This document shows positions 1 through 64,000 of a DNA stretch of 64,000 nucleotides, piece after piece. Position 1 is the stretch's first letter. Each line of letters begins with the position of its first letter. Made by a program: the position numbers and the translations under genes. This stretch comes from Natronospira proteinivora. GTDB lineage: Bacteria; Pseudomonadota; Gammaproteobacteria; Natronospirales; Natronospiraceae. The stretch is taken from NCBI RefSeq assembly GCF_024170465.1, contig NZ_JALJYF010000002.1, positions 1,054,001 through 1,118,000 on the forward strand, in the 5' to 3' direction. The notes below the pieces were generated by a model. It saw nothing but the letters and a program-made list of their open reading frames with translations, made no database searches and was not told the DNA's origin.

Positions 1-233
1 GGAATCACGCCAATGTGCTGATGCACATGGCGGGATTTTTCAAGAAAAAGCTCGATGCCCAGGATCGGGAGGAACTCCACGAGAGCATTCATGCCTATCG
101 GCGAGGGGATCATCCCTTGCTGGTGCCCTTAACCCTATTGCGCCACCATCTCCACCGACACCCTGATACCTATATTGCCGAGCAGCACTATCTGGACCCC
201 TTCCCACGGGAGTTGGGCAGTGGTGAACGCTAG
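1..233 (+). CDS. DUF1722 (YbgA-like) protein, C-terminal fragment
   Basis: This is the last 77 or so codons of a gene whose start lies before the window; the open frame begins at base 3 and ends with TAG at 231-233. The visible residues, HANVLMHMAGFFKKKL followed by YRRGDHPLLVPLTLLRHHL and a QHYLDPFPREL ending, are the conserved C-terminal pattern of the DUF1722 domain found in E. coli YbgA and in DUF523-DUF1722 fusion proteins. The biochemical role is not established; in some species YbgA-type genes sit beside photolyase genes. No neighbour here clarifies it, because the upstream part is outside the window. Confidence 0.85.
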   Translation, partial: NHANVLMHMAGFFKKKLDAQDREELHESIHAYRRGDHPLLVPLTLLRHHLHRHPDTYIAEQHYLDPFPRELGSGER

Positions 234-250
234 TACTGCCCGCTTGACCC

Positions 251-1006
251 TCAGAATCCTCCGAATTCGAAGCGCAGTCCCAGCATGCTGCTGGGCTGGA
301 TCCCGTCCAGGTCCATGGCCGCGGCACGAATGGCAATGGCGTCGGTGACATAGATGGACAGGCCCACGTCCATGCTCCACTGGCTCTCAATATCCGTGGA
401 CCCGCTTCCCCGGGTATAGACCACGGCCCCGTCCACTTCGATTCGGTCGGTGGGTCGGGCACGAATCCCATAGCGGCCCCGCAGCATATTGAGGTCTTCA
501 CGATCGAGCTCGGCGGTGTCCCAGCGGTCCTGCAAATAACTGACGGTCAAATAGAAGGCGGCCCGGTCGGAATAGTGTTCCTGCAGGCCCATGCCAAACT
601 CCCGGGCGGTGCGCTCGCCCCGGTGCTCATAATCCCCTTCCTGCCAATTGAGAAAGAGATAACTGCTATCTCCGGCCTGAATGGCGCCCTCCAGGCGCCA
701 GCTGTCGGCCTCTACGCCCGTTTCTTCCAGTTCCTCGGTGCCCACCCAGGCGGTGACATGGTTGAAATCGAAGTTCAGGCCACCTCGTTGGGACTGGGGG
801 CTGCGCTGGGCCGGGGGTTGCCGGCGCTCCTGGCCTGGCTGACGGGATTGCATGGCCAGTTCCACGCTTTGCCACTCATTGGCGGCATTCATGGGGTCAG
901 CGAGGCTGCCGTCAGGCTCGGTTGGGAACTGACTGGCGCCCGTCCCGCCGGAAACCAGGAGGAATGCGGCAAAAACGGCGCTAAGTATCGAGAGCTTGAT
1001 GGTCAT
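251..1006 (-). CDS. Probable outer-membrane beta-barrel protein, unknown function
   Basis: I do not recognise the family. The protein (251 aa from the chosen ATG) starts with a typical signal peptide, MTIKLSILSAVFAAFLLVSG, with likely cleavage near the GTGA-S site. The mature part opens with a low-complexity Gln/Arg/Pro stretch, then alternates polar and hydrophobic residues in short runs ending in aromatics, and finishes on Phe (LRFEFGGF). Together these suggest export and a beta-barrel, with the C-terminal Phe as an assembly signal. In-frame ATGs at 1042 and 1069 exist, but they would put 12 or 21 polar residues before the signal peptide. It is transcribed away from the DUF4168 gene. Confidence 0.6.
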   Translation of the reverse strand: MTIKLSILSAVFAAFLLVSGGTGASQFPTEPDGSLADPMNAANEWQSVELAMQSRQPGQERRQPPAQRSPQSQRGGLNFDFNHVTAWVGTEELEETGVEADSWRLEGAIQAGDSSYLFLNWQEGDYEHRGERTAREFGMGLQEHYSDRAAFYLTVSYLQDRWDTAELDREDLNMLRGRYGIRARPTDRIEVDGAVVYTRGSGSTDIESQWSMDVGLSIYVTDAIAIRAAAMDLDGIQPSSMLGLRFEFGGF

Positions 1007-1215
1007 AAATGCGGGCTTCCGGGTTGGTGGAATGCCTGCCATTATAGAGACTTGGTCCACTTTTCTCATTGCTTTGTTGATTTGTTTTTTCTATCCCCCA
1101 GGCGGTGCCGGGGTCCCTGAAAGGGGCGCCAATCAAGCCTGGCTGTGGTAGCCTTAGCGTCTGATCTAACTGAAAACAAGTGCCATATCGGCCTGGATTT
1201 TGAGGAGAGAGGTTC

Positions 1216-1635
1216 ATGACACGTGCTTCCTTGATGCTGCTTGCGCTGATTCTGTTGTTCGGCGCCCATGCGGCCCTGGCCCAGGAGCCCCCGGAGACGG
1301 ACCCTGAGACCAGCCCTTCGGCGCAGCAGCGAGATGATGACGATGAAGAAGAGGCCTTCTTTGGCGACCTGGAGCAGAGCAAGGTTGATTCATTTGCTGA
1401 GGTTCACCCTCGGATTCGAGAGCTGGAACAGGATTTTGTTCGTCGCTTGCGTGATCGCGAGGAGGGGCAGGATACCCGCGAGATGCAGCGGGAGCTGAGC
1501 GAGGAACGGCTGGAGATGATCGAGGATGCAGGACTGACCTCGGAGGAATATCGCCAGATTCTGGAGGGTATGGCCCAGAGCGAAGACCTGCGTGAATATA
1601 TTGAAGACCAATACCCCGAGGATTTCGAAAACTGA
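1216..1635 (+). CDS. DUF4168 domain secreted protein
   Basis: A 139-aa exported protein. Residues 1-22 form a signal peptide ending AALA. An acidic linker with a run of Asp/Glu follows at about residues 39-46. The C-terminal half is helical and charged and contains GLTSEEYRQILEGMAQSEDLREYI, whose core matches the end of DUF4168 domains. The start is supported by the purine-rich GAGGAGAGAG just before the ATG at 1216. Function is unknown; DUF4168 proteins are small periplasmic proteins of many proteobacteria and cyanobacteria. It is followed 68 bases later by the PilZ gene on the same strand, so the two may be cotranscribed. Confidence 0.75.
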   Translation: MTRASLMLLALILLFGAHAALAQEPPETDPETSPSAQQRDDDDEEEAFFGDLEQSKVDSFAEVHPRIRELEQDFVRRLRDREEGQDTREMQRELSEERLEMIEDAGLTSEEYRQILEGMAQSEDLREYIEDQYPEDFEN

Positions 1636-1703
1636 GCCGGCATTGACGTGGCGGGCGCTCGGGGCAACGTCCGGTTCTTCCCGCCTTGCCATAGGGAGGC
1701 GTA

Positions 1704-2078
1704 ATGATGGCTGGAACAGGGAATGGTGAACGGCGACGGCATACGCGGGTCCGGTTCCGGGCCAGCGCACGCCTGTTCACGGACGGCACTCAATGGCCTT
1801 GCGAGTTGCTCAATGTTTCAGTCAAGGGGGCCTTGCTCACGCAGCCATCTGGCTGGCCGGGAAGCGCGGGGGATCGTTGCCTGTTGGAGATTGCTCTGAA
1901 TGGGGGCAAGCCGGTGGAGATGGAAGTCAACGTGGTCCGGGTGGAAGCTGAAAAGATCGCCTGTGATTGGGATATGTTTAATGTTGCCGGCTTTGTGCAG
2001 CTGCGCAACATGCTGGAGTATCAGTTGGGGGACCCGGAGCAGGTAGCCCAGGAACTCGCTTTCCTCGAACAAGACTGA
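1704..2078 (+). CDS. PilZ domain protein, probable c-di-GMP receptor
   Basis: A 124-aa single-domain protein with the two PilZ signatures: RRRHTRVRF near residues 10-18 (the RxxxR loop) and the NVSVKGALL strand near residues 37-45, a variant of (D/N)xSxxG. PilZ domains bind cyclic di-GMP through these motifs, so a receptor or adaptor role is expected; the output target cannot be read from sequence. It has no signal peptide or membrane segment and should be cytoplasmic. A GGGAGG ribosome-binding site lies at 1694-1699; the second ATG at 1707 has slightly better spacing than 1704. A strong hairpin terminator follows at 2105. Confidence 0.85.
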   Translation: MMAGTGNGERRRHTRVRFRASARLFTDGTQWPCELLNVSVKGALLTQPSGWPGSAGDRCLLEIALNGGKPVEMEVNVVRVEAEKIACDWDMFNVAGFVQLRNMLEYQLGDPEQVAQELAFLEQD

Positions 2079-2104
2079 ATTTCGGGTTCAGGCTGGATTT
2101 ACGT

Positions 2105-2144
2105 AAAAAGCCGCGGCGGGTGAGCCCTGCCGCGGCTTTTTTTT
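2105..2144. terminator. Bidirectional Rho-independent terminator
   Basis: A stem GCCGCGGC/GCCGCGGC (2110-2117 with 2129-2136), extended by GGG/CCC around a TGAG loop, is followed by eight T on the plus strand and flanked by five A on the other side. It lies between the PilZ gene (plus) and the azurin gene (minus), which converge on it, so it can serve both. Confidence 0.9.
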
Positions 2145-2163
2145 AGCGTCTGCAATCGAAGGG

Positions 2164-2619
2164 TCAGTCGGTGATCTGAACCGTTCCCTGCATGGCATTC
2201 CAGTGGCCCGGGAAGGAACAGAAGAAGCGATAATCGCCTCCTTCCTCGAACAAGCCGGGGTCCAGCTCCAGGGTGGTGGATTCACCCCCGCCAATCAGAT
2301 CCGTGGCGGCAATCACCCGATCGTCACCGGCGGGCACATAGTCATCGTCGGACGCAGCCATGGCATCCTCAGCCAAATCTTCCAGGTCATCGGCTGTCGT
2401 AAAAACGATATTGTGGCCCATGGCCGTTACCGGCATCTCGCCCGAATGGGTCAGGGTGAGTTCAATGCTGTCACAACTGCGGTCAATGGTAATCTCGTCG
2501 GTATCAAACTGCATGTTGTCATCGCTGTCGACGGTAATACTGCAGTTGTCGGCGCTTGCATGGGTGGCGAAGCCCAGCAAGGCCAGCCCGGTGAGGGTGA
2601 TGATGATTGAGCGTTTCAT
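2164..2619 (-). CDS. azu: Azurin, periplasmic blue copper protein
   Basis: A small electron carrier of the type 1 copper family, 151 aa from the ATG at 2619, which has an AAGGAGC ribosome-binding site (an upstream in-frame ATG at 2670 lacks one). A signal peptide ends at ATHASA. The mature protein starts DNCSITVDSDDNMQF, like azurin, with Cys in the disulfide position. The copper ligands are visible: His in AMGHNIVF, and Cys, His and Met in FFCSFPGHWNAMQG. The second half carries an acidic insertion before the ligand loop, in keeping with a halophile. It would carry single electrons in the periplasm, perhaps with the cytochrome c encoded at 5995-6633, but no partner is fixed by context. Confidence 0.92.
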   Translation of the reverse strand: MKRSIIITLTGLALLGFATHASADNCSITVDSDDNMQFDTDEITIDRSCDSIELTLTHSGEMPVTAMGHNIVFTTADDLEDLAEDAMAASDDDYVPAGDDRVIAATDLIGGGESTTLELDPGLFEEGGDYRFFCSFPGHWNAMQGTVQITD

Positions 2620-2699
2620 AGTGCGCTCCTTCTTTTTTTGCGGGTTTATGGCTTGAATGGATTCGGCCACCAGTGTTTAGTCGGACAGAAAAAACGGCC

Positions 2700-2731
2700 G
2701 TTTGGTTCAATCCCCGTTTGCTTCAATCCAC
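2700..2731. repeat. Tandem 16-bp direct repeat
   Basis: GTTTGGTTCAATCCCC at 2700-2715 is followed at once by GTTTGCTTCAATCCAC at 2716-2731, identical at 14 of 16 positions. The second unit overlaps the stop codon of the DUF2835 gene. It is preceded by the palindrome AAACGGCCGTTT. No function is evident. Confidence 0.6.
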
Positions 2732-2959
2732 GGGCTCGAAGCTGAGGATGCGTTTGCTGTGGCTGTCGTAAATCATGGCAAAGTAGCCGTGTACTCCGTC
2801 CTGGTGCAGGAAGTTCCGTAGCGTAGTCGTGGGCATCACCACCTGTTGACCATTCTTGGCCAAGGCGGTGATGCGGGGCATCTCGCCCTGGTAATACGCC
2901 TGGATGTCGGCCCAATCCAGGTCGATGCGCAGTACCAGTCGAATGGGCCGGTCAGCCAT
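2723..2959 (-). CDS. DUF2835 family protein
   Basis: A 78-aa cytoplasmic protein matching the DUF2835 pattern: a YYQGEMPRITALAKNG stretch, then MPTTTLRNFLHQDGVHGYF, and a closing SKRILSFEPVD. The family is short and widespread in gammaproteobacteria and has no known activity. Its start overlaps the end of the upstream DUF4156 lipoprotein gene by 8 bases (2952-2959), so the two are translationally coupled on one transcript. Confidence 0.85.
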   Translation of the reverse strand: MADRPIRLVLRIDLDWADIQAYYQGEMPRITALAKNGQQVVMPTTTLRNFLHQDGVHGYFAMIYDSHSKRILSFEPVD

Positions 2960-3359
2960 TGTATTGCTGGACCGTTACCCCTTCTTCCTCGTCTTCATCC
3001 GCTTCCGGCTCCCCTTCACCAGCCTGGTTTCCTTGGCAGGAGTATATGCCGTAGCGTTGCTCGCCGTCCTTGATTTCGCTCAAGGGGACCACCGTATCGC
3101 CGCCCCGTTCCACTGCGTGGTTGCGGGCCAGAACCTGCAGATCGGATTCCACTTCCTCCTCGTGCCGGTCCATGCCCACGACCCGGGCCAGTACGGAGAC
3201 TTCCACCGAACCCAGTCGTTCGCAGTCCGCTACCCTTTCCTTCGGCAGCACCAGTACCTCGTCGGCACCGGTATCCGGGCGGACCCAGGTGCAGGCGGCT
3301 AGCGTCAGCACCGCCAGTAGCAGTCCATAGTTTCCAAGCGTCTTGCTGTTCAAGCCCAT
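2952..3359 (-). CDS. DUF4156 domain lipoprotein
   Basis: A 135-aa lipoprotein. The N-terminus MGLNSKTLGNYGLLLAVLTL is followed by a lipobox ending at AAC, with Cys23 as the acylated residue. The mature domain has the DUF4156 features: ADCERLGSVEVSVLARV, then LQVLARNHAVERGGDTVV and YGIYSCQ, with two conserved Cys. An acidic Glu-rich tail follows. The start at 3359 is chosen over 3398 because GAGGAG precedes it and the lipoprotein signal then begins at residue 1. Function is unknown. It is coupled to the DUF2835 gene downstream. Confidence 0.82.
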   Translation of the reverse strand: MGLNSKTLGNYGLLLAVLTLAACTWVRPDTGADEVLVLPKERVADCERLGSVEVSVLARVVGMDRHEEEVESDLQVLARNHAVERGGDTVVPLSEIKDGEQRYGIYSCQGNQAGEGEPEADEDEEEGVTVQQYNG

Positions 3360-3474
3360 GGGATATCTCCTCGCTGTGAGCGGTGAATATTGTCGCAATA
3401 TACTGCCATTTCAACCGAGTCATGGCATGGTGTAAAGCTGTTTAACATTCATTGCAAAGCAGAGGAATGCGCGC

Positions 3475-3672
3475 ATGACGGATAACCTTTCCACAATCGA
3501 GCTGGTATTGATTGGCGCCTTGGTGATTGCTGTCCTTTTTTGGTTTAGCCGCGGTCTTGGCAATTTGTTCCAGGAAAGCCGGGAAGCTCCCAAAGACTGG
3601 GTTGGGTTGCTATTGCCCCTGGCCGCCGTGGTGGCCTTTGTACTGTTCATGATGATGATGGTGTCACGCTAG
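3475..3672 (+). CDS. Small two-helix membrane protein, unknown
   Basis: A 65-aa protein with two predicted membrane helices, residues about 9-24 (IELVLIGALVIAVLFWF) and 43-63 (VGLLLPLAAVVAFVLFMMM), joined by a charged loop. I do not recognise a family. AGAGGAATG upstream of the ATG at 3475 serves as ribosome-binding site. It stands alone between two minus-strand genes, so it must have its own promoter if expressed. Confidence 0.6.
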   Translation: MTDNLSTIELVLIGALVIAVLFWFSRGLGNLFQESREAPKDWVGLLLPLAAVVAFVLFMMMMVSR

Positions 3673-3706
3673 TGGCCTGTGTGGCCACCGCTTACAGCCG
3701 GGCGGG

Positions 3707-4936
3707 TTAGGCCGAAAACAGGTGTTCGAATACCCGAAATCCCCCTAGATAGGTGCCTGCCGCCGAGCCCAGGGAAACAAAAAGGAAGACCAGCAGGGTC
3801 CGTGCCACCCGATTGCGCCACCATCCCGACCAATGGACCACTTGATCGCGCAGACCCTGGAAATCGGCTACTCGCGGTCGTCGCAGGCTTAATTCAATGG
3901 CGGCGGCCACGAAGCCGGCACCAATCGTCGGGTTGAGTGAGGTCAGGGGGGCCGCCAGCATGGAGCCGAGAATGGTCAGGGGGTGGGCCAGGGCGGCAGC
4001 CGCCCCCAGTGCCGAGAGTCCACCATTGATCAATACCCAGTCTCCGAACATCCGCAGACCCAGCTCCGGGCTTCTTGCGAAGCCCAGGGCAAAGCCACTG
4101 AGGATGATGGCCACCACCACCCAGGGCAGATAGCGTGGCCAGCGCGCCGGTGGCGGGGTGGTGGCCAGCTCAGCCTCTCTCTGCGCATCCCGCGCCTGGT
4201 TTTTCAGCGCATCCGCCAGGCCTTTCAAATGGCCGGCGCCCACCACGACCAGTACTTCACGCGGCCGTGACTCGCTGTTTTCCAGTTCCGACAACAGGCG
4301 TTGTGCCATGTAGTGGTCTCGTTCTTCCACCAAAGTGCGGTGGAGGGCCGGTGATTGTTCGGCCAGCTCCCGAAAGCTGCTTTCCACCACATCGCCTTCC
4401 TTGAGCTGTTCGATCTGTTGGGCATCCACCTTTTCCCGACTGAGCAGCGAGGTGAACAGACCCGCAATCATCGGCAGCCGTTGCCACCATTTTTGGGAGC
4501 GGTAGACCCGGCGCAAGGTGATGCCCACTTCCCGGTCCACCAGCCAGACGGGTGCCTGCCGCTCCCGGGCGGCATCCTCCGCCCACCGCATCTCGGCGCC
4601 CGGTTCACTCCCCAGTTGTTCGGAGAGTCGTCTTTGATAGGCACCCAGGGCCAGTGTGGCCGCCACCATGCCGGCCTTGCCTTCCCGAAAAACCTGAAAC
4701 AGGTCCAGCTTGGCCAGATGTTCCGGATCCCGCATGGCTTGCCGCCGTGTCTCGCACAATTCCACAGCAACTGCATCAAAGCGTGTCTCGCCCGCCATCT
4801 GCCTTGCTTCTTCCGCGCTGGCCCGGGAAACATGGGCGGTTCCCAGAAGGGTGAAGCGAACACCGTCTCTTTCCACGATCTCTCGCGGCCCTTGGGCGGG
4901 CGTGTTGGTCCCCTCAGCGTGTCGCGTTTGTGGCAT
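3707..4936 (-). CDS. TraB-family membrane protein
   Basis: A 409-aa protein. Residues about 20-240 form the TraB domain: the opening VRFTLLGTAHVSRASAEEA, then DAVAVELCETRRQAM, and the VVVGAGHLKGL motif near residue 230. These Gly-His-x-Ser and Glu-x-x-x-x-R elements are the conserved marks of the TraB/PrgY group, named for an enterococcal protein that shuts down pheromone activity, and they resemble metal-dependent hydrolase motifs. The C-terminal third (about 262-400) holds four or so membrane helices, including VVVAIILSGFALGF and LLVFLFVSLGSAAGTYLGG. Function in proteobacteria is unknown. GGAG sits eight bases before the ATG. Confidence 0.85.
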   Translation of the reverse strand: MPQTRHAEGTNTPAQGPREIVERDGVRFTLLGTAHVSRASAEEARQMAGETRFDAVAVELCETRRQAMRDPEHLAKLDLFQVFREGKAGMVAATLALGAYQRRLSEQLGSEPGAEMRWAEDAARERQAPVWLVDREVGITLRRVYRSQKWWQRLPMIAGLFTSLLSREKVDAQQIEQLKEGDVVESSFRELAEQSPALHRTLVEERDHYMAQRLLSELENSESRPREVLVVVGAGHLKGLADALKNQARDAQREAELATTPPPARWPRYLPWVVVAIILSGFALGFARSPELGLRMFGDWVLINGGLSALGAAAALAHPLTILGSMLAAPLTSLNPTIGAGFVAAAIELSLRRPRVADFQGLRDQVVHWSGWWRNRVARTLLVFLFVSLGSAAGTYLGGFRVFEHLFSA

Positions 4937-5071
4937 GGGCGTTCTCCAGGCAAGTCGCCAGCGTTAGCCGGTAATGGCTTGAGCCAGTGGCAAAAGCGGC
5001 CCATTATAGGGGGCTTGGGAGCTCAGTGCGATCTGGGCTTAATTGATATTGCCTTGATTTGAGACAGCGCC

Positions 5072-5638
5072 ATGACTACGCAGACCTTGCAGAATGGAAT
5101 CATCGTTCTGGCCACTGTCATGATTTTATCCGCCTGCGCGGGACCCGAAGAACGTTCCGAGGGCCAGGCCGCATTCTCGGGCCCGGTGTCGGTGGCGTCC
5201 TTGCTGACGGTGGAGGAGTTCCGGGCTGCTGGGTTGGACCGCCTGAGCGAGGAAGAGATCGCGGCCTTGAACCAGGCACTTGGCCGGGCACTGGCCGCTG
5301 GCGATGAAGGCCCTCGGGCCGACGAGGGTCCTATGGCCGCCTGGGAAGTCAGTGAAAGCAATCCCTTCGCCACCTTTGGCATGGGTGACGAACATCCGGC
5401 CTCAAGGGCCCAGGATGAAATGCCGGCCAAACTTGCCGAGGCGATTCCCCGCTGGCAATCCGATACGCGCATTTTTCTCGAAAATGGCCAGATCTGGCAA
5501 GTGGCCGGCACTGTCCGCTCAGGACTTCCCAGTGCCGAGGCTGGCGATCGGTTGATCATCAGTCGAGGCGCATTTGGCAGCTTTCGCCTGTCCCTGGAGG
5601 GTAGCAATCGTACGGTGAGTGTGCGGCGTAAGGAGTAA
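5072..5638 (+). CDS. Predicted lipoprotein, unknown function
   Basis: A 188-aa protein with a lipoprotein signal, ending ILSAC, Cys22 being the lipidation site. Residues about 43-70 (LLTVEEFRAAGLDRLSEEEIAALNQAL) look like a short helical hairpin. The C-terminal part (about 128-186) is a small strand-rich domain, IFLENGQIWQVAGTV and then GDRLIISRGAFGSFRLSLEG, a pattern I have seen at the end of uncharacterised secreted proteins of gammaproteobacteria. I cannot assign a role. It is a single-gene unit; a minus-strand RNA gene ends just beyond its stop codon. Confidence 0.65.
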   Translation: MTTQTLQNGIIVLATVMILSACAGPEERSEGQAAFSGPVSVASLLTVEEFRAAGLDRLSEEEIAALNQALGRALAAGDEGPRADEGPMAAWEVSESNPFATFGMGDEHPASRAQDEMPAKLAEAIPRWQSDTRIFLENGQIWQVAGTVRSGLPSAEAGDRLIISRGAFGSFRLSLEGSNRTVSVRRKE

Positions 5639-5677
5639 GTCGCGGTCTCGACGATTTCGGGGAGAATTTGACGGACC

Positions 5678-5715
5678 AAAAAAAACAGCGCCAGGCTCCA
5701 AAAAGCGTGGCGCTG
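5678..5715 (-). terminator. Rho-independent terminator of the minus-strand RNA
   Basis: Read on the minus strand, CAGCGCCA at 5715-5708 pairs with TGGCGCTG at 5693-5686 across a 14-base loop and is followed by eight T (5685-5678). No comparable T run follows on the plus strand, so it acts on transcripts entering from the right, namely the RNA described at 5678-5916. It also lies downstream of the cytochrome c gene. Confidence 0.85.
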
Positions 5716-5916
5716 CAAGCTCGAAAGAAAAGGGGCGCAGACCCGATGGCGGGTGGGGGGAGTCCATTCTTTGCCTTGGGAGGGGGGGTCCGGGCAAAGA
5801 AGCACTTGCTTTCGGCAATCCCGCCATCGTAGGGCCTACGCCCCTTAGACCGGTGATTTTGCGCCCCCATCTTTCGATGGGTTTACCCTTTATCGTGCAA
5901 TTGCATCGTGCAATTT
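5678..5916 (-). ncRNA. Candidate structured small RNA with C-rich loops
   Basis: No protein gene fits this stretch, but it has a near-consensus promoter, nested stems and a terminator. In transcript order there is a GAAA-tetraloop hairpin CCCATC/GATGGG (5881-5866). Then comes an outer stem TGCGCCCC/GGGGCGCA (5867-5860 with 5739-5732), inside it a perfect 10-bp stem (5829-5820 with 5753-5744), and inside that a 9-bp stem TTCTTTGCC/GGCAAAGAA (5801-5793 with 5775-5767). Its 17-base loop contains CCCCCCC and CTCCC, and a second C-rich stretch (CTCCCCCCACCC) lies on the 3' side. T-rich sequence after the outer stem (5731-5724) offers an earlier end. Two 11-bp direct repeats, ATCGTGCAATT on the plus strand at 5892-5902 and 5905-5915, mark the 5' end. 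I cannot match it to 6S, 4.5S, tmRNA or RNase P RNA. C-rich loops could pair with ribosome-binding sites; that is inference. Confidence 0.6.
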
Positions 5917-5922
5917 CGGCCT

Positions 5923-5951
5923 ATTGTAGACCGCGCGCGGCCTTCTGGCAA
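5923..5951 (-). promoter_or_regulatory. Near-consensus sigma-70 promoter for the small RNA
   Basis: On the minus strand, TTGCCA (5951-5946) and TACAAT (5928-5923) are separated by exactly 17 bases. Each hexamer differs from consensus at one position. Transcription would start near 5916 and run toward 5678. It lies about 40 bases past the stop codon of the cytochrome c gene. Confidence 0.75.
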
Positions 5952-5984
5952 GGAAGGCTGACCTCTGCGGTAGCCTTCCTTGCC
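5947..5984. repeat. 13-bp perfect inverted repeat after the cytochrome gene
   Basis: GGCAAGGAAGGCT (5947-5959) and AGCCTTCCTTGCC (5972-5984) are exact reverse complements around a 12-base centre. The repeat begins 10 bases past the cytochrome c stop codon and overlaps the -35 element of the small-RNA promoter. No T run follows on either strand, so it may be a U-less transcript-end hairpin or an operator. Confidence 0.75.
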
Positions 5985-5994
5985 CGTGTCCGGT

Positions 5995-6633
5995 TCAGCG
6001 CCGGTACTGTTCCATGATTTGGATCGGTCCAGGCTGACTGGCATAAAAGGCGGCCAGATCCCGCATGTCCCGGTCGCTCAGGTCTTGGACCTGGCCGACC
6101 ATGACGGCATTGTCTCGGGTGCCGTCCTGATATTGACGCAGGGACTTATACAGGTAGTCCGCATACTGTCCGGCCAAGATGGGGCTGGGTGGTGCCATAC
6201 CTTCAGGACTATTGCCGTCATCACCGTGGCAGGCGGCACAGCCCCGGTCCTGGGCCACTTCTTCCCCGCGTGCCGGATTGCCCACCGACCGAGCCCGCTT
6301 ATAGGCGGCTTTTTCTTCCCGCGGCATGCTGGCCAGATAGGCTGCAATATCCTGGATCTCCTGTTCGCTGAGGCCTTGGGATTGCCCCACCATGGTGGGG
6401 TGCTCCCGTTCCCCATCCCGATAGGCTTCCAGGGCATGCACAATGAAGGCCGAGTGCTGGCCGGCGATCTTGGGCACTTTATAGGTGGGGTAGGCATTGG
6501 TGTAGCCGTCCACACCGTGACAACCGACGCAGGTGTCGGACAGGACTCGGCCCTCTTCCGCATCGCCCTCGGCGCGGGCATCAAAAGCCGTCAGAAGGCC
6601 CAGCAGGGCCAGGGATAGCAGTGCGGTGCGCAT
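5995..6633 (-). CDS. Diheme cytochrome c, cytochrome c4-like
   Basis: A 212-aa periplasmic electron carrier. A signal peptide ends at DARA (residue 21). Two c-type haem sites are visible, CVGCH at about residues 35-39 and CAACH at about 131-135, each heading a class I cytochrome domain. Distal Met ligands are likely in HPTMVGQSQGLS and NAVMVGQVQDLS, the repeated pattern of cytochrome c4 and related c553-type diheme proteins. Such proteins pass electrons to cbb3-type or other terminal oxidases. In Pseudomonas the cytochrome c4 gene lies near polA, engB and a small-RNA gene; here a small RNA follows but engB is absent. The gene ends just before the inverted repeat at 5947-5984. Confidence 0.9.
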   Translation of the reverse strand: MRTALLSLALLGLLTAFDARAEGDAEEGRVLSDTCVGCHGVDGYTNAYPTYKVPKIAGQHSAFIVHALEAYRDGEREHPTMVGQSQGLSEQEIQDIAAYLASMPREEKAAYKRARSVGNPARGEEVAQDRGCAACHGDDGNSPEGMAPPSPILAGQYADYLYKSLRQYQDGTRDNAVMVGQVQDLSDRDMRDLAAFYASQPGPIQIMEQYRR

Positions 6634-6988
6634 TGTTTCTGTCTCCAGCTTTTCGGAGTGCTTGCTGTGTCTCGCCGAAGCGAGACAGCTATTAATGGGC
6701 TTGGGAGTCGTCCGGCGGGGCCGATGCCCGGGTCGGCGCCCCGGCCCGCCTGACGAAAGGTCGTAAATGTATCAGATTCCGAGCGAAAATACCGCACCCG
6801 GATCAGCAAATCCTGCTTCGACCGCTGATTGATCGTTGACGATGGTCTCTGATTGGCGCGAACCTCATCGCCATTTCAGGGTCAGAACCCTTCCAGGCCT
6901 ACTCGTCAGCCAATGGTGTTTGGTCTGGGGAGTGGGGTGACGGATAATGGTGGGTGAAATTTCTGCTAATCGGGTGGAGAGCGTCCCA
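6634..6988. other. Intergenic region between divergent genes
   Basis: About 350 bases between the cytochrome c gene (minus) and the TonB-domain gene (plus), which must hold both promoters. The only clear structure is a perfect hairpin TGTCTCGC-CGAA-GCGAGACA at 6668-6687, 35 bases upstream of the cytochrome start, plus a G+C-rich imperfect repeat at about 6713-6748. I see no convincing gene or strong promoter. Confidence 0.5.
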
Positions 6989-7474
6989 ATGCTCTGGCTA
7001 AGAATGTTGATTTGTGTGCTGATCGCCAGCGTTGTCGTCCTGACCATGGCGGCGGTGGGCGTGCGTTGGTTCTATGACCGGGACCAGCAGGAAGAGAGCG
7101 CCGCCGAATTTATCGAGCAGGTGGGGCTGACCGGACTGTTCGATGGGCCCGGCGGAAGTGAACGAGAGCGGGACGCTCGCCGGGAATTCGTGCGTCAGGG
7201 GCCCCAGGAGAGAGAACGTCCGACACCTGCCGTGGAGGTCCCGGAGCGGGAAATCACCGGCTTTGTTCAGGTCGAATTCACCGTATTTCCGGATGGCCGT
7301 GTGGATGAAGTGGAAGTGGTGGGTGCTCGGCCTGAAGGGATCTACGAAGAACAGGCCCTCCAACAGGTTGAGGCCGCAGATTACACCGGCCAGGTGAGTC
7401 CGGCCGAGGAGGATGGGGAGCGACGCACCGAAATCGTCGAGTTCACCGTGCCCGCCAGCGAAATGGAACGCTGA
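6989..7474 (+). CDS. Small membrane-anchored protein with TonB-like C-terminal domain
   Basis: A 161-aa protein from the ATG at 6989, chosen because GGAGAG lies seven bases before it; an earlier ATG at 6947 would add 14 residues without a good ribosome-binding site. An N-terminal helix (LRMLICVLIASVVVLTMAAVGV) anchors it in the inner membrane. After a charged linker, residues about 85-155 read ITGFVQVEFTVFPDGRVDEVEV and on to a final FTVPASE, the strand pattern of a TonB C-terminal domain. Such domains contact outer-membrane partners. It lacks the long Pro-rich region of classical TonB, so an energy-transducing role is uncertain. Confidence 0.6.
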   Translation: MLWLRMLICVLIASVVVLTMAAVGVRWFYDRDQQEESAAEFIEQVGLTGLFDGPGGSERERDARREFVRQGPQERERPTPAVEVPEREITGFVQVEFTVFPDGRVDEVEVVGARPEGIYEEQALQQVEAADYTGQVSPAEEDGERRTEIVEFTVPASEMER

Positions 7475-7544
7475 ATCGGATAGCCCCCGCCCGGGTTCGA
7501 CCCTTCGCGATGGTCGATGCCCAGCGGGGGAGCAAGAGGCCGCG

Positions 7545-8174
7545 CTACAGCTTCACCTTTGGGTTCAGGGTGTAGCGGCCGGTAATCGAAGCCTCGCCCA
7601 GCACATGACCCTTGATGGCGGCTTCCACATCCGGACCGCGGAAATCCCCCTCCACAGGCACGCGTGCCAGGGAGGTGGCGATCAGTCGAAAACGGTAGCG
7701 GTGGGGAATCTCGTCGTTCCAGGGTGGACAGGGTCCGTCATAGCCGAAGTACTGGCCTTCCATGTCCGGGTCTCCCGCCAGAAAGCCGGTGAAATCGTTC
7801 AAGCCCTGACGAGTGCCGTTGGGCCCATCCGGTCTACGCTTGCCTCGCGGGATAACGCTGTCGGAGCAGCTGCCCTCTGCGATCTGGCCCAGGCTTGGGT
7901 CGATATCCACCATGACCCAGTGATAGAAGGGGACCCGGGGCAGATCTTTGGATACGGTTTTCCCTTCCTGGTTCACATCATCCGCTTCGCTGGGTACATC
8001 CGGATCCACACAGAGGATGAGCAGGGAACGGGTACCTTCCGGCAAGCCGGACCACTGCATGGCGGGATTGCGATTGTCGCCGAGGCGCATATGGTTTTTG
8101 GTGTCCGGCACCCCAAAGGCAAAGCGTTCGGGGATGGGGCCATTGTCCTCAAAGCCTTCAATGCGCAGTTCCAT
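7545..8174 (-). CDS. YbhB/YbcL family PEBP-like protein
   Basis: A 209-aa member of the phosphatidylethanolamine-binding / Raf kinase inhibitor-like family. The ligand-pocket segments are visible: SGLPEGTRSLLILCVDPDVP near residues 41-60, FYHWVMVDIDP after it, and GYDGPCPPWNDEIPHRYRF near residues 144-162, the family's GPCPP-H signature. It has no signal peptide, so it should be cytoplasmic like YbhB. The physiological ligand is unknown. AAGGAGG sits just before the ATG at 8174, which rules against the longer frame from 8228. It is a single gene, divergent from the hydrolase gene. Confidence 0.88.
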   Translation of the reverse strand: MELRIEGFEDNGPIPERFAFGVPDTKNHMRLGDNRNPAMQWSGLPEGTRSLLILCVDPDVPSEADDVNQEGKTVSKDLPRVPFYHWVMVDIDPSLGQIAEGSCSDSVIPRGKRRPDGPNGTRQGLNDFTGFLAGDPDMEGQYFGYDGPCPPWNDEIPHRYRFRLIATSLARVPVEGDFRGPDVEAAIKGHVLGEASITGRYTLNPKVKL

Positions 8175-8258
8175 CTCTGCCTCCTTCCTGCCCTTGGCGG
8201 GCAGCCTTGTTAAAATTCGACGTTCCATTTCCCAGATAGCATCCTAGGACATCCCATC

Positions 8259-8894
8259 ATGGCAAAACTTTCCACTCAGGGGGAAGCACTGGCATTCACC
8301 GGCCCGGCCGGCAAGCTGGAGGGCCTGCTCCAGGAATCGGACAGCGACGAGGCACGGGCCATCGCCGTGGTTTGCCACCCCCATCCCTTGCACCAGGGCA
8401 GCATGCACAACAAAGTGGCGCATACTCTGGCACGGGCTTGTAGCGAGGCCGGGGCCGTGAGCCTGCGATTCAACTTTCGCGGCGTGGGTGGCAGCGAAGG
8501 GGAATTCGATGAGGCGGTGGGGGAGACGGCCGATGCGCTGGCGGCGGTGGCCTGGATGCGGGAACACTATCCCGGATTGCCCCTGTGGCTGGCGGGCTTT
8601 TCCTTCGGCGCCCAGGTCAGCCTGCAGGCCAGCCCCAAGGCAGGGCCGGATCGTCTGATCACCGTGGCGCCGCCGGTCCAGCGATTCGGTGGTACCCGAC
8701 CGGCCCGGCCGGATTGCCCCTGGTTGCTGCTGCAGGGGGAGGCGGATGAGGTGGTGGATCCCCAGGCGGTGTTTGACTGGGCCGAGCGCTATGCCGAGCC
8801 GCCGGAGATCGCCCGTTTTCCCGAGGTGGGGCATTTCTTCCATGCCAACCTCACGCCGCTCCGCGAACGGGTTTTGGCCTTTCTCAAGGAATGA
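8259..8894 (+). CDS. Alpha/beta hydrolase
   Basis: A 211-aa serine hydrolase-like protein. The motifs CHPHPLHQGSMHNK (about residues 39-52), FNFRGVGGSEG (about 71-81) and the nucleophile elbow GFSFGA (Ser at about residue 112) define the small DUF-type alpha/beta hydrolases often annotated CocE/NonD-like. The acid is probably Asp in GEADEVVDP and the base His in VGHFFH. Substrate is unknown. No signal peptide. A 15-bp perfect hairpin overlaps the stop codon. Confidence 0.85.
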   Translation: MAKLSTQGEALAFTGPAGKLEGLLQESDSDEARAIAVVCHPHPLHQGSMHNKVAHTLARACSEAGAVSLRFNFRGVGGSEGEFDEAVGETADALAAVAWMREHYPGLPLWLAGFSFGAQVSLQASPKAGPDRLITVAPPVQRFGGTRPARPDCPWLLLQGEADEVVDPQAVFDWAERYAEPPEIARFPEVGHFFHANLTPLRERVLAFLKE

Positions 8895-8906
8895 GAAAGG
8901 CCAAAA
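8872..8906. repeat. Perfect 15-bp hairpin spanning a stop codon
   Basis: TTTTGGCCTTTCTCA (8872-8886) and TGAGAAAGGCCAAAA (8892-8906) are exact complements with a 5-base loop. The stop codon of the hydrolase gene (8892-8894) is in the stem. The stem ends in A rather than T, so it is not a standard terminator; it may protect the mRNA end. Confidence 0.8.
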
Positions 8907-9042
8907 AATCTTCGTGGAATACCTCGGAGGATAAGAGCGGACCGCCAATACGTCATTCCATTGCGCAGTCACAAAATATGCCCAATGTGAAGCTTGACGA
9001 GTGCTCTATCTTGGCAAGGTGATCAATGCTACGAGGAACCAT

Positions 9043-9075
9043 AAAAAAGCCCGCCTGAATCCAGGCGGGCTTTTT
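9043..9075. terminator. Bidirectional terminator
   Basis: GCCCGCCTG (9049-9057) pairs with CAGGCGGGC (9062-9070) over an AATC loop, flanked by six A on the left and five T on the right. It ends the HU-type gene on the minus strand and could end plus-strand transcripts from the hydrolase side. Confidence 0.9.
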
Positions 9076-9103
9076 ACGACAATCCCCATGGGGGAAAGCG
9101 TGA

Positions 9104-9448
9104 TCAAATCATTTCTTTCAAACCCTTGAGGGGTTGGACCTTCACCGCCTTGCGAGCTGGCTTGGCCTTGATGGTGATTTCCTCGCCGGTGAAGGGGTTG
9201 ACCCCCTTGCGGGATTTAGTGGCCGGCTTTTTCACCGTCTTGATCTTCAAAAGACCCGGCATGTTGAATACTCCCGGTCCCCGACGACCCACATTGCGCT
9301 TGATCTCCGCATGCAGGGAGTCAAACACCGCGTCCACATCCTTGCGGGTGAGACCTGTGTCGTCGGCAATCTTGGAGATCAATTGTGCCTTGGTTGGCGG
9401 CTTGGCGGCTGCCTTGGCAGCCGTCTTCTTTTTCTTGCGAGTTGCCAT
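9104..9448 (-). CDS. HU/IHF-family nucleoid DNA-binding protein
   Basis: A 114-aa basic protein. After a Lys/Ala-rich tail (residues 1-18) comes the HU fold: QLISKIADDTGLTRKDVDAV, a VNPFTGEEITIKAKPA segment that matches the beta-arm region, and VKPLKGLK-like ending residues. The sequence RRGPGVFNMPGLLKI replaces the usual GFGTF turn, and the Lys/Ala extension is typical of HU variants in some proteobacteria and resembles histone-like tails. It should bind and bend DNA without strict sequence preference. It is a single gene ending at a strong terminator. Confidence 0.9.
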   Translation of the reverse strand: MATRKKKKTAAKAAAKPPTKAQLISKIADDTGLTRKDVDAVFDSLHAEIKRNVGRRGPGVFNMPGLLKIKTVKKPATKSRKGVNPFTGEEITIKAKPARKAVKVQPLKGLKEMI

Positions 9449-9592
9449 TAAGGGCTCCTTCTCAATTGGTGCTCAGCGATTCAGATAAAGGGATGATCCG
9501 CCTCTATTCGTTGGTGGGTCAGATCACCTGACTTCGGAAAATACCACAGTGGCTCCCTCAGGGTCAGCCTTGTTGCCATTTCGGTGGGCAGG

Positions 9593-10027
9593 CTAGAAAG
9601 CGCGTTGGAACTCAATGACCTCTTCACGGCGTTCCCCTTCTGGCGCCACCCTCAGGGTGAAATTAAGGATTTCGCCTCTGTTTACCCCCACATCGCCAAT
9701 GTAATAGATAGCATCTTCTTCGCTGATCTCCCGCATGCTGAAGCGCTTGAGCTGTCCATTGAGGTTGACGGCCTGGGCATTGATTCGCGCGGAGACCGGA
9801 ATTGTGCGGTCTTCTTCCCGCTCCCGAACGGTAATATTCAGCAGCACCCGGGTGTCGCTGCGAGTGATGCCGTAAGCGCGAGCCATGGCCTCCGGCAAGG
9901 CACTGGTGGGCAATACATTGTAGTAGATGGTATGCCGATCCGTTTCCCGGGCCTGCTCCACTTCGCCCGCCACCGGGGTGATGGATAGCAGCATGGTGAT
10001 CAAAAATATTCCCAGTCGCTTAGTCAT
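9593..10027 (-). CDS. DUF4426 periplasmic protein
   Basis: A 144-aa exported protein. A signal peptide (MTKRLGIFLITMLLSITPVAG) precedes a strand-rich domain with HTIYYNVLPTSALPEAMARAYGI and VLLNITVRE, the start of DUF4426. Genes of this family are found next to yggT and proC in many gammaproteobacteria, as here, which supports the assignment. Function is unknown. It is the last gene of the yggS-proC-yggT run on this strand, after a gap of about 90 bases. Confidence 0.85.
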   Translation of the reverse strand: MTKRLGIFLITMLLSITPVAGEVEQARETDRHTIYYNVLPTSALPEAMARAYGITRSDTRVLLNITVREREEDRTIPVSARINAQAVNLNGQLKRFSMREISEEDAIYYIGDVGVNRGEILNFTLRVAPEGERREEVIEFQRAF

Positions 10028-10117
10028 GTTCCCACCTCAAAGGACGGCTTCTATTTGCCCCGTTGGGGCCCACCTTCAGTTTAGCAGCCCCGTGGGCCCA
10101 CCACCTCCCACTCACCG

Positions 10118-10696
10118 TCAGCCATACATGGCCAAGGGTAGACCGGCCATGATGCCCTGCAACAACAAGTTCAGGAAAAACAGGAAAATGATAACCAGCA
10201 TGGGAGACAGGTCTATGCCACCTAGATCCGGCATCAGTCGACGTACAGGTTGCAGCAGAGGTCGGTTGAGTTGCCAGATGGCGCCCAGTACCGGATTGGG
10301 ATTGCCGGGGCTGAGCCAGCTGACAATGACCTGAATCAAAATGGTAAATATGAACAGCATGATGCTGAGGTGAATAATCTTTAGAGCGGCATAGAAGGGC
10401 AGCTGAATGGGGTCCAGTACCCCTAGTCGGCTCTGGATCAGCGCCAGAAGCAGAATATTGATCGCCTGCAACACCAGCATCAGCAGAATGGCGGCCAGAT
10501 CGAAACCGCGCCAGGCCGGCATCACCCGATGCAGCGGTTTCATTACTGGGTCGGTGGCTCGAATCACTAGCTGGCTTAAGGGATTGTAGTAGTCCGCCCG
10601 CAGTTTCTGCAGCACAAAACGCAGCAGCACTGCCAGGGTGTAAAGACTGATCAGGGTGTTAACCAGAAATGACAGCGGGGTTGCCAGGGTATCCAT
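10118..10696 (-). CDS. yggT: YggT family inner-membrane protein
   Basis: A 192-aa protein with two YggT repeats. Each has a hydrophobic helix, then a PLSQLVIRATDPVMKPLHRVMP-type segment (here shown at about residues 39-60) or its second copy LGAIWQLNRPLLQPVRRLMP, then another helix. The family occurs in the inner membrane of bacteria and in chloroplasts, with suggested roles in osmotic tolerance and cell division, none settled. Its start is two bases from the end of proC, so the genes are cotranscribed. Confidence 0.92.
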   Translation of the reverse strand: MDTLATPLSFLVNTLISLYTLAVLLRFVLQKLRADYYNPLSQLVIRATDPVMKPLHRVMPAWRGFDLAAILLMLVLQAINILLLALIQSRLGVLDPIQLPFYAALKIIHLSIMLFIFTILIQVIVSWLSPGNPNPVLGAIWQLNRPLLQPVRRLMPDLGGIDLSPMLVIIFLFFLNLLLQGIMAGLPLAMYG

Positions 10697-10698
10697 GG

Positions 10699-11526
10699 TT
10701 AATCCTTGCCAAATTCGTCAGAAAGGCTGCGTGAACGGTCCCGGGCGGCGGTGAGGGCCCGGGTGAAGGTTTCCTCGATGCCGGCCTCCCGGAGAACCTC
10801 CAACGCCGCCGCCGTGGTGCCGCCGGGGGACGTCACCTTTTCCCTCAGGGTGGCTGCATCATCCTCCCCTTCACGAGCCATGCGCGCCGCACCCAAAGCG
10901 GTTTGCTGAACCAGTTTTTCGGCCACCTCGCCAGGCAGGCCCAGCGATTGGGCGGCTGCCTGCATGGCCTCCATCACCAGGAAGAAATAGGCGGGGCCGC
11001 TGCCGGAGGTGGCGGTCACCGCATCCATATGGCCTTCCTCTTCCACCCAGAGCGTCATACCCACTGCAGCCATAATGGTTTCGGCCTGCTTTTTTTGTTC
11101 GGCGTCCACGGAGGAGTTGGCATACAGCACGGTGGCACCGGTCTGTAGCAGGGCCGGGGTGTTGGGCATGGCCCGGACCACCGGTACATTGCCTCCCAGC
11201 CAGCGACTGATGTCCGGCTCCCGCAGGCCGGCGGCGATGGAGAGTACCACCGACCGGTTTTCCTGAACCAGGTCCTTGATCTGGGCGGCTGCTTCTCGCA
11301 GGACTTGGGGTTTGACCGCCATCACGATGACATCGGCATGGGCGGCGGCTTCGGTGTTTTCCTGGGTCACATTGACCTTGTGGCGGTATCTCAGCTCATC
11401 GAGCTTGTCCACAAACGGGTCGGCCACCCAGATGGACTCCGGCGAACGACCGTCCGCGATCAATCCTCCCACCAGGCTTTCGGCCATGTTACCGCCGCCG
11501 ATGAATGCAATACTGCCTTCACTCAT
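10699..11526 (-). CDS. proC: Pyrroline-5-carboxylate reductase
   Basis: A 275-aa enzyme catalysing the last step of proline synthesis, NAD(P)H-dependent reduction of 1-pyrroline-5-carboxylate. The N-terminal dinucleotide fold opens IAFIGGGNMAESLVGGL. The C-terminal dimerisation domain holds TATSGSGPAYFFLVMEAM and the family signature REKVTSPGGTTAAALEVL. The start at 11526 has AGGAG upstream; a longer frame to 11562 does not. It sits 57 bases after yggS and two bases before yggT. Proline is a compatible solute in halophiles, but that link is inference only. Confidence 0.95.
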   Translation of the reverse strand: MSEGSIAFIGGGNMAESLVGGLIADGRSPESIWVADPFVDKLDELRYRHKVNVTQENTEAAAHADVIVMAVKPQVLREAAAQIKDLVQENRSVVLSIAAGLREPDISRWLGGNVPVVRAMPNTPALLQTGATVLYANSSVDAEQKKQAETIMAAVGMTLWVEEEGHMDAVTATSGSGPAYFFLVMEAMQAAAQSLGLPGEVAEKLVQQTALGAARMAREGEDDAATLREKVTSPGGTTAAALEVLREAGIEETFTRALTAARDRSRSLSDEFGKD

Positions 11527-11583
11527 GCCTTGCTCCTGTGTCAGAGACCGGAATTCTCTCATTTCGTATAATGGGGAATGATA

Positions 11584-12291
11584 TCAGTCCCGGGAGCCGA
11601 ACAGGGCGGTCCCCACGCGTATCAGGGTGCTGCCTTCCAGTACCGCCGCCTCCAGATCCGCCGACATGCCCATGGACAGGGTATCCAGACTGTGTCCACC
11701 GGCATTGAGATCCGCCATCAGTGCGGCCAGCTTTCGGAAGGGTTGCCGCTGGGCCCTCTCCTCCTCCTCGGGAGCCGGCAGGCACATCAGCCCCCGCAGC
11801 TGTACTTTCGGTAATTCAGCCACGGCATCGGCCAGCTCGGCCGCCTGATCCGGAGCCACCCCTGCCTTTTGGCTTTCCTCACTGATGTTCACCTGGAGGC
11901 AGAGCGCCAGGGGGGGCAGATGGTCCGGACGCTGCTCACTCAGCCGCCGGGCGATCTTGAAGCGGTCCACCGAGTGAACCCAGTCGAAATGCGTGGCGAT
12001 GGGGCGGGTCTTGTTGGATTGGATGGGGCCGATGAAATGCCAGCATAGGGGCGGCTCGGTCTCGGCCAGGCCCTCCATTTTGTCCAGCGCTTCCTGGAGA
12101 TAGTTTTCGCCAAAATCCTGCTGACCCGCCTCAGCCAGCGACTGGATATCGGCCATGGGCTTGGTCTTGCTCACGGCCAGCAGGCGAATCGCTTCAGGAT
12201 CTCTCCCGGCCTGCCGGGCGGCGTCGCGAATACGTCGTCTCACCGAAGTGAGGCGCTGGCTGGCTAGGGAGGACGGCATTTCCGGCTTCAT
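11584..12291 (-). CDS. yggS: YggS family PLP homeostasis protein
   Basis: A 235-aa pyridoxal-phosphate-binding protein of the PLPBP/YggS group, which has the alanine-racemase barrel fold but no second domain and helps keep PLP and amino-acid pools balanced. Visible marks are LLAVSKTKP with the PLP-binding Lys, FGENYLQEALDKM, WHFIGPIQSNK, and the C-terminal LSMGMSADLEAAV and GSTLIRVGTALFG phosphate-binding elements. The ATG at 12291 has AGGAG before it. First gene of the yggS-proC-yggT-DUF4426 run, divergent from pilT. Confidence 0.93.
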   Translation of the reverse strand: MKPEMPSSLASQRLTSVRRRIRDAARQAGRDPEAIRLLAVSKTKPMADIQSLAEAGQQDFGENYLQEALDKMEGLAETEPPLCWHFIGPIQSNKTRPIATHFDWVHSVDRFKIARRLSEQRPDHLPPLALCLQVNISEESQKAGVAPDQAAELADAVAELPKVQLRGLMCLPAPEEEERAQRQPFRKLAALMADLNAGGHSLDTLSMGMSADLEAAVLEGSTLIRVGTALFGSRD

Positions 12292-12458
12292 GGTGCTCCT
12301 GCGTATGGCCTGCATGCATGATGGGTTTGCGGAGTTCGCATGTTCGGCGCTATCTTGGTATCCGAATTCCCGGAGACCTGGCGGCGGCGACGGCTATTCA
12401 ACGCCTTATGTTATCGCGCCGCCGGGGGGTAGACCATGCTTCTGACAGGAGAGTTGCA

Positions 12459-13502
12459 ATGGCGATCGACATCGCCCAGCTTTTGACCTTCGCCGTCAAG
12501 AATGACGCCTCGGACCTGCATTTGTCGGCTGGGGTGCCGCCCATGATTCGTGTCAATGGTGATATCCGCCGGGTGAACATGCCCGCGCTGGAGCACAAGG
12601 ATGTGCACGCCATGGTCTACGACATCATGAATGACAAGCAGCGCAAGGATTTCGAGGAGTTTCTCGAATGTGACTTTTCCTTCGAGATCCCGGAGCTGGC
12701 CCGTTTTCGTGTCAATGCCTTCAACCAGAAACGGGGCGCCGGTGCGGTCTTTCGTACCATTCCTTCCAAGATCCTCACCCTGGAAGATCTCAATGCCCCC
12801 CGGATATTTGCCGATATCGCCGAAAACCCGAGGGGTATCTGCCTGGTGACCGGGCCCACCGGTTCCGGTAAGTCCACAACCCTGGCGGCCATTGTCAACT
12901 ACATCAACGAGAACCATATGGGGCATATCCTCACCGTGGAGGATCCCATTGAGTTTGTGCATGAAAGCAAGAAATGCCTGGTTAACCAGCGTGAGGTGCA
13001 TCGGGATACCCTGGGCTTCAGTGAAGCCTTGCGTTCGGCACTGCGTGAGGATCCGGACGTGATTCTGGTGGGGGAAATGCGTGACCTGGAAACCATCCGC
13101 TTGGCCCTGACGGCAGCGGAAACCGGTCACCTGGTCTTCGGTACCCTGCACACCAGTTCCGCGGCCAAGACCATCGACCGTATCATCGATGTCTTTCCGG
13201 CGGCGGAGAAGGACATGGTCCGGGCCATGTTGTCGGAATCACTGCGTGCGGTGATTTCCCAGACTCTGATGAAGAAGGTCGGCGGCGGCCGGGTGGCGGC
13301 CCACGAAATCATGATCGGCACGCCGGCTATTCGGAACCTGATCCGGGAAGGCAAGGTGGCGCAGATGTATTCGGCCATCCAGACCGGTCAGGGCAGCGGT
13401 ATGCAGACCCTCGACCAGAACCTTCAGGAGTTGCTGCGCCGCGGGGTGATCGACAAGCAGCAGGCTCGGCTCAAGGCCGCCAACAAGGAAGGCTTTGCAT
13501 GA
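12459..13502 (+). CDS. pilT: Type IV pilus retraction ATPase PilT
   Basis: A 347-aa cytoplasmic hexameric ATPase that powers pilus retraction and twitching. Order of motifs: N-terminal PAS-like domain (SDLHLSAGVPPMIRVNG), Walker A GPTGSGKS near residues 131-138, Asp box HILTVEDPIEFVH, Walker B region DVILVGEMRD near 199-208, His box GHLVFGTLHT, and AIRNLIREG near 290, the C-terminal motif needed for retraction in PilT. The ATG at 12459 is preceded by AGGAGAG at 12447-12453. It is the first of three paralogues in a row and diverges from yggS. Confidence 0.95.
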   Translation: MAIDIAQLLTFAVKNDASDLHLSAGVPPMIRVNGDIRRVNMPALEHKDVHAMVYDIMNDKQRKDFEEFLECDFSFEIPELARFRVNAFNQKRGAGAVFRTIPSKILTLEDLNAPRIFADIAENPRGICLVTGPTGSGKSTTLAAIVNYINENHMGHILTVEDPIEFVHESKKCLVNQREVHRDTLGFSEALRSALREDPDVILVGEMRDLETIRLALTAAETGHLVFGTLHTSSAAKTIDRIIDVFPAAEKDMVRAMLSESLRAVISQTLMKKVGGGRVAAHEIMIGTPAIRNLIREGKVAQMYSAIQTGQGSGMQTLDQNLQELLRRGVIDKQQARLKAANKEGFA

Positions 13503-13543
13503 TAACGGCCCTGCCATGGGGCGAGGCGCGGTGAGGATCGAAA

Positions 13544-14710
13544 ATGGATAGAGAACAGGCGACACGCTATATGCAGGACCTGCTTCGGGCCATGAGCCAG
13601 CGGGGCGGTTCCGATCTCTTTATTACGGCGGGTTTTCCTCCGGCCATCAAGGTGGATGGTGAACTGCAGCAGTTGACGGACAAGCCCTTGGGGCCGGACC
13701 AGAGTGCCTTGCTGGTGCGGGCCATCATGAATGACAAGCAGGCCAAGCAGTTTGATTCCACCAAGGAGGCCAACTTCGCCATCAGTCCCCGGGGTATCGG
13801 CCGCTTCCGTGTCAGCGCCTTTGTCCAGCAAGGGCGCACCGGTGCCGTGCTGCGGACTATCAATACCGATATTCCGCGGCTGGAGGACCTGAATCTGCCC
13901 GAGGCCCTGGGTGAAGTGGCCATGACCAAGCGGGGGTTGGTGATCGTGGTGGGGGCCACCGGCTCCGGTAAGTCCACCACCCTGGCCGGCATGCTGGGTT
14001 ATCGTAATCAACGGAGCCGAGGTCATATCATCACGATTGAAGATCCGGTGGAATTCGTCCACCCCCATCAAGGCTGCGTGGTGACCCAGCGGGAAGTGGG
14101 GGTGGATACCGAGGACTGGCATGCGGCCTTGAAAAACACCCTGCGTCAGGCACCGGATGTGATTCTGATCGGGGAGATCCGGGACCGGGAGACCATGGAC
14201 TACGCGGTGCAGTTTTCCGAGACGGGCCACCTTTGCCTGTCCACACTGCACGCCAATAACGCCAACCAGGCCCTGGATCGCATCATTAACCTCTTCCCTG
14301 AGGAGCGTCGTGAGCAATTGCTCATGGATCTGGCCCTCAATCTACGGGGCATCATATCCCAGCGTCTGATCCGCAAGTCGGATGGCGAGGGCCGGGCGGT
14401 GGCGGTGGAAATATTGCTCAATACCCCCTTGATTGCCGATATGATTGAGAAAGGTGAAGTGGGCGAGATCAAGGAAGTCATGGGCCGCTCCCGGGAGCTG
14501 GGCATGCAGACCTTCGATCAATCCCTGTTTGATCTGTTCGAGGCCGGTGAGATCAACTATGAGGATGCCCTGCGCAATGCCGACTCCACCAATGAGTTGC
14601 GTCTCAAGATCAAGCTGGAAAGCGAGCGCCAGCCCAGGGATCTGGAGAAGGGTACGGAGCGACTGCACATCATGGAAGACGAGGATGACGGTGGTGGCAT
14701 GCGACGTTGA
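13544..14710 (+). CDS. pilU: Type IV pilus retraction ATPase PilU
   Basis: A 388-aa PilT-family ATPase. PilU proteins assist PilT and form a second ring on the pilus base. Walker A GATGSGKST is near residues 135-143, the Asp box is IITIEDPVEFVH, Walker B DVILIGEIRD, and the His box GHLCLSTLHANNANQALDR. It lacks AIRNLIRE and ends in a long charged tail (residues about 350-388, with EDEDDGGG), as PilU does. It starts 41 bases after pilT. The next gene is a further paralogue. Confidence 0.92.
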   Translation: MDREQATRYMQDLLRAMSQRGGSDLFITAGFPPAIKVDGELQQLTDKPLGPDQSALLVRAIMNDKQAKQFDSTKEANFAISPRGIGRFRVSAFVQQGRTGAVLRTINTDIPRLEDLNLPEALGEVAMTKRGLVIVVGATGSGKSTTLAGMLGYRNQRSRGHIITIEDPVEFVHPHQGCVVTQREVGVDTEDWHAALKNTLRQAPDVILIGEIRDRETMDYAVQFSETGHLCLSTLHANNANQALDRIINLFPEERREQLLMDLALNLRGIISQRLIRKSDGEGRAVAVEILLNTPLIADMIEKGEVGEIKEVMGRSRELGMQTFDQSLFDLFEAGEINYEDALRNADSTNELRLKIKLESERQPRDLEKGTERLHIMEDEDDGGGMRR

Positions 14711-14768
14711 TCTTTCCTGATTCGAACCGCAAGCCCATCAAGCCAATCGATTAGCACGAAAGGACATC

Positions 14769-15824
14769 ATGAATATTGCCCCATATCTGAAGCTGATGGC
14801 CGACAAAAAGGCCTCGGACCTCTACATCACGGCCAATGCGCCGGTGAAGATGCGCCTGGAAGGCAAAATGGCCTCGGTGGGCAAGACGGTGCTGACCCCG
14901 GATCTGGTCGAGGAAGTGGTCATGAGCGTTCTTTCTGAACGGGACCGGCGTATTCTGGAAGTGGATCTGGAAGTGGACTTTGCCCTGTCGGAAAAGGGTG
15001 TGGGGCGTTTCCGGGGCAATGCCTTCAATCAGCGCGGCCAGTTGGCCATGGTCCTGCGTTACATTCCCTCCAGCGTGCCGCAGTTGGACGGCCTGGGGCT
15101 GCCGGAGGTGCTCAAGGAGGTGTCATTGACCTCCCGCGGTTTGGTACTCATGTGCGGTTCCACCGGCTCGGGTAAATCCACCACCCTGGCGGCCATGATT
15201 AATCACCGCAATCAGCATGCCAATGACCACATCCTCACCATTGAGGATCCCATTGAATACACCCACAAGCATGGCAAGTCCATCATCAATCAGCGGGAGC
15301 TGCATCAGGACACTCTGTCCTATGCCAAGGCCCTGCGTTCGGCCTTGCGTGAAGCGCCGGATGTGATCCAGATTGGTGAGATCCGGGACCGGGAAACCAT
15401 GGAGGCCTGTATCCAGCTGGCGGGTACCGGTCACTTGGCCATTTCCACCCTGCATTCCAATAATGCCCACCAGACCCTGGACCGCATCGTGAATCTCTTC
15501 CCCAAGGAGCTGCATTCGCAGGTCTTTATGGATCTGTCACTGAATCTGAGAGCGGTGATCTCCCAGCGACTGGTTCAGGGGACCGATGGCAAGCGGGTGG
15601 CGGCCTGTGAGGTGATGATCAACACGGCCTATATCCAGGAGCTGATTCTCAAGGGGCAGATCGAGACCCTGGCCGATGCCATGGAGGATTCCAATGAGCC
15701 GGGCATGCAGACCTTTGATGAATCCCTGAACCGCCTCTATCAGGATGGCCGCATCAGTCTGGAAGAAGCATTGAATAACGCCGACTCGCGAGCCAATCTG
15801 GAAGCCAAGATCAACTTTGGGTGA
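14769..15824 (+). CDS. Third PilT/PilU-type ATPase
   Basis: A 351-aa PilU-like ATPase, with the complete motor set: SDLYITANAPVKMRLEG near the N-terminus, Walker A GSTGSGKST near residue 129, HILTIEDPIEYTH, DVIQIGEIRD, and GHLAISTLHSNNAHQTLDR. The end of the protein (GMQTFDESLNRLYQDGRISLEEAL) parallels PilU but lacks the acidic tail. An AAGGACATC ribosome-binding site precedes the ATG. It is 58 bases after pilU and on the same strand. PilT-PilU pairs are standard; a third tandem copy is less usual, and its share of the work (retraction, or a different secretion-type machine) is unknown. Confidence 0.88.
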   Translation: MNIAPYLKLMADKKASDLYITANAPVKMRLEGKMASVGKTVLTPDLVEEVVMSVLSERDRRILEVDLEVDFALSEKGVGRFRGNAFNQRGQLAMVLRYIPSSVPQLDGLGLPEVLKEVSLTSRGLVLMCGSTGSGKSTTLAAMINHRNQHANDHILTIEDPIEYTHKHGKSIINQRELHQDTLSYAKALRSALREAPDVIQIGEIRDRETMEACIQLAGTGHLAISTLHSNNAHQTLDRIVNLFPKELHSQVFMDLSLNLRAVISQRLVQGTDGKRVAACEVMINTAYIQELILKGQIETLADAMEDSNEPGMQTFDESLNRLYQDGRISLEEALNNADSRANLEAKINFG

Positions 15825-16117
15825 GCACGCCTGCCTTGGCGGGCAGCACCCACCAGGCTTGTCTGGGCACGCCTGAGCTTGCGCTTCGCTCAAGCTTTAG
15901 CGCCACTAAAGCATTCGCTCCAGCGCGGCGCTCAGCCGCACCCATCCTGCGCCCAGAGCGTCTCAGGGACGGATTCACAGCGTTCCTGGACAGTTCCACC
16001 CTGTACTCGAGCCGTGAAATTCAAACAGAAACCAATACCCTCAGCTGGTTGTAGCTCGAACCACCTCGTGGGTTTTTACCTGACGTTTTTCCTGCGCTGC
16101 CAGCTTGCGCTAAGCAG
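15825..16117. repeat. Intergenic region with REP-like repeat copy A
   Basis: No gene is visible in these 293 bases between two convergent operons. A GCCTGC/GCGGGC hairpin follows the stop codon at 15829-15844, and AGCTTG/CAAGCT forms another at about 15876-15896. Bases 15949-16018 contain a repeat that reappears, inverted, at 38480-38548: both share GCGCCCAGAGC, then CTGGACAGTTCCACCCTG and CTCGAGCCGTGAA. Bases 16059-16076 (CCAC/GTGG then GTTTTT) could be a weak plus-strand terminator for the pilT cluster. Confidence 0.7.
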
Positions 16118-17032
16118 CTAGTGGAAGAGGCCGGCCTTGTTGGCGGGTTGGTCGGGGGGGAAGACGCTGTTGGCTTCGAAGACCGGGCCGTCCACGCAGA
16201 CCCGTTTCATGGCCGGGCCCTGCTCGGTTTCCACTTGGACCACACAACCGGCACAGCCGCCCACCGCGCAAGCCATGTATTCCTCCAGCGCCACCTGGCA
16301 GGGCAGGCCGTGCTTTTGGGCCAGTCGGGCGGTGGCGGCCAGCATGGGGGTGGGACCACAGGCATGAATCTCCACCTGGGCGTGTTCTTCCGGGGCCAGG
16401 CTGTTAAGCCAATGGTCTGCCAGTTCCGTGACAAAGCCCTCATGACAGCCGGCAAAGCCTGCGCCACTGGCCAGCCGGCAGGGGATGTTCCAGTCCTCCA
16501 GCAAGGGCATGGTGGCAATCACCCCTTCGGGAATGCCGGGCATTAGCAAGGTCGACGGGTGCGGCTTAAAGGGGAAAGGTACTTCCGAGCCGAGGATGGC
16601 AAAGGGCTTTAGGGCCTCGTCGCGGCGCATGCGATCGGCAAGAAAGACCATGGGAGGAATCCCTACCCCGCCGCCGATCAGCAGGGGGCGGCGCCGATCC
16701 GGCCGGGGTTTAAAAGGCTGGCCGATGGGGCCCATCACGCTAAGGGTGTCGCCCACTTTTTGTCCGGCCAGCAGTTGGGTGCCCTTGCCCACCACTTTGT
16801 ACAGGCATTCCACCCAGCCGGCTTCCGCATCCACCCGCATGATGGACAGGGGGCGTCGCATGGCCAAAGCGTCCGAGCAACGGATATGGACAAAGCTTCC
16901 CGGCTCGGCCCGGCGGGCGGTTTCCGGTGCTTGAAAACGCAACACATATTGCTCGGCAGGATGCCGGCTGTGAGCCAGAATCTCGGCGTCCTCGACAAAG
17001 ATGCTGCCACGGTGTTCAGGATGCGTTGTCAT
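16118..17032 (-). CDS. pyrK: Dihydroorotate dehydrogenase electron-transfer subunit
   Basis: A 304-aa flavin and iron-sulphur protein. Residues about 12-105 form the FAD-binding domain (RRPLSIMRVDAEAG with the flavin-binding RxxS pattern). Residues 115-235 form the NAD-binding domain (LLIGGGVGIPPMVFLADRM and ACGPTPMLAATARLA). A [2Fe-2S] site follows with Cys255, Cys260, Cys263 and Cys279 in YMACAVGGCAGC and RVCVDGPVF. PyrK passes electrons from class 1B PyrD to NAD. It overlaps pyrB by four bases, at the operon end, where Pseudomonas has a pyrC-like gene. No pyrD is in the window. A related ferredoxin reductase is the alternative, less likely given the linkage. Confidence 0.88.
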   Translation of the reverse strand: MTTHPEHRGSIFVEDAEILAHSRHPAEQYVLRFQAPETARRAEPGSFVHIRCSDALAMRRPLSIMRVDAEAGWVECLYKVVGKGTQLLAGQKVGDTLSVMGPIGQPFKPRPDRRRPLLIGGGVGIPPMVFLADRMRRDEALKPFAILGSEVPFPFKPHPSTLLMPGIPEGVIATMPLLEDWNIPCRLASGAGFAGCHEGFVTELADHWLNSLAPEEHAQVEIHACGPTPMLAATARLAQKHGLPCQVALEEYMACAVGGCAGCVVQVETEQGPAMKRVCVDGPVFEANSVFPPDQPANKAGLFH

Positions 17033-17949
17033 CGCTGCTTGTCTCCAGAAAAAAGCCAGGCCAGTGCCGCCATTCGCGCCGGTACGCCGTTCTCTACTTG
17101 TTTGAGGATCAGTGAACGGGGCCCGTCCGCCAGGGCGCTATCGATCTCCACCCCCCGGTTCATGGGCCCCGGATGCATGATCTGGGCCTGGGGGGCCCAT
17201 TCGGCGATCCGCGCCTCATTCAGGCCCCAGTGCTCGTGAAAGAGTTCGTTTTCACCGGTGGTCCCTTTGGTCAGTCGCTCCTGCTGGATGCGCAAGGCCA
17301 TGATGACCTGAGCGCCCTGGATGCTGTCCGCCAGTGTATCGCTGAGCGTCGCCTCAGGGGGTACGGTTTCGGGGCGGAAGACGCCGGGCGCGCCCAGACG
17401 CAATCGGTGACAGCCCAGATGCTCAATGGCCTGAAGCCAGGAATTGACCACCCGGGAGTGGCGCAGGTCACCGATAATGCTCAGATCCAGACGCTGGATG
17501 TCATGGCCTTCCCGGGCCAGTGTCAGCAGATCCAGCAGGATCTGGGTGGGATGGTCCCGGGTACCGGCGCCCGCATTGAGCAAATGGCAGCCATCGGGCA
17601 GGGCCCGGGCGGCGGCGTCAATGGCGGCTCTTTCCTCATGCCGCATGACGAACAGACGAACCCCCATGGCGGCCAGGGTGGCCACCGTGTCGGCCACCGT
17701 TTCGCCCTTGCGGCTGGAGCTGCTTTGCATGTCCAGATTGAGTACATCGGCCCCCAGGCGGCGGGCGGCCAGCTCGAAGGAGCAGCGGGTGCGGGTGCTG
17801 GGTTCGTAGAAGAGCATGGCAATAGTTTGACCCTGGAGCAGGTCTTGCCGATGGGTCGGGCCCTGCTTGGCAAAAGCCTGACCATCCGCCACCAGGCGCT
17901 TGAGGGTGTCGGCATCCAGATCCCGGATGCTGAGCAGATGTTGGCTCAT
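17029..17949 (-). CDS. pyrB: Aspartate carbamoyltransferase catalytic chain
   Basis: A 306-aa enzyme forming N-carbamoyl-aspartate from aspartate and carbamoyl phosphate, the committed step of pyrimidine synthesis. The carbamoyl-phosphate signature FYEPSTRTR ends at residue 55, and the HPTQILLDLLT and MHPGPMNRGVEI stretches provide further active-site His and Arg residues. Its start overlaps ruvX by four bases and its end overlaps pyrK by four, so it is tightly coupled. No pyrI follows, and no pyrR attenuator gene lies between ruvX and pyrB, unlike in Pseudomonas. Confidence 0.95.
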   Translation of the reverse strand: MSQHLLSIRDLDADTLKRLVADGQAFAKQGPTHRQDLLQGQTIAMLFYEPSTRTRCSFELAARRLGADVLNLDMQSSSSRKGETVADTVATLAAMGVRLFVMRHEERAAIDAAARALPDGCHLLNAGAGTRDHPTQILLDLLTLAREGHDIQRLDLSIIGDLRHSRVVNSWLQAIEHLGCHRLRLGAPGVFRPETVPPEATLSDTLADSIQGAQVIMALRIQQERLTKGTTGENELFHEHWGLNEARIAEWAPQAQIMHPGPMNRGVEIDSALADGPRSLILKQVENGVPARMAALAWLFSGDKQR

Positions 17950-18407
17950 GTCTCGTCCTTTCCGATCAACTCTCCGCCACCGCCCAGGGCATCCTGCAAT
18001 ATGCAGACTGCGGCCCAGTCATCAATGGCCGCCCCGGCCGGGCGGCGGTCGCCCATGATAGTGGCCATCTCCCGCGCGGCCTGGGAGCTCAAGGCCTCAT
18101 CCAGGCCGTAAATCGGCCGTTCAAAGCGACCGTGTAACTGTCGGGCAAAGCGCCTTACTCGCGGCGTGAGGTCATTGTCCGTACCGTCGGCGTGACGCGG
18201 AAGGCCCACCACCAGGGCCACCGGTCGCCATTCCTGAATCAGGGCCTCGATGGCGGACCAATCCGGTTTACCCTGATCGCAGGCCACGATTTTAAGGGGG
18301 TTGGCCTGGGCCGTCAGGGTTTGCCCCACTGCTACGCCGATTCTCTTCAAGCCGTAATCAAAGCCCAGCCAGGTGCCTTGGGGCCGAGCGCGGGATGGGC
18401 TATTCAT
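17946..18407 (-). CDS. ruvX: RuvX/YqgF Holliday-junction resolvase-like protein
   Basis: A 153-aa protein of the YqgF RNase H-like fold. The N-terminal strand GTWLGFDYGLKRIGVAVGQTLT gives the catalytic Asp of the fold; ALVVGLPRHADGTDNDLT and the final DDWAAVCILQDAL supply the other acidic residues. In bacteria this family acts in pre-16S rRNA 5' end processing and is a candidate junction resolvase. The ATG at 18407 overlaps the yqgE stop codon by four bases, which decides it against the longer frame from 18473. Confidence 0.92.
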   Translation of the reverse strand: MNSPSRARPQGTWLGFDYGLKRIGVAVGQTLTAQANPLKIVACDQGKPDWSAIEALIQEWRPVALVVGLPRHADGTDNDLTPRVRRFARQLHGRFERPIYGLDEALSSQAAREMATIMGDRRPAGAAIDDWAAVCILQDALGGGGELIGKDET

Positions 18408-18970
18408 GCGGTGCCGGATTGACCGCTTAATCGATGGATGTCCACGCCCATGTTGCGGGCGGCCTCGCGCCAACGTTCAGCTGGTGGTACATCGAACAGG
18501 ATGCGTGGGTCGGCCGGACTGCTCAGCCAAGCGTTTTCCGTGATCTCCTGTTCCAGTTGGCCGGCTTCCCAGCCGGCATAGCCCAGAGCCACAAAGCTGC
18601 GATCAGGCCCCTTGCCCTCGGCAATGGCTGCCAGGATATCCCGTGAACTGGTCACGCCCAACTCGTCCCCCAAGTCTAGGGTAGCCTCCCAGTTCCCCAC
18701 TGGCTGGTGGATGACAAAGCCCCGTTCTCTTTCCACCGGCCCACCGCTGAACAGCACCTGTTCGCCAATGGCTGGATCCTGCTGCTCAAGTTCCAGCTGT
18801 TCCAGCACATCCAGCAGGTGAATATCATCCAGGGGACGGTTGACGGTAATCCCCAGGGCGCCATCGCTGTTGTGTTCACAGATCAGGGTCACCGAATGAT
18901 GGAAGTTGGGATCACCCAGCGCCGGCATGGCGATGAGAAAGTGTCCGTTGAGGAAGTCCTGTTGGCTCAT
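18404..18970 (-). CDS. yqgE: YqgE/AlgH family protein
   Basis: A 188-aa cytoplasmic protein with the family opening FLNGHFLIAMPALGDPNFHHSVTLICEHN (residues 6-34; split here by position only), then ALGITVNRPLDDIHLLDVL and VLFSGGPVERERGFVIH. AlgH was first linked to alginate control in Pseudomonas, but the molecular role is unknown. The gene is next to ruvX in most gammaproteobacteria, and the four-base overlap here agrees. An 81-base gap separates it from tonB upstream. Confidence 0.94.
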   Translation of the reverse strand: MSQQDFLNGHFLIAMPALGDPNFHHSVTLICEHNSDGALGITVNRPLDDIHLLDVLEQLELEQQDPAIGEQVLFSGGPVERERGFVIHQPVGNWEATLDLGDELGVTSSRDILAAIAEGKGPDRSFVALGYAGWEAGQLEQEITENAWLSSPADPRILFDVPPAERWREAARNMGVDIHRLSGQSGTA

Positions 18971-19051
18971 GATCGGCGGAATCCGCGGCTTTAGCCTTTG
19001 TATGCGAAGGCGCCATTCTATCAGGCCAAGGCCGATGAAGTCCCAGATGGA

Positions 19052-19990
19052 TCAGGGGTCGGAGACGTGGACACCGGAGCGAATCGTGCGATCGGTACCG
19101 AATTCCCAGCGATAGACAAAGCGCAGCACATCGGTGTCTTCCCGGATGCTGTCGGGAAAGGGGGGGAAGGGCGCGGCCATGCGCACGATCTGGGTGGCCG
19201 CGCGATCCAGCACCGGGTGTCCGGAGCTTGAACGGGGGCGGATCTCCTTCAGGGTACCGTCCGCACCCACGGCCACCTCCAGGGAGAGTACACCGGTCAG
19301 GTCCGAGCGGCGGGCCTCTTCGGGGTAATGCTCATTGCCCACTTCTTCCACTCGCTGGCGCCATTCTTCCAGATAGCGGGCGAATCGGGATTCCCGGGTG
19401 TTGACGGAAATGAAGGTTTCCCGCGGGTCGTCGCTATGGGCCAATGGCTGGCGGTCGTCGTCGCTGATGGGGTCGGCCTGTTCCGCGCCGTCGGTCAGTA
19501 GTCGGGCCAGCTGCAAGGGTTGGCGGGTGTTATGGGGGCTGGTGGCCGCGGTCCGGGTCTGCTGGGGGCTGTTTTCGGCCGTCAGCAGGGGATCGCTTTC
19601 CGGCTCCGGCGTCAGCGTATCCAGGCTATCCGGGGACTCGCTGCCGTCCACGCTGTCCACCTCGGTTTCTTCGGCCCAGCCTTCTTCCAGGCCCGGGTTG
19701 GGGAGCTGGTCGAGGGTGGATTGGGCCGATTCCGGTCGCACCCGTTCTTCAATATTGCCGGCCCCCCGTTGATCTGCCTGGGCCAGATAATCGGCCTGAT
19801 CCGGCGGGGTCTCGTCCGGGGTGGCCACCAGGGTGACTTCCAGGGTATTGGCCAGGGCATCCTGGCGGTCTTCACCGCCGAAGCTGATGCCCAGGATGAT
19901 CATGCCATGCAGCAGGGCGGCCAGAAACAGGGTGGTAAACAGCCGGTCCCTGGACTGGGGGCGCAGTTTGACAACTTCCACCTTGCGCAT
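19052..19990 (-). CDS. tonB: Energy transducer TonB
   Basis: A 312-aa inner-membrane protein that couples the proton-motive force to outer-membrane transporters. The N-terminal anchor LFTTLFLAALLHGMIILGISF (residues 17-37) has the His found in ExbB/D-interacting helices. A long acidic, Ser/Pro/Gln-rich linker spans residues 45-210. The TonB domain follows: YPEEARRSDLTGVLSLEVAV near residues 219-238, then LDRAATQIVRMAAPFPPFPD and a final FVYRWEF. No exbB or exbD is adjacent. Its position between gshB and yqgE matches the Pseudomonas order. Confidence 0.92.
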   Translation of the reverse strand: MRKVEVVKLRPQSRDRLFTTLFLAALLHGMIILGISFGGEDRQDALANTLEVTLVATPDETPPDQADYLAQADQRGAGNIEERVRPESAQSTLDQLPNPGLEEGWAEETEVDSVDGSESPDSLDTLTPEPESDPLLTAENSPQQTRTAATSPHNTRQPLQLARLLTDGAEQADPISDDDRQPLAHSDDPRETFISVNTRESRFARYLEEWRQRVEEVGNEHYPEEARRSDLTGVLSLEVAVGADGTLKEIRPRSSSGHPVLDRAATQIVRMAAPFPPFPDSIREDTDVLRFVYRWEFGTDRTIRSGVHVSDP

Positions 19991-19997
19991 GCCGTGT

Positions 19998-20522
19998 TTA
20001 TCTCCTTGCCTCGGCCTGGTTCAGCCATTTCAGGGTTTCGACCGCAATCAAGCCGGTTATTATCCCCAGGGGCAGGGCGGCGGCCAACAGGAAAGGCGCC
20101 AGGTTCCACAGCCCCGGATGGGGGATAAAAACCAGCCAGGCGATGAGCAATTGTCCCCCAATATGGGCCATTGATGCCATAGCCGCCATGCCCACCGGCC
20201 CCAGACCCCATCGCATCAGGGGGTTGGCCAGGCCCATGACGGTCAGGCTCAACAGACCACCGCTCAGACTCAGGGCGAAGGCCGGGGTGAGAAAAGTGCC
20301 AATGAGCAGGCTGGCCCCCACAATCCGCAGCAGTGTGACCCAGGCCGCCATGCGCCAGCCGTAGCGAAACAGCACAATCAGGGTAATGACATTGGCCAGG
20401 CCCGGCCGTAAGCCCGGCAGGGGGCTGGGAATGGCGGTTTCCAGCACATGGATGGCCACCGCCAGCGCCGCGAAACCCACCACCAGTCGATCCCGGCTGG
20501 CCTCAGTAATGGAGGCTGTCAT
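19998..20522 (-). CDS. Gx transporter family membrane protein
   Basis: A 174-aa polytopic membrane protein of the heptaprenyl diphosphate synthase component I / Gx transporter group. PLPGLRPGLANVITLIVLFRYG near residues 34-55 is the conserved motif; four or five helices follow, such as ALSLSGGLLSLTVMGL and LLIAWLVFI. The family resembles small substrate-binding S-components and is often found with NusG domain II proteins, as here. The substrate is unknown. The ATG at 20522 overlaps the NusG II gene by 20 bases. It ends seven bases before tonB. Confidence 0.85.
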   Translation of the reverse strand: MTASITEASRDRLVVGFAALAVAIHVLETAIPSPLPGLRPGLANVITLIVLFRYGWRMAAWVTLLRIVGASLLIGTFLTPAFALSLSGGLLSLTVMGLANPLMRWGLGPVGMAAMASMAHIGGQLLIAWLVFIPHPGLWNLAPFLLAAALPLGIITGLIAVETLKWLNQAEARR

Positions 20523-20874
20523 AGGCGGTCTCCCTTCCCTGCAATCGAATATGCAGTCGGTTGGGGACACAATTGATGGTGGCACCGGCCTGTTCCTGCC
20601 AGCCCTGACGCATGCAGAGACGGTGAGGACAGGGGGCCTGGGTGATCCGGATCCGGCCGTCTCGAACGGCCAACCGGCTTTCCCCCAGCGGGCCGTTGAC
20701 TGCATATTCCCCGTCCTGGTTCAACGCCAGGCTGCCATGCCGTTCGCCGTCCAGATAGAGGTGGGCCTCTCCGGCTGCCGGGCCGCCGAGACTGGCCGCC
20801 AGCCAGAAACCCAGGCCCAGCCCCAGCAAGGCGATGACCGTGATGTCGAGGACTGAGATCCGTGAACGGCTCAT
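20503..20874 (-). CDS. NusG domain II-containing protein
   Basis: A 123-aa protein anchored by one N-terminal helix (ITVIALLGLGLGFWLAASLGG) with a periplasmic NusG II domain: an acid-rich strand region, then ITQAPCPHRLCMRQGW and TINCVPNRLHIRLQG. The CPHRLC pair and the later Cys are typical of this family. These proteins accompany Gx transporters and ApbE in flavin-related clusters; the biochemical role is not known. It overlaps apbE by four bases and the Gx transporter gene by 20. Confidence 0.88.
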   Translation of the reverse strand: MSRSRISVLDITVIALLGLGLGFWLAASLGGPAAGEAHLYLDGERHGSLALNQDGEYAVNGPLGESRLAVRDGRIRITQAPCPHRLCMRQGWQEQAGATINCVPNRLHIRLQGRETAYDSLHY

Positions 20875-21911
20875 GGCAGGGTGCGCTCCCTGATCTCGGG
20901 CTGACGGTGGGGGAAGTCCAGCCGGGGGGCCAGTTCGGGCGTGACTTCCACTTGGCCTTCATGAGTGACGATCATTACCTGTCGGACCTGCATTCGGGCG
21001 GCAATAGCGGGCCAGTGTTCGGGGCCGGCCACGAACAGAGCGGTGGCGGCCGCATCCGCCCGGGCACAATCCCGCGCCACCACGGTAGCCGAGGCAGTGC
21101 CTCGGGCCGGGCGACCGTATTCCGGGTGGAGCAGGTGGTGAAAGCGTTCCCCGCCGTACTCGAAATCCCGTTCATAGTCGCCGGAGGTCAGCAGACACTC
21201 GCCATCGGCCACCTCCAGGCCGGCCAGCACCTGCTCGCCCCGGGGGTCGATAATGCCGATCCGCCAGGGGCGCTGCCCGGCCTCGCCGAGTACCAGCACA
21301 TCGCCTCCCAGGTTGATAATGCCGGAGGTGATGCCCTTTTCGGGCAATAGCTGCTTGAGCTGGTCCAGGGTCACCCCCTTGATCAGCCCGCCCAGGTCCA
21401 GTCGCAGGCCCGGTCTAGGGACATGCAGTCGATTCCCTTCCAGTCTCAGTTCTTCCATTGTCGGCAGTGCTGCCAGCAAGGTGCTTAGTTCTGTCTCTGT
21501 TGGCGGCGGGCTAGCATCCGGTCGTGGCTGGCGATGAAAGCCCCAGGCTTCCACCAGGTTGCCCAGGCCGGGGTGGAAATAACCCTGGCTGTCCCGGCCC
21601 AGTTCAAAGGCTTTGTCCAATACCGGTGCAAGGGTGTCGGGTACGGTCACTTGCCCTGAGCCGGCCAGGGCTTCATTCAGCTCGCCCAGTTCGCCACTGC
21701 CCCAGGCATCCCAGCGTTGCTGCCATGTCTCGAAGCGGGGCGCCAGTGATTGCCGGGCGGCGTCGGCATCTCCCTGTACTGTCAGTTCAATCCGGGTCCC
21801 CATGGCATAGAAGTGGCTGTGCTCGGGCTCAGCGGCCGGCTCGCAGGCCATCACCGGCAGAATCAAACCCGATACCAGTAGCCAGACCGGAATGGTGGGG
21901 TGGCGATTCAT
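20871..21911 (-). CDS. apbE: FAD:protein FMN transferase, lipoprotein form
   Basis: A 346-aa enzyme that transfers FMN from FAD to a Thr or Ser of periplasmic flavoproteins. From the ATG at 21911 (GAGGG before it) the sequence opens as a lipoprotein signal ending LPVMAC, Cys23, so the protein is tethered to the membrane. Recognisable parts are HFYAMGTRIELTVQGD, LDLGGLIKGVTLDQ, IINLGGDVLVLG and a C-terminal ARADAAATALFVAGPE with metal-binding residues. Starts at 21920 and 21956 are possible. It lies between gshB and the NusG II gene. The usual substrates (RnfG, NqrB/C) are not in the window. Confidence 0.93.
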   Translation of the reverse strand: MNRHPTIPVWLLVSGLILPVMACEPAAEPEHSHFYAMGTRIELTVQGDADAARQSLAPRFETWQQRWDAWGSGELGELNEALAGSGQVTVPDTLAPVLDKAFELGRDSQGYFHPGLGNLVEAWGFHRQPRPDASPPPTETELSTLLAALPTMEELRLEGNRLHVPRPGLRLDLGGLIKGVTLDQLKQLLPEKGITSGIINLGGDVLVLGEAGQRPWRIGIIDPRGEQVLAGLEVADGECLLTSGDYERDFEYGGERFHHLLHPEYGRPARGTASATVVARDCARADAAATALFVAGPEHWPAIAARMQVRQVMIVTHEGQVEVTPELAPRLDFPHRQPEIRERTLP

Positions 21912-21924
21912 CGCCCTCATGGGG

Positions 21925-22896
21925 TCAGGCCCAACCGGCCTGGCGGGCAAGGGCATCCATCAGTTCGCCCGCGATATTGCTGCCGTAGAGCTTATCCAGT
22001 TCCCGGATACAGGTGGGGCTCGTGACATTGATTTCGGTGACATAGTCGCCGATTACATCAAGCCCCACGAAGGTCAGCCCCTTGTCTCGCATGACCGGGC
22101 CAATCCGCTCACACAGCCAGTGATCCCGTTCACTCAGCTCCACGCCCTGTCCCCGGCCGCCGGCGGCCAGGTTGCCCCGGCTTTCCCCTTCCGCGGGAAT
22201 GCGGGCCAGCGCCGGGCCCGTGGGGTGGCCGTCCACCAGCAGGATGCGTTTGTCGCCCTCACGGATGGCGGGCAGGTAGCTCTGCACCAGGGCATAACGC
22301 TGTCCTTCCCGGGTCAAATGGTCCAGGACCACGCTGGTGTTGTTGTCACCGTCGGCCAGAATGAAGATATCCCGGCCCCCCATGCCATCCAGGGGCTTGA
22401 GAACCGCCTTGCCCTGCTCCCGGATGAAAGCGCGCAGGCGGGATCGGTCCCGGGTGATGACGGTGGGCGGGCAGCACTCGGGGAACCAGGCGGTGTAAAC
22501 CTTTTCGCTCACATCCCGCAGACTGGCCGGGCGGTTGACCACCCGAACCCCTTCCTCCTCGGCCCGCTCCAGGATGTAGGTGGCATAGATGTATTCCATA
22601 TCAAAGGGTGGATCCTTGCGCATCAGCAGGCCGTCCAGTTCGCTCAGTGGCCCTTCCTGGGTCTCGCCCAGATCGAACCAGTCATGATTGTCATCGCGCA
22701 CTGTGATCGAATGGTAACGCCCCATGGGCCGGCCATTGTCCAGGTAGAGATCCGCCAGGGTGAGGTAATACAGTGACCAGCCCCGACGCTGGATTTCCAG
22801 CATCATGGCCAGGGTGCTGTCCTTGTAGGGCGTAATGCCCTGAATGGGGTCCATGACCACGCCGATGCGGGGAGTCTTGCTACTGCCATCGCCCAT
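21925..22896 (-). CDS. gshB: Glutathione synthetase
   Basis: A 323-aa ATP-grasp enzyme adding glycine to gamma-glutamylcysteine. Conserved stretches are GVVMDPIQGITPYKDSTLAM at the N-terminus, KPLDGMGGRDIFIL near residue 157 (ATP-binding loop), and GLDVIGDYVTEINVTSPTCI at the C-terminal metal and ATP site. The ATG at 22896 has AAGGAAG upstream; the frame extends to 22917 without support. It is the first gene of the long minus-strand run to pyrK, and it faces pilG across about 420 bases, as in Pseudomonas. Confidence 0.95.
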   Translation of the reverse strand: MGDGSSKTPRIGVVMDPIQGITPYKDSTLAMMLEIQRRGWSLYYLTLADLYLDNGRPMGRYHSITVRDDNHDWFDLGETQEGPLSELDGLLMRKDPPFDMEYIYATYILERAEEEGVRVVNRPASLRDVSEKVYTAWFPECCPPTVITRDRSRLRAFIREQGKAVLKPLDGMGGRDIFILADGDNNTSVVLDHLTREGQRYALVQSYLPAIREGDKRILLVDGHPTGPALARIPAEGESRGNLAAGGRGQGVELSERDHWLCERIGPVMRDKGLTFVGLDVIGDYVTEINVTSPTCIRELDKLYGSNIAGELMDALARQAGWA

Positions 22897-23319
22897 GCTG
22901 CTTCCTTTTGCCAACAATGGATGTGGGGGCCAACGCTTCCGAAAGCGCCTAATGCTCGGTACAGTGTACCTTCATGTGTCCAGAGCAGTGGATCTGAACC
23001 CGCCTGCGATGGACCAGGAATCGAAAAAACCAACAAGATTCCGCGGCGTTCCGTGAACGAGTTCAAGGGAATTTTGTGGATTGTTCGCTAATATTATGAT
23101 AGAACGCGATAATATTGGTGACATCTTCTGGTAAAACCGAACCAGGGGACGGGGATTCGACATAGCGTGGGGCGGTTTTCGACACCAAAATGACGTACAG
23201 TGTCTTACAAGGGGCCGCCCCAGGGGGGGTGACGAGATATGATTCGCACGGAGGCCGCCTCTGCCGAAAGGGCAAGCGAGACAGCACGCCCGCCAGTCAA
23301 CCAATCCAGGATGCGCAAC
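22897..23319. other. Divergent promoter region of gshB and pilG
   Basis: About 420 bases without a convincing gene. An AT-rich patch at 23066-23120 is the likely promoter area and contains the dyad listed separately. Bases 23239-23319 are open in the pilG frame but do not match PilG proteins, so I treat them as leader. Confidence 0.5.
23074..23116 (+). promoter_or_regulatory. AT-rich dyad and putative promoter upstream of pilG
   Basis: AATATTA (23090-23096) and TAATATT (23110-23116) are exact complements 13 bases apart in otherwise G+C-rich DNA. TATGAT at 23095-23100 could be a -10 element, with TTGTGG at 23074-23079 as a -35 at a short 15-base spacing. The dyad would overlap the start site and may be an operator. 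Which regulator binds cannot be told. Confidence 0.4.
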
Positions 23320-23730
23320 ATGATGGAGGTGCCGGTGGCGAATGAGGGTGATCTGACTGGGCTCAAGGTTCTGGTCATTGACGATAGCAAGACCATTCGC
23401 CGCACGGCTGAAACCTTGCTCAAGAAGGCTGGCTGTGAAGTGCTTACCGCAGTGGACGGCTTCGAGGCCTTGTCCATTATCGCCGAATCCAGGCCGGATA
23501 TTATCTTCGTGGACATCATGATGCCGCGTCTGGACGGTTACCAGACCTGTGCCTTGATCAAGCGAAATACCAGTTTTCGGGCGACTCCGGTGATCATGCT
23601 CTCCAGCAAAGATGGTCTGTTTGACCGGGCGCGGGGACGAATCGTTGGCTCGGAGGAGTACCTTACCAAGCCTTTTACCCGGGATGAGCTTTTGGGGGCG
23701 ATCGAGAATCATGTGCGCCGCACGGCTTGA
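23320..23730 (+). CDS. pilG: Pil-Chp response regulator PilG
   Basis: A 136-aa single receiver domain. The acidic pair is in VLVIDDSKTIRRTAETLLKK, the phospho-acceptor is Asp65 in IIFVDIMMPRLDGYQTCALI, and MLSSKDG with the later YLTKPF supply the Thr/Ser and Lys switch residues. The sequence is very close to Pseudomonas PilG, which is phosphorylated by ChpA and promotes pilus extension and cAMP production. I chose the ATG at 23320 (AGGA eight bases before); a GTG at 23335 behind GGAGGT is a good alternative, and 23239 is too long for the family. First gene of the pilGHIJ-chpA-chpC run. Confidence 0.93.
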   Translation: MMEVPVANEGDLTGLKVLVIDDSKTIRRTAETLLKKAGCEVLTAVDGFEALSIIAESRPDIIFVDIMMPRLDGYQTCALIKRNTSFRATPVIMLSSKDGLFDRARGRIVGSEEYLTKPFTRDELLGAIENHVRRTA

Positions 23731-23799
23731 TCATGCTTTCGGCAAATTGACTAGGCAGTACTTTTAACTTATCGCAACGGATTTTGGAGGAACAGGCTG

Positions 23800-24165
23800 A
23801 TGGCGACGGTGTTGATCGTTGATGACTCCCCCACAGAGGTGCATGTATTTAAGACCCAGCTTGAAAAACATGGTTATGACGCCATTTCCGCCGAAAATGG
23901 CGAGGAAGGCCTGGAAAAGGCCCGCGCTGAGAAGCCGGACGCCATCATCATGGACGTGGTCATGCCGGGAATGAGTGGCTTCCAAGCTACTCGTCAACTG
24001 GCCAAGGATGAATCCACCCGGGACATCCCGGTGATTATCATCACCACCAAAGATCAGGAAACCGACAAGATCTGGGGCATGCGCCAGGGTGCCATCGCCT
24101 ATCTGGTCAAGCCGGTGAAGGAAGAAGCCCTGATCGATAAGGTGAAAGAGGTGCTGGAGAGCTAA
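23800..24165 (+). CDS. pilH: Pil-Chp response regulator PilH
   Basis: A 121-aa CheY-like protein. Asp52 in IIMDVVMPGMSG is the phosphorylation site, ATVLIVDDSPTEVHVF holds the acidic pocket, and ITTKDQETDKIWGMRQGA with AYLVKPV completes the receiver. PilH works opposite to PilG in twitching and cAMP control. GGAGGAACAG precedes the ATG. It lies 69 bases after pilG and six before pilI. Confidence 0.94.
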   Translation: MATVLIVDDSPTEVHVFKTQLEKHGYDAISAENGEEGLEKARAEKPDAIIMDVVMPGMSGFQATRQLAKDESTRDIPVIIITTKDQETDKIWGMRQGAIAYLVKPVKEEALIDKVKEVLES

Positions 24166-24171
24166 GTCACC

Positions 24172-24741
24172 ATGGCCGAAATCACCACACTGGCCGATTT
24201 GGCCAATCAGCCGTTTCAGCTGCTTCAGGAGTTGGACCGGCGTTGCCGTCAGGCGGCCGCAGGACGCCAGCAGGACGCGACGCTGGAAGACGGTGACGAG
24301 TGGGTCGGTGTGGGGATTCGAATTGGCGATGTCAGTATTCTGGTAGAGCGCGATGAAGTCCGGGAGGTGTTGACCGTGCCTTCAATGGCCCGGGTGCCGG
24401 GCGCGCGTTCCTGGTTACGGGGGCTGGCCAATGTACGTGGCCAGCTCTTGTCCGTGGTGGACCTTCAGGAACTGGCGGGGGGGGAGCCCGCAACGATCTC
24501 GCGCTCCAGTCGCGTGGTCGCGGTTAAACACCCCGAAATCCCGGCCGGATTGATGGTGGACGAGGTGCGAGGTTTCCGCCGATTCCAGCCTGATGAGGCC
24601 GTTCAGGAAGTGCCCGATGTCTTCAGTGAAGAGTTCCGCGATTTTTTCCGCGGCGGCTTTAAGCGGGGCAAGGATTACTGGGCAGTATTGAGTCTGCGGG
24701 ATCTGGTGGAAAGCCAGTTGTTTTTGCAGGCAGCCAAATGA
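24172..24741 (+). CDS. pilI: CheW-like adaptor PilI
   Basis: A 189-aa protein with a CheW fold from about residue 45 to 185: GVGIRIGDVSILVERDEVREVL, then MARVPGARSWLRGLANVRGQLLSVVDLQEL (positions about 74-103, the structural core), and VVAVKHPEIPAGLMVDEV. It links the receptor PilJ to the kinase ChpA. The start is six bases after the pilH stop codon, so translation is coupled. Confidence 0.92.
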   Translation: MAEITTLADLANQPFQLLQELDRRCRQAAAGRQQDATLEDGDEWVGVGIRIGDVSILVERDEVREVLTVPSMARVPGARSWLRGLANVRGQLLSVVDLQELAGGEPATISRSSRVVAVKHPEIPAGLMVDEVRGFRRFQPDEAVQEVPDVFSEEFRDFFRGGFKRGKDYWAVLSLRDLVESQLFLQAAK

Positions 24742-24807
24742 CAATTCGACAGTTTGAGGGCTACGGCCCCTGCAACGGGAATGATGAACGATACCAGGTG
24801 ACAAACC

Positions 24808-27093
24808 ATGGCTAAGTCCTCGGAAAGCACATCCAATAAACTACTGTGGGTACTGATTCTCACAGTCCTCGCCCTGTTGGGTGCGGCAATCGTGAACTTC
24901 TTCTTCGTGACTCAGCGAGTGGCGCAGGATGAGGAGTTTCTGGGTCTGGCGGCTGAATCGGCGGTCCTTTCCCAGAGTGTGTCCAAGAACGCCCAGTTGG
25001 CCATTGGTGGCGATCGGGAAGCTATTCAGAATCTCTATACGGACCGGGAGCGTTTTGACCGGGCCCTGCAGATCATGCGCCGCGGGGGAGGGGATGCCAT
25101 TATCAACCCACCGCCTCGGGCGGTCCGTGAGGAAGTGTCCCGGGTTCAGGAAGATTGGGACCGGGGCCGAAACGCTGCCCAGCGGATTCTCGAGAACAGT
25201 GACCTGTTGCGTCGCGGCAATGAAGCCCGGGGCGTGGTGGAAGAGAATATGCCTGAACTCCAGAGCAACATCGAGGCTCTGGGGGATCGGATGCTGGAGT
25301 TGAATCTGGGGGCCAGCCAGGTCTTCTATCAGGGCCGACTGGCACAGCTGGCGCCTCGTATCCAGCAATGGACGGACTCCCTGGTGTCCGGTTCCGGGGA
25401 GCCCTCCGTGGCAGCCCGCCGACTGGGCAATGACAATGCTTTCTTCCAGCGAGTGCTCAACGGCTTTTTGGATGGTGAGGATGACCTCGGCATTGAACCC
25501 ATTGCCGATAGCGAAGCCTTGTCAATCATCGATGATATCCAATTCTATTACGGCCGTATCGACGATGCGGTGGAGCGGGTAGAAGGCCAGCGTGCCGATC
25601 TGGTGCAGATCCATGGCGCTAACCAGACGCTGGCTGAACTCAGTGACCGTTTGCTGTCCGGGACGCGGAGTGTGGAAAGCACCTACCGCAGCACCATGGA
25701 TGATCGCATGTTCTCCGCCACTTACGGCTATATCTTTGGTGGCCTGGCTCTGTTGATCATGACCATCATGATCTACATCTACGTGCTGACGTCCGATACA
25801 CGGAAAGCCGCTGCCTTGCAGCAGGAACAAAATGAAAAGAACCAGGAGGCCATTCTTCGCCTGCTGGATGAGCTGGGCAGTCTGGCTGATGGTGACCTCA
25901 CCGTGCAGGTCTCGGTGACCGAGGATATTACCGGTGCCATTGCCGACTCCATTAACTATGCCGTTGACGCCCTCCGGGAGCTGGTGGTCACTATTAATGA
26001 TACGGCTGTGCGGGTGGATGCCACGGCCCAGCAGACCCGGGCCACGGCGTCCCATCTGGCGGAAGCGTCCGAACATCAAAGTTCGGAGATTTCTTCCGCC
26101 AGTCGCCAGATTCAGGAGATGGCCAACTCCATTGAGCAGGTGTCCGAGAACGCCGAACGTTCTACCCGAGTGGCTCAGCAGTCGGTGGAGATCGCCCATA
26201 AAGGCGGTGACGCGGTGCGTCGCACCATCGACGGCATGAACAATATCCGGGAAAACATTCAGGAAACCTCCAAGCGAATCAAACGCCTGGGCGAGAGTTC
26301 CCAGGAAATTGGTGATATTGTGGAGCTGATTAACGATATTGCCGAGCAGACCAATATTCTGGCGCTGAATGCCGCGATTCAGGCATCGGCAGCTGGTGAG
26401 GCAGGTCGCGGTTTCGCGGTGGTGGCTGATGAAGTGCAGCGGCTGGCTGAACGCTCCGGTAACGCGACCCGGCAGATTGAAGCCCTGGTGAAAACGATTC
26501 AGACCGACACCAACGAAGCCGTGATCTCCATGGAGCATTCCACTTCTGGTGTGGTGAACGGGGCACAGTTGGCTGAAAATGCCGGTGAGGCTCTGGATGA
26601 GATCGAGAAGGTGTCCAACCATATCGCGACCTTGATTCAGAGCATTTCCGGGGCGGCCCGTCAGCAGGCCAAGGCGGCTACTGATGTTTCCCGCACCATG
26701 CAGGTGATTCAGGAGATCACCTCCCAGACGCATGAGGGGACTACGGCCACCGCGGACAATATTGGCAAGCTCGCGGCATTGGCCACTGAACTGCGTAAGT
26801 CGGTTGCCGGCTTCAAGCTGCCGGGCAAGGAAGAGAATCAGACTGTGGTCATGTCTTCCGGTGACCACTCTCCTGAAAGCGGGTTGGACACTCTGGCGCA
26901 GGAGGATAGTGTGGATCTGGAAGATTCAGGCCAGGATGGGGCCGCGCAGGAGGAGGATTTCTCCGATCTGTCAGGGGAAGGAGAGCTGGATTCCGAACAG
27001 GACAGTGACTTCGCCGATGACCTTGACTGGGCGGAGGATGATGATGCCGAGGGGGATGATGATGCGTCCCGCAAGGCGGAACGCGTGGATTAA
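24808..27093 (+). CDS. pilJ: Pil-Chp methyl-accepting chemoreceptor PilJ
   Basis: A 761-aa transducer. One helix near residues 11-32 (LLWVLILTVLALLGAAIVNF) and a second near 306-330 (YIFGGLALLIMTIMIYIYV) enclose a periplasmic ligand domain of about 270 residues. HAMP-like sequence and the long coiled coil follow, with the receptor tip DIAEQTNILALNAAIQASAA and GRGFAVVADEVQRLAERS near residues 510-550. PilJ is thought to sense pilus tension or PilA and signal to ChpA. An unusual acidic Asp/Glu tail covers about residues 690-761, common in halophile proteins. No methyltransferase gene (pilK) follows. Confidence 0.93.
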   Translation: MAKSSESTSNKLLWVLILTVLALLGAAIVNFFFVTQRVAQDEEFLGLAAESAVLSQSVSKNAQLAIGGDREAIQNLYTDRERFDRALQIMRRGGGDAIINPPPRAVREEVSRVQEDWDRGRNAAQRILENSDLLRRGNEARGVVEENMPELQSNIEALGDRMLELNLGASQVFYQGRLAQLAPRIQQWTDSLVSGSGEPSVAARRLGNDNAFFQRVLNGFLDGEDDLGIEPIADSEALSIIDDIQFYYGRIDDAVERVEGQRADLVQIHGANQTLAELSDRLLSGTRSVESTYRSTMDDRMFSATYGYIFGGLALLIMTIMIYIYVLTSDTRKAAALQQEQNEKNQEAILRLLDELGSLADGDLTVQVSVTEDITGAIADSINYAVDALRELVVTINDTAVRVDATAQQTRATASHLAEASEHQSSEISSASRQIQEMANSIEQVSENAERSTRVAQQSVEIAHKGGDAVRRTIDGMNNIRENIQETSKRIKRLGESSQEIGDIVELINDIAEQTNILALNAAIQASAAGEAGRGFAVVADEVQRLAERSGNATRQIEALVKTIQTDTNEAVISMEHSTSGVVNGAQLAENAGEALDEIEKVSNHIATLIQSISGAARQQAKAATDVSRTMQVIQEITSQTHEGTTATADNIGKLAALATELRKSVAGFKLPGKEENQTVVMSSGDHSPESGLDTLAQEDSVDLEDSGQDGAAQEEDFSDLSGEGELDSEQDSDFADDLDWAEDDDAEGDDDASRKAERVD

Positions 27094-27097
27094 AGCG

Positions 27098-27118
27098 AAT
27101 GGCCGCGGAGCGGCCATT
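27098..27118 (+). other. Hairpin between pilJ and chpA
   Basis: AATGGCCGC (27098-27106) pairs exactly with GCGGCCATT (27110-27118) over a three-base loop, five bases past the pilJ stop codon. Only a short T-rich stretch (TTTGATT, sharing the stem's last two T) follows, so it would be at most a partial terminator; it could reduce or stabilise expression at the pilJ-chpA junction. Confidence 0.65.
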
Positions 27119-27152
27119 TGATTGCGTGATTTAGGGACCGGGATTAAGAGCC

Positions 27153-30100
27153 ATGACACAGGCCGCTTCCGACTCGCTGCTTTGGATTAAGGGCGAGCTC
27201 GACACCATCTTCACCGAGGCCCGGCAGGGCCTTGAAAGCTATGTTGAGGATGAGCGCCCGGAGGGCCTGGAAAAGTGCCTCAAGGCCTTGCGCCAGGCCC
27301 ATGGCACCTTGCGCATGGTGGAAGTCTATGGGGCCGCCATGCTGGCCGAGGAAATGGCGGCCCTGGGTCGGGCTGTTTCCTCCGGGGAGCTCAAGGAAGA
27401 AGAAGCGGGTCTGGAAGTGCTGACCCGGGGCTTGCTGCAACTGCCCGACTATCTGGAGCGCATTGCGGCCGGGCAGCCGGATATGCCCATGGCCCTTTTG
27501 TCCCTGATCAATGACATGCGCGCCGCTCGTGGTCGTCCCCTGTTGAGCGAAAGCGCCATTTTTGCCCGTGATATCGGGGGTCGCGGCCTGACGGAGAAGG
27601 TTGCCCGCCCTGGCACTGCCGTGGGCGATAGCCAGCAACTGGCCCAGAAGCTTCGTAGTAAATTCCAGAAGGCCCTGTTGGGCTGGTATCGGGAACCCAC
27701 CGCCGGCAAATACCTCAAGGCCCTGGCCAAGATCTCCGAGAAGCTTGAAGAAGCCTCCGAATCGCCTCCGGTGTTTCAGCTGTGGTGGGTCGTGGGTGGT
27801 GCCTTGGAAGCCCTGGCCCATGGCGGCTTGGAAGCGGATGTGAGCTTCAAGCAGCTGATGGGTCGCGTGGACCGGGAGATCAAACGCTTGGCCACTGACG
27901 GTGAGGGCGCCATTCAGGCGGATCCGCCGGAAGAACTCATCAACAACCTCCTGTATTACATTGCCCGGGCCACCGCCGGTGGTGATCGAGTCAGTGGTAT
28001 TCGGGAATCCTTCGGCCTGGATGAATTCCTGCCGGACGAGGAGAAGGTCAAGTCCGTGGAGGCCGCCTTGTCCGGCCCCAACGCCGCGTTGATGCAGACG
28101 GTGTCGGCGGCGGTGAAAGAAGACCTGGCGCGGGTCAAGGACACCCTGGATATCTATGTGCGTACCGGGCAGGCGGATACCGAGGAACTGCAGCCCCTGT
28201 CGGAATTGCTGCGCAAGGTTTCCGATACCCTGGGAATGCTGGGCCTGGACAAGCTCAAGGAGCAGGTTGCCGGTGAGCAGGAAAGCTTGGCGCAAATGAG
28301 TGGTGGCCAGGCAAGCGTGGATGATGACAGTTTGATGCGCACAGCCAGCACCCTGCTGGAAGTGGAGCAGCGGCTGGACCGGCAAATGGTCGGTGTACCC
28401 GCTGTTGATCAGGATGACAGCGAGGACTTTGAACAGGCATCCGGTGCGGTCATCCGCGAATGCATCGTCAATCTGGCCCGGGTCAAGGAAAAGGTTCAGG
28501 ACTACGTCAAAGCCCCGGAACGCCGTGGTGAGCTGGAAAACGTGCCCGAGCTGGTTCAGCAGATTCGTGCTGGTCTGAGCCTGTTGGACCTGGATCGAGT
28601 GGGGGAAATCCTGCAGGCTGCGGCGTTTTTCATCCGGGATCGCATCTTCGGCGCCGAGCAGGCGCCCACCCAGCAATCCCTGGATCTGTTGGCCGATGCC
28701 ATTGTCAGTACCGAATTCTATCTGGAAACCATTCAACAGGGTCGCGGCCGGCCCGAGTCCATGCTGGACAACGCCGAGCAATGCATTTCTGAGCTAGGTT
28801 ATCGTCCCGGGGCCTTGCCTACCGAGCCTCCGGAGTCGGCCACGGAGGTCACCCAGGCTGATGAGCCTGAAGCACCATCGGCTATGCCATCGGAATCCGA
28901 TGAGCTGAGTATTGATTTGCCCGAGAGCGAGGAGGAGGCTTCTGAAGCAGCCTCTGAGACGCCGAATCTGTCCATCGAGGATGAGACAGTAGCTACCGAG
29001 CCGGAGCAGGCGGATCCTGAGCCAGCGGCCGCCGATGTGCCGAGACCGCCCAAGCCCGAGAAGAAGCGTATTCCCCAGCCGGACGAGGTGGCGCCGGAGA
29101 TTGTCGAGATTTTCCTGGAAGAAGCCGAGGAAGAGCTGGCTTCCCTGCGCGAGTATTTCCCGCGTTGGCAGAATAATCCTGACGACGAGAATGCCCTGAC
29201 CACAATTCGCCGTTCCTTCCATACCCTCAAAGGTTCAGGTCGGATGGTCGGAGCGGAATTCATTGGCGAGTTCGCCTGGTCCTTCGAGAATCTGCTCAAT
29301 CGGATTATCGACAAGACCATCGAGCCCAAGCCGGCCATGGTTTCTATGGTGTCGGATGCTATTGAGGCTATTCCAGAACTGGTGGCGCAACTCAAGGGTG
29401 AAGGCGAACCGGAAGTGGATGCCATCGGCTTGATGGAAGCCGCCGATGCCTACAGCCGTGGTGAAGAACCCGCAGGACCGCCTGCCGACGCTCAGCAGCC
29501 GGATCTGCATTCCGGTCATCTCGCGACCGAAACGGATTCCGATCTCGCCGCCGCCGATGTCGATCTCGAAGCCAATCTCTCGACCTCAGCCGAGGATGAG
29601 CCGGATGCGGATCTCAAGTTGGAAGACGAGGGACAGCGGGACGACGCATTGGACGCCGCCCTGGATGCCCTGAGCAGTGAGTTTTCCGGTGAAGCTTCAG
29701 CTGAAGAAGTCGACAGCCGGGACGCGGCTGATAAGGACGATGTCCTTGACCTCGGTGACGAGAATGATGCGCTGTCCCTGGACGGGCTGGAAGTGGGAGA
29801 GGATGAGCCCGAGCCGGCCATGGATCCGGTGCTCTATGACATCTTCCGCAAGGAAACCGAGCGTCACTTGGGGACGGTAGAAAGCGAACTCCAGGAGATT
29901 GAAGACGCTTCCGAGGTCAGTGCCGAACTGTTGCGTGCCCTGCATACCCTCAAGGGCAGCGCCCATACCGCCGACGTGGACGAGATTCCTGAAATTGCCG
30001 GTCCACTGGAGCATGCGGGGCTGGCCATGAACGAAAACGGCGTTGCGCCGGGGCCGGAAATGGCCGAGGTACTGCGTGATGCGGTGGCGGCGATCCGCGG

Positions 30101-32843
30101 CATGCTGGATGGCCTGGCCACCCCCGAGGGCGCGCCCGCACCCGACCCGGCCTTGCTGGACCGTATTCGAGCCCTGCCCACCGAGGCGCCCGTAGCGCAG
30201 ACGCCGCCCCCGGTTGAAACACTCACCCCGGACGGGGCCGAGCCTTCGGTGCAAGAGGAAGCCGCCGGTCCTCCGGGGCCGACACCGGCGGACATTCCCC
30301 TGGACGACCTGCTCGATTATGACCAGGAGCTGGCCGGTGTATTCATGGAAGAGGCCAATGAGCTCCAGGAGGCCATGGACGAGGCGCTGCAGGAATGGCA
30401 TCAGAGTCATGATGATGCCGCCCTGGTGGCGGCTCTGCAACGTCATCTTCACACCCTCAAGGGCGGGGCCCGGATGTCCGGCATTACCCCCATGGGGGAT
30501 CTCAGTCATGAGATGGAGACCATCCTGACCAAGGCGGTGGATGGCAAGCTGCCCATCAGTGGCGAGATGACCAATCTCATCCAGCGCTGCGTGGACCGGG
30601 TTCATCGCATGATCGAACAGGTGGAGGGTGGCGATGCCATCATCACCGGCGACGACTTGATCGACGAGCTGCAGCGCCTGGATGCCCGTGGTGGTCAGGT
30701 CTTTGAAGACGAGGATGACGCCACTCTGGAGATGCCGGAATCCTCGGAAGAGACCGAGGCGCCGGCGGCGGAGCACCAGCCCGCTGAAACACCGCCCCAA
30801 GCAAGCGGGTCCGGTGAGGAATCCCTTGAGCCGAGCCCGGCTGAAACGGGGCCGGATGAAGCCGCTGTGGATCAAGCTGCCGCCCCCACTGAGCCTGCAG
30901 CAGCTACCGGCCGAGTCGAAACAGCGGACAAGGGCCATGATCCGGTAGCCGAACATGGCGAGCGCCGCGCCAGTCCGCGGGTCCAGCAGGAAGTGGTCCG
31001 CGTGCGCGCCGACCTGCTGGAAAATCTGCTGAACAACGCCGGTGAGGTCAGCATTTATCGCGCCCGGGTAGAGCAGCAGCTGTCCAATATGGATTTCCAC
31101 CTCAAGGAGCTGGATCAGACGGTGGATCGTCTGCGGCAACAGTTCCGGAACCTGGAGATCGAGATTGAAGCCCAGGTCCGCTACCAGTGGGAAAAGGAAG
31201 AGGGTGGTGAGAATCCCGAGTTTGATCCCCTGGAGCTGGATCGTTACTCCCAGCTGCAGCAGTTTTCAAGAGCGCTTCAGGAATCGGTGAGTGACTTGGT
31301 GAGTCTCCAAGGCCTGCTCTCCAACCATGCCCGGGAAGCCGAAACGCTGCTGGTCCAGCAATCTCGTGTGAATACCGACTTGCAGGATGGGTTGATGCGC
31401 ACCCGTATGCTGCCCTTCTCGCGCCACGCCCAGCGCCTGCGTCGTCTGGTGCGCCAGACCGCCCAGGAAGAAGGCAAGGAAGTGGAATTGCGCTTGATCG
31501 GTGGCGAAGGGGAGATGGATCGGCAGGTGCTGGAACGGATTATTGCCCCCTTGGAGCACATGCTTCGCAATGCGGTCATCCATGGCCTGGAGACTCCCCA
31601 GGACCGGGACAAGGAGGGCAAGCCTGAAGAAGGTCTGATCGCCATCGAGCTACATCGTGAAGGCTCGGAAGTGGTGATTGAGGTCATGGATGATGGTCGT
31701 GGCCTTAACGTGGACAAGATCCGTAAGCGGGCCGAGAAAATGGGCATGATTCGTGACGGCGCCCAATTGCCTGAATCCGACATTATTCAATACATTCTGG
31801 AGCCCGGTTTCTCCACTGCCGAGACGGTGACCCAGTCCGCCGGTCGCGGTGTGGGCATGGATGTGGTCCATAGCGAGATCAAGCAATTGGGCGGCAGCCT
31901 GCACATGACCTCCAGCGAAGGGGTGGGCAGTCGTTTCACTATTCGCCTGCCCTACACCCTGGCCATTACCCAGGCCTTGATGGTGAATGTGGCCGATGAA
32001 GTCTTCGCCATTCCCTTGCCGTCCATTGAGGGCATTGTGCGGATTCCGCAAAAGGAAGTTCAGGAAAAGCTGGCCGAGGAATCTCCCCGCTTCCGCTATG
32101 GTGGCCGGGATTACGAGCTCCAGCACCTGAGTGGCCTGTTGGGCTTCGGCCGGCCGGATTTGCCGGATGATGCCGCCTCCCTGCCGGTGTTGCTGGTCCG
32201 GGTGGGTGATCATGCCTCGGCCCTGGTCACTGAAGGCATGCGTGGCAGTCGGGAAGTGGTGGTTAAGTCCGTGGGCCCGCAGATTGCCAATGTGCGCGGT
32301 ATCTCCGGCGCCACCATCATGGGGGATGGCAGTATCGTTCTGATTCTGGATGTGGGCGGCATGGTCCGCGGTGGCATGCGTTCGGTGACCACCGACATGG
32401 CGGATAGCAACAAGGATATTCGCACCGAACCCCACAAGGCCCAAGTCCCCATGGTGATGGTGGTGGATGATTCCATTACCGTGCGCCGCGTAACGGAAAG
32501 ATTGCTGCTGCGCCAGGGTTATGAAGTGATGACCGCCAAGGACGGGGTGGATGCCCTGGCCGAGCTTCAGGACCGGCGTCCGGATGTGATGCTGCTGGAT
32601 ATCGAGATGCCGCGGATGGATGGTTATGAACTGGCCACCCATATGCGCAATGATGAACAGCTCAAGGAAGTGCCCATCATCATGATCACCTCCCGGACCG
32701 GGGAGAAGCACCGTAACCGAGCCTTTGAGATCGGTGTTGATCGCTATCTCGGCAAGCCTTACCAGGAGACGGAATTGATGGAGAACATCCGGGCCCTGGT
32801 GGGGGACTTTGATCCGCAGAACACCCGTTGGGGCAGTGAATAA
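27153..32843 (+). CDS. chpA: Hybrid sensor kinase ChpA of the pilus chemosensory system
   Basis: An 1896-aa CheA-like kinase. An N-terminal region to about residue 550 holds degenerate FimL/Hpt-like helices (His50 in QAHGTLRM may be a relic). Three full Hpt domains follow with phosphorylatable His690 (HTLKGSGRM), His931 (HTLKGSAHT) and His1100 (HTLKGGARM), joined by long acidic linkers. The kinase core covers about 1280-1590, with MLRNAVIHGLE near 1470 as the ATP N-box and GRGVGMDVV near 1565. A CheW-like domain is at about 1605-1750 and a C-terminal receiver at about 1765-1885, with Asp1816 in LLDIEMPRMDG. It phosphorylates PilG and PilH. Pseudomonas ChpA is larger, with more phosphotransfer domains, so this is a compact version. 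Confidence 0.94.
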   Translation: MTQAASDSLLWIKGELDTIFTEARQGLESYVEDERPEGLEKCLKALRQAHGTLRMVEVYGAAMLAEEMAALGRAVSSGELKEEEAGLEVLTRGLLQLPDYLERIAAGQPDMPMALLSLINDMRAARGRPLLSESAIFARDIGGRGLTEKVARPGTAVGDSQQLAQKLRSKFQKALLGWYREPTAGKYLKALAKISEKLEEASESPPVFQLWWVVGGALEALAHGGLEADVSFKQLMGRVDREIKRLATDGEGAIQADPPEELINNLLYYIARATAGGDRVSGIRESFGLDEFLPDEEKVKSVEAALSGPNAALMQTVSAAVKEDLARVKDTLDIYVRTGQADTEELQPLSELLRKVSDTLGMLGLDKLKEQVAGEQESLAQMSGGQASVDDDSLMRTASTLLEVEQRLDRQMVGVPAVDQDDSEDFEQASGAVIRECIVNLARVKEKVQDYVKAPERRGELENVPELVQQIRAGLSLLDLDRVGEILQAAAFFIRDRIFGAEQAPTQQSLDLLADAIVSTEFYLETIQQGRGRPESMLDNAEQCISELGYRPGALPTEPPESATEVTQADEPEAPSAMPSESDELSIDLPESEEEASEAASETPNLSIEDETVATEPEQADPEPAAADVPRPPKPEKKRIPQPDEVAPEIVEIFLEEAEEELASLREYFPRWQNNPDDENALTTIRRSFHTLKGSGRMVGAEFIGEFAWSFENLLNRIIDKTIEPKPAMVSMVSDAIEAIPELVAQLKGEGEPEVDAIGLMEAADAYSRGEEPAGPPADAQQPDLHSGHLATETDSDLAAADVDLEANLSTSAEDEPDADLKLEDEGQRDDALDAALDALSSEFSGEASAEEVDSRDAADKDDVLDLGDENDALSLDGLEVGEDEPEPAMDPVLYDIFRKETERHLGTVESELQEIEDASEVSAELLRALHTLKGSAHTADVDEIPEIAGPLEHAGLAMNENGVAPGPEMAEVLRDAVAAIRGMLDGLATPEGAPAPDPALLDRIRALPTEAPVAQTPPPVETLTPDGAEPSVQEEAAGPPGPTPADIPLDDLLDYDQELAGVFMEEANELQEAMDEALQEWHQSHDDAALVAALQRHLHTLKGGARMSGITPMGDLSHEMETILTKAVDGKLPISGEMTNLIQRCVDRVHRMIEQVEGGDAIITGDDLIDELQRLDARGGQVFEDEDDATLEMPESSEETEAPAAEHQPAETPPQASGSGEESLEPSPAETGPDEAAVDQAAAPTEPAAATGRVETADKGHDPVAEHGERRASPRVQQEVVRVRADLLENLLNNAGEVSIYRARVEQQLSNMDFHLKELDQTVDRLRQQFRNLEIEIEAQVRYQWEKEEGGENPEFDPLELDRYSQLQQFSRALQESVSDLVSLQGLLSNHAREAETLLVQQSRVNTDLQDGLMRTRMLPFSRHAQRLRRLVRQTAQEEGKEVELRLIGGEGEMDRQVLERIIAPLEHMLRNAVIHGLETPQDRDKEGKPEEGLIAIELHREGSEVVIEVMDDGRGLNVDKIRKRAEKMGMIRDGAQLPESDIIQYILEPGFSTAETVTQSAGRGVGMDVVHSEIKQLGGSLHMTSSEGVGSRFTIRLPYTLAITQALMVNVADEVFAIPLPSIEGIVRIPQKEVQEKLAEESPRFRYGGRDYELQHLSGLLGFGRPDLPDDAASLPVLLVRVGDHASALVTEGMRGSREVVVKSVGPQIANVRGISGATIMGDGSIVLILDVGGMVRGGMRSVTTDMADSNKDIRTEPHKAQVPMVMVVDDSITVRRVTERLLLRQGYEVMTAKDGVDALAELQDRRPDVMLLDIEMPRMDGYELATHMRNDEQLKEVPIIMITSRTGEKHRNRAFEIGVDRYLGKPYQETELMENIRALVGDFDPQNTRWGSE

Positions 32844-32844
32844 A

Positions 32845-33348
32845 ATGGCAGAGCAGCCGATTAAAGACGTCTACAGCCTGCTGGTGCCCATCAGCGGCGG
32901 CAAGCTGATTGTCCCGCGCACGGCGGTGAGTGAGGTGATGGGCTATACCCCACCCCATAGCCGGCCGGATAATGCGCCGGAATGGTTTTTGGGCATGGTC
33001 CGCTGGGAACGCTCGGAAGTCCCCTTGATCTGTTTTGAGGCCGCCTGTGGCCGGGGTATTCCAGAAAGCAGCAGTCGAACCCGTATTACCTATTTTCACG
33101 CACTCAAGGGTCGTCTCAATCCACCCATTATTGCTCTGATGACCCAGGGCTACCCTTATCTGGTGCGGGTCACTGAAGGGGTCTTGAGTCCCAGTGAGAA
33201 GCCCGAAGAGCTTGAGCATGCGCCGGTGATTGCCCGTATTCGCATGGCCAATGAGCGGCCCCTGGTGCCGGATATGGAAAGCCTGGAAGAGCGAATCCGG
33301 GAATTTTTGCCGGCTCGTAGCGGCGATGCGGAAGTTAGCGACGCCTGA
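32845..33348 (+). CDS. chpC: CheW-like protein ChpC
   Basis: A 167-aa second CheW-type adaptor. DVYSLLVPISGGKLIVPRTAV opens the domain, WFLGMVRWERSEVPLICFEAA is the central strand pair, and IIALMTQGYPYLVRVTEGV ends it. In Pseudomonas ChpC follows ChpA and is thought to link extra receptors to the kinase. The ATG at 32845 is one base past the chpA stop codon, so translation is coupled. No chpB (methylesterase) follows; the next gene is rsmE. Confidence 0.85.
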   Translation: MAEQPIKDVYSLLVPISGGKLIVPRTAVSEVMGYTPPHSRPDNAPEWFLGMVRWERSEVPLICFEAACGRGIPESSSRTRITYFHALKGRLNPPIIALMTQGYPYLVRVTEGVLSPSEKPEELEHAPVIARIRMANERPLVPDMESLEERIREFLPARSGDAEVSDA

Positions 33349-33392
33349 CCCGGCCGTACTTGCCGAGAGCTCCAAGCTAGGTATGCAGCCCC

Positions 33393-34106
33393 ATGCGTAT
33401 TCCCCGCGTCCTTGCCCGAGGGTCGTTTGAAGACGGCGAAATCGTTCCTCTGGACGGTTCCACGGTTCACTATCTGCGGCGTGTGCTTCGACTCAAGGAC
33501 GAGCACCCCCTGCGGATTTTCAATGGGGTGGGTGAGGAGTACGAAGCCACACTGGGGCCTGGCGAACAGGCCAGAATCCTTCAGGCCATTGATCATCAAG
33601 CCGAATCCCCCTTGCCGGTCACCTTGATTCAGGGCATCAGTCGGGGGCAGAAGATGGATTACGCTCTGCAGAAAGCGGTGGAGCTGGGGGTGACGGCCAT
33701 CCGGCCGGCTTTCTGTGAGCGCAGTGTGGTTCGCCTGGATGACAAGCGTCTGAAAAAGCGCCTGGATCATTGGCAGGGCGTGATCGAGTCAGCCTGTGCC
33801 CAGTCGGGGCGTAGCTATGTGCCCGAACTCCAGCCACCATTCAGCTTGATCCATATCGAGAAACCGGCCACCGGCGAGGGGCTTTTTCTAGCGCCGTCGG
33901 CAGAGCAATCCCTGGCCACTGTCGCCCGCCCCCAGGCCCTGAGTTTGGTCATCGGGCCGGAAGGCGGGCTCAGTGATGCAGAAATCCGGGTCCTGAAAGC
34001 GGCCGCTTACCGGGGCACCCGTCTGGGCCCCCGGGTCTTGCGCACCGAAACGGCCAGCGTCGCGGCCCTGGCCGCCATTCAGACCCTGTGGGGGGATCTG
34101 GGCTGA
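33393..34106 (+). CDS. rsmE: 16S rRNA (uracil-1498-N3)-methyltransferase
   Basis: A 237-aa SPOUT-class enzyme modifying U1498 of 16S rRNA in the ribosomal decoding centre. An N-terminal PUA-like domain (HYLRRVLRLKDEHPLRIFNG) is followed by the methyltransferase domain: ISRGQKMDYALQKAVELGV, RPAFCERSVV, and the C-terminal knot LVIGPEGGLSDAEI with LGPRVLRTETASVAALAAI, which binds S-adenosylmethionine. It is 44 bases after chpC and converges with bioA, the stop codons being six bases apart. Confidence 0.94.
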   Translation: MRIPRVLARGSFEDGEIVPLDGSTVHYLRRVLRLKDEHPLRIFNGVGEEYEATLGPGEQARILQAIDHQAESPLPVTLIQGISRGQKMDYALQKAVELGVTAIRPAFCERSVVRLDDKRLKKRLDHWQGVIESACAQSGRSYVPELQPPFSLIHIEKPATGEGLFLAPSAEQSLATVARPQALSLVIGPEGGLSDAEIRVLKAAAYRGTRLGPRVLRTETASVAALAAIQTLWGDLG

Positions 34107-34111
34107 AGGAT

Positions 34112-35464
34112 TTAGTCCCGCGTCGCCCGGTCCACGCCTTCCAGTGCCACCCTGGCCACATGATCGATCTGTGATTCGCTGATCACATAAGGCGGCATGA
34201 AGTACACCACATGGCCCAGAGGGCGCATCAGCACTTCATTTTCCAGCCCGTGTTTATAGACCGTCAATCCGCGTCGCTCCTGCCAGGGGTAGGGCTCTTT
34301 CTTGGCCGGGTCCTTCATCATCTCCGCTGCCAGGATCATGCCGTGCTGGCGTACTTCCCGGATATGGGGATGATCCGCGAGAGGGGCGAAGGCCTTGGCC
34401 GTTCGATCCGCCAGGACTCGATTCCGTTGAATGACGTCGTCGTCCTCAAAGATTTTCAGAGTTTCCAGGGCCACCCGGCAGGCCAGTGGATTGCCGGTAT
34501 AGCTGTGGGAGTGGAGGAATGCGGTGAGATTTTCGTACTCGTCGTAGAAGGCCTCATAGATGTCTTCGGTGGTCATCACTGCCGATAAGGGCAGATAGCC
34601 TGCGGTCAAGCCCTTGGACAGGCACATGAAATCCGGTGTGATCTCGGCTTGTTCACAGGCGAACAAGGTGCCGGTACGACCAAAGCCCACCGCGATTTCA
34701 TCCGCAATCAGATGAATTCCGAATTCATCGCAGGCTTCCCGGACGAGCTCCAGATAGATGGGGTGATACATGCGCATGCCCCCGGCGCATTGAACCAGGG
34801 GCTCGAGTATCACCGCACTGACCTCATGGTGATGTTGCTCCATGAGTCGACGCATGGGTTCGAACTGGCGGCGGGAGAAGGCCTCCCAGGATTCCCCTTC
34901 TTCCCGTTCGAAGCAATCGGGTGACGGTGCGGTGATGGTCTCCATCAGCATCGGGCCGTAGGTTTCCTTGTAGAGGGCTACATTGCCCACTGCCAAGGCA
35001 CCCAGGGTTTCGCCATGATAGCTGTTGGACAGGGTGATGAAGCGTTGTTTTTCCGGCCGGCCCACATTGCGCCAGTAATGGAAGCTCATCTTGACTGCCA
35101 CTTCCACCGCTCCAGAGCCATTGTCCGCGTAGAAGCAGCGGCTCAGTCCCGGTGGTGTAACTTCCACCAGCTTCTCCGCCAGGGCCACCGCCGGTTCATG
35201 GCTGAAGCCGGCCAGGATTACGTGCTCCAGTTCCTCCATCTGATCTCGCAGGGCGGCATTGATACGCGGGTTGGCATGGCCGAAGAGATTGACCCACCAG
35301 GAGCTCACTGCGTCGATATAGCGCCGACCCTCGAAATCCTCCAGCCAGACTCCCTTGCCCCGTTTTACCGGCACCAAGGGCAGCCATTCGTGGTCTTTCA
35401 TCTGGGTACAGGGGTGCCACAGGGCTTTGAGATCCCGGGCCACCAAGGATGCATTGTCTGCCAT
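34112..35464 (-). CDS. bioA: Adenosylmethionine-8-amino-7-oxononanoate aminotransferase
   Basis: A 450-aa PLP enzyme of biotin synthesis that converts 7-keto-8-aminopelargonate to 7,8-diaminopelargonate with S-adenosylmethionine as amino donor. Marks are WHPCTQMKDHE at the N-terminus, SWWVNLFGHANPRI, FYADNGSGAVEVAVKMSFHYW, LIADEIAVGFGRTG (the PLP-binding Asp) and FMCLSKGLTAGYLPLSAV with the Schiff-base Lys near residue 281. A BirA operator lies 18 bases upstream of the ATG. It stands apart from other bio genes. Confidence 0.95.
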   Translation of the reverse strand: MADNASLVARDLKALWHPCTQMKDHEWLPLVPVKRGKGVWLEDFEGRRYIDAVSSWWVNLFGHANPRINAALRDQMEELEHVILAGFSHEPAVALAEKLVEVTPPGLSRCFYADNGSGAVEVAVKMSFHYWRNVGRPEKQRFITLSNSYHGETLGALAVGNVALYKETYGPMLMETITAPSPDCFEREEGESWEAFSRRQFEPMRRLMEQHHHEVSAVILEPLVQCAGGMRMYHPIYLELVREACDEFGIHLIADEIAVGFGRTGTLFACEQAEITPDFMCLSKGLTAGYLPLSAVMTTEDIYEAFYDEYENLTAFLHSHSYTGNPLACRVALETLKIFEDDDVIQRNRVLADRTAKAFAPLADHPHIREVRQHGMILAAEMMKDPAKKEPYPWQERRGLTVYKHGLENEVLMRPLGHVVYFMPPYVISESQIDHVARVALEGVDRATRD

Positions 35465-35479
35465 GATTCGTCTCGCTGA

Positions 35480-35513
35480 CCGTAAACCAAAAATGGCTTA
35501 TTGTGGTTTACAA
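35480..35513. promoter_or_regulatory. BirA biotin operator
   Basis: GTAAACC (35482-35488), 16 bases, then GGTTTACAA (35505-35513). This matches the BirA operator, TTGTAAACC-N15/16-GGTTTACAA, with only the two outermost left bases changed. It sits just before bioA, so bioA should be repressed by biotinyl-AMP-loaded BirA, and BirA in this organism should keep its DNA-binding domain. Confidence 0.88.
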
Positions 35514-35561
35514 GTCAGCGAACTGCAATGCAGGCGCAGGGCATTGCACGATCCAGGCTGT

Positions 35562-36719
35562 CTAGGCCGGTGTGTCTTTCTTGACGCAGAACCGCTGGAT
35601 CAGGCCATCCACCAAGTCTAGCGTGGGCTGGATCGTATGGGTGTCGAGAAATTCGTCCGGCTGATGGGCCTGGGCGATGTCCCCGGGGCCGATGATCACC
35701 GTGTCGATCCCGAGTTCCTGAAGAAAAGGCCCCTCGGTGGAGAAGGCTACCGCCTCGGGCTCACGTCCGGTGAGTTCGGTGACCGCCTGTACGATGGCCG
35801 CCTCTTCCGGGGTGTCGAGTCCCCCCACTCCGTCAAACAGGGGCAGAAACTCGATTTCCAGTCCGCTGTCCTTTAACACCTCCCGAACCCGGCCCTGCAG
35901 TGTCTGTCGGGTGGCATCCATATCCTGTTCCGGCAAGGTGCGAAGGTCGTAGTGCACCTCAGCCTCGGGACAGATTCGATTGGGATTGTCGCCCCCATGG
36001 ATATGCCCCAGGTTGAGGGTTGGGTTGGGCACATGAAAGGCGGCATTGTGGTGATCTCGGCTCATCTGATCCCGGAAGGCCAGCAGCTCCCCCAGTACCC
36101 GGTGCATGCCGTCCAGGGCGTTATTGCCCAGGCTGGGATCGCTGGAGTGGCCGGAGCGGCCTTTGAGTCGCACCCCTTCCATATAGATGCCCTTGTGCAG
36201 ATGAACGGGGCGCAGCCGGGTGGGTTCGCCGATGATGGCGCAACGGGCTCGTAGGCTGTGTTCTGCCACCAGGGCCTTTCCGCCGGCCATGCTGGATTCC
36301 TCATCCGCCGTGCCCAGGATGATGATGGGTTCGGCCAGGTCCTCGCTGCGGTAGCGGCTGGCCGCTTCAATGGCAATGCCGAGAAAGGCCTTCATGTCAC
36401 AGGTGCCAAGCCCGTAGAGCCGGCCATCCTTTTCGGTCAGCTGGAAGGGGTCGGTATTCCAGCGATCCTCGTCATAGGGCACGGTATCGGTATGCCCGGA
36501 CAGGACCAGGCCGCCATTGCCCCGGCCCAGGGTGGCGATTACGTTGAATTTGTCCTTACCTTCCACGGCCTGCAGCTTCACCTCAAAGCCCAGGTCTTCC
36601 AGCCACCCCGCCAGGCGTTCCGAAACCAGTCGATTGCCGGTGTCGAACGCCGGGCTGACACTGCTCATGGAAGGCGCACTGATGAGTTCGCTGAGCATTT
36701 GATCCAGACTGGGTCGCAT
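35562..36719 (-). CDS. argE: Acetylornithine deacetylase
   Basis: A 385-aa M20-family metallohydrolase removing acetyl from N-acetylornithine in arginine synthesis. Zinc-site motifs are LVLSGHTDTVPYDEDRW (residues about 72-88), GLGTCDMKAFLGIAIEA, LGTADEESSMAGGKALV with the catalytic Glu, and an ending that includes GPGDIAQAHQPDEFL with the last His ligand. AAGGAG lies before the ATG. Other M20 amidohydrolases are possible, but length and motif spacing fit ArgE. It diverges from ampD. Confidence 0.9.
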   Translation of the reverse strand: MRPSLDQMLSELISAPSMSSVSPAFDTGNRLVSERLAGWLEDLGFEVKLQAVEGKDKFNVIATLGRGNGGLVLSGHTDTVPYDEDRWNTDPFQLTEKDGRLYGLGTCDMKAFLGIAIEAASRYRSEDLAEPIIILGTADEESSMAGGKALVAEHSLRARCAIIGEPTRLRPVHLHKGIYMEGVRLKGRSGHSSDPSLGNNALDGMHRVLGELLAFRDQMSRDHHNAAFHVPNPTLNLGHIHGGDNPNRICPEAEVHYDLRTLPEQDMDATRQTLQGRVREVLKDSGLEIEFLPLFDGVGGLDTPEEAAIVQAVTELTGREPEAVAFSTEGPFLQELGIDTVIIGPGDIAQAHQPDEFLDTHTIQPTLDLVDGLIQRFCVKKDTPA

Positions 36720-36776
36720 GGCCGCACTCCTTGAATGGTATAGTCAGTTCCACGATAGCTCAGGAGGATGCTGCAG

Positions 36777-37385
36777 GTGAAATTCATTCCCTCCATCCAG
36801 GCCGGCTGGCTGGACGGGGCGCGCAGGCAACCGTCTCCGAACTGGGATGCCCGTCCGCCCGATTGCGAGCCCTCCCTGCTGGTGATCCATTGCATCAGCC
36901 TCCCCCCCGGGGAATTTGGCGGCCCCTGGATTGATCATCTGTTCACCAACACCCTGCCGCCGGATGAGCATCCTTATTTTGCCGAGATACAGCATATGCG
37001 GGTCTCCAGTCATTTGCTAATTCGCCGGGATGGTGGTGTGGTGCAGTATGTGCCCTTCCATGGACGGGCTTGGCATGCCGGGCGAAGCGCCTTTTACGGT
37101 CGCCGTGCCTGCAACGATATCGGCATTGGTATTGAGTTGGAGGGTTGCGACGATAGTGGCTATACCGATGCCCAGTACCAGCAGTTGGCCCAAGCTACGG
37201 CCGCCATTGTGCGCCGCTATCCGGCCATCACGCCGGAACGCATGACCGGTCATGAGCATATCGCGCCTGGAAGAAAGAGCGACCCGGGGCCGGGTTTTGC
37301 CTGGTTTCGGTTTCGCAACGGCGTTATCCAATACTTGAACGGGCGTTCTCTGTCTGGAGACCGGCGCGGCAAGTCAGTATCCTAA
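36777..37385 (+). CDS. ampD: 1,6-anhydro-N-acetylmuramyl-L-alanine amidase
   Basis: A 202-aa cytoplasmic zinc amidase that cuts anhydromuropeptides during cell-wall recycling, thereby limiting AmpR-type induction. PPDCEPSLLVIHCISLPPGEFGG shows the first zinc His; SSHLLIRRDGGVVQYVPFHGRAWHAG and TGHEHIAPGRKSDPGPGFAW give the remaining His and Asp ligands. I prefer the GTG at 36777 to the ATG at 36768 because the AGGAGG at 36762-36767 touches the ATG but sits nine bases from the GTG. It is followed by ampE. Confidence 0.93.
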   Translation: MKFIPSIQAGWLDGARRQPSPNWDARPPDCEPSLLVIHCISLPPGEFGGPWIDHLFTNTLPPDEHPYFAEIQHMRVSSHLLIRRDGGVVQYVPFHGRAWHAGRSAFYGRRACNDIGIGIELEGCDDSGYTDAQYQQLAQATAAIVRRYPAITPERMTGHEHIAPGRKSDPGPGFAWFRFRNGVIQYLNGRSLSGDRRGKSVS

Positions 37386-37463
37386 GACGAGAGTCAGGGC
37401 CCGGATGGGCGTTGCATAATATGGGGTATCAAGGCCTTACCCAACAAAACGGGGGCAGACACC

Positions 37464-38354
37464 ATGACATTTCTTGCCATTATCGCGGCACTCGCACTGG
37501 AGCGGGCGCTACAGGCGGCCCATCTGGAACACTTCCGCCAGGTGGGTTGGTTTGGCCATTACCGGGACCAGGTGCTCAAACCGATTTCGGCCTTGCCGGG
37601 GGCCAGTGGTCCGCTGGGTGTGGCCATTCTTTGCCTGATCCCCACCCTGATCATTTTGGGTCTGGTCTGGCTGCTGGCTCAATGGTCGGTATTGCTGGCC
37701 TTCGGCTTCAGCATCGTGGTGTTGCTGTATTGTCTGGGGCCGGGGGAATTACTGGGTCAGCTGCGGCGCTATATCGATGCTCATGATCCGGAAAACACGG
37801 AAGCGGAGGAGCCGGCTCGCATCGCGGCCCAGGTCATGGAATCCGAAACTGAACTGACACCGGAGGATGATGCCCACCGGGCGGTCACCGAGTCGGCCCT
37901 GGTGCGCGCCAATGATCGCCTGTTCGCGGTAATCTTCTGGTTCGCTATCCTGGGTCCTGCCGGGGCGATTCTCTACCGCAGTGCCGATTTGCTGCGCCGT
38001 AGTGAAGTCAGCCCGGGCCAAACCCCGGCCACCGGCCTGGCCCAGTACGCGGTGATCTTCGACGGTATTCTGTCCTGGTTGCCGGCCCGTTTGCTGGCGA
38101 TTAGCTATGCACTAACCGGCAGTTTCGAGGAGGCGGTGGCTGACTGGAAGGCCTATTACGAGGAATGCACCGAAGCTTTCTTCGAAACCAGCGAGGGGGT
38201 GCTGTCCTGCACCGGCTGCGGCGCTCTGCGGATTTCCGCCGGGACCCGGGAATCCGGTCTGGCGGTGGTGCGCAGTGCCCGCTCCCTGATCCTGCGGGCC
38301 TTGATCCTTTGGCTGGCCGTCTTGGCCGTACTCACCCTGGTGGGCCTGGCCTAA
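37464..38354 (+). CDS. ampE: AmpE inner-membrane protein
   Basis: A 296-aa polytopic membrane protein. MTFLAIIAALALERALQAAHL opens the family; further helices include VAILCLIPTLIILGLVWLLA and FAVIFWFAILGPAGAILYR with the conserved RANDRLFAVIFWF context. AmpE is the partner gene of ampD, and its role in beta-lactamase signalling is not settled. It begins 78 bases after ampD on the same strand. Two inverted repeats follow the stop codon. Confidence 0.92.
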   Translation: MTFLAIIAALALERALQAAHLEHFRQVGWFGHYRDQVLKPISALPGASGPLGVAILCLIPTLIILGLVWLLAQWSVLLAFGFSIVVLLYCLGPGELLGQLRRYIDAHDPENTEAEEPARIAAQVMESETELTPEDDAHRAVTESALVRANDRLFAVIFWFAILGPAGAILYRSADLLRRSEVSPGQTPATGLAQYAVIFDGILSWLPARLLAISYALTGSFEEAVADWKAYYEECTEAFFETSEGVLSCTGCGALRISAGTRESGLAVVRSARSLILRALILWLAVLAVLTLVGLA

Positions 38355-38423
38355 GCTTAGAACAGGCCCAGTATGGAGACAGACCAGGGTTTTAATGACT
38401 CTAGGCTAAAACACGCTCTGGTC
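38341..38423. repeat. Two inverted repeats after ampE
   Basis: TGGGCCTG (38341-38348) pairs with CAGGCCCA (38363-38370) across the ampE stop codon, with the palindrome CTAAGCTTAG in the loop. A second imperfect palindrome runs from GACCAG at about 38382 to CTGGTC near 38423 with TTTTA/TAAAA inside. Neither has a T tract. They may end or stabilise the ampD-ampE message. Confidence 0.6.
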
Positions 38424-38466
38424 AAAACCCAACGAGGTGATTCAGGTTTGGCAGCCTTAGGGAGTG

Positions 38467-38616
38467 GACTGTTTTCAGTGCTTCACGGCTCGAGCGCAGG
38501 GTGGAACTGTCCAGGGACGCGTGGACCCATCCCTGGGGCTCTGGGCGCGACATCCCTGTCGCGCACAGCCCTGGCCAGCCCCACCCTGCACTCGATCCTC
38601 CAGATTGAAAACAGTG
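38467..38616. repeat. Palindromic REP-like element, copy B
   Basis: The element is bounded by ACTGTTTTCA and TGAAAACAGT. Inside, CTCGAGCGCAGGGTGG near 38489-38504 mirrors CCACCCTGCACTCGAT near 38581-38596, giving an overall palindrome of about 150 bases. Its centre contains the perfect hairpin GCGCGACA-TCCC-TGTCGCGC (38545-38564), extended by flanking GGGCT/AGCCC. Bases 38480-38548, inverted, match copy A at 15949-16018. No gene is seen from 38355 to 38737. Confidence 0.8.
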
Positions 38617-38737
38617 GATGGGGTTAGTTGGCTTGGGCTTCGCTCGAATTGCCGAGGTAGATAGCTAGAAATCGCACGCTCTGTTTTCCTTTCGGAAAAG
38701 TCTATGAAGAACTCAGTTTCCGTCTAATAAGTGTGTC

Positions 38738-39298
38738 CTACTGGCTCTGTTGGCTGTAGCCTTTTTTCCAGATCACTTCCTCGCCGTTTTCATGCCGGGC
38801 CAGGACCCGGGCAATCACGAAGAAGAGGTCCGACAATCGGTTGAGGTAGCGGGCTACTTCCAGATTGATGTCTTCTGCTTCCTTGAGCGTCCACACTTCC
38901 CGCTCGGCCCGCCGACAAATGGTGCGGGCCAGGTGACAGGCCGACGTGGCCCGGCCGCCGCCCGGCAGAATGAAATCCTCCAGTGGCGGCAAGGCTTCAT
39001 TCAGGGCATCCAGGGTGGTTTCCAGGCGCTCGGTATAGGCCGGCGTGATGGCGGTCCAGCCGGGCACGCATAACTCGCCCCCCAGATCGAATAGATCGTG
39101 CTGGATTCGGATCAGGATCTCTTTCAGATTTTCCGGCAGGGATTCAGCCAATACCATGCCCACCACTGAATTGAGCTCATCGGTGGTGCCATAGGCCACC
39201 ACCCGGGGATGATTCTTGTCCACCCGGCTGCCATCCCCCAGGCCGGTGGTGCCTTCATCACCCGTTCGGGTATAGATTTTGCTCAAGCGCTTGCCCAT
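38738..39298 (-). CDS. PduO-type cob(I)alamin adenosyltransferase
   Basis: A 186-aa enzyme transferring adenosyl from ATP to cob(I)alamin or cob(I)yrinate. The N-terminal IYTRTGDEGTTGLGDGSRV binds ATP, followed by GTTDELNSVVGM, then the helical bundle with FILPGGGRATSACHLARTICRRAER and the closing LNRLSDLFFVIARVLA. All four are diagnostic of the PduO/MMAB group. The ATG at 39298 has GGAGAG before it. I looked for a cobalamin riboswitch upstream and did not see one. It is a single gene. Confidence 0.93.
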   Translation of the reverse strand: MGKRLSKIYTRTGDEGTTGLGDGSRVDKNHPRVVAYGTTDELNSVVGMVLAESLPENLKEILIRIQHDLFDLGGELCVPGWTAITPAYTERLETTLDALNEALPPLEDFILPGGGRATSACHLARTICRRAEREVWTLKEAEDINLEVARYLNRLSDLFFVIARVLARHENGEEVIWKKGYSQQSQ

Positions 39299-39474
39299 GC
39301 CATCTCTCCTGTCCGCCCCATGCAAAGGGGGCTAATCTTCGGCTTCACCCCCGGGGCTGTCAAGGCGCAATCATCGACAGGGGCTTGTGATCCCGGCTTG
39401 GTCCGCGCCGTCTGTCTCCGAGTGGCTGTTAAGCTAGTCGATCTTCAGCTGGATGGAATCTCGGGGAGTGAAAT

Positions 39475-39760
39475 GTGAAGCAGGCCTTGAAGGGGATTCG
39501 GGTGCGAAATGGCGCAGGTCTTTGCCGACCCCCAGGTGCAAAGCCGGGGCCTGGAACAGACAATCATGGACCCGAGTGGGTAGCTATTGCCCACAGTGGC
39601 CAATCCCATCCAGCGAAGCACCGCCGAGGCCAGTGCACCGTCTGCCCTGGGCAAGCATACCCGGGCTGTCTTGTCAGCACAGCTGGGGGTGCATGACGAT
39701 CAGCGCCAAGCGCTGGCGGCAAAGGGCGTCATTGAACAGGCTACGACCAAAGGCGAATAG
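39475..39760 (+). pseudogene. C-terminal remnant of a CaiB/BaiF CoA-transferase gene
   Basis: Translation of 39509-39760 gives MAQVFADPQVQSRGLEQ, then a TAG stop at 39581-39583, then, in the same frame, VANPIQRSTAEASAPSALG and KHTRAVLSAQLG through ALAAKGVI. VFADPQVQxRG, the VxNPI segment, LGxHTxxVL and the final KGVI are the ordered C-terminal marks of class III CoA-transferases. Upstream, GIRVRNG in another frame suggests a frameshift at about 39505. Nothing of the N-terminal two thirds remains, so the gene is a decayed fragment ahead of the porin gene. Confidence 0.82.
39742..39756. promoter_or_regulatory. Degenerate GACC-GGTC-like site upstream of the porin
   Basis: TACGACCAAAGGCGA keeps the left half of the dyad found at acs and crbS (TACGACC) but has two mismatches in the right half. 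It ends 66 bases before the porin ATG, the same distance as at crbS and acs. It may be a weak site or chance, as it also lies in the pseudogene tail. Confidence 0.3.
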
Positions 39761-39821
39761 GTTTGAACCGCCGGGCATGAAATCCTGAAGCTTCTCAAGC
39801 ACTCTGCCTCAGGAGTCCGTC

Positions 39822-41015
39822 ATGCCTTCGGTTCGTTCTGCGAGTTATTCCCTGTTGTGCCTGCTATTCCTGGCTGGATGGCATTCCCCCCTGCTTGCTG
39901 CTGACGATGAAGCCACGCTTCATTTGGCCAATGCTCATCAGCTGAGCTATGGCGGCTATCTCAAACTGGATGTGATTGCCAGTCGTTATAGCGAAGGTCG
40001 CCTGCCTGCCCGCAGTGTAGGGCGCGATTTCTATGTGCCGGCAACCATTCCGGTGGGGGGTGAGAGTGCCGGTGTGGACACTGACATGCATATCAAGGAA
40101 ACCCGCTTCTGGCTGGCCACCGATTCCCAGCGGGCCGATGGTCCGTCAGTGGCGACCTATCTGGAGTTCGACTTTACCTCCGGGGCACCGGGGGGTGATG
40201 AGCGGATCAGCAATGCCTATAGTCCCGGCATCCGCCATGCCTATGCCACCACCGGCAATTGGCTGATCGGCCAGACCTGGACGAGTTTCTTCAAGGTGGA
40301 GGCCTTGGCCGAGAACCTGGATTTCATTGGTCCGACTGAAGGGACGGTCTTTGTCCGCCAGCCGCAGATTCGATATCAGAATGGCCCCTGGCAGTTTTCC
40401 ATGGAGAACCCCGAAACCACGGTCACGCCCCATGAAGGCGGAGATCGTCTGGTAACCGATACCGGCGTATTTCCGGATATGGTGGCCCGCTACAATCATT
40501 CCGCCGACTGGGGCAGTCTCAGCCTATCGGCCTTGCTGCGGGACCTGGCCATTGATACGGACGGTGAGCGGGAACGCCAAGCGGCATGGGGGGTCTCTGT
40601 AGGGAGTCGAGTGACCCTCTCCGGGGACAATGACCTGCGTTTCATGGCCAGCCATGGTGATGGCATCGGCCGCTATTTGGGTTTGAATGCCAGTAATGAT
40701 GCGGTACTGGATGCACAAGGCCGTTTGCAGACTATTCCCGTCTCGGCGGCCTTTCTATCCTATCGTCACCACTGGCATCAGGATTGGCGAAGCAATCTGA
40801 CCCTTTCCGGCCAATGGATCGACAACGACACGGACCTCACCGGTGCTGATAACAATATCAGCCGCCGAGTCGCCAGCCTGAACATCAATCTGATCCATAA
40901 TCTGGCGGAAGACCTTTTTGCGGGGGTGGAATATAGTCACGCCCGCCGGACGCTTGAAACGGGGGAGCGCGGCAGCATGGACCGCCTGCAATTCTCCATC
41001 CGATACGACTTCTGA
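39822..41015 (+). CDS. DcaP-like trimeric outer-membrane porin
   Basis: A 397-aa porin. The signal peptide ends at LLAA. The barrel matches DcaP proteins closely: LSYGGYLKLDVIASRYSEG, then YLEFDFTSGAPG, RHAYATTGNWLIGQTWTSFF, LDFIGPTEGTVFVRQPQIRY and ENPETTVTP, with a C-terminal SIRYDF. DcaP channels take up small negatively charged compounds such as dicarboxylates. The neighbours here are acetate genes, so uptake of short organic acids is a reasonable inference. Stop codons of this gene and the convergent exonuclease gene abut exactly at 41015/41016. CAGGAG precedes the ATG. Confidence 0.9.
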   Translation: MPSVRSASYSLLCLLFLAGWHSPLLAADDEATLHLANAHQLSYGGYLKLDVIASRYSEGRLPARSVGRDFYVPATIPVGGESAGVDTDMHIKETRFWLATDSQRADGPSVATYLEFDFTSGAPGGDERISNAYSPGIRHAYATTGNWLIGQTWTSFFKVEALAENLDFIGPTEGTVFVRQPQIRYQNGPWQFSMENPETTVTPHEGGDRLVTDTGVFPDMVARYNHSADWGSLSLSALLRDLAIDTDGERERQAAWGVSVGSRVTLSGDNDLRFMASHGDGIGRYLGLNASNDAVLDAQGRLQTIPVSAAFLSYRHHWHQDWRSNLTLSGQWIDNDTDLTGADNNISRRVASLNINLIHNLAEDLFAGVEYSHARRTLETGERGSMDRLQFSIRYDF

Positions 41016-41669
41016 TCAGGCCAGGAAGCGGCAACCGGCTCGATGCACCAGGCTGGCCGCCGATGTGGGTTGCCCGGCACTGATCTTCCAGGCCTGTGCC
41101 AGGAAAAGCTCGGCACAGGCAATGGCATCGCTCAGGGCATGGTGGGCGTCCATGGCCGGCAGGGCATACCGTTCCCGGCAGTGGGCCAGGGCCAGCGTCC
41201 CCGGTGCCAGGGCCAACAGGCCTTCTCCCTGTCGCATGAGGCGGCTGCGTTCCAGACCGAGGGTGTCCAGCACCGCCAGCGGTTTGAGTTCTATACCCAG
41301 GCGGCTGGCCGCCAAGCGGAGAAAGCGCCAGTCAAACCGTGCGTTGTGAGCCACCAGCACCCGGCCTTCCAGGGCCTTGGCGAACTGGCGAATGACTTTC
41401 TCAAGGGATTCCCCATTAGCCACTGCCTTCTGCTGCAGGCCGTGAATAACCGCACTTTGATTCAGACCCTGCTCGCTTTCCAGGACATGATAGGCCGACT
41501 GGCCCAGGGGCAGACCATCAGCGGTCAGCGGGACCCAACCCAAAGACAGGATGTGGTCTCGCTCCGGCGACATGCCGTTGCTCTCCAGGTCCACCGACAG
41601 ATATTCCAGCTGCCGCCAATCCAACCGCAGCTGCCGGTATTGTTGCCACATTCGTTTCAGTATGCGCAT
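41016..41669 (-). CDS. DEDDh-type 3'-5' exonuclease
   Basis: A 217-aa DnaQ-fold exonuclease. ExoI is EYLSVDLESNGMSPERDHIL (Asp and Glu metal ligands, with the usual TTG changed to SNG), ExoII is VLVAHNARFDWRFLRLA, and ExoIII is HHALSDAIACAELFLA with His and Asp. These are the five residues of the DEDDh group. Genes like this sit beside DUF294/CBS genes near acetate symporters in many gammaproteobacteria, for reasons unknown. The ATG at 41669 lies 20 bases after the DUF294 stop codon, so they share a transcript. Confidence 0.87.
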   Translation of the reverse strand: MRILKRMWQQYRQLRLDWRQLEYLSVDLESNGMSPERDHILSLGWVPLTADGLPLGQSAYHVLESEQGLNQSAVIHGLQQKAVANGESLEKVIRQFAKALEGRVLVAHNARFDWRFLRLAASRLGIELKPLAVLDTLGLERSRLMRQGEGLLALAPGTLALAHCRERYALPAMDAHHALSDAIACAELFLAQAWKISAGQPTSAASLVHRAGCRFLA

Positions 41670-41688
41670 GCCAGCCTGCCTCCCCGGT

Positions 41689-43530
41689 CTAGTAGCCGGA
41701 ACGGAATTTGAATGCCAGGGTTTGTTGGGCCGATTTGATGATCCGGAAAGCCGCCTTGAGTTGTCGGCGCTCCAGGGTGTTGAGACGGGCGGGTACCAGG
41801 GTGTTGGGCTCGCCAGGCACGGTCTTTTCATCGATCTGTGCCTGCAAACGCAGGTTGATCAGCAGATGCCAGGCCTCGCGAAGATCCTGGGCATCACTTC
41901 GGTTGATTTCCCCTTGCTCGCCCAGGGTGTCCAGTCTCAGAGGTGTTCGTGGTTCTGTAAGACCGGCCTGTAGGCTGTGGATGCGGACAATGTCATTCAG
42001 CACGGCGATGCCATTGCGTTTGATATCAATGCCGTGCAATCCCTGATGACTGCGAGTCCGCAGGCGGTCAAACAATCCCAGGGGAATGGGCAGTTCGCCG
42101 ATGCGCTGAGCCATATGTGCCAGGAAAATCTGGTTGCGACCCAGACGGGCGACCGCTTCCCGGTGCTCCTGATAAATCATCTTTTCACCAGCGATCATCC
42201 GGCTATCAAAGAAGATCATGCTCTGCATGACCCCCTTTGGGGTTGGCTCATTGGTCCAGCTACGGAAGCGGGCAGTCCACTCCGACAGGCCAAGACGCCA
42301 TTCCGGATTGCGTGCCATCACCTCGCCTGGACAGAGCCGGATACCGCATTCCGCCAGCCCGGAACAGACTGTATCGGCCAGTCCGGCAAACCAGGGTGCT
42401 GCGTCGTCCGGCGCACCATCCGCGATGATCAGACCGTTATCCTGATCGGAATGCAGGTTCTGATCTTCCCGGGCCTGGGAGCCAAAGGCGACCCAGGCAT
42501 AATCCGCCGGCGCAGGGCCGGCCTTGTCGATCCACAGCTCAATCAGGCGACGGGTCATGGTGTCCGTGAGCGAAGCCAGTAACTGGCTGGTCTTGTCGGC
42601 ATCCTCCGTGCGCCGGGCAAAGTTGCGGACATGCGCCGGAATATCTCCGGCCTCATGAACCAGGCTGGCTCGATCCGCGGCCTTGTGCAGCCGATTGATC
42701 AATAACACCGGCTCACTTTGCTGCTGACGCATCAGGTCGCTGCTGGTTACCAGCCCGACAAGTCGGCCCTGCTCATCCAGCACCGGCAGATGGTGGATGT
42801 TGTCCCGGCTCATCAGATTGAGTGCATCAAAGACCGATTGGCGGTGGCCGATGGTGCTTGGGTCCCGGCTCATGACGGTATGGATGGGCTGTGATGGTGA
42901 CAGGCCTGTTGCCACCACACGGTTACGCAGATCACGGTCGGTGAGGATGCCTTCCAGCCGCTCATCATCCAGTACCGGCAGACTGGAAACACCGGCAGAC
43001 GCCATACGTTCAGCCGCCGTACGGATGCTTTCTTCGCCATGGGCGGAGATGGGAGGGCGAGCCAGAATGTCCTTGATCGCTCGTTCCGCCCAGTCCGTCT
43101 GCTGGTTTGAGTAGCGTCCGAGCCGGATCAGTCCACCCTGCTCCTTGTCCCGAAAATAGGACGCGAAATCGGGATGAGACTGGACTAGGCGTTGAAAGTG
43201 ATCAGCGGACAAGCGGTAGACAATGCCATCCTGGATCACAGAAACCCGGGGTCCACCCTCAAACTCAGGCTCCAGGCAGTCGTCACCAAAAAGATCCCCG
43301 CCTTCCAGACGTTCAATGGCTTCTCCCCGGTGATCCAGGCGGTCCAGGGTGGCTGAGCGCACCAGATAGAGGGCAGCCGGTTTCTGCCGAATCAAGGCGT
43401 CCCGGTTGTCCTCACAGATATATAGACTCTCCAGGTGAGGAATCACCCCTTCCCGGACTGCCTCGGGTAGCCCGTCAAAGGGGTGAAGCTCGGCCAGAAA
43501 GGCCCTCAGGTCCTTGAGGTCTGCGCTCAT
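41689..43530 (-). CDS. DUF294 nucleotidyltransferase-like protein with cNMP and CBS domains
   Basis: A 613-aa regulatory protein. Residues about 10-130 form a cyclic-nucleotide-binding-like domain (YLVRSATLDRLDHRGEAIERLEGGDLFG). Two CBS repeats cover about 155-275 (PISAHGEESIRTAAERM and DNIHHLPVLDEQGRLVGLV). A DUF294 nucleotidyltransferase domain follows, with the catalytic-type signature FGSQAREDQNLHSDQDNGL near residue 348, then a C-terminal helical domain. The GlnD-like motif suggests nucleotide transfer to a protein, but no substrate is known. It lies 27 bases downstream of the symporter gene and heads the exonuclease gene. Confidence 0.9.
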   Translation of the reverse strand: MSADLKDLRAFLAELHPFDGLPEAVREGVIPHLESLYICEDNRDALIRQKPAALYLVRSATLDRLDHRGEAIERLEGGDLFGDDCLEPEFEGGPRVSVIQDGIVYRLSADHFQRLVQSHPDFASYFRDKEQGGLIRLGRYSNQQTDWAERAIKDILARPPISAHGEESIRTAAERMASAGVSSLPVLDDERLEGILTDRDLRNRVVATGLSPSQPIHTVMSRDPSTIGHRQSVFDALNLMSRDNIHHLPVLDEQGRLVGLVTSSDLMRQQQSEPVLLINRLHKAADRASLVHEAGDIPAHVRNFARRTEDADKTSQLLASLTDTMTRRLIELWIDKAGPAPADYAWVAFGSQAREDQNLHSDQDNGLIIADGAPDDAAPWFAGLADTVCSGLAECGIRLCPGEVMARNPEWRLGLSEWTARFRSWTNEPTPKGVMQSMIFFDSRMIAGEKMIYQEHREAVARLGRNQIFLAHMAQRIGELPIPLGLFDRLRTRSHQGLHGIDIKRNGIAVLNDIVRIHSLQAGLTEPRTPLRLDTLGEQGEINRSDAQDLREAWHLLINLRLQAQIDEKTVPGEPNTLVPARLNTLERRQLKAAFRIIKSAQQTLAFKFRSGY

Positions 43531-43557
43531 CGTCTATACCTCTCCAGCAATTGATCA

Positions 43558-45264
43558 TCATTCATGGGTCGCCGCACCCGCACCCTGGGGAAAGCGAATG
43601 GACTCCACCATGGCCTGAATATCTTCTGGCGCGTCCTTGGTAAAACGAAGCACCGTGAGAGCGACGGCAAAGTTGATCATCATCCCAACGCTCCCGATAC
43701 CTTCAGGAGAAATACCAAACAGCCAATTCTCTTCGCTACTGGCAGCCGGATTGATGAACTTGAAGTAGATGATGTAGCTCAGGGTGAAGACAATGCCGGC
43801 CAGCATGCCGGCTACTGCCCCGTGACTGTTCATGCGCTTGTAGAAAATTCCCATGATGATGGCGGGGAAGAAGCTCGCTGCCGCCAGCCCGAAGGCAAAT
43901 GCCACCACTTCAGCCACAAAACCCGGTGGATTGATACCAAAATAGCCGGCTATCGCCACCGCAACCCCCGCTGCCAGCCGGGCGAACAAGAGCTCGCGGC
44001 GGTCGCTGATATTGGGCATCAAGTTGCGCTTGAGCAGGTCATGGGAGACGGCAGAGGAGATCACCAGCAACAGGCCTGCCGAGGTGGACAGGGCCGCAGC
44101 CACGCCCCCGGCCGCCAGCAAGGCCACCACCCAGGCCGGCAGGCTGGCCATTTCGGGACTGGCAAGCACCACGATGTCTCGGTCAATGTCCATCTCATTG
44201 CGTTCATCGTTGGAGAAGAACATACGGCCATCGCCATCCTTGTCATTCCACTCCACCAGGCCAGTGGACTCCCAGCTCTCATACCATTGCGGGGCCTCTT
44301 CAGCAGCCACACCCTCCATCTCGGGGCCATTGATGGTGTCGAAGATATTCACCTTGGCAAAGGCAGCAATGGCCGGTGCCGTGGTATAGACAATGGCAAT
44401 GAAAAGCAGAGCCCAGCCAGCGGACCGTCGAGCATCCCGCACCTTTGGGACCGTGAAAAAGCGAATAATCACATGGGGCAGGCCGGCCGTACCGACCATC
44501 AATGCCAGGGTAATGGCCATGATATCCAGATTATTCCGGATGCCCTCGGTGTACTTGTGAAAGCCAAGCTCCGTAGTGAGTCCATCCAGGCGGTCCAGCA
44601 AAAACTGTCCCGAACCGTCCGCCATGGTGGCGCCAAAGCCAAGCTGTGGGAGGAAATGGCCGGTCATCTGGATGGAAACAAAGACGGCCGGTACAGTATA
44701 GGCGAACACCAGGACACAGTATTGAGCAACCTGGGTGTAGGTAATGCCCTTCATGCCCCCCAGCAGGGTGTAGAAAAAGACCATGGCCATGCCGATGATT
44801 ACGCCCAGGGTGATGTCCACCTCCAGGAACCGGCTGAACACCACACCTACCCCCCGCATCTGTCCGGCGATGTAGACAAAGGACACAATGATGGCGCAGA
44901 AAACAGCGACCGTGCGGGCGGTCTGGGAGTAGTAACGGTCACCAATGAAGTCCGGAACCGTGAATTTCCCGAATTTGCGCAAATACGGCGCCAGGCACAA
45001 AGCCAGCAGTACGAAGCCACCGGTCCAGCCCATCAGATAGACAGACCCATCGTAGCCCATGAAGGCGATAATGCCGGCCATGGAAATGAAGGAGGCCGCC
45101 GACATCCAATCGGCTGCCGTGGCCATGCCGTTGGCCACCGGGTGCACGCCACCCCCGGCCACATAGAAATCATTGGTGGAACCGGCCCGAGACCAGATGG
45201 CGATTCCGATATAAAGGGCAAAAGTGGCGCCGACGATAATGAAAGTGAGTGTTTGAATATCCAT
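43558..45264 (-). CDS. actP: Sodium:acetate symporter family protein (SSS), large subunit
   Basis: A 568-aa solute:sodium symporter with 13 or so helices. FYVAGGGVHPVANGMATAADWMSAASFISMAGIIAFMGYDG (residues about 32-72) is the family entry region that includes sodium-site residues, and KVRDARRSAGWALLFIAI with FFPAIIMGIFYKRMNSHGAVAG further supports it. The large periplasmic insert (about 320-365, KDGDGRMFFSNDERNEMDID) and the adjacent DUF4212 gene place it in the two-component VC_2705-type branch rather than classical ActP of E. coli. Acetate or another short acid is the likely substrate given crbS, crbR and acs next door. Gap to DUF4212: three bases. Confidence 0.9.
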   Translation of the reverse strand: MDIQTLTFIIVGATFALYIGIAIWSRAGSTNDFYVAGGGVHPVANGMATAADWMSAASFISMAGIIAFMGYDGSVYLMGWTGGFVLLALCLAPYLRKFGKFTVPDFIGDRYYSQTARTVAVFCAIIVSFVYIAGQMRGVGVVFSRFLEVDITLGVIIGMAMVFFYTLLGGMKGITYTQVAQYCVLVFAYTVPAVFVSIQMTGHFLPQLGFGATMADGSGQFLLDRLDGLTTELGFHKYTEGIRNNLDIMAITLALMVGTAGLPHVIIRFFTVPKVRDARRSAGWALLFIAIVYTTAPAIAAFAKVNIFDTINGPEMEGVAAEEAPQWYESWESTGLVEWNDKDGDGRMFFSNDERNEMDIDRDIVVLASPEMASLPAWVVALLAAGGVAAALSTSAGLLLVISSAVSHDLLKRNLMPNISDRRELLFARLAAGVAVAIAGYFGINPPGFVAEVVAFAFGLAAASFFPAIIMGIFYKRMNSHGAVAGMLAGIVFTLSYIIYFKFINPAASSEENWLFGISPEGIGSVGMMINFAVALTVLRFTKDAPEDIQAMVESIRFPQGAGAATHE

Positions 45265-45267
45265 GAA

Positions 45268-45534
45268 TTACTCCTCGTCCACGCCGTATTTTTTATCCAG
45301 GCGATTCATTCGCCAGGTGTAAATGAAGATCAAGCAGATAAAGGTATAGATGGAGCCCTGTTGGGCGAACCAGAAGCCCAATTTGAAACCAAAGAACTGG
45401 ATCTGATTGAGAAAGTCGGCGAAGACAATGCCGGCTCCATAGGAAACCGCAGCCCAGACTGTCAGTAGGGTCAGCATCAGACGAAGGTTTTCCTTCCAGT
45501 ACGCCTGTGCATGTTTTTCCGATTCGAATGCCAT
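45268..45534 (-). CDS. DUF4212 symporter small subunit
   Basis: An 88-aa membrane protein with two helices, LMLTLLTVWAAVSYGAGIVF and GFWFAQQGSIYTFICLIFIYTW, framed by YWKENLRL and a final MNRLDKKYGVDEE. This is the DUF4212 pattern, the small partner of the neighbouring SSS protein. It starts the operon DUF4212-actP-DUF294-exonuclease, all within short gaps. GGGAGTGA precedes the ATG. Its promoter region holds two copies of the GACC-GGTC motif. Confidence 0.93.
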   Translation of the reverse strand: MAFESEKHAQAYWKENLRLMLTLLTVWAAVSYGAGIVFADFLNQIQFFGFKLGFWFAQQGSIYTFICLIFIYTWRMNRLDKKYGVDEE

Positions 45535-45614
45535 CAGTCACTCCCGTGGATGGATAAATCCGGCACAAATGTGGAATATGGATTCAAACTAGCGTCTGAA
45601 AGCGGATCCAGGTA

Positions 45615-45627
45615 TACGACCTTGGTC
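45615..45627. promoter_or_regulatory. Candidate CrbR operator 1
   Basis: TACGACCTTGGTC, continuing as GCA, contains the exact dyad CGACC-TT-GGTCG. It is 81 bases upstream of the DUF4212 start codon. Placed near -47 of a possible start at about 45574 (weak -10 TAGTTT on the minus strand, 45586-45581), it would suit activation of the symporter operon. The same motif recurs at 45669 and 51914. Confidence 0.55.
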
Positions 45628-45668
45628 GCAGCAGCCTTAACCAGCCGGCACACCCGGGTTTTTCTGGT

Positions 45669-45681
45669 TACGACTTTGGTC
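45669..45681. promoter_or_regulatory. Candidate CrbR operator 2
   Basis: TACGACTTTGGTC, continuing TAAG, matches operator 1 at 12 of 13 positions. It ends 66 bases before the crbS ATG. An extended -10 element, TGC-TAGAGT (45705-45713), puts the start at about 45720 and the motif centre near -44, the usual place for an activator touching the -35 region. Confidence 0.55.
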
Positions 45682-45746
45682 TAAGTCTTGCCTGTAGAAG
45701 GGTGTGCTAGAGTCAGGCGCATCGCCCGGTGCCGACTGGAGAGTCC

Positions 45747-48700
45747 ATGACGCTGCTGCTCATCATGGCCGCTTTGGCCTATATTGCCTTGCTATTCCTG
45801 GTGGCCGCCTGGGGTGAGCGCTCAGGCTCTCTCGGCCAGCATTTAAGTCGTGGCCCCTGGGTTTATGGCCTGGCGATTGCGATCTATTGCACGTCCTGGA
45901 CCTACTATGGCGCCGTGGAGAATGCCTCTCAGCAAGGCTGGGCCTTTCTGCCGATCCTGCTCGGTCCCATGCTGCTTTTTCTCCTGGGTCTACCCCTGTT
46001 GCAGAAACTGGTGTCGGTAAGCCGTCGCCAGAATGTCAACTCCATTGCCGATTTCATTGCTTCCCGCTACGGCAAGCGCCACAGCCTGGCCCTGGTGGTC
46101 ACCTTGATTGCCGCCGCTGCAATCATTCCCTATGTGGCCTTGCAGCTTAAAGCCCTGGCCATCAGTTTCACGGCGGCAACCGGCGAACCGATTCTGGGTA
46201 CGGAGGAATCACGATTTGAGCTGGTGGTGGCGCTGCTCATGGCGGCCTTTGCCATCTTCTTTGGTACCCGGCGAGTGGATGTGACCCAGCATCGTGGCGG
46301 CATGATGCTGGCCATTGCCTTTGAGTCCACACTCAAGCTCACGGCCCTGCTGCTGGCGGCCGCTTTCGCTTTTTGGCTGTTCATGGACGCCGGACGGGGC
46401 TCCGATTCCGGGCCCGTGGTGGACGCGGCAATATGGTCACCGGCCCAGAGCCTGGGCTGGCCTTTCCTGGCTCAGATGTTCATGGCCGCTGGTGCCATTA
46501 TCTGTCTGCCACGCCAGTTCCATGTGATGGTGGTGGACAATGTGGACAGTCGACATCTTGTCACCGCCCGCTGGCTTTTTCCCCTATACCTGGCCTTGAC
46601 CGCGCTGGCCATCGCCGTCCTGGGTCTGCTTGGGCCCGCCCTGCTGCCCGATGCCCGTGACATGACTACCGTTGCCCTTCAGCTGCCCCTTGAGCAGGGG
46701 CAGACCTGGTTGATGTTGCTGGTGTATCTGGGGGGCATCTCTGCTGCCACGGCCATGGTCATTGTGGCCACCATTACCTTGTCCACCATGATCAGCAATG
46801 ATGTGATCATGCCCATGCTGCTCAAGCGTGGCAGTCGCCGCATGCCCAGAGCGCATCGTTTCTATCAGCGTCTGTTGTTGATTCGCCGCCTGGCCATTGT
46901 GGGCATCTTGCTTCTGGCTTGGCTTTGCTACCACCTCTGGGCTGCCCAGATGGATTTGGTCAGCATCGGTCTGTTGGCCTTTTCCCTGGTCTTGCTCCTG
47001 TTTCCGGCGGTCATTGGTGGCATCTATTGGCAGCGGGGCCATGCCCATGGTGTCTATGCCGGGCTGGCGGTTGGGGTTCTGGTCTGGGTTCTTGCCGTGG
47101 CATGGCCCCTGGTTCAGGGCAGCAATGATCCCACCGAGGTGATTACCGCAGGCACCATGCTCAGCATCCTGCTCAATGGCGTGGCTTACGTCCTGGTTTC
47201 TCGACGTCGTGTCCCTTCATTGACGGATCGGGTTCAGGCGACGGCCTTTGTCCAGGCCCATGATCTGACGGAGAAGGATCCTGCCATTGACGGTCGTGGT
47301 TTGCGAAATGAGGACCTTCAACTGCTCCTGATTACCTTCCTTGGTGGCGAGCGAGCCGATGAGCTACTGCAAATGCATGAGCGCAGCCATGGCCGTCGCT
47401 TGCGGCCCGGGGAGCAGGCCAGTACCGCCTTTGTGGATTTTGTGGAGCGGGCCATTGCCGGGGTACTTGGCGCTGCCACCGCCCGCTCTCTGATCCGGGC
47501 GGCCCTGACCGATGAAAACCTCAAGCTGGAACAGGTGGTCAGCTTTTTTGATGACACAACCCAGGCACTGCAGAACCAGCAGTCGATTCTCTTCAATTCC
47601 CTGGAAAACCTTCAGCATGGCATCAGCGTGGTGGATGCCGAGCTGCGGTTGGTGGCATGGAACAAGGCCTATCTGGATCTCTTTGATTATCCACCGGACC
47701 TGGTCCAGCCCGGACGCCATATTTCAGAGCTGATCCGCTTTAATGCCGAAAGGGGAGAGTGCGGTCCCGGTGATCTGGACGAACTGGTGAATCGCCGGCT
47801 TCAGCATATGCAGGACGGCTCGCCCCATCGCTTCATCCGGCGTCGTTCGGATGGACGGGTCATTGAAATGGTCGGCAATCCACTGCCCAATGGCGGCTTT
47901 GTGACCAGCTTCTCCGATGTCACCGAACATATTGAAACCCAACAGGCCCTGGAAGAGGCCAATATTGATCTCAAGGCGCGTATTGATACCCGCAGTGAGC
48001 AGGTTCGTGATATCAACCGTGAGCTCACCGAGGAGATTGAGCGTCGTCGGGAGACGGAGCAGGCACTACAACAGGCCAAGGCCGAGGCGGAAGAAGCCAA
48101 TGCCTCGAAAACCCGCTTTTTGGCACTGGCCAGCCACGACATTCTCCAACCCCTGAATGCCGCCAAGCTGTATCTCTCGGCGGTGGATCAGTCCGGCATG
48201 TCAGAAGATAATCATCGCTTGCTGTCTCGCCTGGACACCGCGCTGGGCTCAACCGAGGATTTGCTCTCCACGCTATTGGCTATTGCCAAGATGGAGCAGG
48301 GCGCCATGCGTCCGAATTTTCGCCATGTGCGTTTACCTTCGGTGCTTGAGCCCCTGATCCAGGAATACGGCGCAATGGCAGAGAATAAGGGATTGATACT
48401 TCGCACCCGGCTCAAGGATTGCGTGGTACATACCGATCCCCTGTATCTGCGCCGGATTGTTCAGAATTTTCTTTCCAATGCGGTGAAATATACCCAGACA
48501 GGGGGCGTGTTGCTGGGCGTTCGTCAGCGGGGTGAGACGATTCGCGTGTCCGTATGGGATACCGGGCCGGGTATTGCCCAGGCCCAGCACCAGCGGGTTT
48601 TCGACGCCTTTATTCGGCTGAATGAGGATGGGGAGAGTGGAGTGGGTCTGGGTCTCAGTGTGGCCCAGCGTATGGGTGAGCAGCTGGACTCCGGGATTTA

Positions 48701-49196
48701 CCTTCGTTCCCGGCAGGGCCGGGGTAGCCAATTTGCCGTGGACCTGCCACAGGGGGATGAAACGCAGGTCAGCCGGAGCCATCGTCTGGCTGATGTGGAT
48801 CAGCCTGGACCCTCATTGACGGTGCTGTGCGTAGATGACGACGGGGAAAACCTCACTGCCTTGCAGGCACTGCTGGAACGCTGGGGCTGCAAGGTGGAGT
48901 GTTTTCTGACTGCCAAGGAAGCATTGGCCCATGCCGAGACCCAGACCGAGCCCCATCAAGTTCCGGACTTGCTGCTGCTGGATTATCAGCTGGGGGCAGG
49001 GATGAATGGTCTGGCCCTGGCTGAGGCTCTGCGCTCTGTCTGGGGGCCGGTGCCGGTGGCAATCGTGACCGCCATGCGGGATGCGGATCTCAAACAGCGG
49101 TGCCAGAAGACCGGGGCCCAGTTGCTGGCCAAGCCGGTCAAACCGGCCCGGCTAAGGGCTTTGATCAATTATGCGGGAAGCAAGCGAGTCCGTTGA
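45747..49196 (+). CDS. crbS: CrbS-type hybrid sensor histidine kinase with SSS transporter domain
   Basis: An 1149-aa membrane sensor. About residues 1-480 form a 13-helix solute:sodium symporter-like domain (WTYYGAVENASQQGWAFLPI, VSRRQNVNSIADFIASRYG). A helical STAC-like linker and a PAS domain follow (SLENLQHGISVVDAELRLVAWNKAYLDLFDYP, near 620-650). The kinase core has His797 in LALASHDILQPLNAAKLYL and ATP-binding motifs VQNFLSNAVKYTQTGG and GVGLGLSVAQRMG. A C-terminal receiver carries Asp1079 in LLLLDYQLGAGMNG. CrbS/R controls acs and acetate use in Vibrio and Pseudomonas. The ATG at 45747 follows GGAGAG; a GTG at 45729 is possible. It converges with crbR. Confidence 0.92.
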   Translation: MTLLLIMAALAYIALLFLVAAWGERSGSLGQHLSRGPWVYGLAIAIYCTSWTYYGAVENASQQGWAFLPILLGPMLLFLLGLPLLQKLVSVSRRQNVNSIADFIASRYGKRHSLALVVTLIAAAAIIPYVALQLKALAISFTAATGEPILGTEESRFELVVALLMAAFAIFFGTRRVDVTQHRGGMMLAIAFESTLKLTALLLAAAFAFWLFMDAGRGSDSGPVVDAAIWSPAQSLGWPFLAQMFMAAGAIICLPRQFHVMVVDNVDSRHLVTARWLFPLYLALTALAIAVLGLLGPALLPDARDMTTVALQLPLEQGQTWLMLLVYLGGISAATAMVIVATITLSTMISNDVIMPMLLKRGSRRMPRAHRFYQRLLLIRRLAIVGILLLAWLCYHLWAAQMDLVSIGLLAFSLVLLLFPAVIGGIYWQRGHAHGVYAGLAVGVLVWVLAVAWPLVQGSNDPTEVITAGTMLSILLNGVAYVLVSRRRVPSLTDRVQATAFVQAHDLTEKDPAIDGRGLRNEDLQLLLITFLGGERADELLQMHERSHGRRLRPGEQASTAFVDFVERAIAGVLGAATARSLIRAALTDENLKLEQVVSFFDDTTQALQNQQSILFNSLENLQHGISVVDAELRLVAWNKAYLDLFDYPPDLVQPGRHISELIRFNAERGECGPGDLDELVNRRLQHMQDGSPHRFIRRRSDGRVIEMVGNPLPNGGFVTSFSDVTEHIETQQALEEANIDLKARIDTRSEQVRDINRELTEEIERRRETEQALQQAKAEAEEANASKTRFLALASHDILQPLNAAKLYLSAVDQSGMSEDNHRLLSRLDTALGSTEDLLSTLLAIAKMEQGAMRPNFRHVRLPSVLEPLIQEYGAMAENKGLILRTRLKDCVVHTDPLYLRRIVQNFLSNAVKYTQTGGVLLGVRQRGETIRVSVWDTGPGIAQAQHQRVFDAFIRLNEDGESGVGLGLSVAQRMGEQLDSGIYLRSRQGRGSQFAVDLPQGDETQVSRSHRLADVDQPGPSLTVLCVDDDGENLTALQALLERWGCKVECFLTAKEALAHAETQTEPHQVPDLLLLDYQLGAGMNGLALAEALRSVWGPVPVAIVTAMRDADLKQRCQKTGAQLLAKPVKPARLRALINYAGSKRVR

Positions 49197-49202
49197 CGGC
49201 GT

Positions 49203-49853
49203 CTATAGTGAGTCATCCGTGCGTAGCTGGAGTTTCTCGGCCAGCAGCACGGCCTGGGTCCGGTTGTTGATACCCAGCTTTCGAAAGATCGCCGTTATAT
49301 GGGCTTTGACGGTGGCTTCGGTAATGTCCAGTTGATAGGCAATCTGCTTGTTGAGCAAGCCTTCATGCATAAGGAGCATGACCCGGTGCTGCTGAGGCGT
49401 GAGTTCCGCCACTCGGCGTGCCAGGTCATGGTCTTCCTCGGAGAGCCCCTGAAGCTGACCACGAACGGATTCCGGTACCCAGCTGTCACCCGACAGGGCA
49501 TGCTCCACAGCCTGGGCGATGTCGGCTGAAGACAGGGATTTTGGGATGAAACCAAGGGCCCCGAAACCCATGCAGCGGGCAATGATGGCCGGTTCCTCGC
49601 TACCGGAAATGATCACCACGGGCAGCAGGGGGAAATCTTCCCGGATCCGGATCAGCCCATACAAATCCCCACTGCCCGGCATGCGAAGATCCAGCAACAG
49701 CAGGTCAATCTCGTCATCGCTATTCAGTACCTGCAGGGTGCTTTCCAGGCTGTCGGATTCCAGCAGACTCACGGAATCCAGACGACCTGAAAGCGCACCT
49801 TGCAAGGCTTCCCGGAATAGTGGGTGATCGTCGGCGATCAGGATTTTGCTCAT
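49203..49853 (-). CDS. crbR: CrbR-type LuxR-family response regulator
   Basis: A 216-aa two-domain regulator. The receiver has ILIADDHPLFREALQGAL at the start and Asp55 in LLLLDLRMPGSGDL. The C-terminal LuxR helix-turn-helix is LTPQQHRVMLLMHEGLLNKQIAYQLDITEATVKAHITAIFRKLGI in sequence, at about residues 148-192. It is the cognate partner of CrbS, whose gene ends seven bases away on the other strand, and it lies 16 bases downstream of acs, so the two are probably cotranscribed. It should activate acs; the GACC-NN-GGTC dyads are its proposed sites. Confidence 0.9.
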   Translation of the reverse strand: MSKILIADDHPLFREALQGALSGRLDSVSLLESDSLESTLQVLNSDDEIDLLLLDLRMPGSGDLYGLIRIREDFPLLPVVIISGSEEPAIIARCMGFGALGFIPKSLSSADIAQAVEHALSGDSWVPESVRGQLQGLSEEDHDLARRVAELTPQQHRVMLLMHEGLLNKQIAYQLDITEATVKAHITAIFRKLGINNRTQAVLLAEKLQLRTDDSL

Positions 49854-49869
49854 CGGCTACCCGTTGACA

Positions 49870-51849
49870 TCAACTCATCAGATGCTTGTGCTCCTGGATG
49901 AGTGACTCTACCACGGCCGGGTCAGCCAGGGTGGAGGTGTCCCCGAGCTGATCATACTCGGCGGCGGCAATCTTTCTGAGAATCCGGCGCATGATCTTCC
50001 CGGAGCGGGTCTTGGGCAGGCCATCGGCCCACTGGATCACATCCGGTGTCGCAATGGGGCTCAACTCCTTTCGCACCTGATCCTTGAGTACCCGACGGAG
50101 TTGATCCGAACCTTGGCCGGCATCCTCACTCAGGGTGACATAGACATAGATGCCCTGGCCCTTGATGTCATGGGGATACCCCACAACCGCCGCTTCAGCC
50201 ACCGCCGCATGAGCCACCAGGGCGGATTCGATTTCCGCCGTGCCCAAGCGGTGGCCTGATACATTAAGCACATCATCCACCCGTCCGGTGATCCACCAGT
50301 GACCGTCTTCGTCACGCCGTGCGCCATCGCCCGGGAAATAGCAGCCTGGATAGGCACTAAAATAGGTTTCGGCAAAGCGCTGATGATTGCCCCACAGGGT
50401 GCGCGCCTGCCCTGGCCAGCTGCGCTTGATGACCAGATTGCCTTCCAGCGCTTGTCCGCTGGGGGCTTCGGCCGTCAGTTCCCGTCCGGACTGATCCATC
50501 AGGGCAGGTTCCACACCGAAGAATGGCAGCATGGCCGAGCCAGGTTTGAGATCCGGGGTGGAAGGCAAGGGGCTGATCAACACCCCTCCCGTTTCGGTCT
50601 GCCACCAGGTATCTACGATAGGACAGTCTCCACAACCAATTTCATCGTGATACCACTGCCAGGCTTCCGGGTTGATGGGCTCACCCACGCTGCCCAGCAA
50701 CCGTAGGGATTTTCGCTCACTGGCTTCAGTCGCCTGACTTCCCTTGGCCATGAGGGCGCGAACCAGAGTCGGGGCGGTATAGAGGATGGAAACCTGGTGT
50801 TTGTCGATGATCTCGCCAATACGTCCGGCATCCGGCCAGGTCGGTACGCCCTCGAACATGACCGTCGTGGCGCCATTGGCCAAGGGACCATAGACGATGT
50901 AACTGTGGCCGGTGATCCAGCCCACATCGGCCGCGCACCAGTAAACATCATCCTCTTGCAGGTCGAAGATCACTTCATGGCTCAGCGATGCATGAACCAG
51001 GTAGCCACCAGTGGTGTGCAACACCCCTTTCGGTTTACCCGTTGAACCGGAGGTGTAGAGGATGAAAAGTGGATCCTCAGCGCTCATTTCCTCGGCCGGA
51101 CAGTCATCGCTCACATCCCGCGTCAGATTGGACCAGGAAACATCTCGGGCACCGTGCCAGTCCAGCGTCCGATCTCCCGTCTCAAGTACAACGACTGTCT
51201 CCAGTGAGCTGCAGTCATTATCAGCCAGGGCCTTGTCCACATTACCTTTGAGTGCCACGCCCTGACCACCACGTCGACTCTCATCCGCGGTAATGATGGC
51301 CTTGGCCTGGCAGTCCTGAATCCGGTCGGCGATGGCCTGCGGTGAGAACCCGCCGAAAATCACGGTATGGATGGCCCCGATGCGAGCGCAGGCCAGCATG
51401 GCCACCGCCGCTTCCGGCACCATGGGCATGTAAATGGCCACTCGATCACCCTTGCCAATGCCCCGTTGCTTCAAGCCATTGGCAAAGCGACAAACCGCCG
51501 TATGCAGGTCCCGATAACTGAGTCTGCGGGTGGGCAGGCTTGGGTCATCCGGTTCCCAAAGGATGGCGGTCTTGTCAGCTCGTTGCTTGAGGTGTCTATC
51601 CAGGCAGTTATAGGCGGCATTCAGGCTGCCATCTTCATACCAGGCAATCCTGGGGTTCTCCGCATTGAAATCACATTGTTCAATACGGGTATAGGGCTGA
51701 AACCAGTGCAGCCGCCGACCCTGTTCCCGCCAGAATCCTTCCGGATCCTCCATGGACCAGCGATACAGTGATTGATAGGCCTCGAAACTGAGGCCCGCTT
51801 GGGCAGGTTCCGCCAACCGGGTGGCGGCCTGGGTGCTCACGGTCGACAT
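49870..51849 (-). CDS. acs: Acetyl-CoA synthetase
   Basis: A 659-aa AMP-forming enzyme making acetyl-CoA from acetate, ATP and CoA. The ATP loop [20 protein letters not shown] is near residue 270, [18 protein letters not shown] near 415, and the hinge and phosphate region [29 protein letters not shown] (in two parts, about 510-540). The C-terminal [14 protein letters not shown] contains Lys618, the residue that Pat-type acetylases modify to switch Acs off. It begins the acs-crbR unit. A GACCATGGTC dyad lies 65 bases before the ATG. Confidence 0.96.
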
Positions 51850-51884
51850 GATCAGGCTCCATTGAGTCGAATGGTTTGCCTACC

Positions 51885-51929
51885 GTTGTACGAGGGGAAT
51901 GCATCCCGGCCAATTAGACCATGGTCGCA
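51885..51929 (-). promoter_or_regulatory. acs promoter with candidate CrbR operator 3
   Basis: TTAGACCATGGTCGCA (51914-51929) contains the perfect palindrome GACCATGGTC. On the minus strand a -10-like TACAAC lies at 51890-51885, which places the start near 51878 and the dyad centre at about -43. The flanks TTAGACC and GGTCGCA equal those of the two sites at 45615 and 45669 (in mixed order). Confidence 0.6.
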
Positions 51930-51937
51930 AAGTGCCC

Positions 51938-51972
51938 AAAAAAGAAGGCCGGGGTGCTTTCACACCCCGGCC
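51938..51972 (-). terminator. Rho-independent terminator of the downstream tonB-type gene
   Basis: On the minus strand GGCCGGGGTG (51972-51963) pairs with CACCCCGGCC (51956-51947) over a six-base loop, followed by TTCTTTTTTT. It ends the TonB-protein gene at 51997 and insulates it from the acs promoter just beyond. Confidence 0.92.
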
Positions 51973-51996
51973 GTCAATGTAGCGACAAAATTTGGA

Positions 51997-52623
51997 TCAG
52001 TTCTGGTCGGCCAGCCTGAAATCGATGATCTGAGTGGCTTGGCGCTCCACCGGCCGTCCATCGACGATCCGGGGCTGGAAGCGCCATTGCTCCACCGCGC
52101 GCAATGCCGAGCGGTCAAACATCCGTCGGGGTTGGGAATCGACCACCCGGGCATTTACCACCCGGCCTTCCGGCGTGATGGTAAAGCTCACCCGGACCCA
52201 GCCTTCCACACCCTGAATCAGTGCCTCCCGGGGCCATTGCGGCTCGATGCGGACAAGGGGCATGACATCACCGTCCCGGTTGCCAGCTTGATCCATCCGG
52301 CCCAGGTAGGGGCCGATTGGGACGCCACCGGCAATACCCAGGTTAGGGCGGTCAAACTGCAGCTGTGGCCGATGGCTCATTTCCATCTGTTGCCGGTGCT
52401 GCATCATTTGCGGGGGTGGGGGTTCCACCTCCATCAGCGGTTCGGGGAGGTGACGAGTCCGTTCCCGCACCCTTTCGTCCCGCTCCACCCGGATGAAATC
52501 AATCCGTTGGGCATCCAGCTTTTCCATACCGGTGGCATCGTCGACACCGATCATCGTGTTCATGGTAATGAAAAGCAGAACGGCGACAATCGCACCGCCT
52601 ACGCTGGCAAGGATTATTTTCAT
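51997..52623 (-). CDS. TonB-family energy transducer
   Basis: A 208-aa protein. The N-terminal helix IILASVGGAIVAVLLFITMNT anchors it in the inner membrane. A Pro/Met/Gln-rich linker (LMEVEPPPPQMMQHRQQMEM) leads to the TonB domain: PQWPREALIQGVEGWVRVSF near residues 131-150, then VVNARVVDSQPRRMFDRSALRAVEQWRFQP in the order strand-helix-strand, and a final TQIIDFRLADQ. The YP motif of other TonB proteins is WP here. No exbB/exbD is adjacent. It is the second full TonB-type protein of the window and forms a single-gene unit. Confidence 0.88.
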   Translation of the reverse strand: MKIILASVGGAIVAVLLFITMNTMIGVDDATGMEKLDAQRIDFIRVERDERVRERTRHLPEPLMEVEPPPPQMMQHRQQMEMSHRPQLQFDRPNLGIAGGVPIGPYLGRMDQAGNRDGDVMPLVRIEPQWPREALIQGVEGWVRVSFTITPEGRVVNARVVDSQPRRMFDRSALRAVEQWRFQPRIVDGRPVERQATQIIDFRLADQN

Positions 52624-52796
52624 AGCGCACCTCCCTACCCCTCAGGGCTTGCTGACCTGGGGTGGCAGTAGCGAACGCCCTTCTCCGGAACTTCGTCCAT
52701 TTCTTCGATGGCCCGGCCGGTTGATTGTCGTTCACAGATTAAGACCGGTTTCTGGGCTCCGGGTTCTTGGAAAGTGCGATTATTTTCAAACTATTT

Positions 52797-53207
52797 TCAT
52801 GGCCCTGTCGCCCGGACCTCGGAGCTGTGGCTGACCTTGACCGAATGCCCCAGCATGATAGATACCGAGCAGTACTTGTCAGCAGAGAGTCGAACTGCTC
52901 GTTCCACATGATGTTCGCCCACGTCCTCGCCGGTGACGATGAAGTGCATATGGATTTCGGTGAACACCGACGGCGGCCCCTCCGCCCGCTTGGCACTCAA
53001 CTCCACCCGGCAGCCGGTCACTGCCTGGCGGGCCTTTTCCAGAATACCTACCACATCCACCGAAGAGCAGCTGCCTGCCGCCATCAGTACCGTTTCCATG
53101 GGGCTCGGCCCGGTCTTGCCACGATCGCCATCCATGAGGATCTCGTGACCGCTTTCCGAGCGGGCTCGAAACCGCTGTTCCCCATCCCATTCGATACTGG
53201 CTTTCAT
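52797..53207 (-). CDS. OsmC family protein
   Basis: A 136-aa OsmC/Ohr-type protein, nearest the YhfA-like branch. The first peroxidatic Cys lies in MAAGSCSSVDVVGILEKARQ, and the second in SADKYCSVSIMLGHSVKVSHS. A conserved Glu is in GPSPMETVLMA. OsmC proteins reduce organic peroxides through this Cys pair; YhfA relatives are less well characterised. The helix-strand order fits the full family length. It is a single gene. Confidence 0.9.
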   Translation of the reverse strand: MKASIEWDGEQRFRARSESGHEILMDGDRGKTGPSPMETVLMAAGSCSSVDVVGILEKARQAVTGCRVELSAKRAEGPPSVFTEIHMHFIVTGEDVGEHHVERAVRLSADKYCSVSIMLGHSVKVSHSSEVRATGP

Positions 53208-53404
53208 GTTGCTGCTCCCGTGAAAAAACGTTCAGATTGAAAGGCGGCCCCTTGGCTGTCAAGCATGGGAGGGGGCCCCAAAAGGGGGATGGTTTGCCGT
53301 ACAAGGGCGAACTATGCTTTTTGGCATGTTCCGTGTTTGGCACGGTCATCGAAGCCCGCCCCCGGGCGTTATAAGAAGAAATCCCCAAGCAGAAGTCGTC
53401 CTCA

Positions 53405-53428
53405 CCCCGCTCCGGCGGGGTTCTTTTT
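53405..53428 (+). terminator. Orphan plus-strand terminator
   Basis: CCCCGC-TCCG-GCGGGG (53405-53420) is followed by TTCTTTTT on the plus strand, a good Rho-independent terminator. No plus-strand gene lies between it and the OsmC and TonB genes, both minus. It is read just past the stop codon of the DUF423 gene on the opposite strand, where it lacks a T run. Confidence 0.75.
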
Positions 53429-53433
53429 GTCCC

Positions 53434-53835
53434 CTAATGGTTGCTGATGGCCCGTAGCGCTGCCATGGCCAAGGCCAGCCAGGCGAGAATGAAACACAGG
53501 CCGCCAATCGGGGTGACCGGCCCCAGCATTCGCCAGCCTGTCAGGGTCATCAGGTACAGGGAACCGGAAAAGAGGACAATGCCGGCCAGCATGAGTCCGC
53601 CGGACCAGCGTAGCCAGCTGCTATCCATGAAATGCAATGCCACGCCCACCGCTAGCAGGGCCAGGCCATGAATGAGGTGGTACTGCACGGCCGTCTCCCA
53701 AACCGCCAATCCCCGTTCCAGGGGCAGGGTATCCGCCCGGGCCCGCAGGGCATGGGCCCCGAAGGCCCCCAGGGTTACCGCCAGGGCCATGTTTAGCCCG
53801 GAGAGGGCCATCATCCAAAGTGAAAACAGTGACAT
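53434..53835 (-). CDS. DUF423 (YgdD-like) membrane protein
   Basis: A 133-aa inner-membrane protein of four helices. The N-terminal ALSGLNMALAVTLGAFGAHALR is the DUF423 signature, and WETAVQYHLIHGLALLAVGV plus FSGSLYLMTLTGWRMLGPVTPIGG follow, with the family's conserved polar residues in the helices. Function is unknown. The ATG at 53835 has GAGG seven bases before it, better than the TTG at 53841. Confidence 0.93.
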   Translation of the reverse strand: MSLFSLWMMALSGLNMALAVTLGAFGAHALRARADTLPLERGLAVWETAVQYHLIHGLALLAVGVALHFMDSSWLRWSGGLMLAGIVLFSGSLYLMTLTGWRMLGPVTPIGGLCFILAWLALAMAALRAISNH

Positions 53836-53957
53836 GTTCAAACCTCATCCCGCATTGCCAGGGAGGCAAGGGTGCACTAGGCTCAAGACAGCGTCCAGCC
53901 CACACGGTGGCAGGACCCAATCATAGCCCCACGGGGGTTGAGAGAAGGAGTCGTACC

Positions 53958-54137
53958 ATGGGACTGGAAGTTGGTGGTCTGCTGGGTTTAATCTGGCTCA
54001 TTATTGTGGTCTGGGCCATTATTCGCACTGCCCAGAGTCGGGCGGCTGATCCACTGGTCAAGGCCATCTGGATCGTGGTGTTGCTGGTCCTGCCGGTACT
54101 TGGGCTCATTCTCTGGCTCTTGCTGGGGCCACGCTGA
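53958..54137 (+). CDS. PLD nuclease N-terminal domain small membrane protein
   Basis: A 59-aa protein of two helices, VGGLLGLIWLIIVVWAIIRTAQS and AIWIVVLLVLPVLGLILWLLLGPR. This is the PLDc_N pattern that precedes cardiolipin synthase domains and also occurs as short stand-alone proteins, as here. AAGGAG precedes the ATG at 53958. The longer frame from 53820 lacks a ribosome-binding site. Function of the stand-alone form is unknown. It converges with the lipoprotein gene. Confidence 0.85.
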   Translation: MGLEVGGLLGLIWLIIVVWAIIRTAQSRAADPLVKAIWIVVLLVLPVLGLILWLLLGPR

Positions 54138-54156
54138 AGACGCTGGAACAGCGGGG

Positions 54157-54954
54157 TTAGCGATCTCTCAGTTCAGTGCTCGCCCCGCTGCCGTAGTCCC
54201 GCAACTGCAAGGTCGCTTCCTCGCCTTCCGGGTCCTGCCATTGAAACTGCACCACTTGGCCGGGGACTGAATCGTTCAGCCACCAGGTCTGGAATCCCTC
54301 TCCATCTTCCCCCAATGCCAGGCGGCGGGTATCGAAACGGCCGGCCGGCACCGCAATGGTTTCGTGGCTTTCCCGGGCCTGCTCGGCCAGAGCATCGGCG
54401 TCCAGTCGGCGGGGCCCCTGGGCCTGAGATTCCTCCAGTGAGACTTCCTGAACCGCTTCGTCCTTGCCCGGTTTCAGCAGCATGCGGCGGGTTTGGCCGA
54501 TCTCCGGATCCAGCAGGCTTTCCATGATCATCTCATCGCTGCCCTCAGGATCACCCCAGCGAAGCTGCCACCACTGACCTTCGTCCGTCTCGCCCAAATA
54601 AGCACGGCGCATCCAGACACCCGCGGGCTCACCGTCCGCGTCCAGCCATTCCCATTCGGTATATTCCCCGGCCCGGTAGTCATCATCGGCCTGGGCCAGA
54701 TTCATAGTGGGATTATGCAGTGCCACCTGGCCTAGCCAGCTCATGACTTCCGGCTGGAAGCGGGCCAGGATGGCATCGGCCACAGCCTGGGCCATCTGCG
54801 CGCTGACTTCTGCCATGGCCTGGCTGGCGGCTTCCTGGGCCACATCCTGTGCGGCACGGCGGGCTGCCTTTTCCGGATCGGCCAGTACATCCAGGGCGGT
54901 GCAGCCGGCCAACGACAGGTAGGCGGCAAGGCAGAAGCCGATTCTTGTTCTCAT
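54157..54954 (-). CDS. Predicted lipoprotein, unknown function
   Basis: A 265-aa protein with a lipoprotein signal ending LSLAGC, Cys18. Residues about 30-70 are Ala-rich and helical (AARRAAQDVAQEAASQAMAE), probably a coiled segment. The remaining domain is acidic with repeated Trp-rich strands: EYTEWEWLDADGEPAGVWMR, EGQWWQLRWGDPEGSDEMI and later GFQTWWLNDSVPGQVVQFQW. These look like the repeats of a beta-sheet sandwich that could bind lipid or a partner protein. I do not recognise the family. Confidence 0.65.
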   Translation of the reverse strand: MRTRIGFCLAAYLSLAGCTALDVLADPEKAARRAAQDVAQEAASQAMAEVSAQMAQAVADAILARFQPEVMSWLGQVALHNPTMNLAQADDDYRAGEYTEWEWLDADGEPAGVWMRRAYLGETDEGQWWQLRWGDPEGSDEMIMESLLDPEIGQTRRMLLKPGKDEAVQEVSLEESQAQGPRRLDADALAEQARESHETIAVPAGRFDTRRLALGEDGEGFQTWWLNDSVPGQVVQFQWQDPEGEEATLQLRDYGSGASTELRDR

Positions 54955-55088
54955 GGCGATATTCCTTTCCTGTTTGATTTTTCAGACTAGCAGGTCGGCT
55001 GGTAAAGGGGGAGCTTTGCCGGCAGCCGCGGCTCCGCTGGGCATGCTATGTTGTTGACCATGCGTTAACGCACAAATAAGGAGTGTGC

Positions 55089-56012
55089 ATGGTCACTCGT
55101 GATGAGCGCTGTCTGATTCTGGGCCGTGGTGCCATGGGGCGGATGTTCGAGGGACTGCTTCGTCATCGCCTCCATGTGGAGACATGGGATCGGGATCCGG
55201 ACAGCGGGACGGAAACCGCGCCATTGGAAAACCAGCTAGCCGATGCGCAAGTGCTGATACTGGCCGTGCCGGCCAAGCCGCATGATGAACTGCTCAGGCG
55301 GGTGGCGGCGGCCCTGCCCGAGGGGCTTCTTTGTCTGACCATTGCCAAGGGGCTGGATGGTGAGGGGCGTACGCCGGTTCAGCGAATGGCCGAACACCTG
55401 GGAGAGGCTTGCGATTGGGGCGCCCTGTACGGCCCGATGATCGCCCGGGATCTCAGTGAAGGGCGCCCGGGTTTTGCCCTGGGGGCGGCCAATGGTGATG
55501 TGGCCGGCGAGCGCATTCAGTCGCTGTTCGCCAAGACACGTCTACATGTACAGGCCAGCCGGGATACCCATGGGGCGGCCTGGGCGGCCATCCTGAAGAA
55601 TGTGTATGTGCCCTTGATCGGCATGGCCCAAGGCCTGGGTATGGGCGATAACGTGCGAGGCTATCTGGTCACCGCGGCCCTGGCCGAGTTGGCCCGAATC
55701 GTGGAAAGAATGGGGGGTGATGCGGCCACCGCCTATAGCCTGGCCGGGCTGGGGGATCTGGTGACCACCGCCACCAGCTTATCTTCGCATCATCGCTCCC
55801 TGGGCGAAGACATGGCGCAAGGTGATCGCAGCATGCTGGCCGACAAGAACGGTTACATCCGCAGCGAAGGCGTGCATACCGCGGCCATGGTAGCCAAGCA
55901 TGGTTTGTTGCCCCTGGATGATTACCCCCTGTTCGCGCTGACCCATGCCTTGTTCGAGGATTCCAGCGATATGGAATCACGGATTTTATCCATGCTGGGG
56001 CAGCTGGAATGA
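55089..56012 (+). CDS. GpsA-like glycerol-3-phosphate dehydrogenase
   Basis: A 307-aa NAD(P)-dependent dehydrogenase, related to GpsA but diverged at the N-terminus: the dinucleotide loop reads LILGRGAMGRMF instead of GAGxWG. Later GpsA marks are kept: LCLTIAKGLDGEGRTPVQRM, GPMIARDLSEGRPGFAL, AILKNVYVPLIGMAQGLGMGDN with the catalytic Lys in place, and the C-terminal SLAGLGDLVTTATSLSSHHRSLG. The reaction would link dihydroxyacetone phosphate and glycerol-3-phosphate. The ATG at 55089 follows AAGGAG by five bases. Its end overlaps the next gene by four bases. Confidence 0.82.
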   Translation: MVTRDERCLILGRGAMGRMFEGLLRHRLHVETWDRDPDSGTETAPLENQLADAQVLILAVPAKPHDELLRRVAAALPEGLLCLTIAKGLDGEGRTPVQRMAEHLGEACDWGALYGPMIARDLSEGRPGFALGAANGDVAGERIQSLFAKTRLHVQASRDTHGAAWAAILKNVYVPLIGMAQGLGMGDNVRGYLVTAALAELARIVERMGGDAATAYSLAGLGDLVTTATSLSSHHRSLGEDMAQGDRSMLADKNGYIRSEGVHTAAMVAKHGLLPLDDYPLFALTHALFEDSSDMESRILSMLGQLE

Positions 56013-56755
56013 GCGGGCAGGGCTGGCCGGATCGACTGGTGGCCCATCGTGGGTGGCCAGGGCGTTACCCGGAGAACAGCCGCTCGGGCATGCGGGCGGT
56101 ACTGGAAGCCGGTGCCCGTTTTGTGGAGTTCGATGTGCAATTGACGGCGGATCGCCAGGCCCTGGTTTTTCATGATGATCAGCTCTACCGTCTGATGGGC
56201 CTGCCGGGCCGGGTGGGTGATCTGGACCTGAAAGAACTGCTGGCGGCCCCCCTGCGTCAGCCCGAGGGGGATGGCTTTGTCGAGGAAGGCCCACCCTCCT
56301 TGCAAGCCATGCTGGCGCTGCTCTCGGATTGGCCGACGGTGACCGTCTTCATCGAGCTCAAGCGGGCCAGCATGCGCCGTTATGGCCGGGATGCCCTGCT
56401 GGAGTCGGTATTGGCGGCCCTCCATGGTGTGACCAATCCGGTGGTACTGATTTCCTTTGATAGCCAGGTGCTGGAGCGGGCCCGGGCCCGCGGTGCGAAA
56501 TCCATCGGCTGGGTGTTTAAACCCTGGAACGAGCGGGCCCGGATCGAGGCGGCCCGCCTGAGTCCGGATTATCTCTTTGTACGCAAAGACCGGGTGCCGG
56601 CCGGCGAGGCACCTTTTTGGCCCGGGTCCTGGCAGTGGGTCATCTATGATGTGAATGAACGGGCATCCGCCGAAGCCCTGCTGACGCGCGGGGCCGATCT
56701 CATCGAAACCGATTATCTGCCGGAGTTGGCGGGGCTTGCCCATGGCAGAACCTGA
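56009..56755 (+). CDS. Cytoplasmic glycerophosphodiester phosphodiesterase
   Basis: A 248-aa GDPD-family hydrolase releasing glycerol-3-phosphate from deacylated phospholipids. The active-site set is visible: His13-Arg14 in VAHRGWPGRYPENS, Glu40 and Asp42 in VEFDVQLTAD, and His55 in VFHDDQLYRLMG. Lys and Glu of the second metal shell are in VFIELKRAS. It lacks a signal peptide, so it resembles cytoplasmic UgpQ rather than periplasmic GlpQ. It overlaps the GpsA-like gene by four bases and the kinase gene by 14. Confidence 0.92.
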   Translation: MSGQGWPDRLVAHRGWPGRYPENSRSGMRAVLEAGARFVEFDVQLTADRQALVFHDDQLYRLMGLPGRVGDLDLKELLAAPLRQPEGDGFVEEGPPSLQAMLALLSDWPTVTVFIELKRASMRRYGRDALLESVLAALHGVTNPVVLISFDSQVLERARARGAKSIGWVFKPWNERARIEAARLSPDYLFVRKDRVPAGEAPFWPGSWQWVIYDVNERASAEALLTRGADLIETDYLPELAGLAHGRT

Positions 56756-58178
56756 GTTTTACTTGTTGTTGGACCAAGGCGGGCACAGTTCCCGGGCCAT
56801 GGTGCTGGATGGCCAGGGTGTGATCCGGGCCGAGGCAAAGTATTCGGTGGAGACTCGGGAAAGCGGGGATCGGGTGGAGCAGGATGGGCCGGCGATTCTC
56901 GACAGCCTGCGCCAGGCTATTGGCACGGTGATGCAATCACTGGCTCAGGATGCGCATCATCTGGTGGCGGCCGGTTTGGGCGTGCAGCGGGGCAGTGTGC
57001 TTTGTTGGCGACGCAGCAACGGCGAGGCCCTGTCGCCGGTGCTGTCCTGGCGGGACCGGCGGGCGCCGGCTGAATCAGGCCTCGACCCCGCCGATATCCG
57101 GCAGCGAAGTGGGCTCCGCTTTTCTCCCTATGGCGGTGCCCCCAAGCTGCGCTGGTGTCTGGATGAACTGCCCGCGGTTCAACAGGCCCGATTGGACAAT
57201 GACCTGGTGATGGGTCCTCTGGGCAGTTATTTGATTCAGGGCTTGTTGCGAGAGCAACCCGCACTGGTGGACCCCACCCTGGCCCAGCGGACCCTGCTCT
57301 ACGATCGCCGGACCATGGATTGGAGCGAGCCAACTCTGGCGCAACTGGGTATTGAGCGGGATCATCTGCCCCGCGTCGTGCCCAGTCATCATCCCTATGG
57401 TTATCTCCGGGACGGCCCGGTGGATTGTCCGCTGACCCTCCTGCAGGGCGACCAGAACGCCGTTCCCTGGGTCGCCGGCCCGCCGGCGGGCGACACGGCC
57501 TATATCAATCTGGGCACCGGCGCTTTCATCCTGCGCCCGGTGGATGGCGAGCAGTATCCCGGTCCCTTCCAGTTCAGTCTGCTCGACCCCGGCCAGGCAC
57601 CCCATTACGCCCTGGAGGCCAGCGTCCATGGCGCCGGCGCGGCCCTGCAATGGTTTGCCAATACGCGGGGCAGGGCGGTGGCGCCCGAGGAGATTCAGGT
57701 CAGTCTGGATGGTGAGCGGACACCATCCATTTTCCTCAATACCGTGGGCGGACTGGGGTCGCCCTGGTGGCAGCCGGGGCCTTCGCCCCAGTTTCTGGAT
57801 ACGGCCGGACAGTCCGTGGCAGTCGATGGTGATGATCCGGCCCAGCTGGCCGCTATCCTGGAAAGCCTCTGTTTTCTGATCAAGGTGAATCTGGACACCA
57901 TGGAGACCCTGGCCGGGCCGATTGAGAAGCTGATTGTGGCCGGTGGCCTGAGCCGTAGCCGCCCCCTCTGCCAACGCCTGGGCCAGTTGATGGACCGCCC
58001 CCTCTATCGTCTGGAGAACCCGGAAGCCACCCTGGTGGGTCTATGGTCCCAGCTGGCCGGCCCCGAGCAGCCTCGAACGGGTGAGCGCGTGGAAAGTGAT
58101 CGTCCGGATCCCCACTTGCAGGCACGCTTTCAGCATTGGCATCAAGCCCTGGAGTCGGTCTTGTCTGGCAGGAAATGA
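56742..58178 (+). CDS. FGGY-family carbohydrate kinase
   Basis: A 478-aa sugar kinase of the FGGY group, closest in appearance to glycerol kinases. The start FYLLLDQGGHSSRAMVLDG varies the usual DQGTTSSR loop. SVLCWRRSNGEALSPVLSWRDRR follows, then INLGTGAFILRPVDG (adenosine-site region), and IVAGGLSRSRPLCQRLGQLM near the C-terminus. The context, a GpsA-like and a phosphodiesterase gene, favours glycerol or a glycerol-containing sugar alcohol as substrate, but the altered N-terminal loop leaves this open. The ATG at 56742 is preferred to the TTG at 56736. Last gene of the operon. Confidence 0.85.
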   Translation: MAEPEFYLLLDQGGHSSRAMVLDGQGVIRAEAKYSVETRESGDRVEQDGPAILDSLRQAIGTVMQSLAQDAHHLVAAGLGVQRGSVLCWRRSNGEALSPVLSWRDRRAPAESGLDPADIRQRSGLRFSPYGGAPKLRWCLDELPAVQQARLDNDLVMGPLGSYLIQGLLREQPALVDPTLAQRTLLYDRRTMDWSEPTLAQLGIERDHLPRVVPSHHPYGYLRDGPVDCPLTLLQGDQNAVPWVAGPPAGDTAYINLGTGAFILRPVDGEQYPGPFQFSLLDPGQAPHYALEASVHGAGAALQWFANTRGRAVAPEEIQVSLDGERTPSIFLNTVGGLGSPWWQPGPSPQFLDTAGQSVAVDGDDPAQLAAILESLCFLIKVNLDTMETLAGPIEKLIVAGGLSRSRPLCQRLGQLMDRPLYRLENPEATLVGLWSQLAGPEQPRTGERVESDRPDPHLQARFQHWHQALESVLSGRK

Positions 58179-58206
58179 ATTTTTTGATTATGTAGGAGCC
58201 TAGAGC

Positions 58207-58923
58207 GTGGAGCAGAATGAGAAAATCATTGAAAAGCAGGCCATAGAGCTCGCTCGGGCTAGGAAAAAAGAGATCGCCAGGAAATGGACCGATCCCGAGC
58301 GGTTTCCACCTGAGGAAGAGCCGGTATCTGTCTTCATGGCTGGCTGTCCTGGTGCCGGGAAAACCGAGGCCTCGATAGAGCTACTTGAAAGCTTGGACGG
58401 GAATGGAAGCCCCATCATTCGGATCGACCCCGACGAGCTACGGGATGAGTTTCCGGGCTATACGGGAGGTAACTCGTGGCTTTTCCAGGCAGGGGTCTCA
58501 ATTCTTGTTGAGAAGATCCATGACCTCGCCTTGAAGCAGAAGCAGAGTTTTCTTCTCGATGGCACATTGACCAACTATAGGATAGCGGAGCAGAACGTGA
58601 AACGCTCTTTGAAGAAGGGGCGGTTCGTACAGATCCTTTATGTCTACCAGGAGCCGAAGCTCGCCTGGGAGTTTGTGAAAGCCCGGGAGCAAAAGGAAGG
58701 GCGAAATATACGTCCTGAGGATTTCGTCCGCCAGTATTTTGCGGCACGGGAGGTCGTAAATCGCCTCAAAGGCGAGCTGGGAAAGGAACTGCGAGTCGAT
58801 TTGCTGGTCAAGGACCATGACGGGTCTCACAAGGCGTACAAGGCCGGGATCGACAAGATTGACAACCACCTCCCTGAAAAATATGATCCCGAATCCTTGG
58901 AAAAGCTTCTCGGCCTCCGCTAG
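58207..58923 (+). CDS. Zeta-toxin family kinase
   Basis: A 238-aa P-loop kinase. Walker A is FMAGCPGAGKTE near residues 43-54 (Lys52). IIRIDPDELRDEFPGY around residues 70-85 contains the catalytic-type Asp of zeta toxins, and FLLDGTLTNYRIAEQNVKRSLKKG with ILYVYQEPKLAWEFVKARE gives the rest of the fold. Zeta and PezT toxins phosphorylate UDP-N-acetylglucosamine and block wall synthesis. It starts with GTG at 58207, eight bases after AGGAG. A short gene follows at 58934. It lies between housekeeping genes and a type I restriction locus. Confidence 0.9.
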   Translation: MEQNEKIIEKQAIELARARKKEIARKWTDPERFPPEEEPVSVFMAGCPGAGKTEASIELLESLDGNGSPIIRIDPDELRDEFPGYTGGNSWLFQAGVSILVEKIHDLALKQKQSFLLDGTLTNYRIAEQNVKRSLKKGRFVQILYVYQEPKLAWEFVKAREQKEGRNIRPEDFVRQYFAAREVVNRLKGELGKELRVDLLVKDHDGSHKAYKAGIDKIDNHLPEKYDPESLEKLLGLR

Positions 58924-58933
58924 AGTCAACAGT

Positions 58934-59089
58934 ATGTTCGGAACAAAGAAAAAAGCCGTCGGATCCACCCGTTTTTCGGATTTCATCCGGAACGCCTCGG
59001 CGCGCGAGAAGAAAAAGCTCTATGAGAAAGTGCTGGAGCGGGCTTCAGAGCGCCAGCGCCGTGTAATCGAGGGCGCTTCAGAGGGCTAG
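58934..59089 (+). CDS. Small protein downstream of the zeta toxin
   Basis: A 51-aa basic, helical protein: TRFSDFIRNASAREKKKLYEKVLERAS is its core. It begins 10 bases after the toxin stop codon, so it belongs to the same transcript. Short proteins with an FSDFIR-EKKxxYxxV pattern seem to recur beside zeta-type kinases in proteobacteria, from memory, so a role as antitoxin or accessory is plausible but unproven. It does not look like the epsilon or PezA antitoxins, which are encoded upstream. No clear ribosome-binding site is seen, in keeping with translational coupling. Confidence 0.65.
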   Translation: MFGTKKKAVGSTRFSDFIRNASAREKKKLYEKVLERASERQRRVIEGASEG

Positions 59090-59238
59090 CTCCTGTTGCC
59101 CTCTTGGTCCCTTGGTCACACTCTGCTCACCTCTGTCTGTCTTACCCCACGTCCTATCCGAGCGCTGCAGGCCGCGTGCGGTGAAATTCCCTACTCGTTG
59201 AGCAGATAAACTTGCACGGTCCGTTGGGAGCGACTACT

Positions 59239-59261
59239 CTGCATCATAATCGATGATGCAG
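59239..59261 (+). promoter_or_regulatory. Perfect 9-bp dyad before the restriction locus
   Basis: CTGCATCAT (59239-59247) and ATGATGCAG (59253-59261) are exact complements around AATCG. The dyad ends 17 bases before the first hsd start codon, and CATAAT at 59245-59250 could be a -10 element inside it. It may be an operator or a 5' leader hairpin. Bases 59090-59238 hold nothing else I can name. Confidence 0.5.
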
Positions 59262-59278
59262 ATGAGACCGTAGCGCCC

Positions 59279-59902
59279 ATGGCCGCAACACCTCTTAACC
59301 AGATCGCAGAAATCCTGCCCGGCTACCCGTTTCGCGGGGCGCTGAAGGCGCAGGCGGATGGCAATGCCTGGGCGGTTCAGGTGCGACATGTCTCGTCGCG
59401 GGAGTGGGTCAGCATGGATTCTGCGGCCCGGGTTGTGGGTGGGGAGGCGCTGGATCGGGTGCAGTTGGGTGGCCGCCGGCGGCCGGATTACCTGCAGCCG
59501 GGGGATGTGCTCTTTATGGCGCGTGGCCCTCGCAATGGGGCTGTTCTGATTGAGGAGGTCCCCGAGGCGACGGTCTGCACTCCGCATTTCTTTCTCATCC
59601 GCCTGAAGCCAGGATCGGATGACATCGTTGATCCGGGCTTTCTCGTCTGGCAGCTCAATCACGGCGAGGGGCGGGCGGCCATTGCCGCGGGTCGGCAGGG
59701 CTCGCTGATGCCCAGTGTGCCTAAGACCGAGCTGGCCGCTATCCGCCTGCACCTGCCGCCCCTGGCCCGACAGCGCCACCTGGTGGCACTGTTTCGGGGG
59801 GCGGACCGCGAAGCTGAGCTGATGCAGGCGCTTATCGATAACCGACATCGGGAGGTCACGGCCATTGGCCGGGCCATGCTGGATACCGTCCGTAATGGAT
59901 AA
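59279..59902 (+). CDS. Half-size type I specificity-like subunit
   Basis: A 207-aa protein resembling one half of an HsdS subunit: a single target-recognition-like domain (LNQIAEILPGYPFRGALKAQ, YLQPGDVLFMARG, VCTPHFFLIRLKPG) followed by one conserved helix, LPPLARQRHLVALFRGADREAELMQAL. The expected full subunit has two such units. It precedes hsdM and ends 14 bases before its start. It may dimerise as a specificity subunit, act with the full HsdS at 61420, or be a relic kept for other reasons. No clear Shine-Dalgarno lies before the ATG. Confidence 0.78.
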   Translation: MAATPLNQIAEILPGYPFRGALKAQADGNAWAVQVRHVSSREWVSMDSAARVVGGEALDRVQLGGRRRPDYLQPGDVLFMARGPRNGAVLIEEVPEATVCTPHFFLIRLKPGSDDIVDPGFLVWQLNHGEGRAAIAAGRQGSLMPSVPKTELAAIRLHLPPLARQRHLVALFRGADREAELMQALIDNRHREVTAIGRAMLDTVRNG

Positions 59903-59915
59903 CAGGGAGAACACC

Positions 59916-61430
59916 ATGAACACCCCCGTCAGCCAGGCGCAGATCAACAAGGCGGTCTGGAACGCCTGTGACACCTTTCGCGGGACTGTGGACGCGAGCA
60001 TCTACAAGGATTTCGTGCTCACCATGCTCTTTGTGAAATACCTGTCCGATGTCTGGCAGGACCACTGGGAGCAGTACCAGTCCGAGCACGGCGACCACCC
60101 GGAGCTGATTCGGGAGCTGATGAAGAATGAGCGCTTCGTGTTGCCACCGGCGGCCAACTTCTATGACCTCTACGAGCACCGGCATGAGCCCGGCAACGGC
60201 GAGCGCATCGATAAGGCCCTGCACGCCATCGAGGAAACCAACAGCCAGAAGCTGGCCGATGTCTTCCAGGACATTAGTTTCAACTCCAACAAGCTCGGCG
60301 ATGAGAAATCGAAAAATGAGATCCTCAAGGCCCTGCTGGAGGACTTCCACCGCCCCGAGCTGAACCTGCGGCCCAGCCGCATTGGTCGGCTGGACATCAT
60401 CGGCAACGCCTACGAGTTCCTGATCGCCCAGTTTGCTGCGAGCTCCGGCAAGAAGGCCGGGGAGTTCTATACCCCCGCCGAGGTGTCCGAGCTAATCGCC
60501 GAGCTGCTGAGCCCGGAAGAAGGCGACGAGATTTGCGACCCGGCCTGCGGCTCCGGCTCCCTGCTGCTCAAATGTGCCAACCAGATCAAGAACGCTTTTA
60601 ACGGCTCGAAGAAGTTCGCCCTCCATGGGCAGGAAGCCATCGGCAGCACCTGGGCCCTGGCCAAGATGAATATGTTCCTGCACGGCGTGGACAATCACCG
60701 CATCGAGTGGGGCGACACCATCCGCAACCCCAAGCTGCTGGACAACAAGGGCCGGCTACAGCAGTTCGATGTGGTGGCGGCCAATCCGCCCTTCTCGCTC
60801 GACAAGTGGGGCCATGACTCCGCCGAAAATGACCCGCACAACCGTTTCCGCCGTGGCATCCCACCCAAGACCAAGGGTGACTACGCCTTCATTCAGCACA
60901 TGGTTGAGACCCTCAAGCCGAAAACCGGGCGTATGGGCGTCGTGGTCCCCCACGGCGTGCTCTTCCGCGGCTCATCCGAGGGCAAGATCCGCAAGCAGCT
61001 GATCGAGGAAGGCCTGCTGGATGCCGTGATCGGCCTGCCGGAAAAGCTCTTCTTCGGCACCGGCATCCCCGCCGCCATTCTGGTGTTTCGCCAGGACAGG
61101 CAGGACGACAAGGTGATGTTCATCGACGCCAGCCGCGAATTTCAGGCCGGCAAGAACCAGAATGCCCTGTCGGAAGACAATATCCGAAAGATCGTCGAGA
61201 CCTATCAGGCCCGCGAGACGGTGGACAAGTACGCCTACCTCGCCACCGTCGATGAGATACGGGAAAACGACTTCAACCTGAATATCCCCCGCTATGTGGA
61301 CACCTTCGAGGAAGAGGAAGAAATCGACCTCATGGCGGTGCGCGCCGAGCGGAAGGAGCTCAAGGCGAAGCTGGAAACGCTGGAAACAGAGATGGACGGG
61401 TATCTGAAGGAGCTGGGTTATGGTGCCTGA
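59916..61430 (+). CDS. hsdM: Type I restriction-modification N6-adenine methyltransferase subunit
   Basis: A 504-aa HsdM. The N-terminal helical domain opens VWNACDTFRGTVDASIYKDF and leads to GEFYTP at residues 182-187. AdoMet-binding motif I is CDPACGSGSLLLK with Asp208, and catalytic motif IV is NPPFSLDKWG from Asn290, which defines an adenine-N6 gamma-type methyltransferase. A coiled C-terminal segment (ERKELKAKLETLETEM) contacts HsdS. The ATG at 59916 follows GGGAG; the earlier ones at 59865 and 59895 do not. It overlaps hsdS by 11 bases. Confidence 0.96.
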   Translation: MNTPVSQAQINKAVWNACDTFRGTVDASIYKDFVLTMLFVKYLSDVWQDHWEQYQSEHGDHPELIRELMKNERFVLPPAANFYDLYEHRHEPGNGERIDKALHAIEETNSQKLADVFQDISFNSNKLGDEKSKNEILKALLEDFHRPELNLRPSRIGRLDIIGNAYEFLIAQFAASSGKKAGEFYTPAEVSELIAELLSPEEGDEICDPACGSGSLLLKCANQIKNAFNGSKKFALHGQEAIGSTWALAKMNMFLHGVDNHRIEWGDTIRNPKLLDNKGRLQQFDVVAANPPFSLDKWGHDSAENDPHNRFRRGIPPKTKGDYAFIQHMVETLKPKTGRMGVVVPHGVLFRGSSEGKIRKQLIEEGLLDAVIGLPEKLFFGTGIPAAILVFRQDRQDDKVMFIDASREFQAGKNQNALSEDNIRKIVETYQARETVDKYAYLATVDEIRENDFNLNIPRYVDTFEEEEEIDLMAVRAERKELKAKLETLETEMDGYLKELGYGA

Positions 61431-62661
61431 AGGGTGGAAAGAAAAGCCTCTTGCGCAAGTATGCCGGAAGCCAGTTTCATACGGAATCGTGCAAACCGGA
61501 ACGCCGCAAGAGAATGGTATCCCTTGTTTGAGGGTTGTGGATCTTACGAAGGCCCAGATGGATCTCGAAGAGATGATTACGACATCATCTGAAATTCACT
61601 ATTCATACAAGCGAACTTCTCTGGAAGTCGGCGACATTGTTATGGCTTTGCGTGGCGAGGTGGGTTTAGTAAGGCTTATTGATGAGACGGTTGCCGGCTC
61701 CAATATCACGAGAGGATTGGCAAGAATCTCCGCGGATGGAGAAGATGTGATTTCTGAATATCTGCTTTGGGAGCTTCGGTCCCCGCGCTTTAGGGCTGAT
61801 TTGATTCGCAGAGTGGGTGGTTCGGCGCTTCAGGAGATATCGCTTGCTGAGCTGCGTAAAACCAAAACCTGGCTTCCGCCGGTCCCTGAACAACGAAAAA
61901 TCGCCAAAATTCTCTCCACCTGGGACGAAGCCATTGCCACCACTGAGCAGCTTCTGGCCAACAGCGAGCAGCAGAAAAAAGCCCTGATGCAGCAGTTGCT
62001 GACGGGAAAGAAGCGCTTGCCGGGGTTTGAGGGCGAGTGGAATGAATTTCGACTTGGAACATTATTTCACCGTGTGCGAGAAAAGAATGCAGGGCAAAGC
62101 GAAAATGTTGTAACTATTTCCGGGCGTGATGGCCTAGTTAAGCAAGGAGATTACTTCAAAAAATCTGTCGCATCAGAGATCCTGGATGACTATTACCTTT
62201 TGAGAAATGGACAGTTCGCATACAACAAGAGTTACTCCAATGGTTATCCGATGGGCGCGATCAAGCGCCTGAATCGATACAGTAAGGGCGTAGTTACTAC
62301 CCTTTACATATGTTTTGAGGTCGCAGACGAAGAGGAAGCTGATGGTGACTATTTTGAGCAATATTTCGAGGCAGGGTTGTTGAACAATGGGTTATCTAAG
62401 ATTGCGAATGAAGGTGGTCGAGCGCATGGCCTCTTGAACGTTAAACCTTCTGACTTCTTTAACCTGAAAGTTCATGCCCCTGACATAGATGAGCAAAAGC
62501 GAATCGCAGCAGTATTGTCCAGGGCGGATACGGAAGTTCTATTGGTGCTGCGTCGCTTAGAAGCGTTAAAGGCAGAAAAAAAGGCGCTTATGCAGCAACT
62601 CCTGACAGGCAAACGCCGCGTCAGGGTCAATGAAGCCGAGGCCGAATCCGCCACAGCCTAG
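61420..62661 (+). CDS. hsdS: Type I restriction-modification specificity subunit
   Basis: A 413-aa subunit setting the DNA target. It has two recognition domains, about residues 1-150 and 205-350, each followed by a conserved spacer: PEQRKIAKILSTWDEAIAT with KKALMQQLLTGKKR, then DEQKRIAAVLSRADTE with KKALMQQLLTGKRR. The DNA of the recognition domains is plainly richer in A+T than hsdM, most of all 62050-62470, as expected when such domains are exchanged between strains. It overlaps hsdM by 11 bases and precedes hsdR by 29. Confidence 0.94.
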   Translation: MVPEGWKEKPLAQVCRKPVSYGIVQTGTPQENGIPCLRVVDLTKAQMDLEEMITTSSEIHYSYKRTSLEVGDIVMALRGEVGLVRLIDETVAGSNITRGLARISADGEDVISEYLLWELRSPRFRADLIRRVGGSALQEISLAELRKTKTWLPPVPEQRKIAKILSTWDEAIATTEQLLANSEQQKKALMQQLLTGKKRLPGFEGEWNEFRLGTLFHRVREKNAGQSENVVTISGRDGLVKQGDYFKKSVASEILDDYYLLRNGQFAYNKSYSNGYPMGAIKRLNRYSKGVVTTLYICFEVADEEEADGDYFEQYFEAGLLNNGLSKIANEGGRAHGLLNVKPSDFFNLKVHAPDIDEQKRIAAVLSRADTEVLLVLRRLEALKAEKKALMQQLLTGKRRVRVNEAEAESATA

Positions 62662-62690
62662 GACTGGCAAAGATCACGGAAGGAGACCCA

Positions 62691-64000
62691 ATGGGCACCG
62701 TCACCCCCAACACCAGCGAGCTCTACGCCTCGCATATCCCCGCCCTGGCCATGCTGATACGCCTGGGCTGGGAATATCGCTCGCCGTCGGCGGTGATGGA
62801 ACTTCGCGGTGACTCCACCCGTGATGTCCTGCTGCGCCCGAAGCTGATCGATTTCCTGCGCCAGCACCGCTTCGAGTACAAGGGAAAGGAATACCCGCTC
62901 TCCAGCGAAGGCATCCAGCAGATTCTCAACACCCTGTCCTCGCCCGGCCTGGTCGAGGGGCTGATGCCGGCCAATGAGGCCGTGCATGACATGCTCACGC
63001 TTGGCATCACCGTCAATGAGTTCATGCCCGACGGCAAGCGCCATCCCACCACGGTGCCACTGGTCAACTGGCAGGCTATTGAACAGAACAGCTTCATCGT
63101 CACCGAGGAAATGGAGGTGCAGAACGCCTCCGCCACCGGCCATCGGCGCCCGGATCTGGTGGGCTTTCTGAATGGCATCCCGGTGGTCGTGATTGAGGCC
63201 AAGCGGGCGGCGTCTGGCAACCCGAACAAATCGATGATCGAGGAAAGTATCAGCCAGATGATCCGTAACCAGGGGGTGCAGGAGATACCGACTCTCTTCG
63301 CCTTTGCCCAGGTGCTGGTGGCCGTGAGCCAGACCGATGCCCGATACGGGACCACCAAGACGCCGCGCAAGTTCTGGTCGAAGTGGGAAGAGGAAGAGAT
63401 CAGCCGCGAGGAACGCAAGGCCATCAAGAACCGGAAGCTGGACAAAGAGGCGAAGGAGGCTCTTTTCGCCGGCAAGGAGCCCCGGGTCCGCCAGTATTTC
63501 GAGCAACTTTGGGAGAAGCCGGTGCTGCCCACCGAGCAGGACGAGCTACTGATCGGCATCTTGAGCCCGGAGCGGCTGCTGTCGCTGCTGCGGTATTACA
63601 TACTCTACTACAAGCACGACAAGATCATTGCCCGCCACCAACAGTTTTTCAGCATTGAGTCATTGCTGCGCCAGATTACCGGCTTGGACAAGCAGGGTGC
63701 CCGCCGGGGCGGCGTGATCTGGCATACCACGGGCTCGGGCAAGTCCTTCACCATGGTCTTTCTCAGCAAGCTGCTGGTGCTGCACGAGGCCCTCAAACAG
63801 TGCCGGGTGGTCGTGGTCACCGACCGGGTGGATCTGGAAAAACAACTTTCACGCACCTTTGCCGCTTCCGGCGCATTGGGGCTTAAGTCCGCGAGTCGCG
63901 GTGAGGCGGGCAAGGCCCGCATGGGCTCCGGCCGGGATTTGGCCCGGCAGATCGGCCAGGGCGAGCAACGGGTGATCTTCACTCTGGTTCAGAAGTTCTT
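62691..64000 (+). CDS. hsdR: Type I restriction endonuclease subunit R, N-terminal part
   Basis: The frame is open from the ATG at 62691 (AGGAG before it) to the window end, 436 codons, about 40 percent of a usual HsdR. The nuclease domain shows the PD-ExK set: Asp155 in RRPDLVGFLNG, Glu169 and Lys171 in VVVIEAKRA. The start of the translocase follows with Walker A TTGSGKSF (Lys351) and VVVTDRVDLEKQL. HsdR cuts unmethylated DNA after ATP-driven translocation. The rest lies beyond the window, so intactness cannot be judged. Confidence 0.95.
   Translation, partial: MGTVTPNTSELYASHIPALAMLIRLGWEYRSPSAVMELRGDSTRDVLLRPKLIDFLRQHRFEYKGKEYPLSSEGIQQILNTLSSPGLVEGLMPANEAVHDMLTLGITVNEFMPDGKRHPTTVPLVNWQAIEQNSFIVTEEMEVQNASATGHRRPDLVGFLNGIPVVVIEAKRAASGNPNKSMIEESISQMIRNQGVQEIPTLFAFAQVLVAVSQTDARYGTTKTPRKFWSKWEEEEISREERKAIKNRKLDKEAKEALFAGKEPRVRQYFEQLWEKPVLPTEQDELLIGILSPERLLSLLRYYILYYKHDKIIARHQQFFSIESLLRQITGLDKQGARRGGVIWHTTGSGKSFTMVFLSKLLVLHEALKQCRVVVVTDRVDLEKQLSRTFAASGALGLKSASRGEAGKARMGSGRDLARQIGQGEQRVIFTLVQKF

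Follow-up and report, generated by a model that had tools for sequence, protein, structure and literature searches.

A stretch of 64,000 nt from Natronospira proteinivora (the window) contains, next to a cytochrome c4-like gene, a highly structured minus-strand region for which a new regulatory RNA had been proposed from the sequence alone. This raises the questions of which kind of RNA might be encoded, which signal it might respond to, and on which genes it might act.

Anatomy of the RNA gene

The original prediction named a promoter, three stems, a GAAA-tetraloop hairpin, two C-rich stretches and a terminator ending in eight T, and all of these elements were recovered (Table 1). The promoter TTGCCA-N17-TACAAT agrees with the consensus at 10 of 12 positions, with 0.1 such matches expected in shuffled sequences, and the aptamer described below starts 25 nt after it. 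The scan placed a comparable -35/-10 pair shortly ahead of the aptamer in 5 of 6 relatives; in the sixth (G003) it chose another site, and TTGTAT-N17-TACACT was spotted by eye only. An inverted repeat, AAGGAAGGCT...AGCCTTCCTT (5945-5986), lies 3' of the cytochrome c4 gene and is probably the terminator of that gene; it shares bases with the -35 box of the RNA promoter.

The fold predicted for the full 243 nt has a free energy of -110 kcal/mol, compared with -82 +/- 5 kcal/mol for shuffled sequences (z -5.7). The segment from aptamer helix P3 to the U tract has z-scores of -4.4 to -6.1 in each of the seven sequences compared, and its shape is common to all of them. The three stems are GATGGCGGG/CCCGCCATC (9 bp), CTTCTTTGCC/GGCAAAGAA (about 10 bp), and CAGCGCCA/TGGCGCTG (8 bp), the last of which is followed by the eight T. 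The tetraloop hairpin turned out to be helix P2 of the aptamer, and the two C-rich stretches are mostly unpaired in the predicted folds. It had also been stated that no reading frame explains the region. In agreement with this, the ORFs found there continue across the terminators, with overlaps on both strands, and a protein-coding explanation was rejected.

Table 1. Coordinates of the RNA gene, its elements and the adjoining genes in the window
Feature	Position	Strand	Basis
Sigma-70-type promoter TTGCCA-N17-TACAAT (TTGCCA 5946-5951; TACAAT 5923-5928)	5923..5951	-	Motif scan
c-di-GMP-I riboswitch aptamer by Rfam match, full length, 87 nt	5811..5897	-	Rfam RF01051, 82 bits, model 1-87/87
Aptamer helix P2 with GAAA tetraloop (GAAA 5872-5875)	5866..5881	-	cmscan alignment
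Switching strand, shared by aptamer P3 (part of it) and terminator T1 (5' strand)	5820..5844	-	Alignment, folding
Hairpin H1 (5793-5802 with 5767-5775) bearing C-rich loop 1 CGGACCCCCCCTCCCAA (5776-5792)	5767..5802	-	Folding
C-rich loop 2 TGGACTCCCCCCA, single-stranded, between H1 and T1	5754..5766	-	Folding
T1 3' strand CCCGCCATCGGGTCTGCGCCCC, complementary to aptamer P3 (13 + 9 bp)	5732..5753	-	Pairing in 7 sequences
U tract TTTTCTTT after T1	5724..5731	-	Sequence
Terminator T2: stem 5686-5715, eight T 5678-5685	5678..5715	-	Sequence, folding
Cytochrome c4-like di-haem gene, upstream	5995..6633	-	PF00034/PF13442, two stretches
Lipoprotein-like gene, convergent, downstream; no Pfam family	5072..5638	+	ORF and Pfam search

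A c-di-GMP-I aptamer at the 5' end

The original prediction named a match to a known RNA family as a result that would speak against it. An Rfam search with cmscan matched RF01051 at 82 bits, the gathering cut-off being 35 bits. On the evidence of this match, the 5' end of the RNA is a c-di-GMP-I riboswitch aptamer. The claim of a new regulatory RNA thus fails for the 5' end, and it survives in altered form for the whole molecule as a putative stand-alone c-di-GMP-sensing RNA without a known cis gene. No Rfam family was matched by the C-rich 3' part. The location had been compared with that of Spot 42 and ErsA, with the remark that the sequence resembles neither, and cmscan indeed returned no match to either of them. 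The sX13 family was not matched, and RF01051 alone reached its gathering score in the window and the relatives; an identity with Spot 42, ErsA or any other sRNA of Rfam was rejected.

When the ligand contacts of Vc2 were mapped by hand onto the Rfam alignment, the position equivalent to G20 was found to be G (5886) and not A, which we take as an argument for c-di-GMP over cGAMP as the ligand. By the same mapping, A47 and C92 correspond to A 5859 and C 5815; all three are ligand-contact residues of Vc2 (PMC4744006). Among the seven sequences, three pairs of P2 are changed on both sides.

The host genome of 2.93 Mb has two RF01051 matches. The other one (L002 1501-1587, minus strand; C1:1294773-1294859) is an ordinary cis c-di-GMP-I switch: a Shine-Dalgarno (SD) motif and an ATG come 257 nt after the aptamer start and lead to genes for a pilin of the Spore Coat U/Csu type and for a chaperone resembling PapD. 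The two matches contrast a cis switch with a stand-alone RNA inside one genome.

Conservation in Natronospirales

The RNA, with promoter, aptamer, hairpin, two or three C-rich loops and terminator, is present in 7 genomes from 5 genera and 3 families of Natronospirales. Three of them belong to the same genus, one to another genus of the family, and three to genera of two other families. In 11 sampled members of genus g4 and in G004, it was absent or only weak aptamer-level matches were obtained. Among 369 genomes of the class and 398 of the phylum, nothing above 36 bits was found besides the known members (103-148 bits), a bound on the spread that is to be read with the stricter filters of these large searches and with the fact that the members themselves built the model. 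Weak matches in the wider samples were aptamers with other platforms or plain hairpins and were rejected as relatives. No homologues were found on plasmids.

The platform of the window is 97% identical to that of G002 and 92% identical to that of G001. For the pair of the window and G002, which represent two species, the identities are 78% for the cytochrome c4 DNA and 75% for the sequence past the U tract, and aligned shuffled sequences reach 71%.

A putative terminator that competes with the aptamer

Upstream of the T8 terminator T2 lies a second, intrinsic-terminator-like element (T1), which was absent from the original prediction. Its 13-bp helix GGGGCGTAGGCCC/GGGTCTGCGCCCC (5832-5844 with 5732-5744) lengthens the 9-bp stem and is followed by TTTTCTTT. 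The T1 fold and the aptamer fold are mutually exclusive, because T1 takes the aptamer's own P3 strand. A T-rich tract is found at the position of the T1 tail in 7/7 sequences; in the same comparison, no T2 was seen in the relatives.

Pairing in the T1 helix is strongly conserved. Standard pairs make up 94.8% of the cells, compared with 41-52% in slid controls, and five pairs are changed on both sides (e.g., C-G to U-A and G-C to A-U), conservation and covariation being judged from seven sequences only. The aptamer helices likewise show paired changes, and compensatory changes in stems, which had been suggested as a check, are thus seen in both elements. As the 5' strand of T1 is also part of the aptamer, the informative part of the T1 covariation is the tracking by the 3' strand.

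When the growing transcript was folded, the aptamer fold stayed close to the best ensemble, at a difference of no more than about 2 kcal/mol, up to position 5755. The change occurred between 5751 and 5731, and by 5731, where the U tract starts, the aptamer fold was 21 kcal/mol behind the T1 fold, the energy of the ligand being outside the model. In this model, the folding course is what an ON switch decided co-transcriptionally should look like.

The gene neighborhood

Each of the seven genomes has a cytochrome c4 gene upstream of the RNA and in the same orientation (at a distance of at most 120 nt in four and at most 1.7 kb in three), and the adjoining gene named in the original prediction is confirmed as such by PF00034/PF13442. 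On the downstream side, 5 of the 6 genomes with a visible neighbor have a convergent gene, which varies: it is lipoprotein-like in the Natronospira family and a DUF2721 gene in another family. The exception is G007, in which the downstream gene has the same orientation as the RNA; it is leucine-carboxyl-methyltransferase-like and lies about 50 nt beyond the U tract. The RNA may control this methyltransferase gene in cis, but cis control cannot be its conserved role. The arrangement typical for cis regulation, with the element upstream of the controlled gene and on the same strand, was not found in the window.

A conventional cis riboswitch is nevertheless suggested by the cis-regulatory type that Rfam assigns to RF01051. 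It could act on an unrecognised short ORF or on a same-strand TraB/PrgY/GumN gene (start 4936), or be a relic left behind after gene loss. The methyltransferase gene of G007 would fit such an arrangement, as would the TraB gene, whose orientation matches that of the RNA in the window, G002 and G003. We regard this explanation as quite unlikely. The TraB gene is about 790 nt past T1, behind T2 and an opposed gene, and it was not found in the surroundings of G006 and G008. No short ORF of the window is set off from the terminators, and a relic would not retain a platform identity of 97% or a covarying terminator.

The convergent gene leads to a different possibility, antisense gating, in which c-di-GMP would cause read-through of T1 into this gene and thereby lower its expression. 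The S-box antisense RNA of Clostridium acetobutylicum is a precedent for riboswitch-gated antisense RNA. The exclusion between T1 and the aptamer predicts read-through upon c-di-GMP binding, and a convergent gene is close by in 5 of 6 genomes. However, the gene differs between the families (lipoprotein or DUF2721), in the window T2 should halt read-through ahead of it, and the conserved C-rich loops would be left unexplained. Antisense gating is thus unlikely.

C-rich loops and the proposed mode of action

The C-rich hairpin H1 and the loops are dispensable for the aptamer/terminator switch, yet they are conserved. An H1-equivalent hairpin with a C run is present in 7/7 sequences, and the loop 2 site has a run of four to seven C in 7/7. 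In the distant families, the sequence of H1 is changed, yet two or three C runs (four C or longer) stay unpaired. Counted over the 75 nt after the aptamer, such runs number two or three in each of the seven sequences and zero or one in 18 other c-di-GMP-I loci.

We propose that the RNA is a stand-alone, c-di-GMP-gated regulatory RNA that acts in trans on G-rich ribosome-binding sites in the manner of sX13, a reading to which we give about an even chance of being right. It is favored by the combination of conserved sensor, termination choice and C-rich loops and by the precedent of sX13. The identity of the aptamer, the mutually exclusive folds, the conservation and the lack of a cis gene are computational results, and transcription, the ligand response, the direction of the effect, the active form and the targets in trans are inferred. 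The RNA would be about 190-240 nt long, with the c-di-GMP-I aptamer at its 5' end, and c-di-GMP could lock the aptamer while the polymerase transcribes about 60 nt beyond it. At low c-di-GMP, 5732-5753 would invade P3, and the resulting long hairpin with its U tract would stop transcription at about 5724, yielding a compact RNA of about 190 nt that displays the two C-rich loops. With c-di-GMP bound, T1 would be blocked and transcription would read through to T2 at 5678 here, and beyond in the relatives; the product would be longer or less stable. Like those of sX13, the C-rich loops would base-pair in trans with mRNAs at G-rich ribosome-binding regions, and c-di-GMP would set the amount or form of a base-pairing sRNA. 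That a single RNA senses c-di-GMP and signals to many mRNAs via C-rich anti-SD loops, with no protein effector, is a more tentative proposal, held at somewhat less than even chances. If true, it would show how c-di-GMP reaches a set of mRNAs directly. The genome has 37 GGDEF matches in 2.9 Mb (G000), which indicates a rich c-di-GMP network.

Control of loop exposure by the ligand was also considered. Constrained folding gave no support for it, as in most sequences imposing the aptamer fold hardly altered how open the C runs were. For this reason, c-di-GMP is proposed to change the length, amount or stability of the RNA.

Searches of the genome for possible target sites identified no target. 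The exact complement of loop 2, GGGGGGAGTCC, occurs at one other site, which is inside an ORF and not at its start. Exact matches to the loop complement GGGAGGGGGG were not in excess, with six in the genome, including the gene itself, versus eight for the reversed pattern. Six G before an ATG were found 225 times and the reversed pattern 80 times, a comparison that is not fair because the frequencies of ATG and GTA are unequal.

Comparison with known RNAs

Riboswitches almost always regulate the gene that follows them, and free-standing ones are known for B12 and SAM. EutX/Rli55 and SreA have B12 or SAM as ligand, and their targets are a response regulator or prfA mRNA; to our knowledge, none of them senses c-di-GMP. 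In these cases, a riboswitch controls or belongs to a trans-acting RNA (PMC7266159). The aptamer class, riboswitch-sRNAs for other ligands, and merRNA as a non-coding c-di-GMP riboswitch are therefore already known. In a literature search that covered mainly freely accessible papers, no description of a c-di-GMP riboswitch joined to C-rich base-pairing loops was found.

The RNA shares with the c-di-GMP-I riboswitches (GEMM-I, RF01051) Vc2 and Bc1 the full-length aptamer, the tetraloop, the ligand-contact residues and a transcription-terminator platform, and Bc1 likewise carries two successive terminators (PMC11218506). Unlike Vc2 and Bc1, it has no same-strand gene to control, its platform contains conserved C-rich loops, and its gene position is kept across three families. 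The ON design, in which the terminator uses aptamer strands, is common to the RNA and the cGAMP riboswitch of Geobacter pilM, where terminator and aptamer are mutually exclusive (PMC9262584). The pilM riboswitch controls a downstream pilus gene in cis, whereas here G20 is kept, c-di-GMP is expected over cGAMP, and there is no cis gene.

The C-rich part resembles sX13 of Xanthomonas, which represses mRNAs with G-rich motifs near the start independently of Hfq (PMC3771888). In common with sX13 and other C-rich sRNAs such as RsaA, the RNA is highly structured and has single-stranded loops with four or more consecutive C. sX13 differs in being 115 nt long, located beside polA, without an aptamer, and reported only in Xanthomonadaceae (PMC3771888).

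The one free-standing c-di-GMP case that was found is merRNA of Bdellovibrio bacteriovorus, the function of which is only proposed. merRNA is a non-coding RNA of 445 nt that contains a c-di-GMP riboswitch and lacks a conserved ORF downstream, is reported only in Bdellovibrio, and is proposed to be a reservoir (PMC3627812). A similar role would make the RNA studied here an abundant sponge that buffers c-di-GMP, with a 3' part that merely stabilises it. The anatomy is alike, a c-di-GMP aptamer in a non-coding RNA without a conserved ORF (PMC3627812), and the promoter is good. However, a terminator that dissolves the aptamer fold would work against a role as a sponge, since the non-binding fold is favored by 17-21 kcal/mol once the RNA is complete. 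The conservation of the C runs would also be unexplained, and we consider this explanation very unlikely. The consulted text on merRNA (PMC3627812) mentions neither C-rich loops nor a switching terminator, both of which are present here. A conserved free-standing c-di-GMP switch with C-rich loops would be a compact test system, in which binding, terminator choice and loop-dependent repression can be assayed separately.

Other c-di-GMP-I RNAs in Gammaproteobacteria

The model built from the members also led to a second, different and apparently stand-alone c-di-GMP-I RNA in family f142 (L049, L089-L091, L093-L102). It has a conserved TATAAT-type promoter and an RF01051 aptamer, followed by the invariant GATATAGTGGGGGCTT with a G-rich loop and usually also by CTTTGCG, which is complementary to the aptamer core CGCAAAG. 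Of 60 genomes, 18 contain a single copy of GATATAGTGGGGGCTT, compared with 0 matches for the reversed pattern, and the aptamer was found just upstream of GATATAGTGGGGGCTT in 10/10 loci checked. The upstream gene is divergent. The downstream gene is convergent (DUF885-like or oligoribonuclease-like, as judged by eye) except in 4 of the 10 loci, where a same-strand ORF follows; the two of these ORFs that were translated read as GGDEF. This second group suggests that free-standing c-di-GMP-I RNAs may have arisen more than once in Gammaproteobacteria.

At locus L052 of another family (G215), the downstream sequence CTGGTACCCC pairs with GGGGTACAG of aptamer P3, and an ORF follows on the same strand. 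This pairing suggests that platforms that invade P3 are not confined to Natronospirales.
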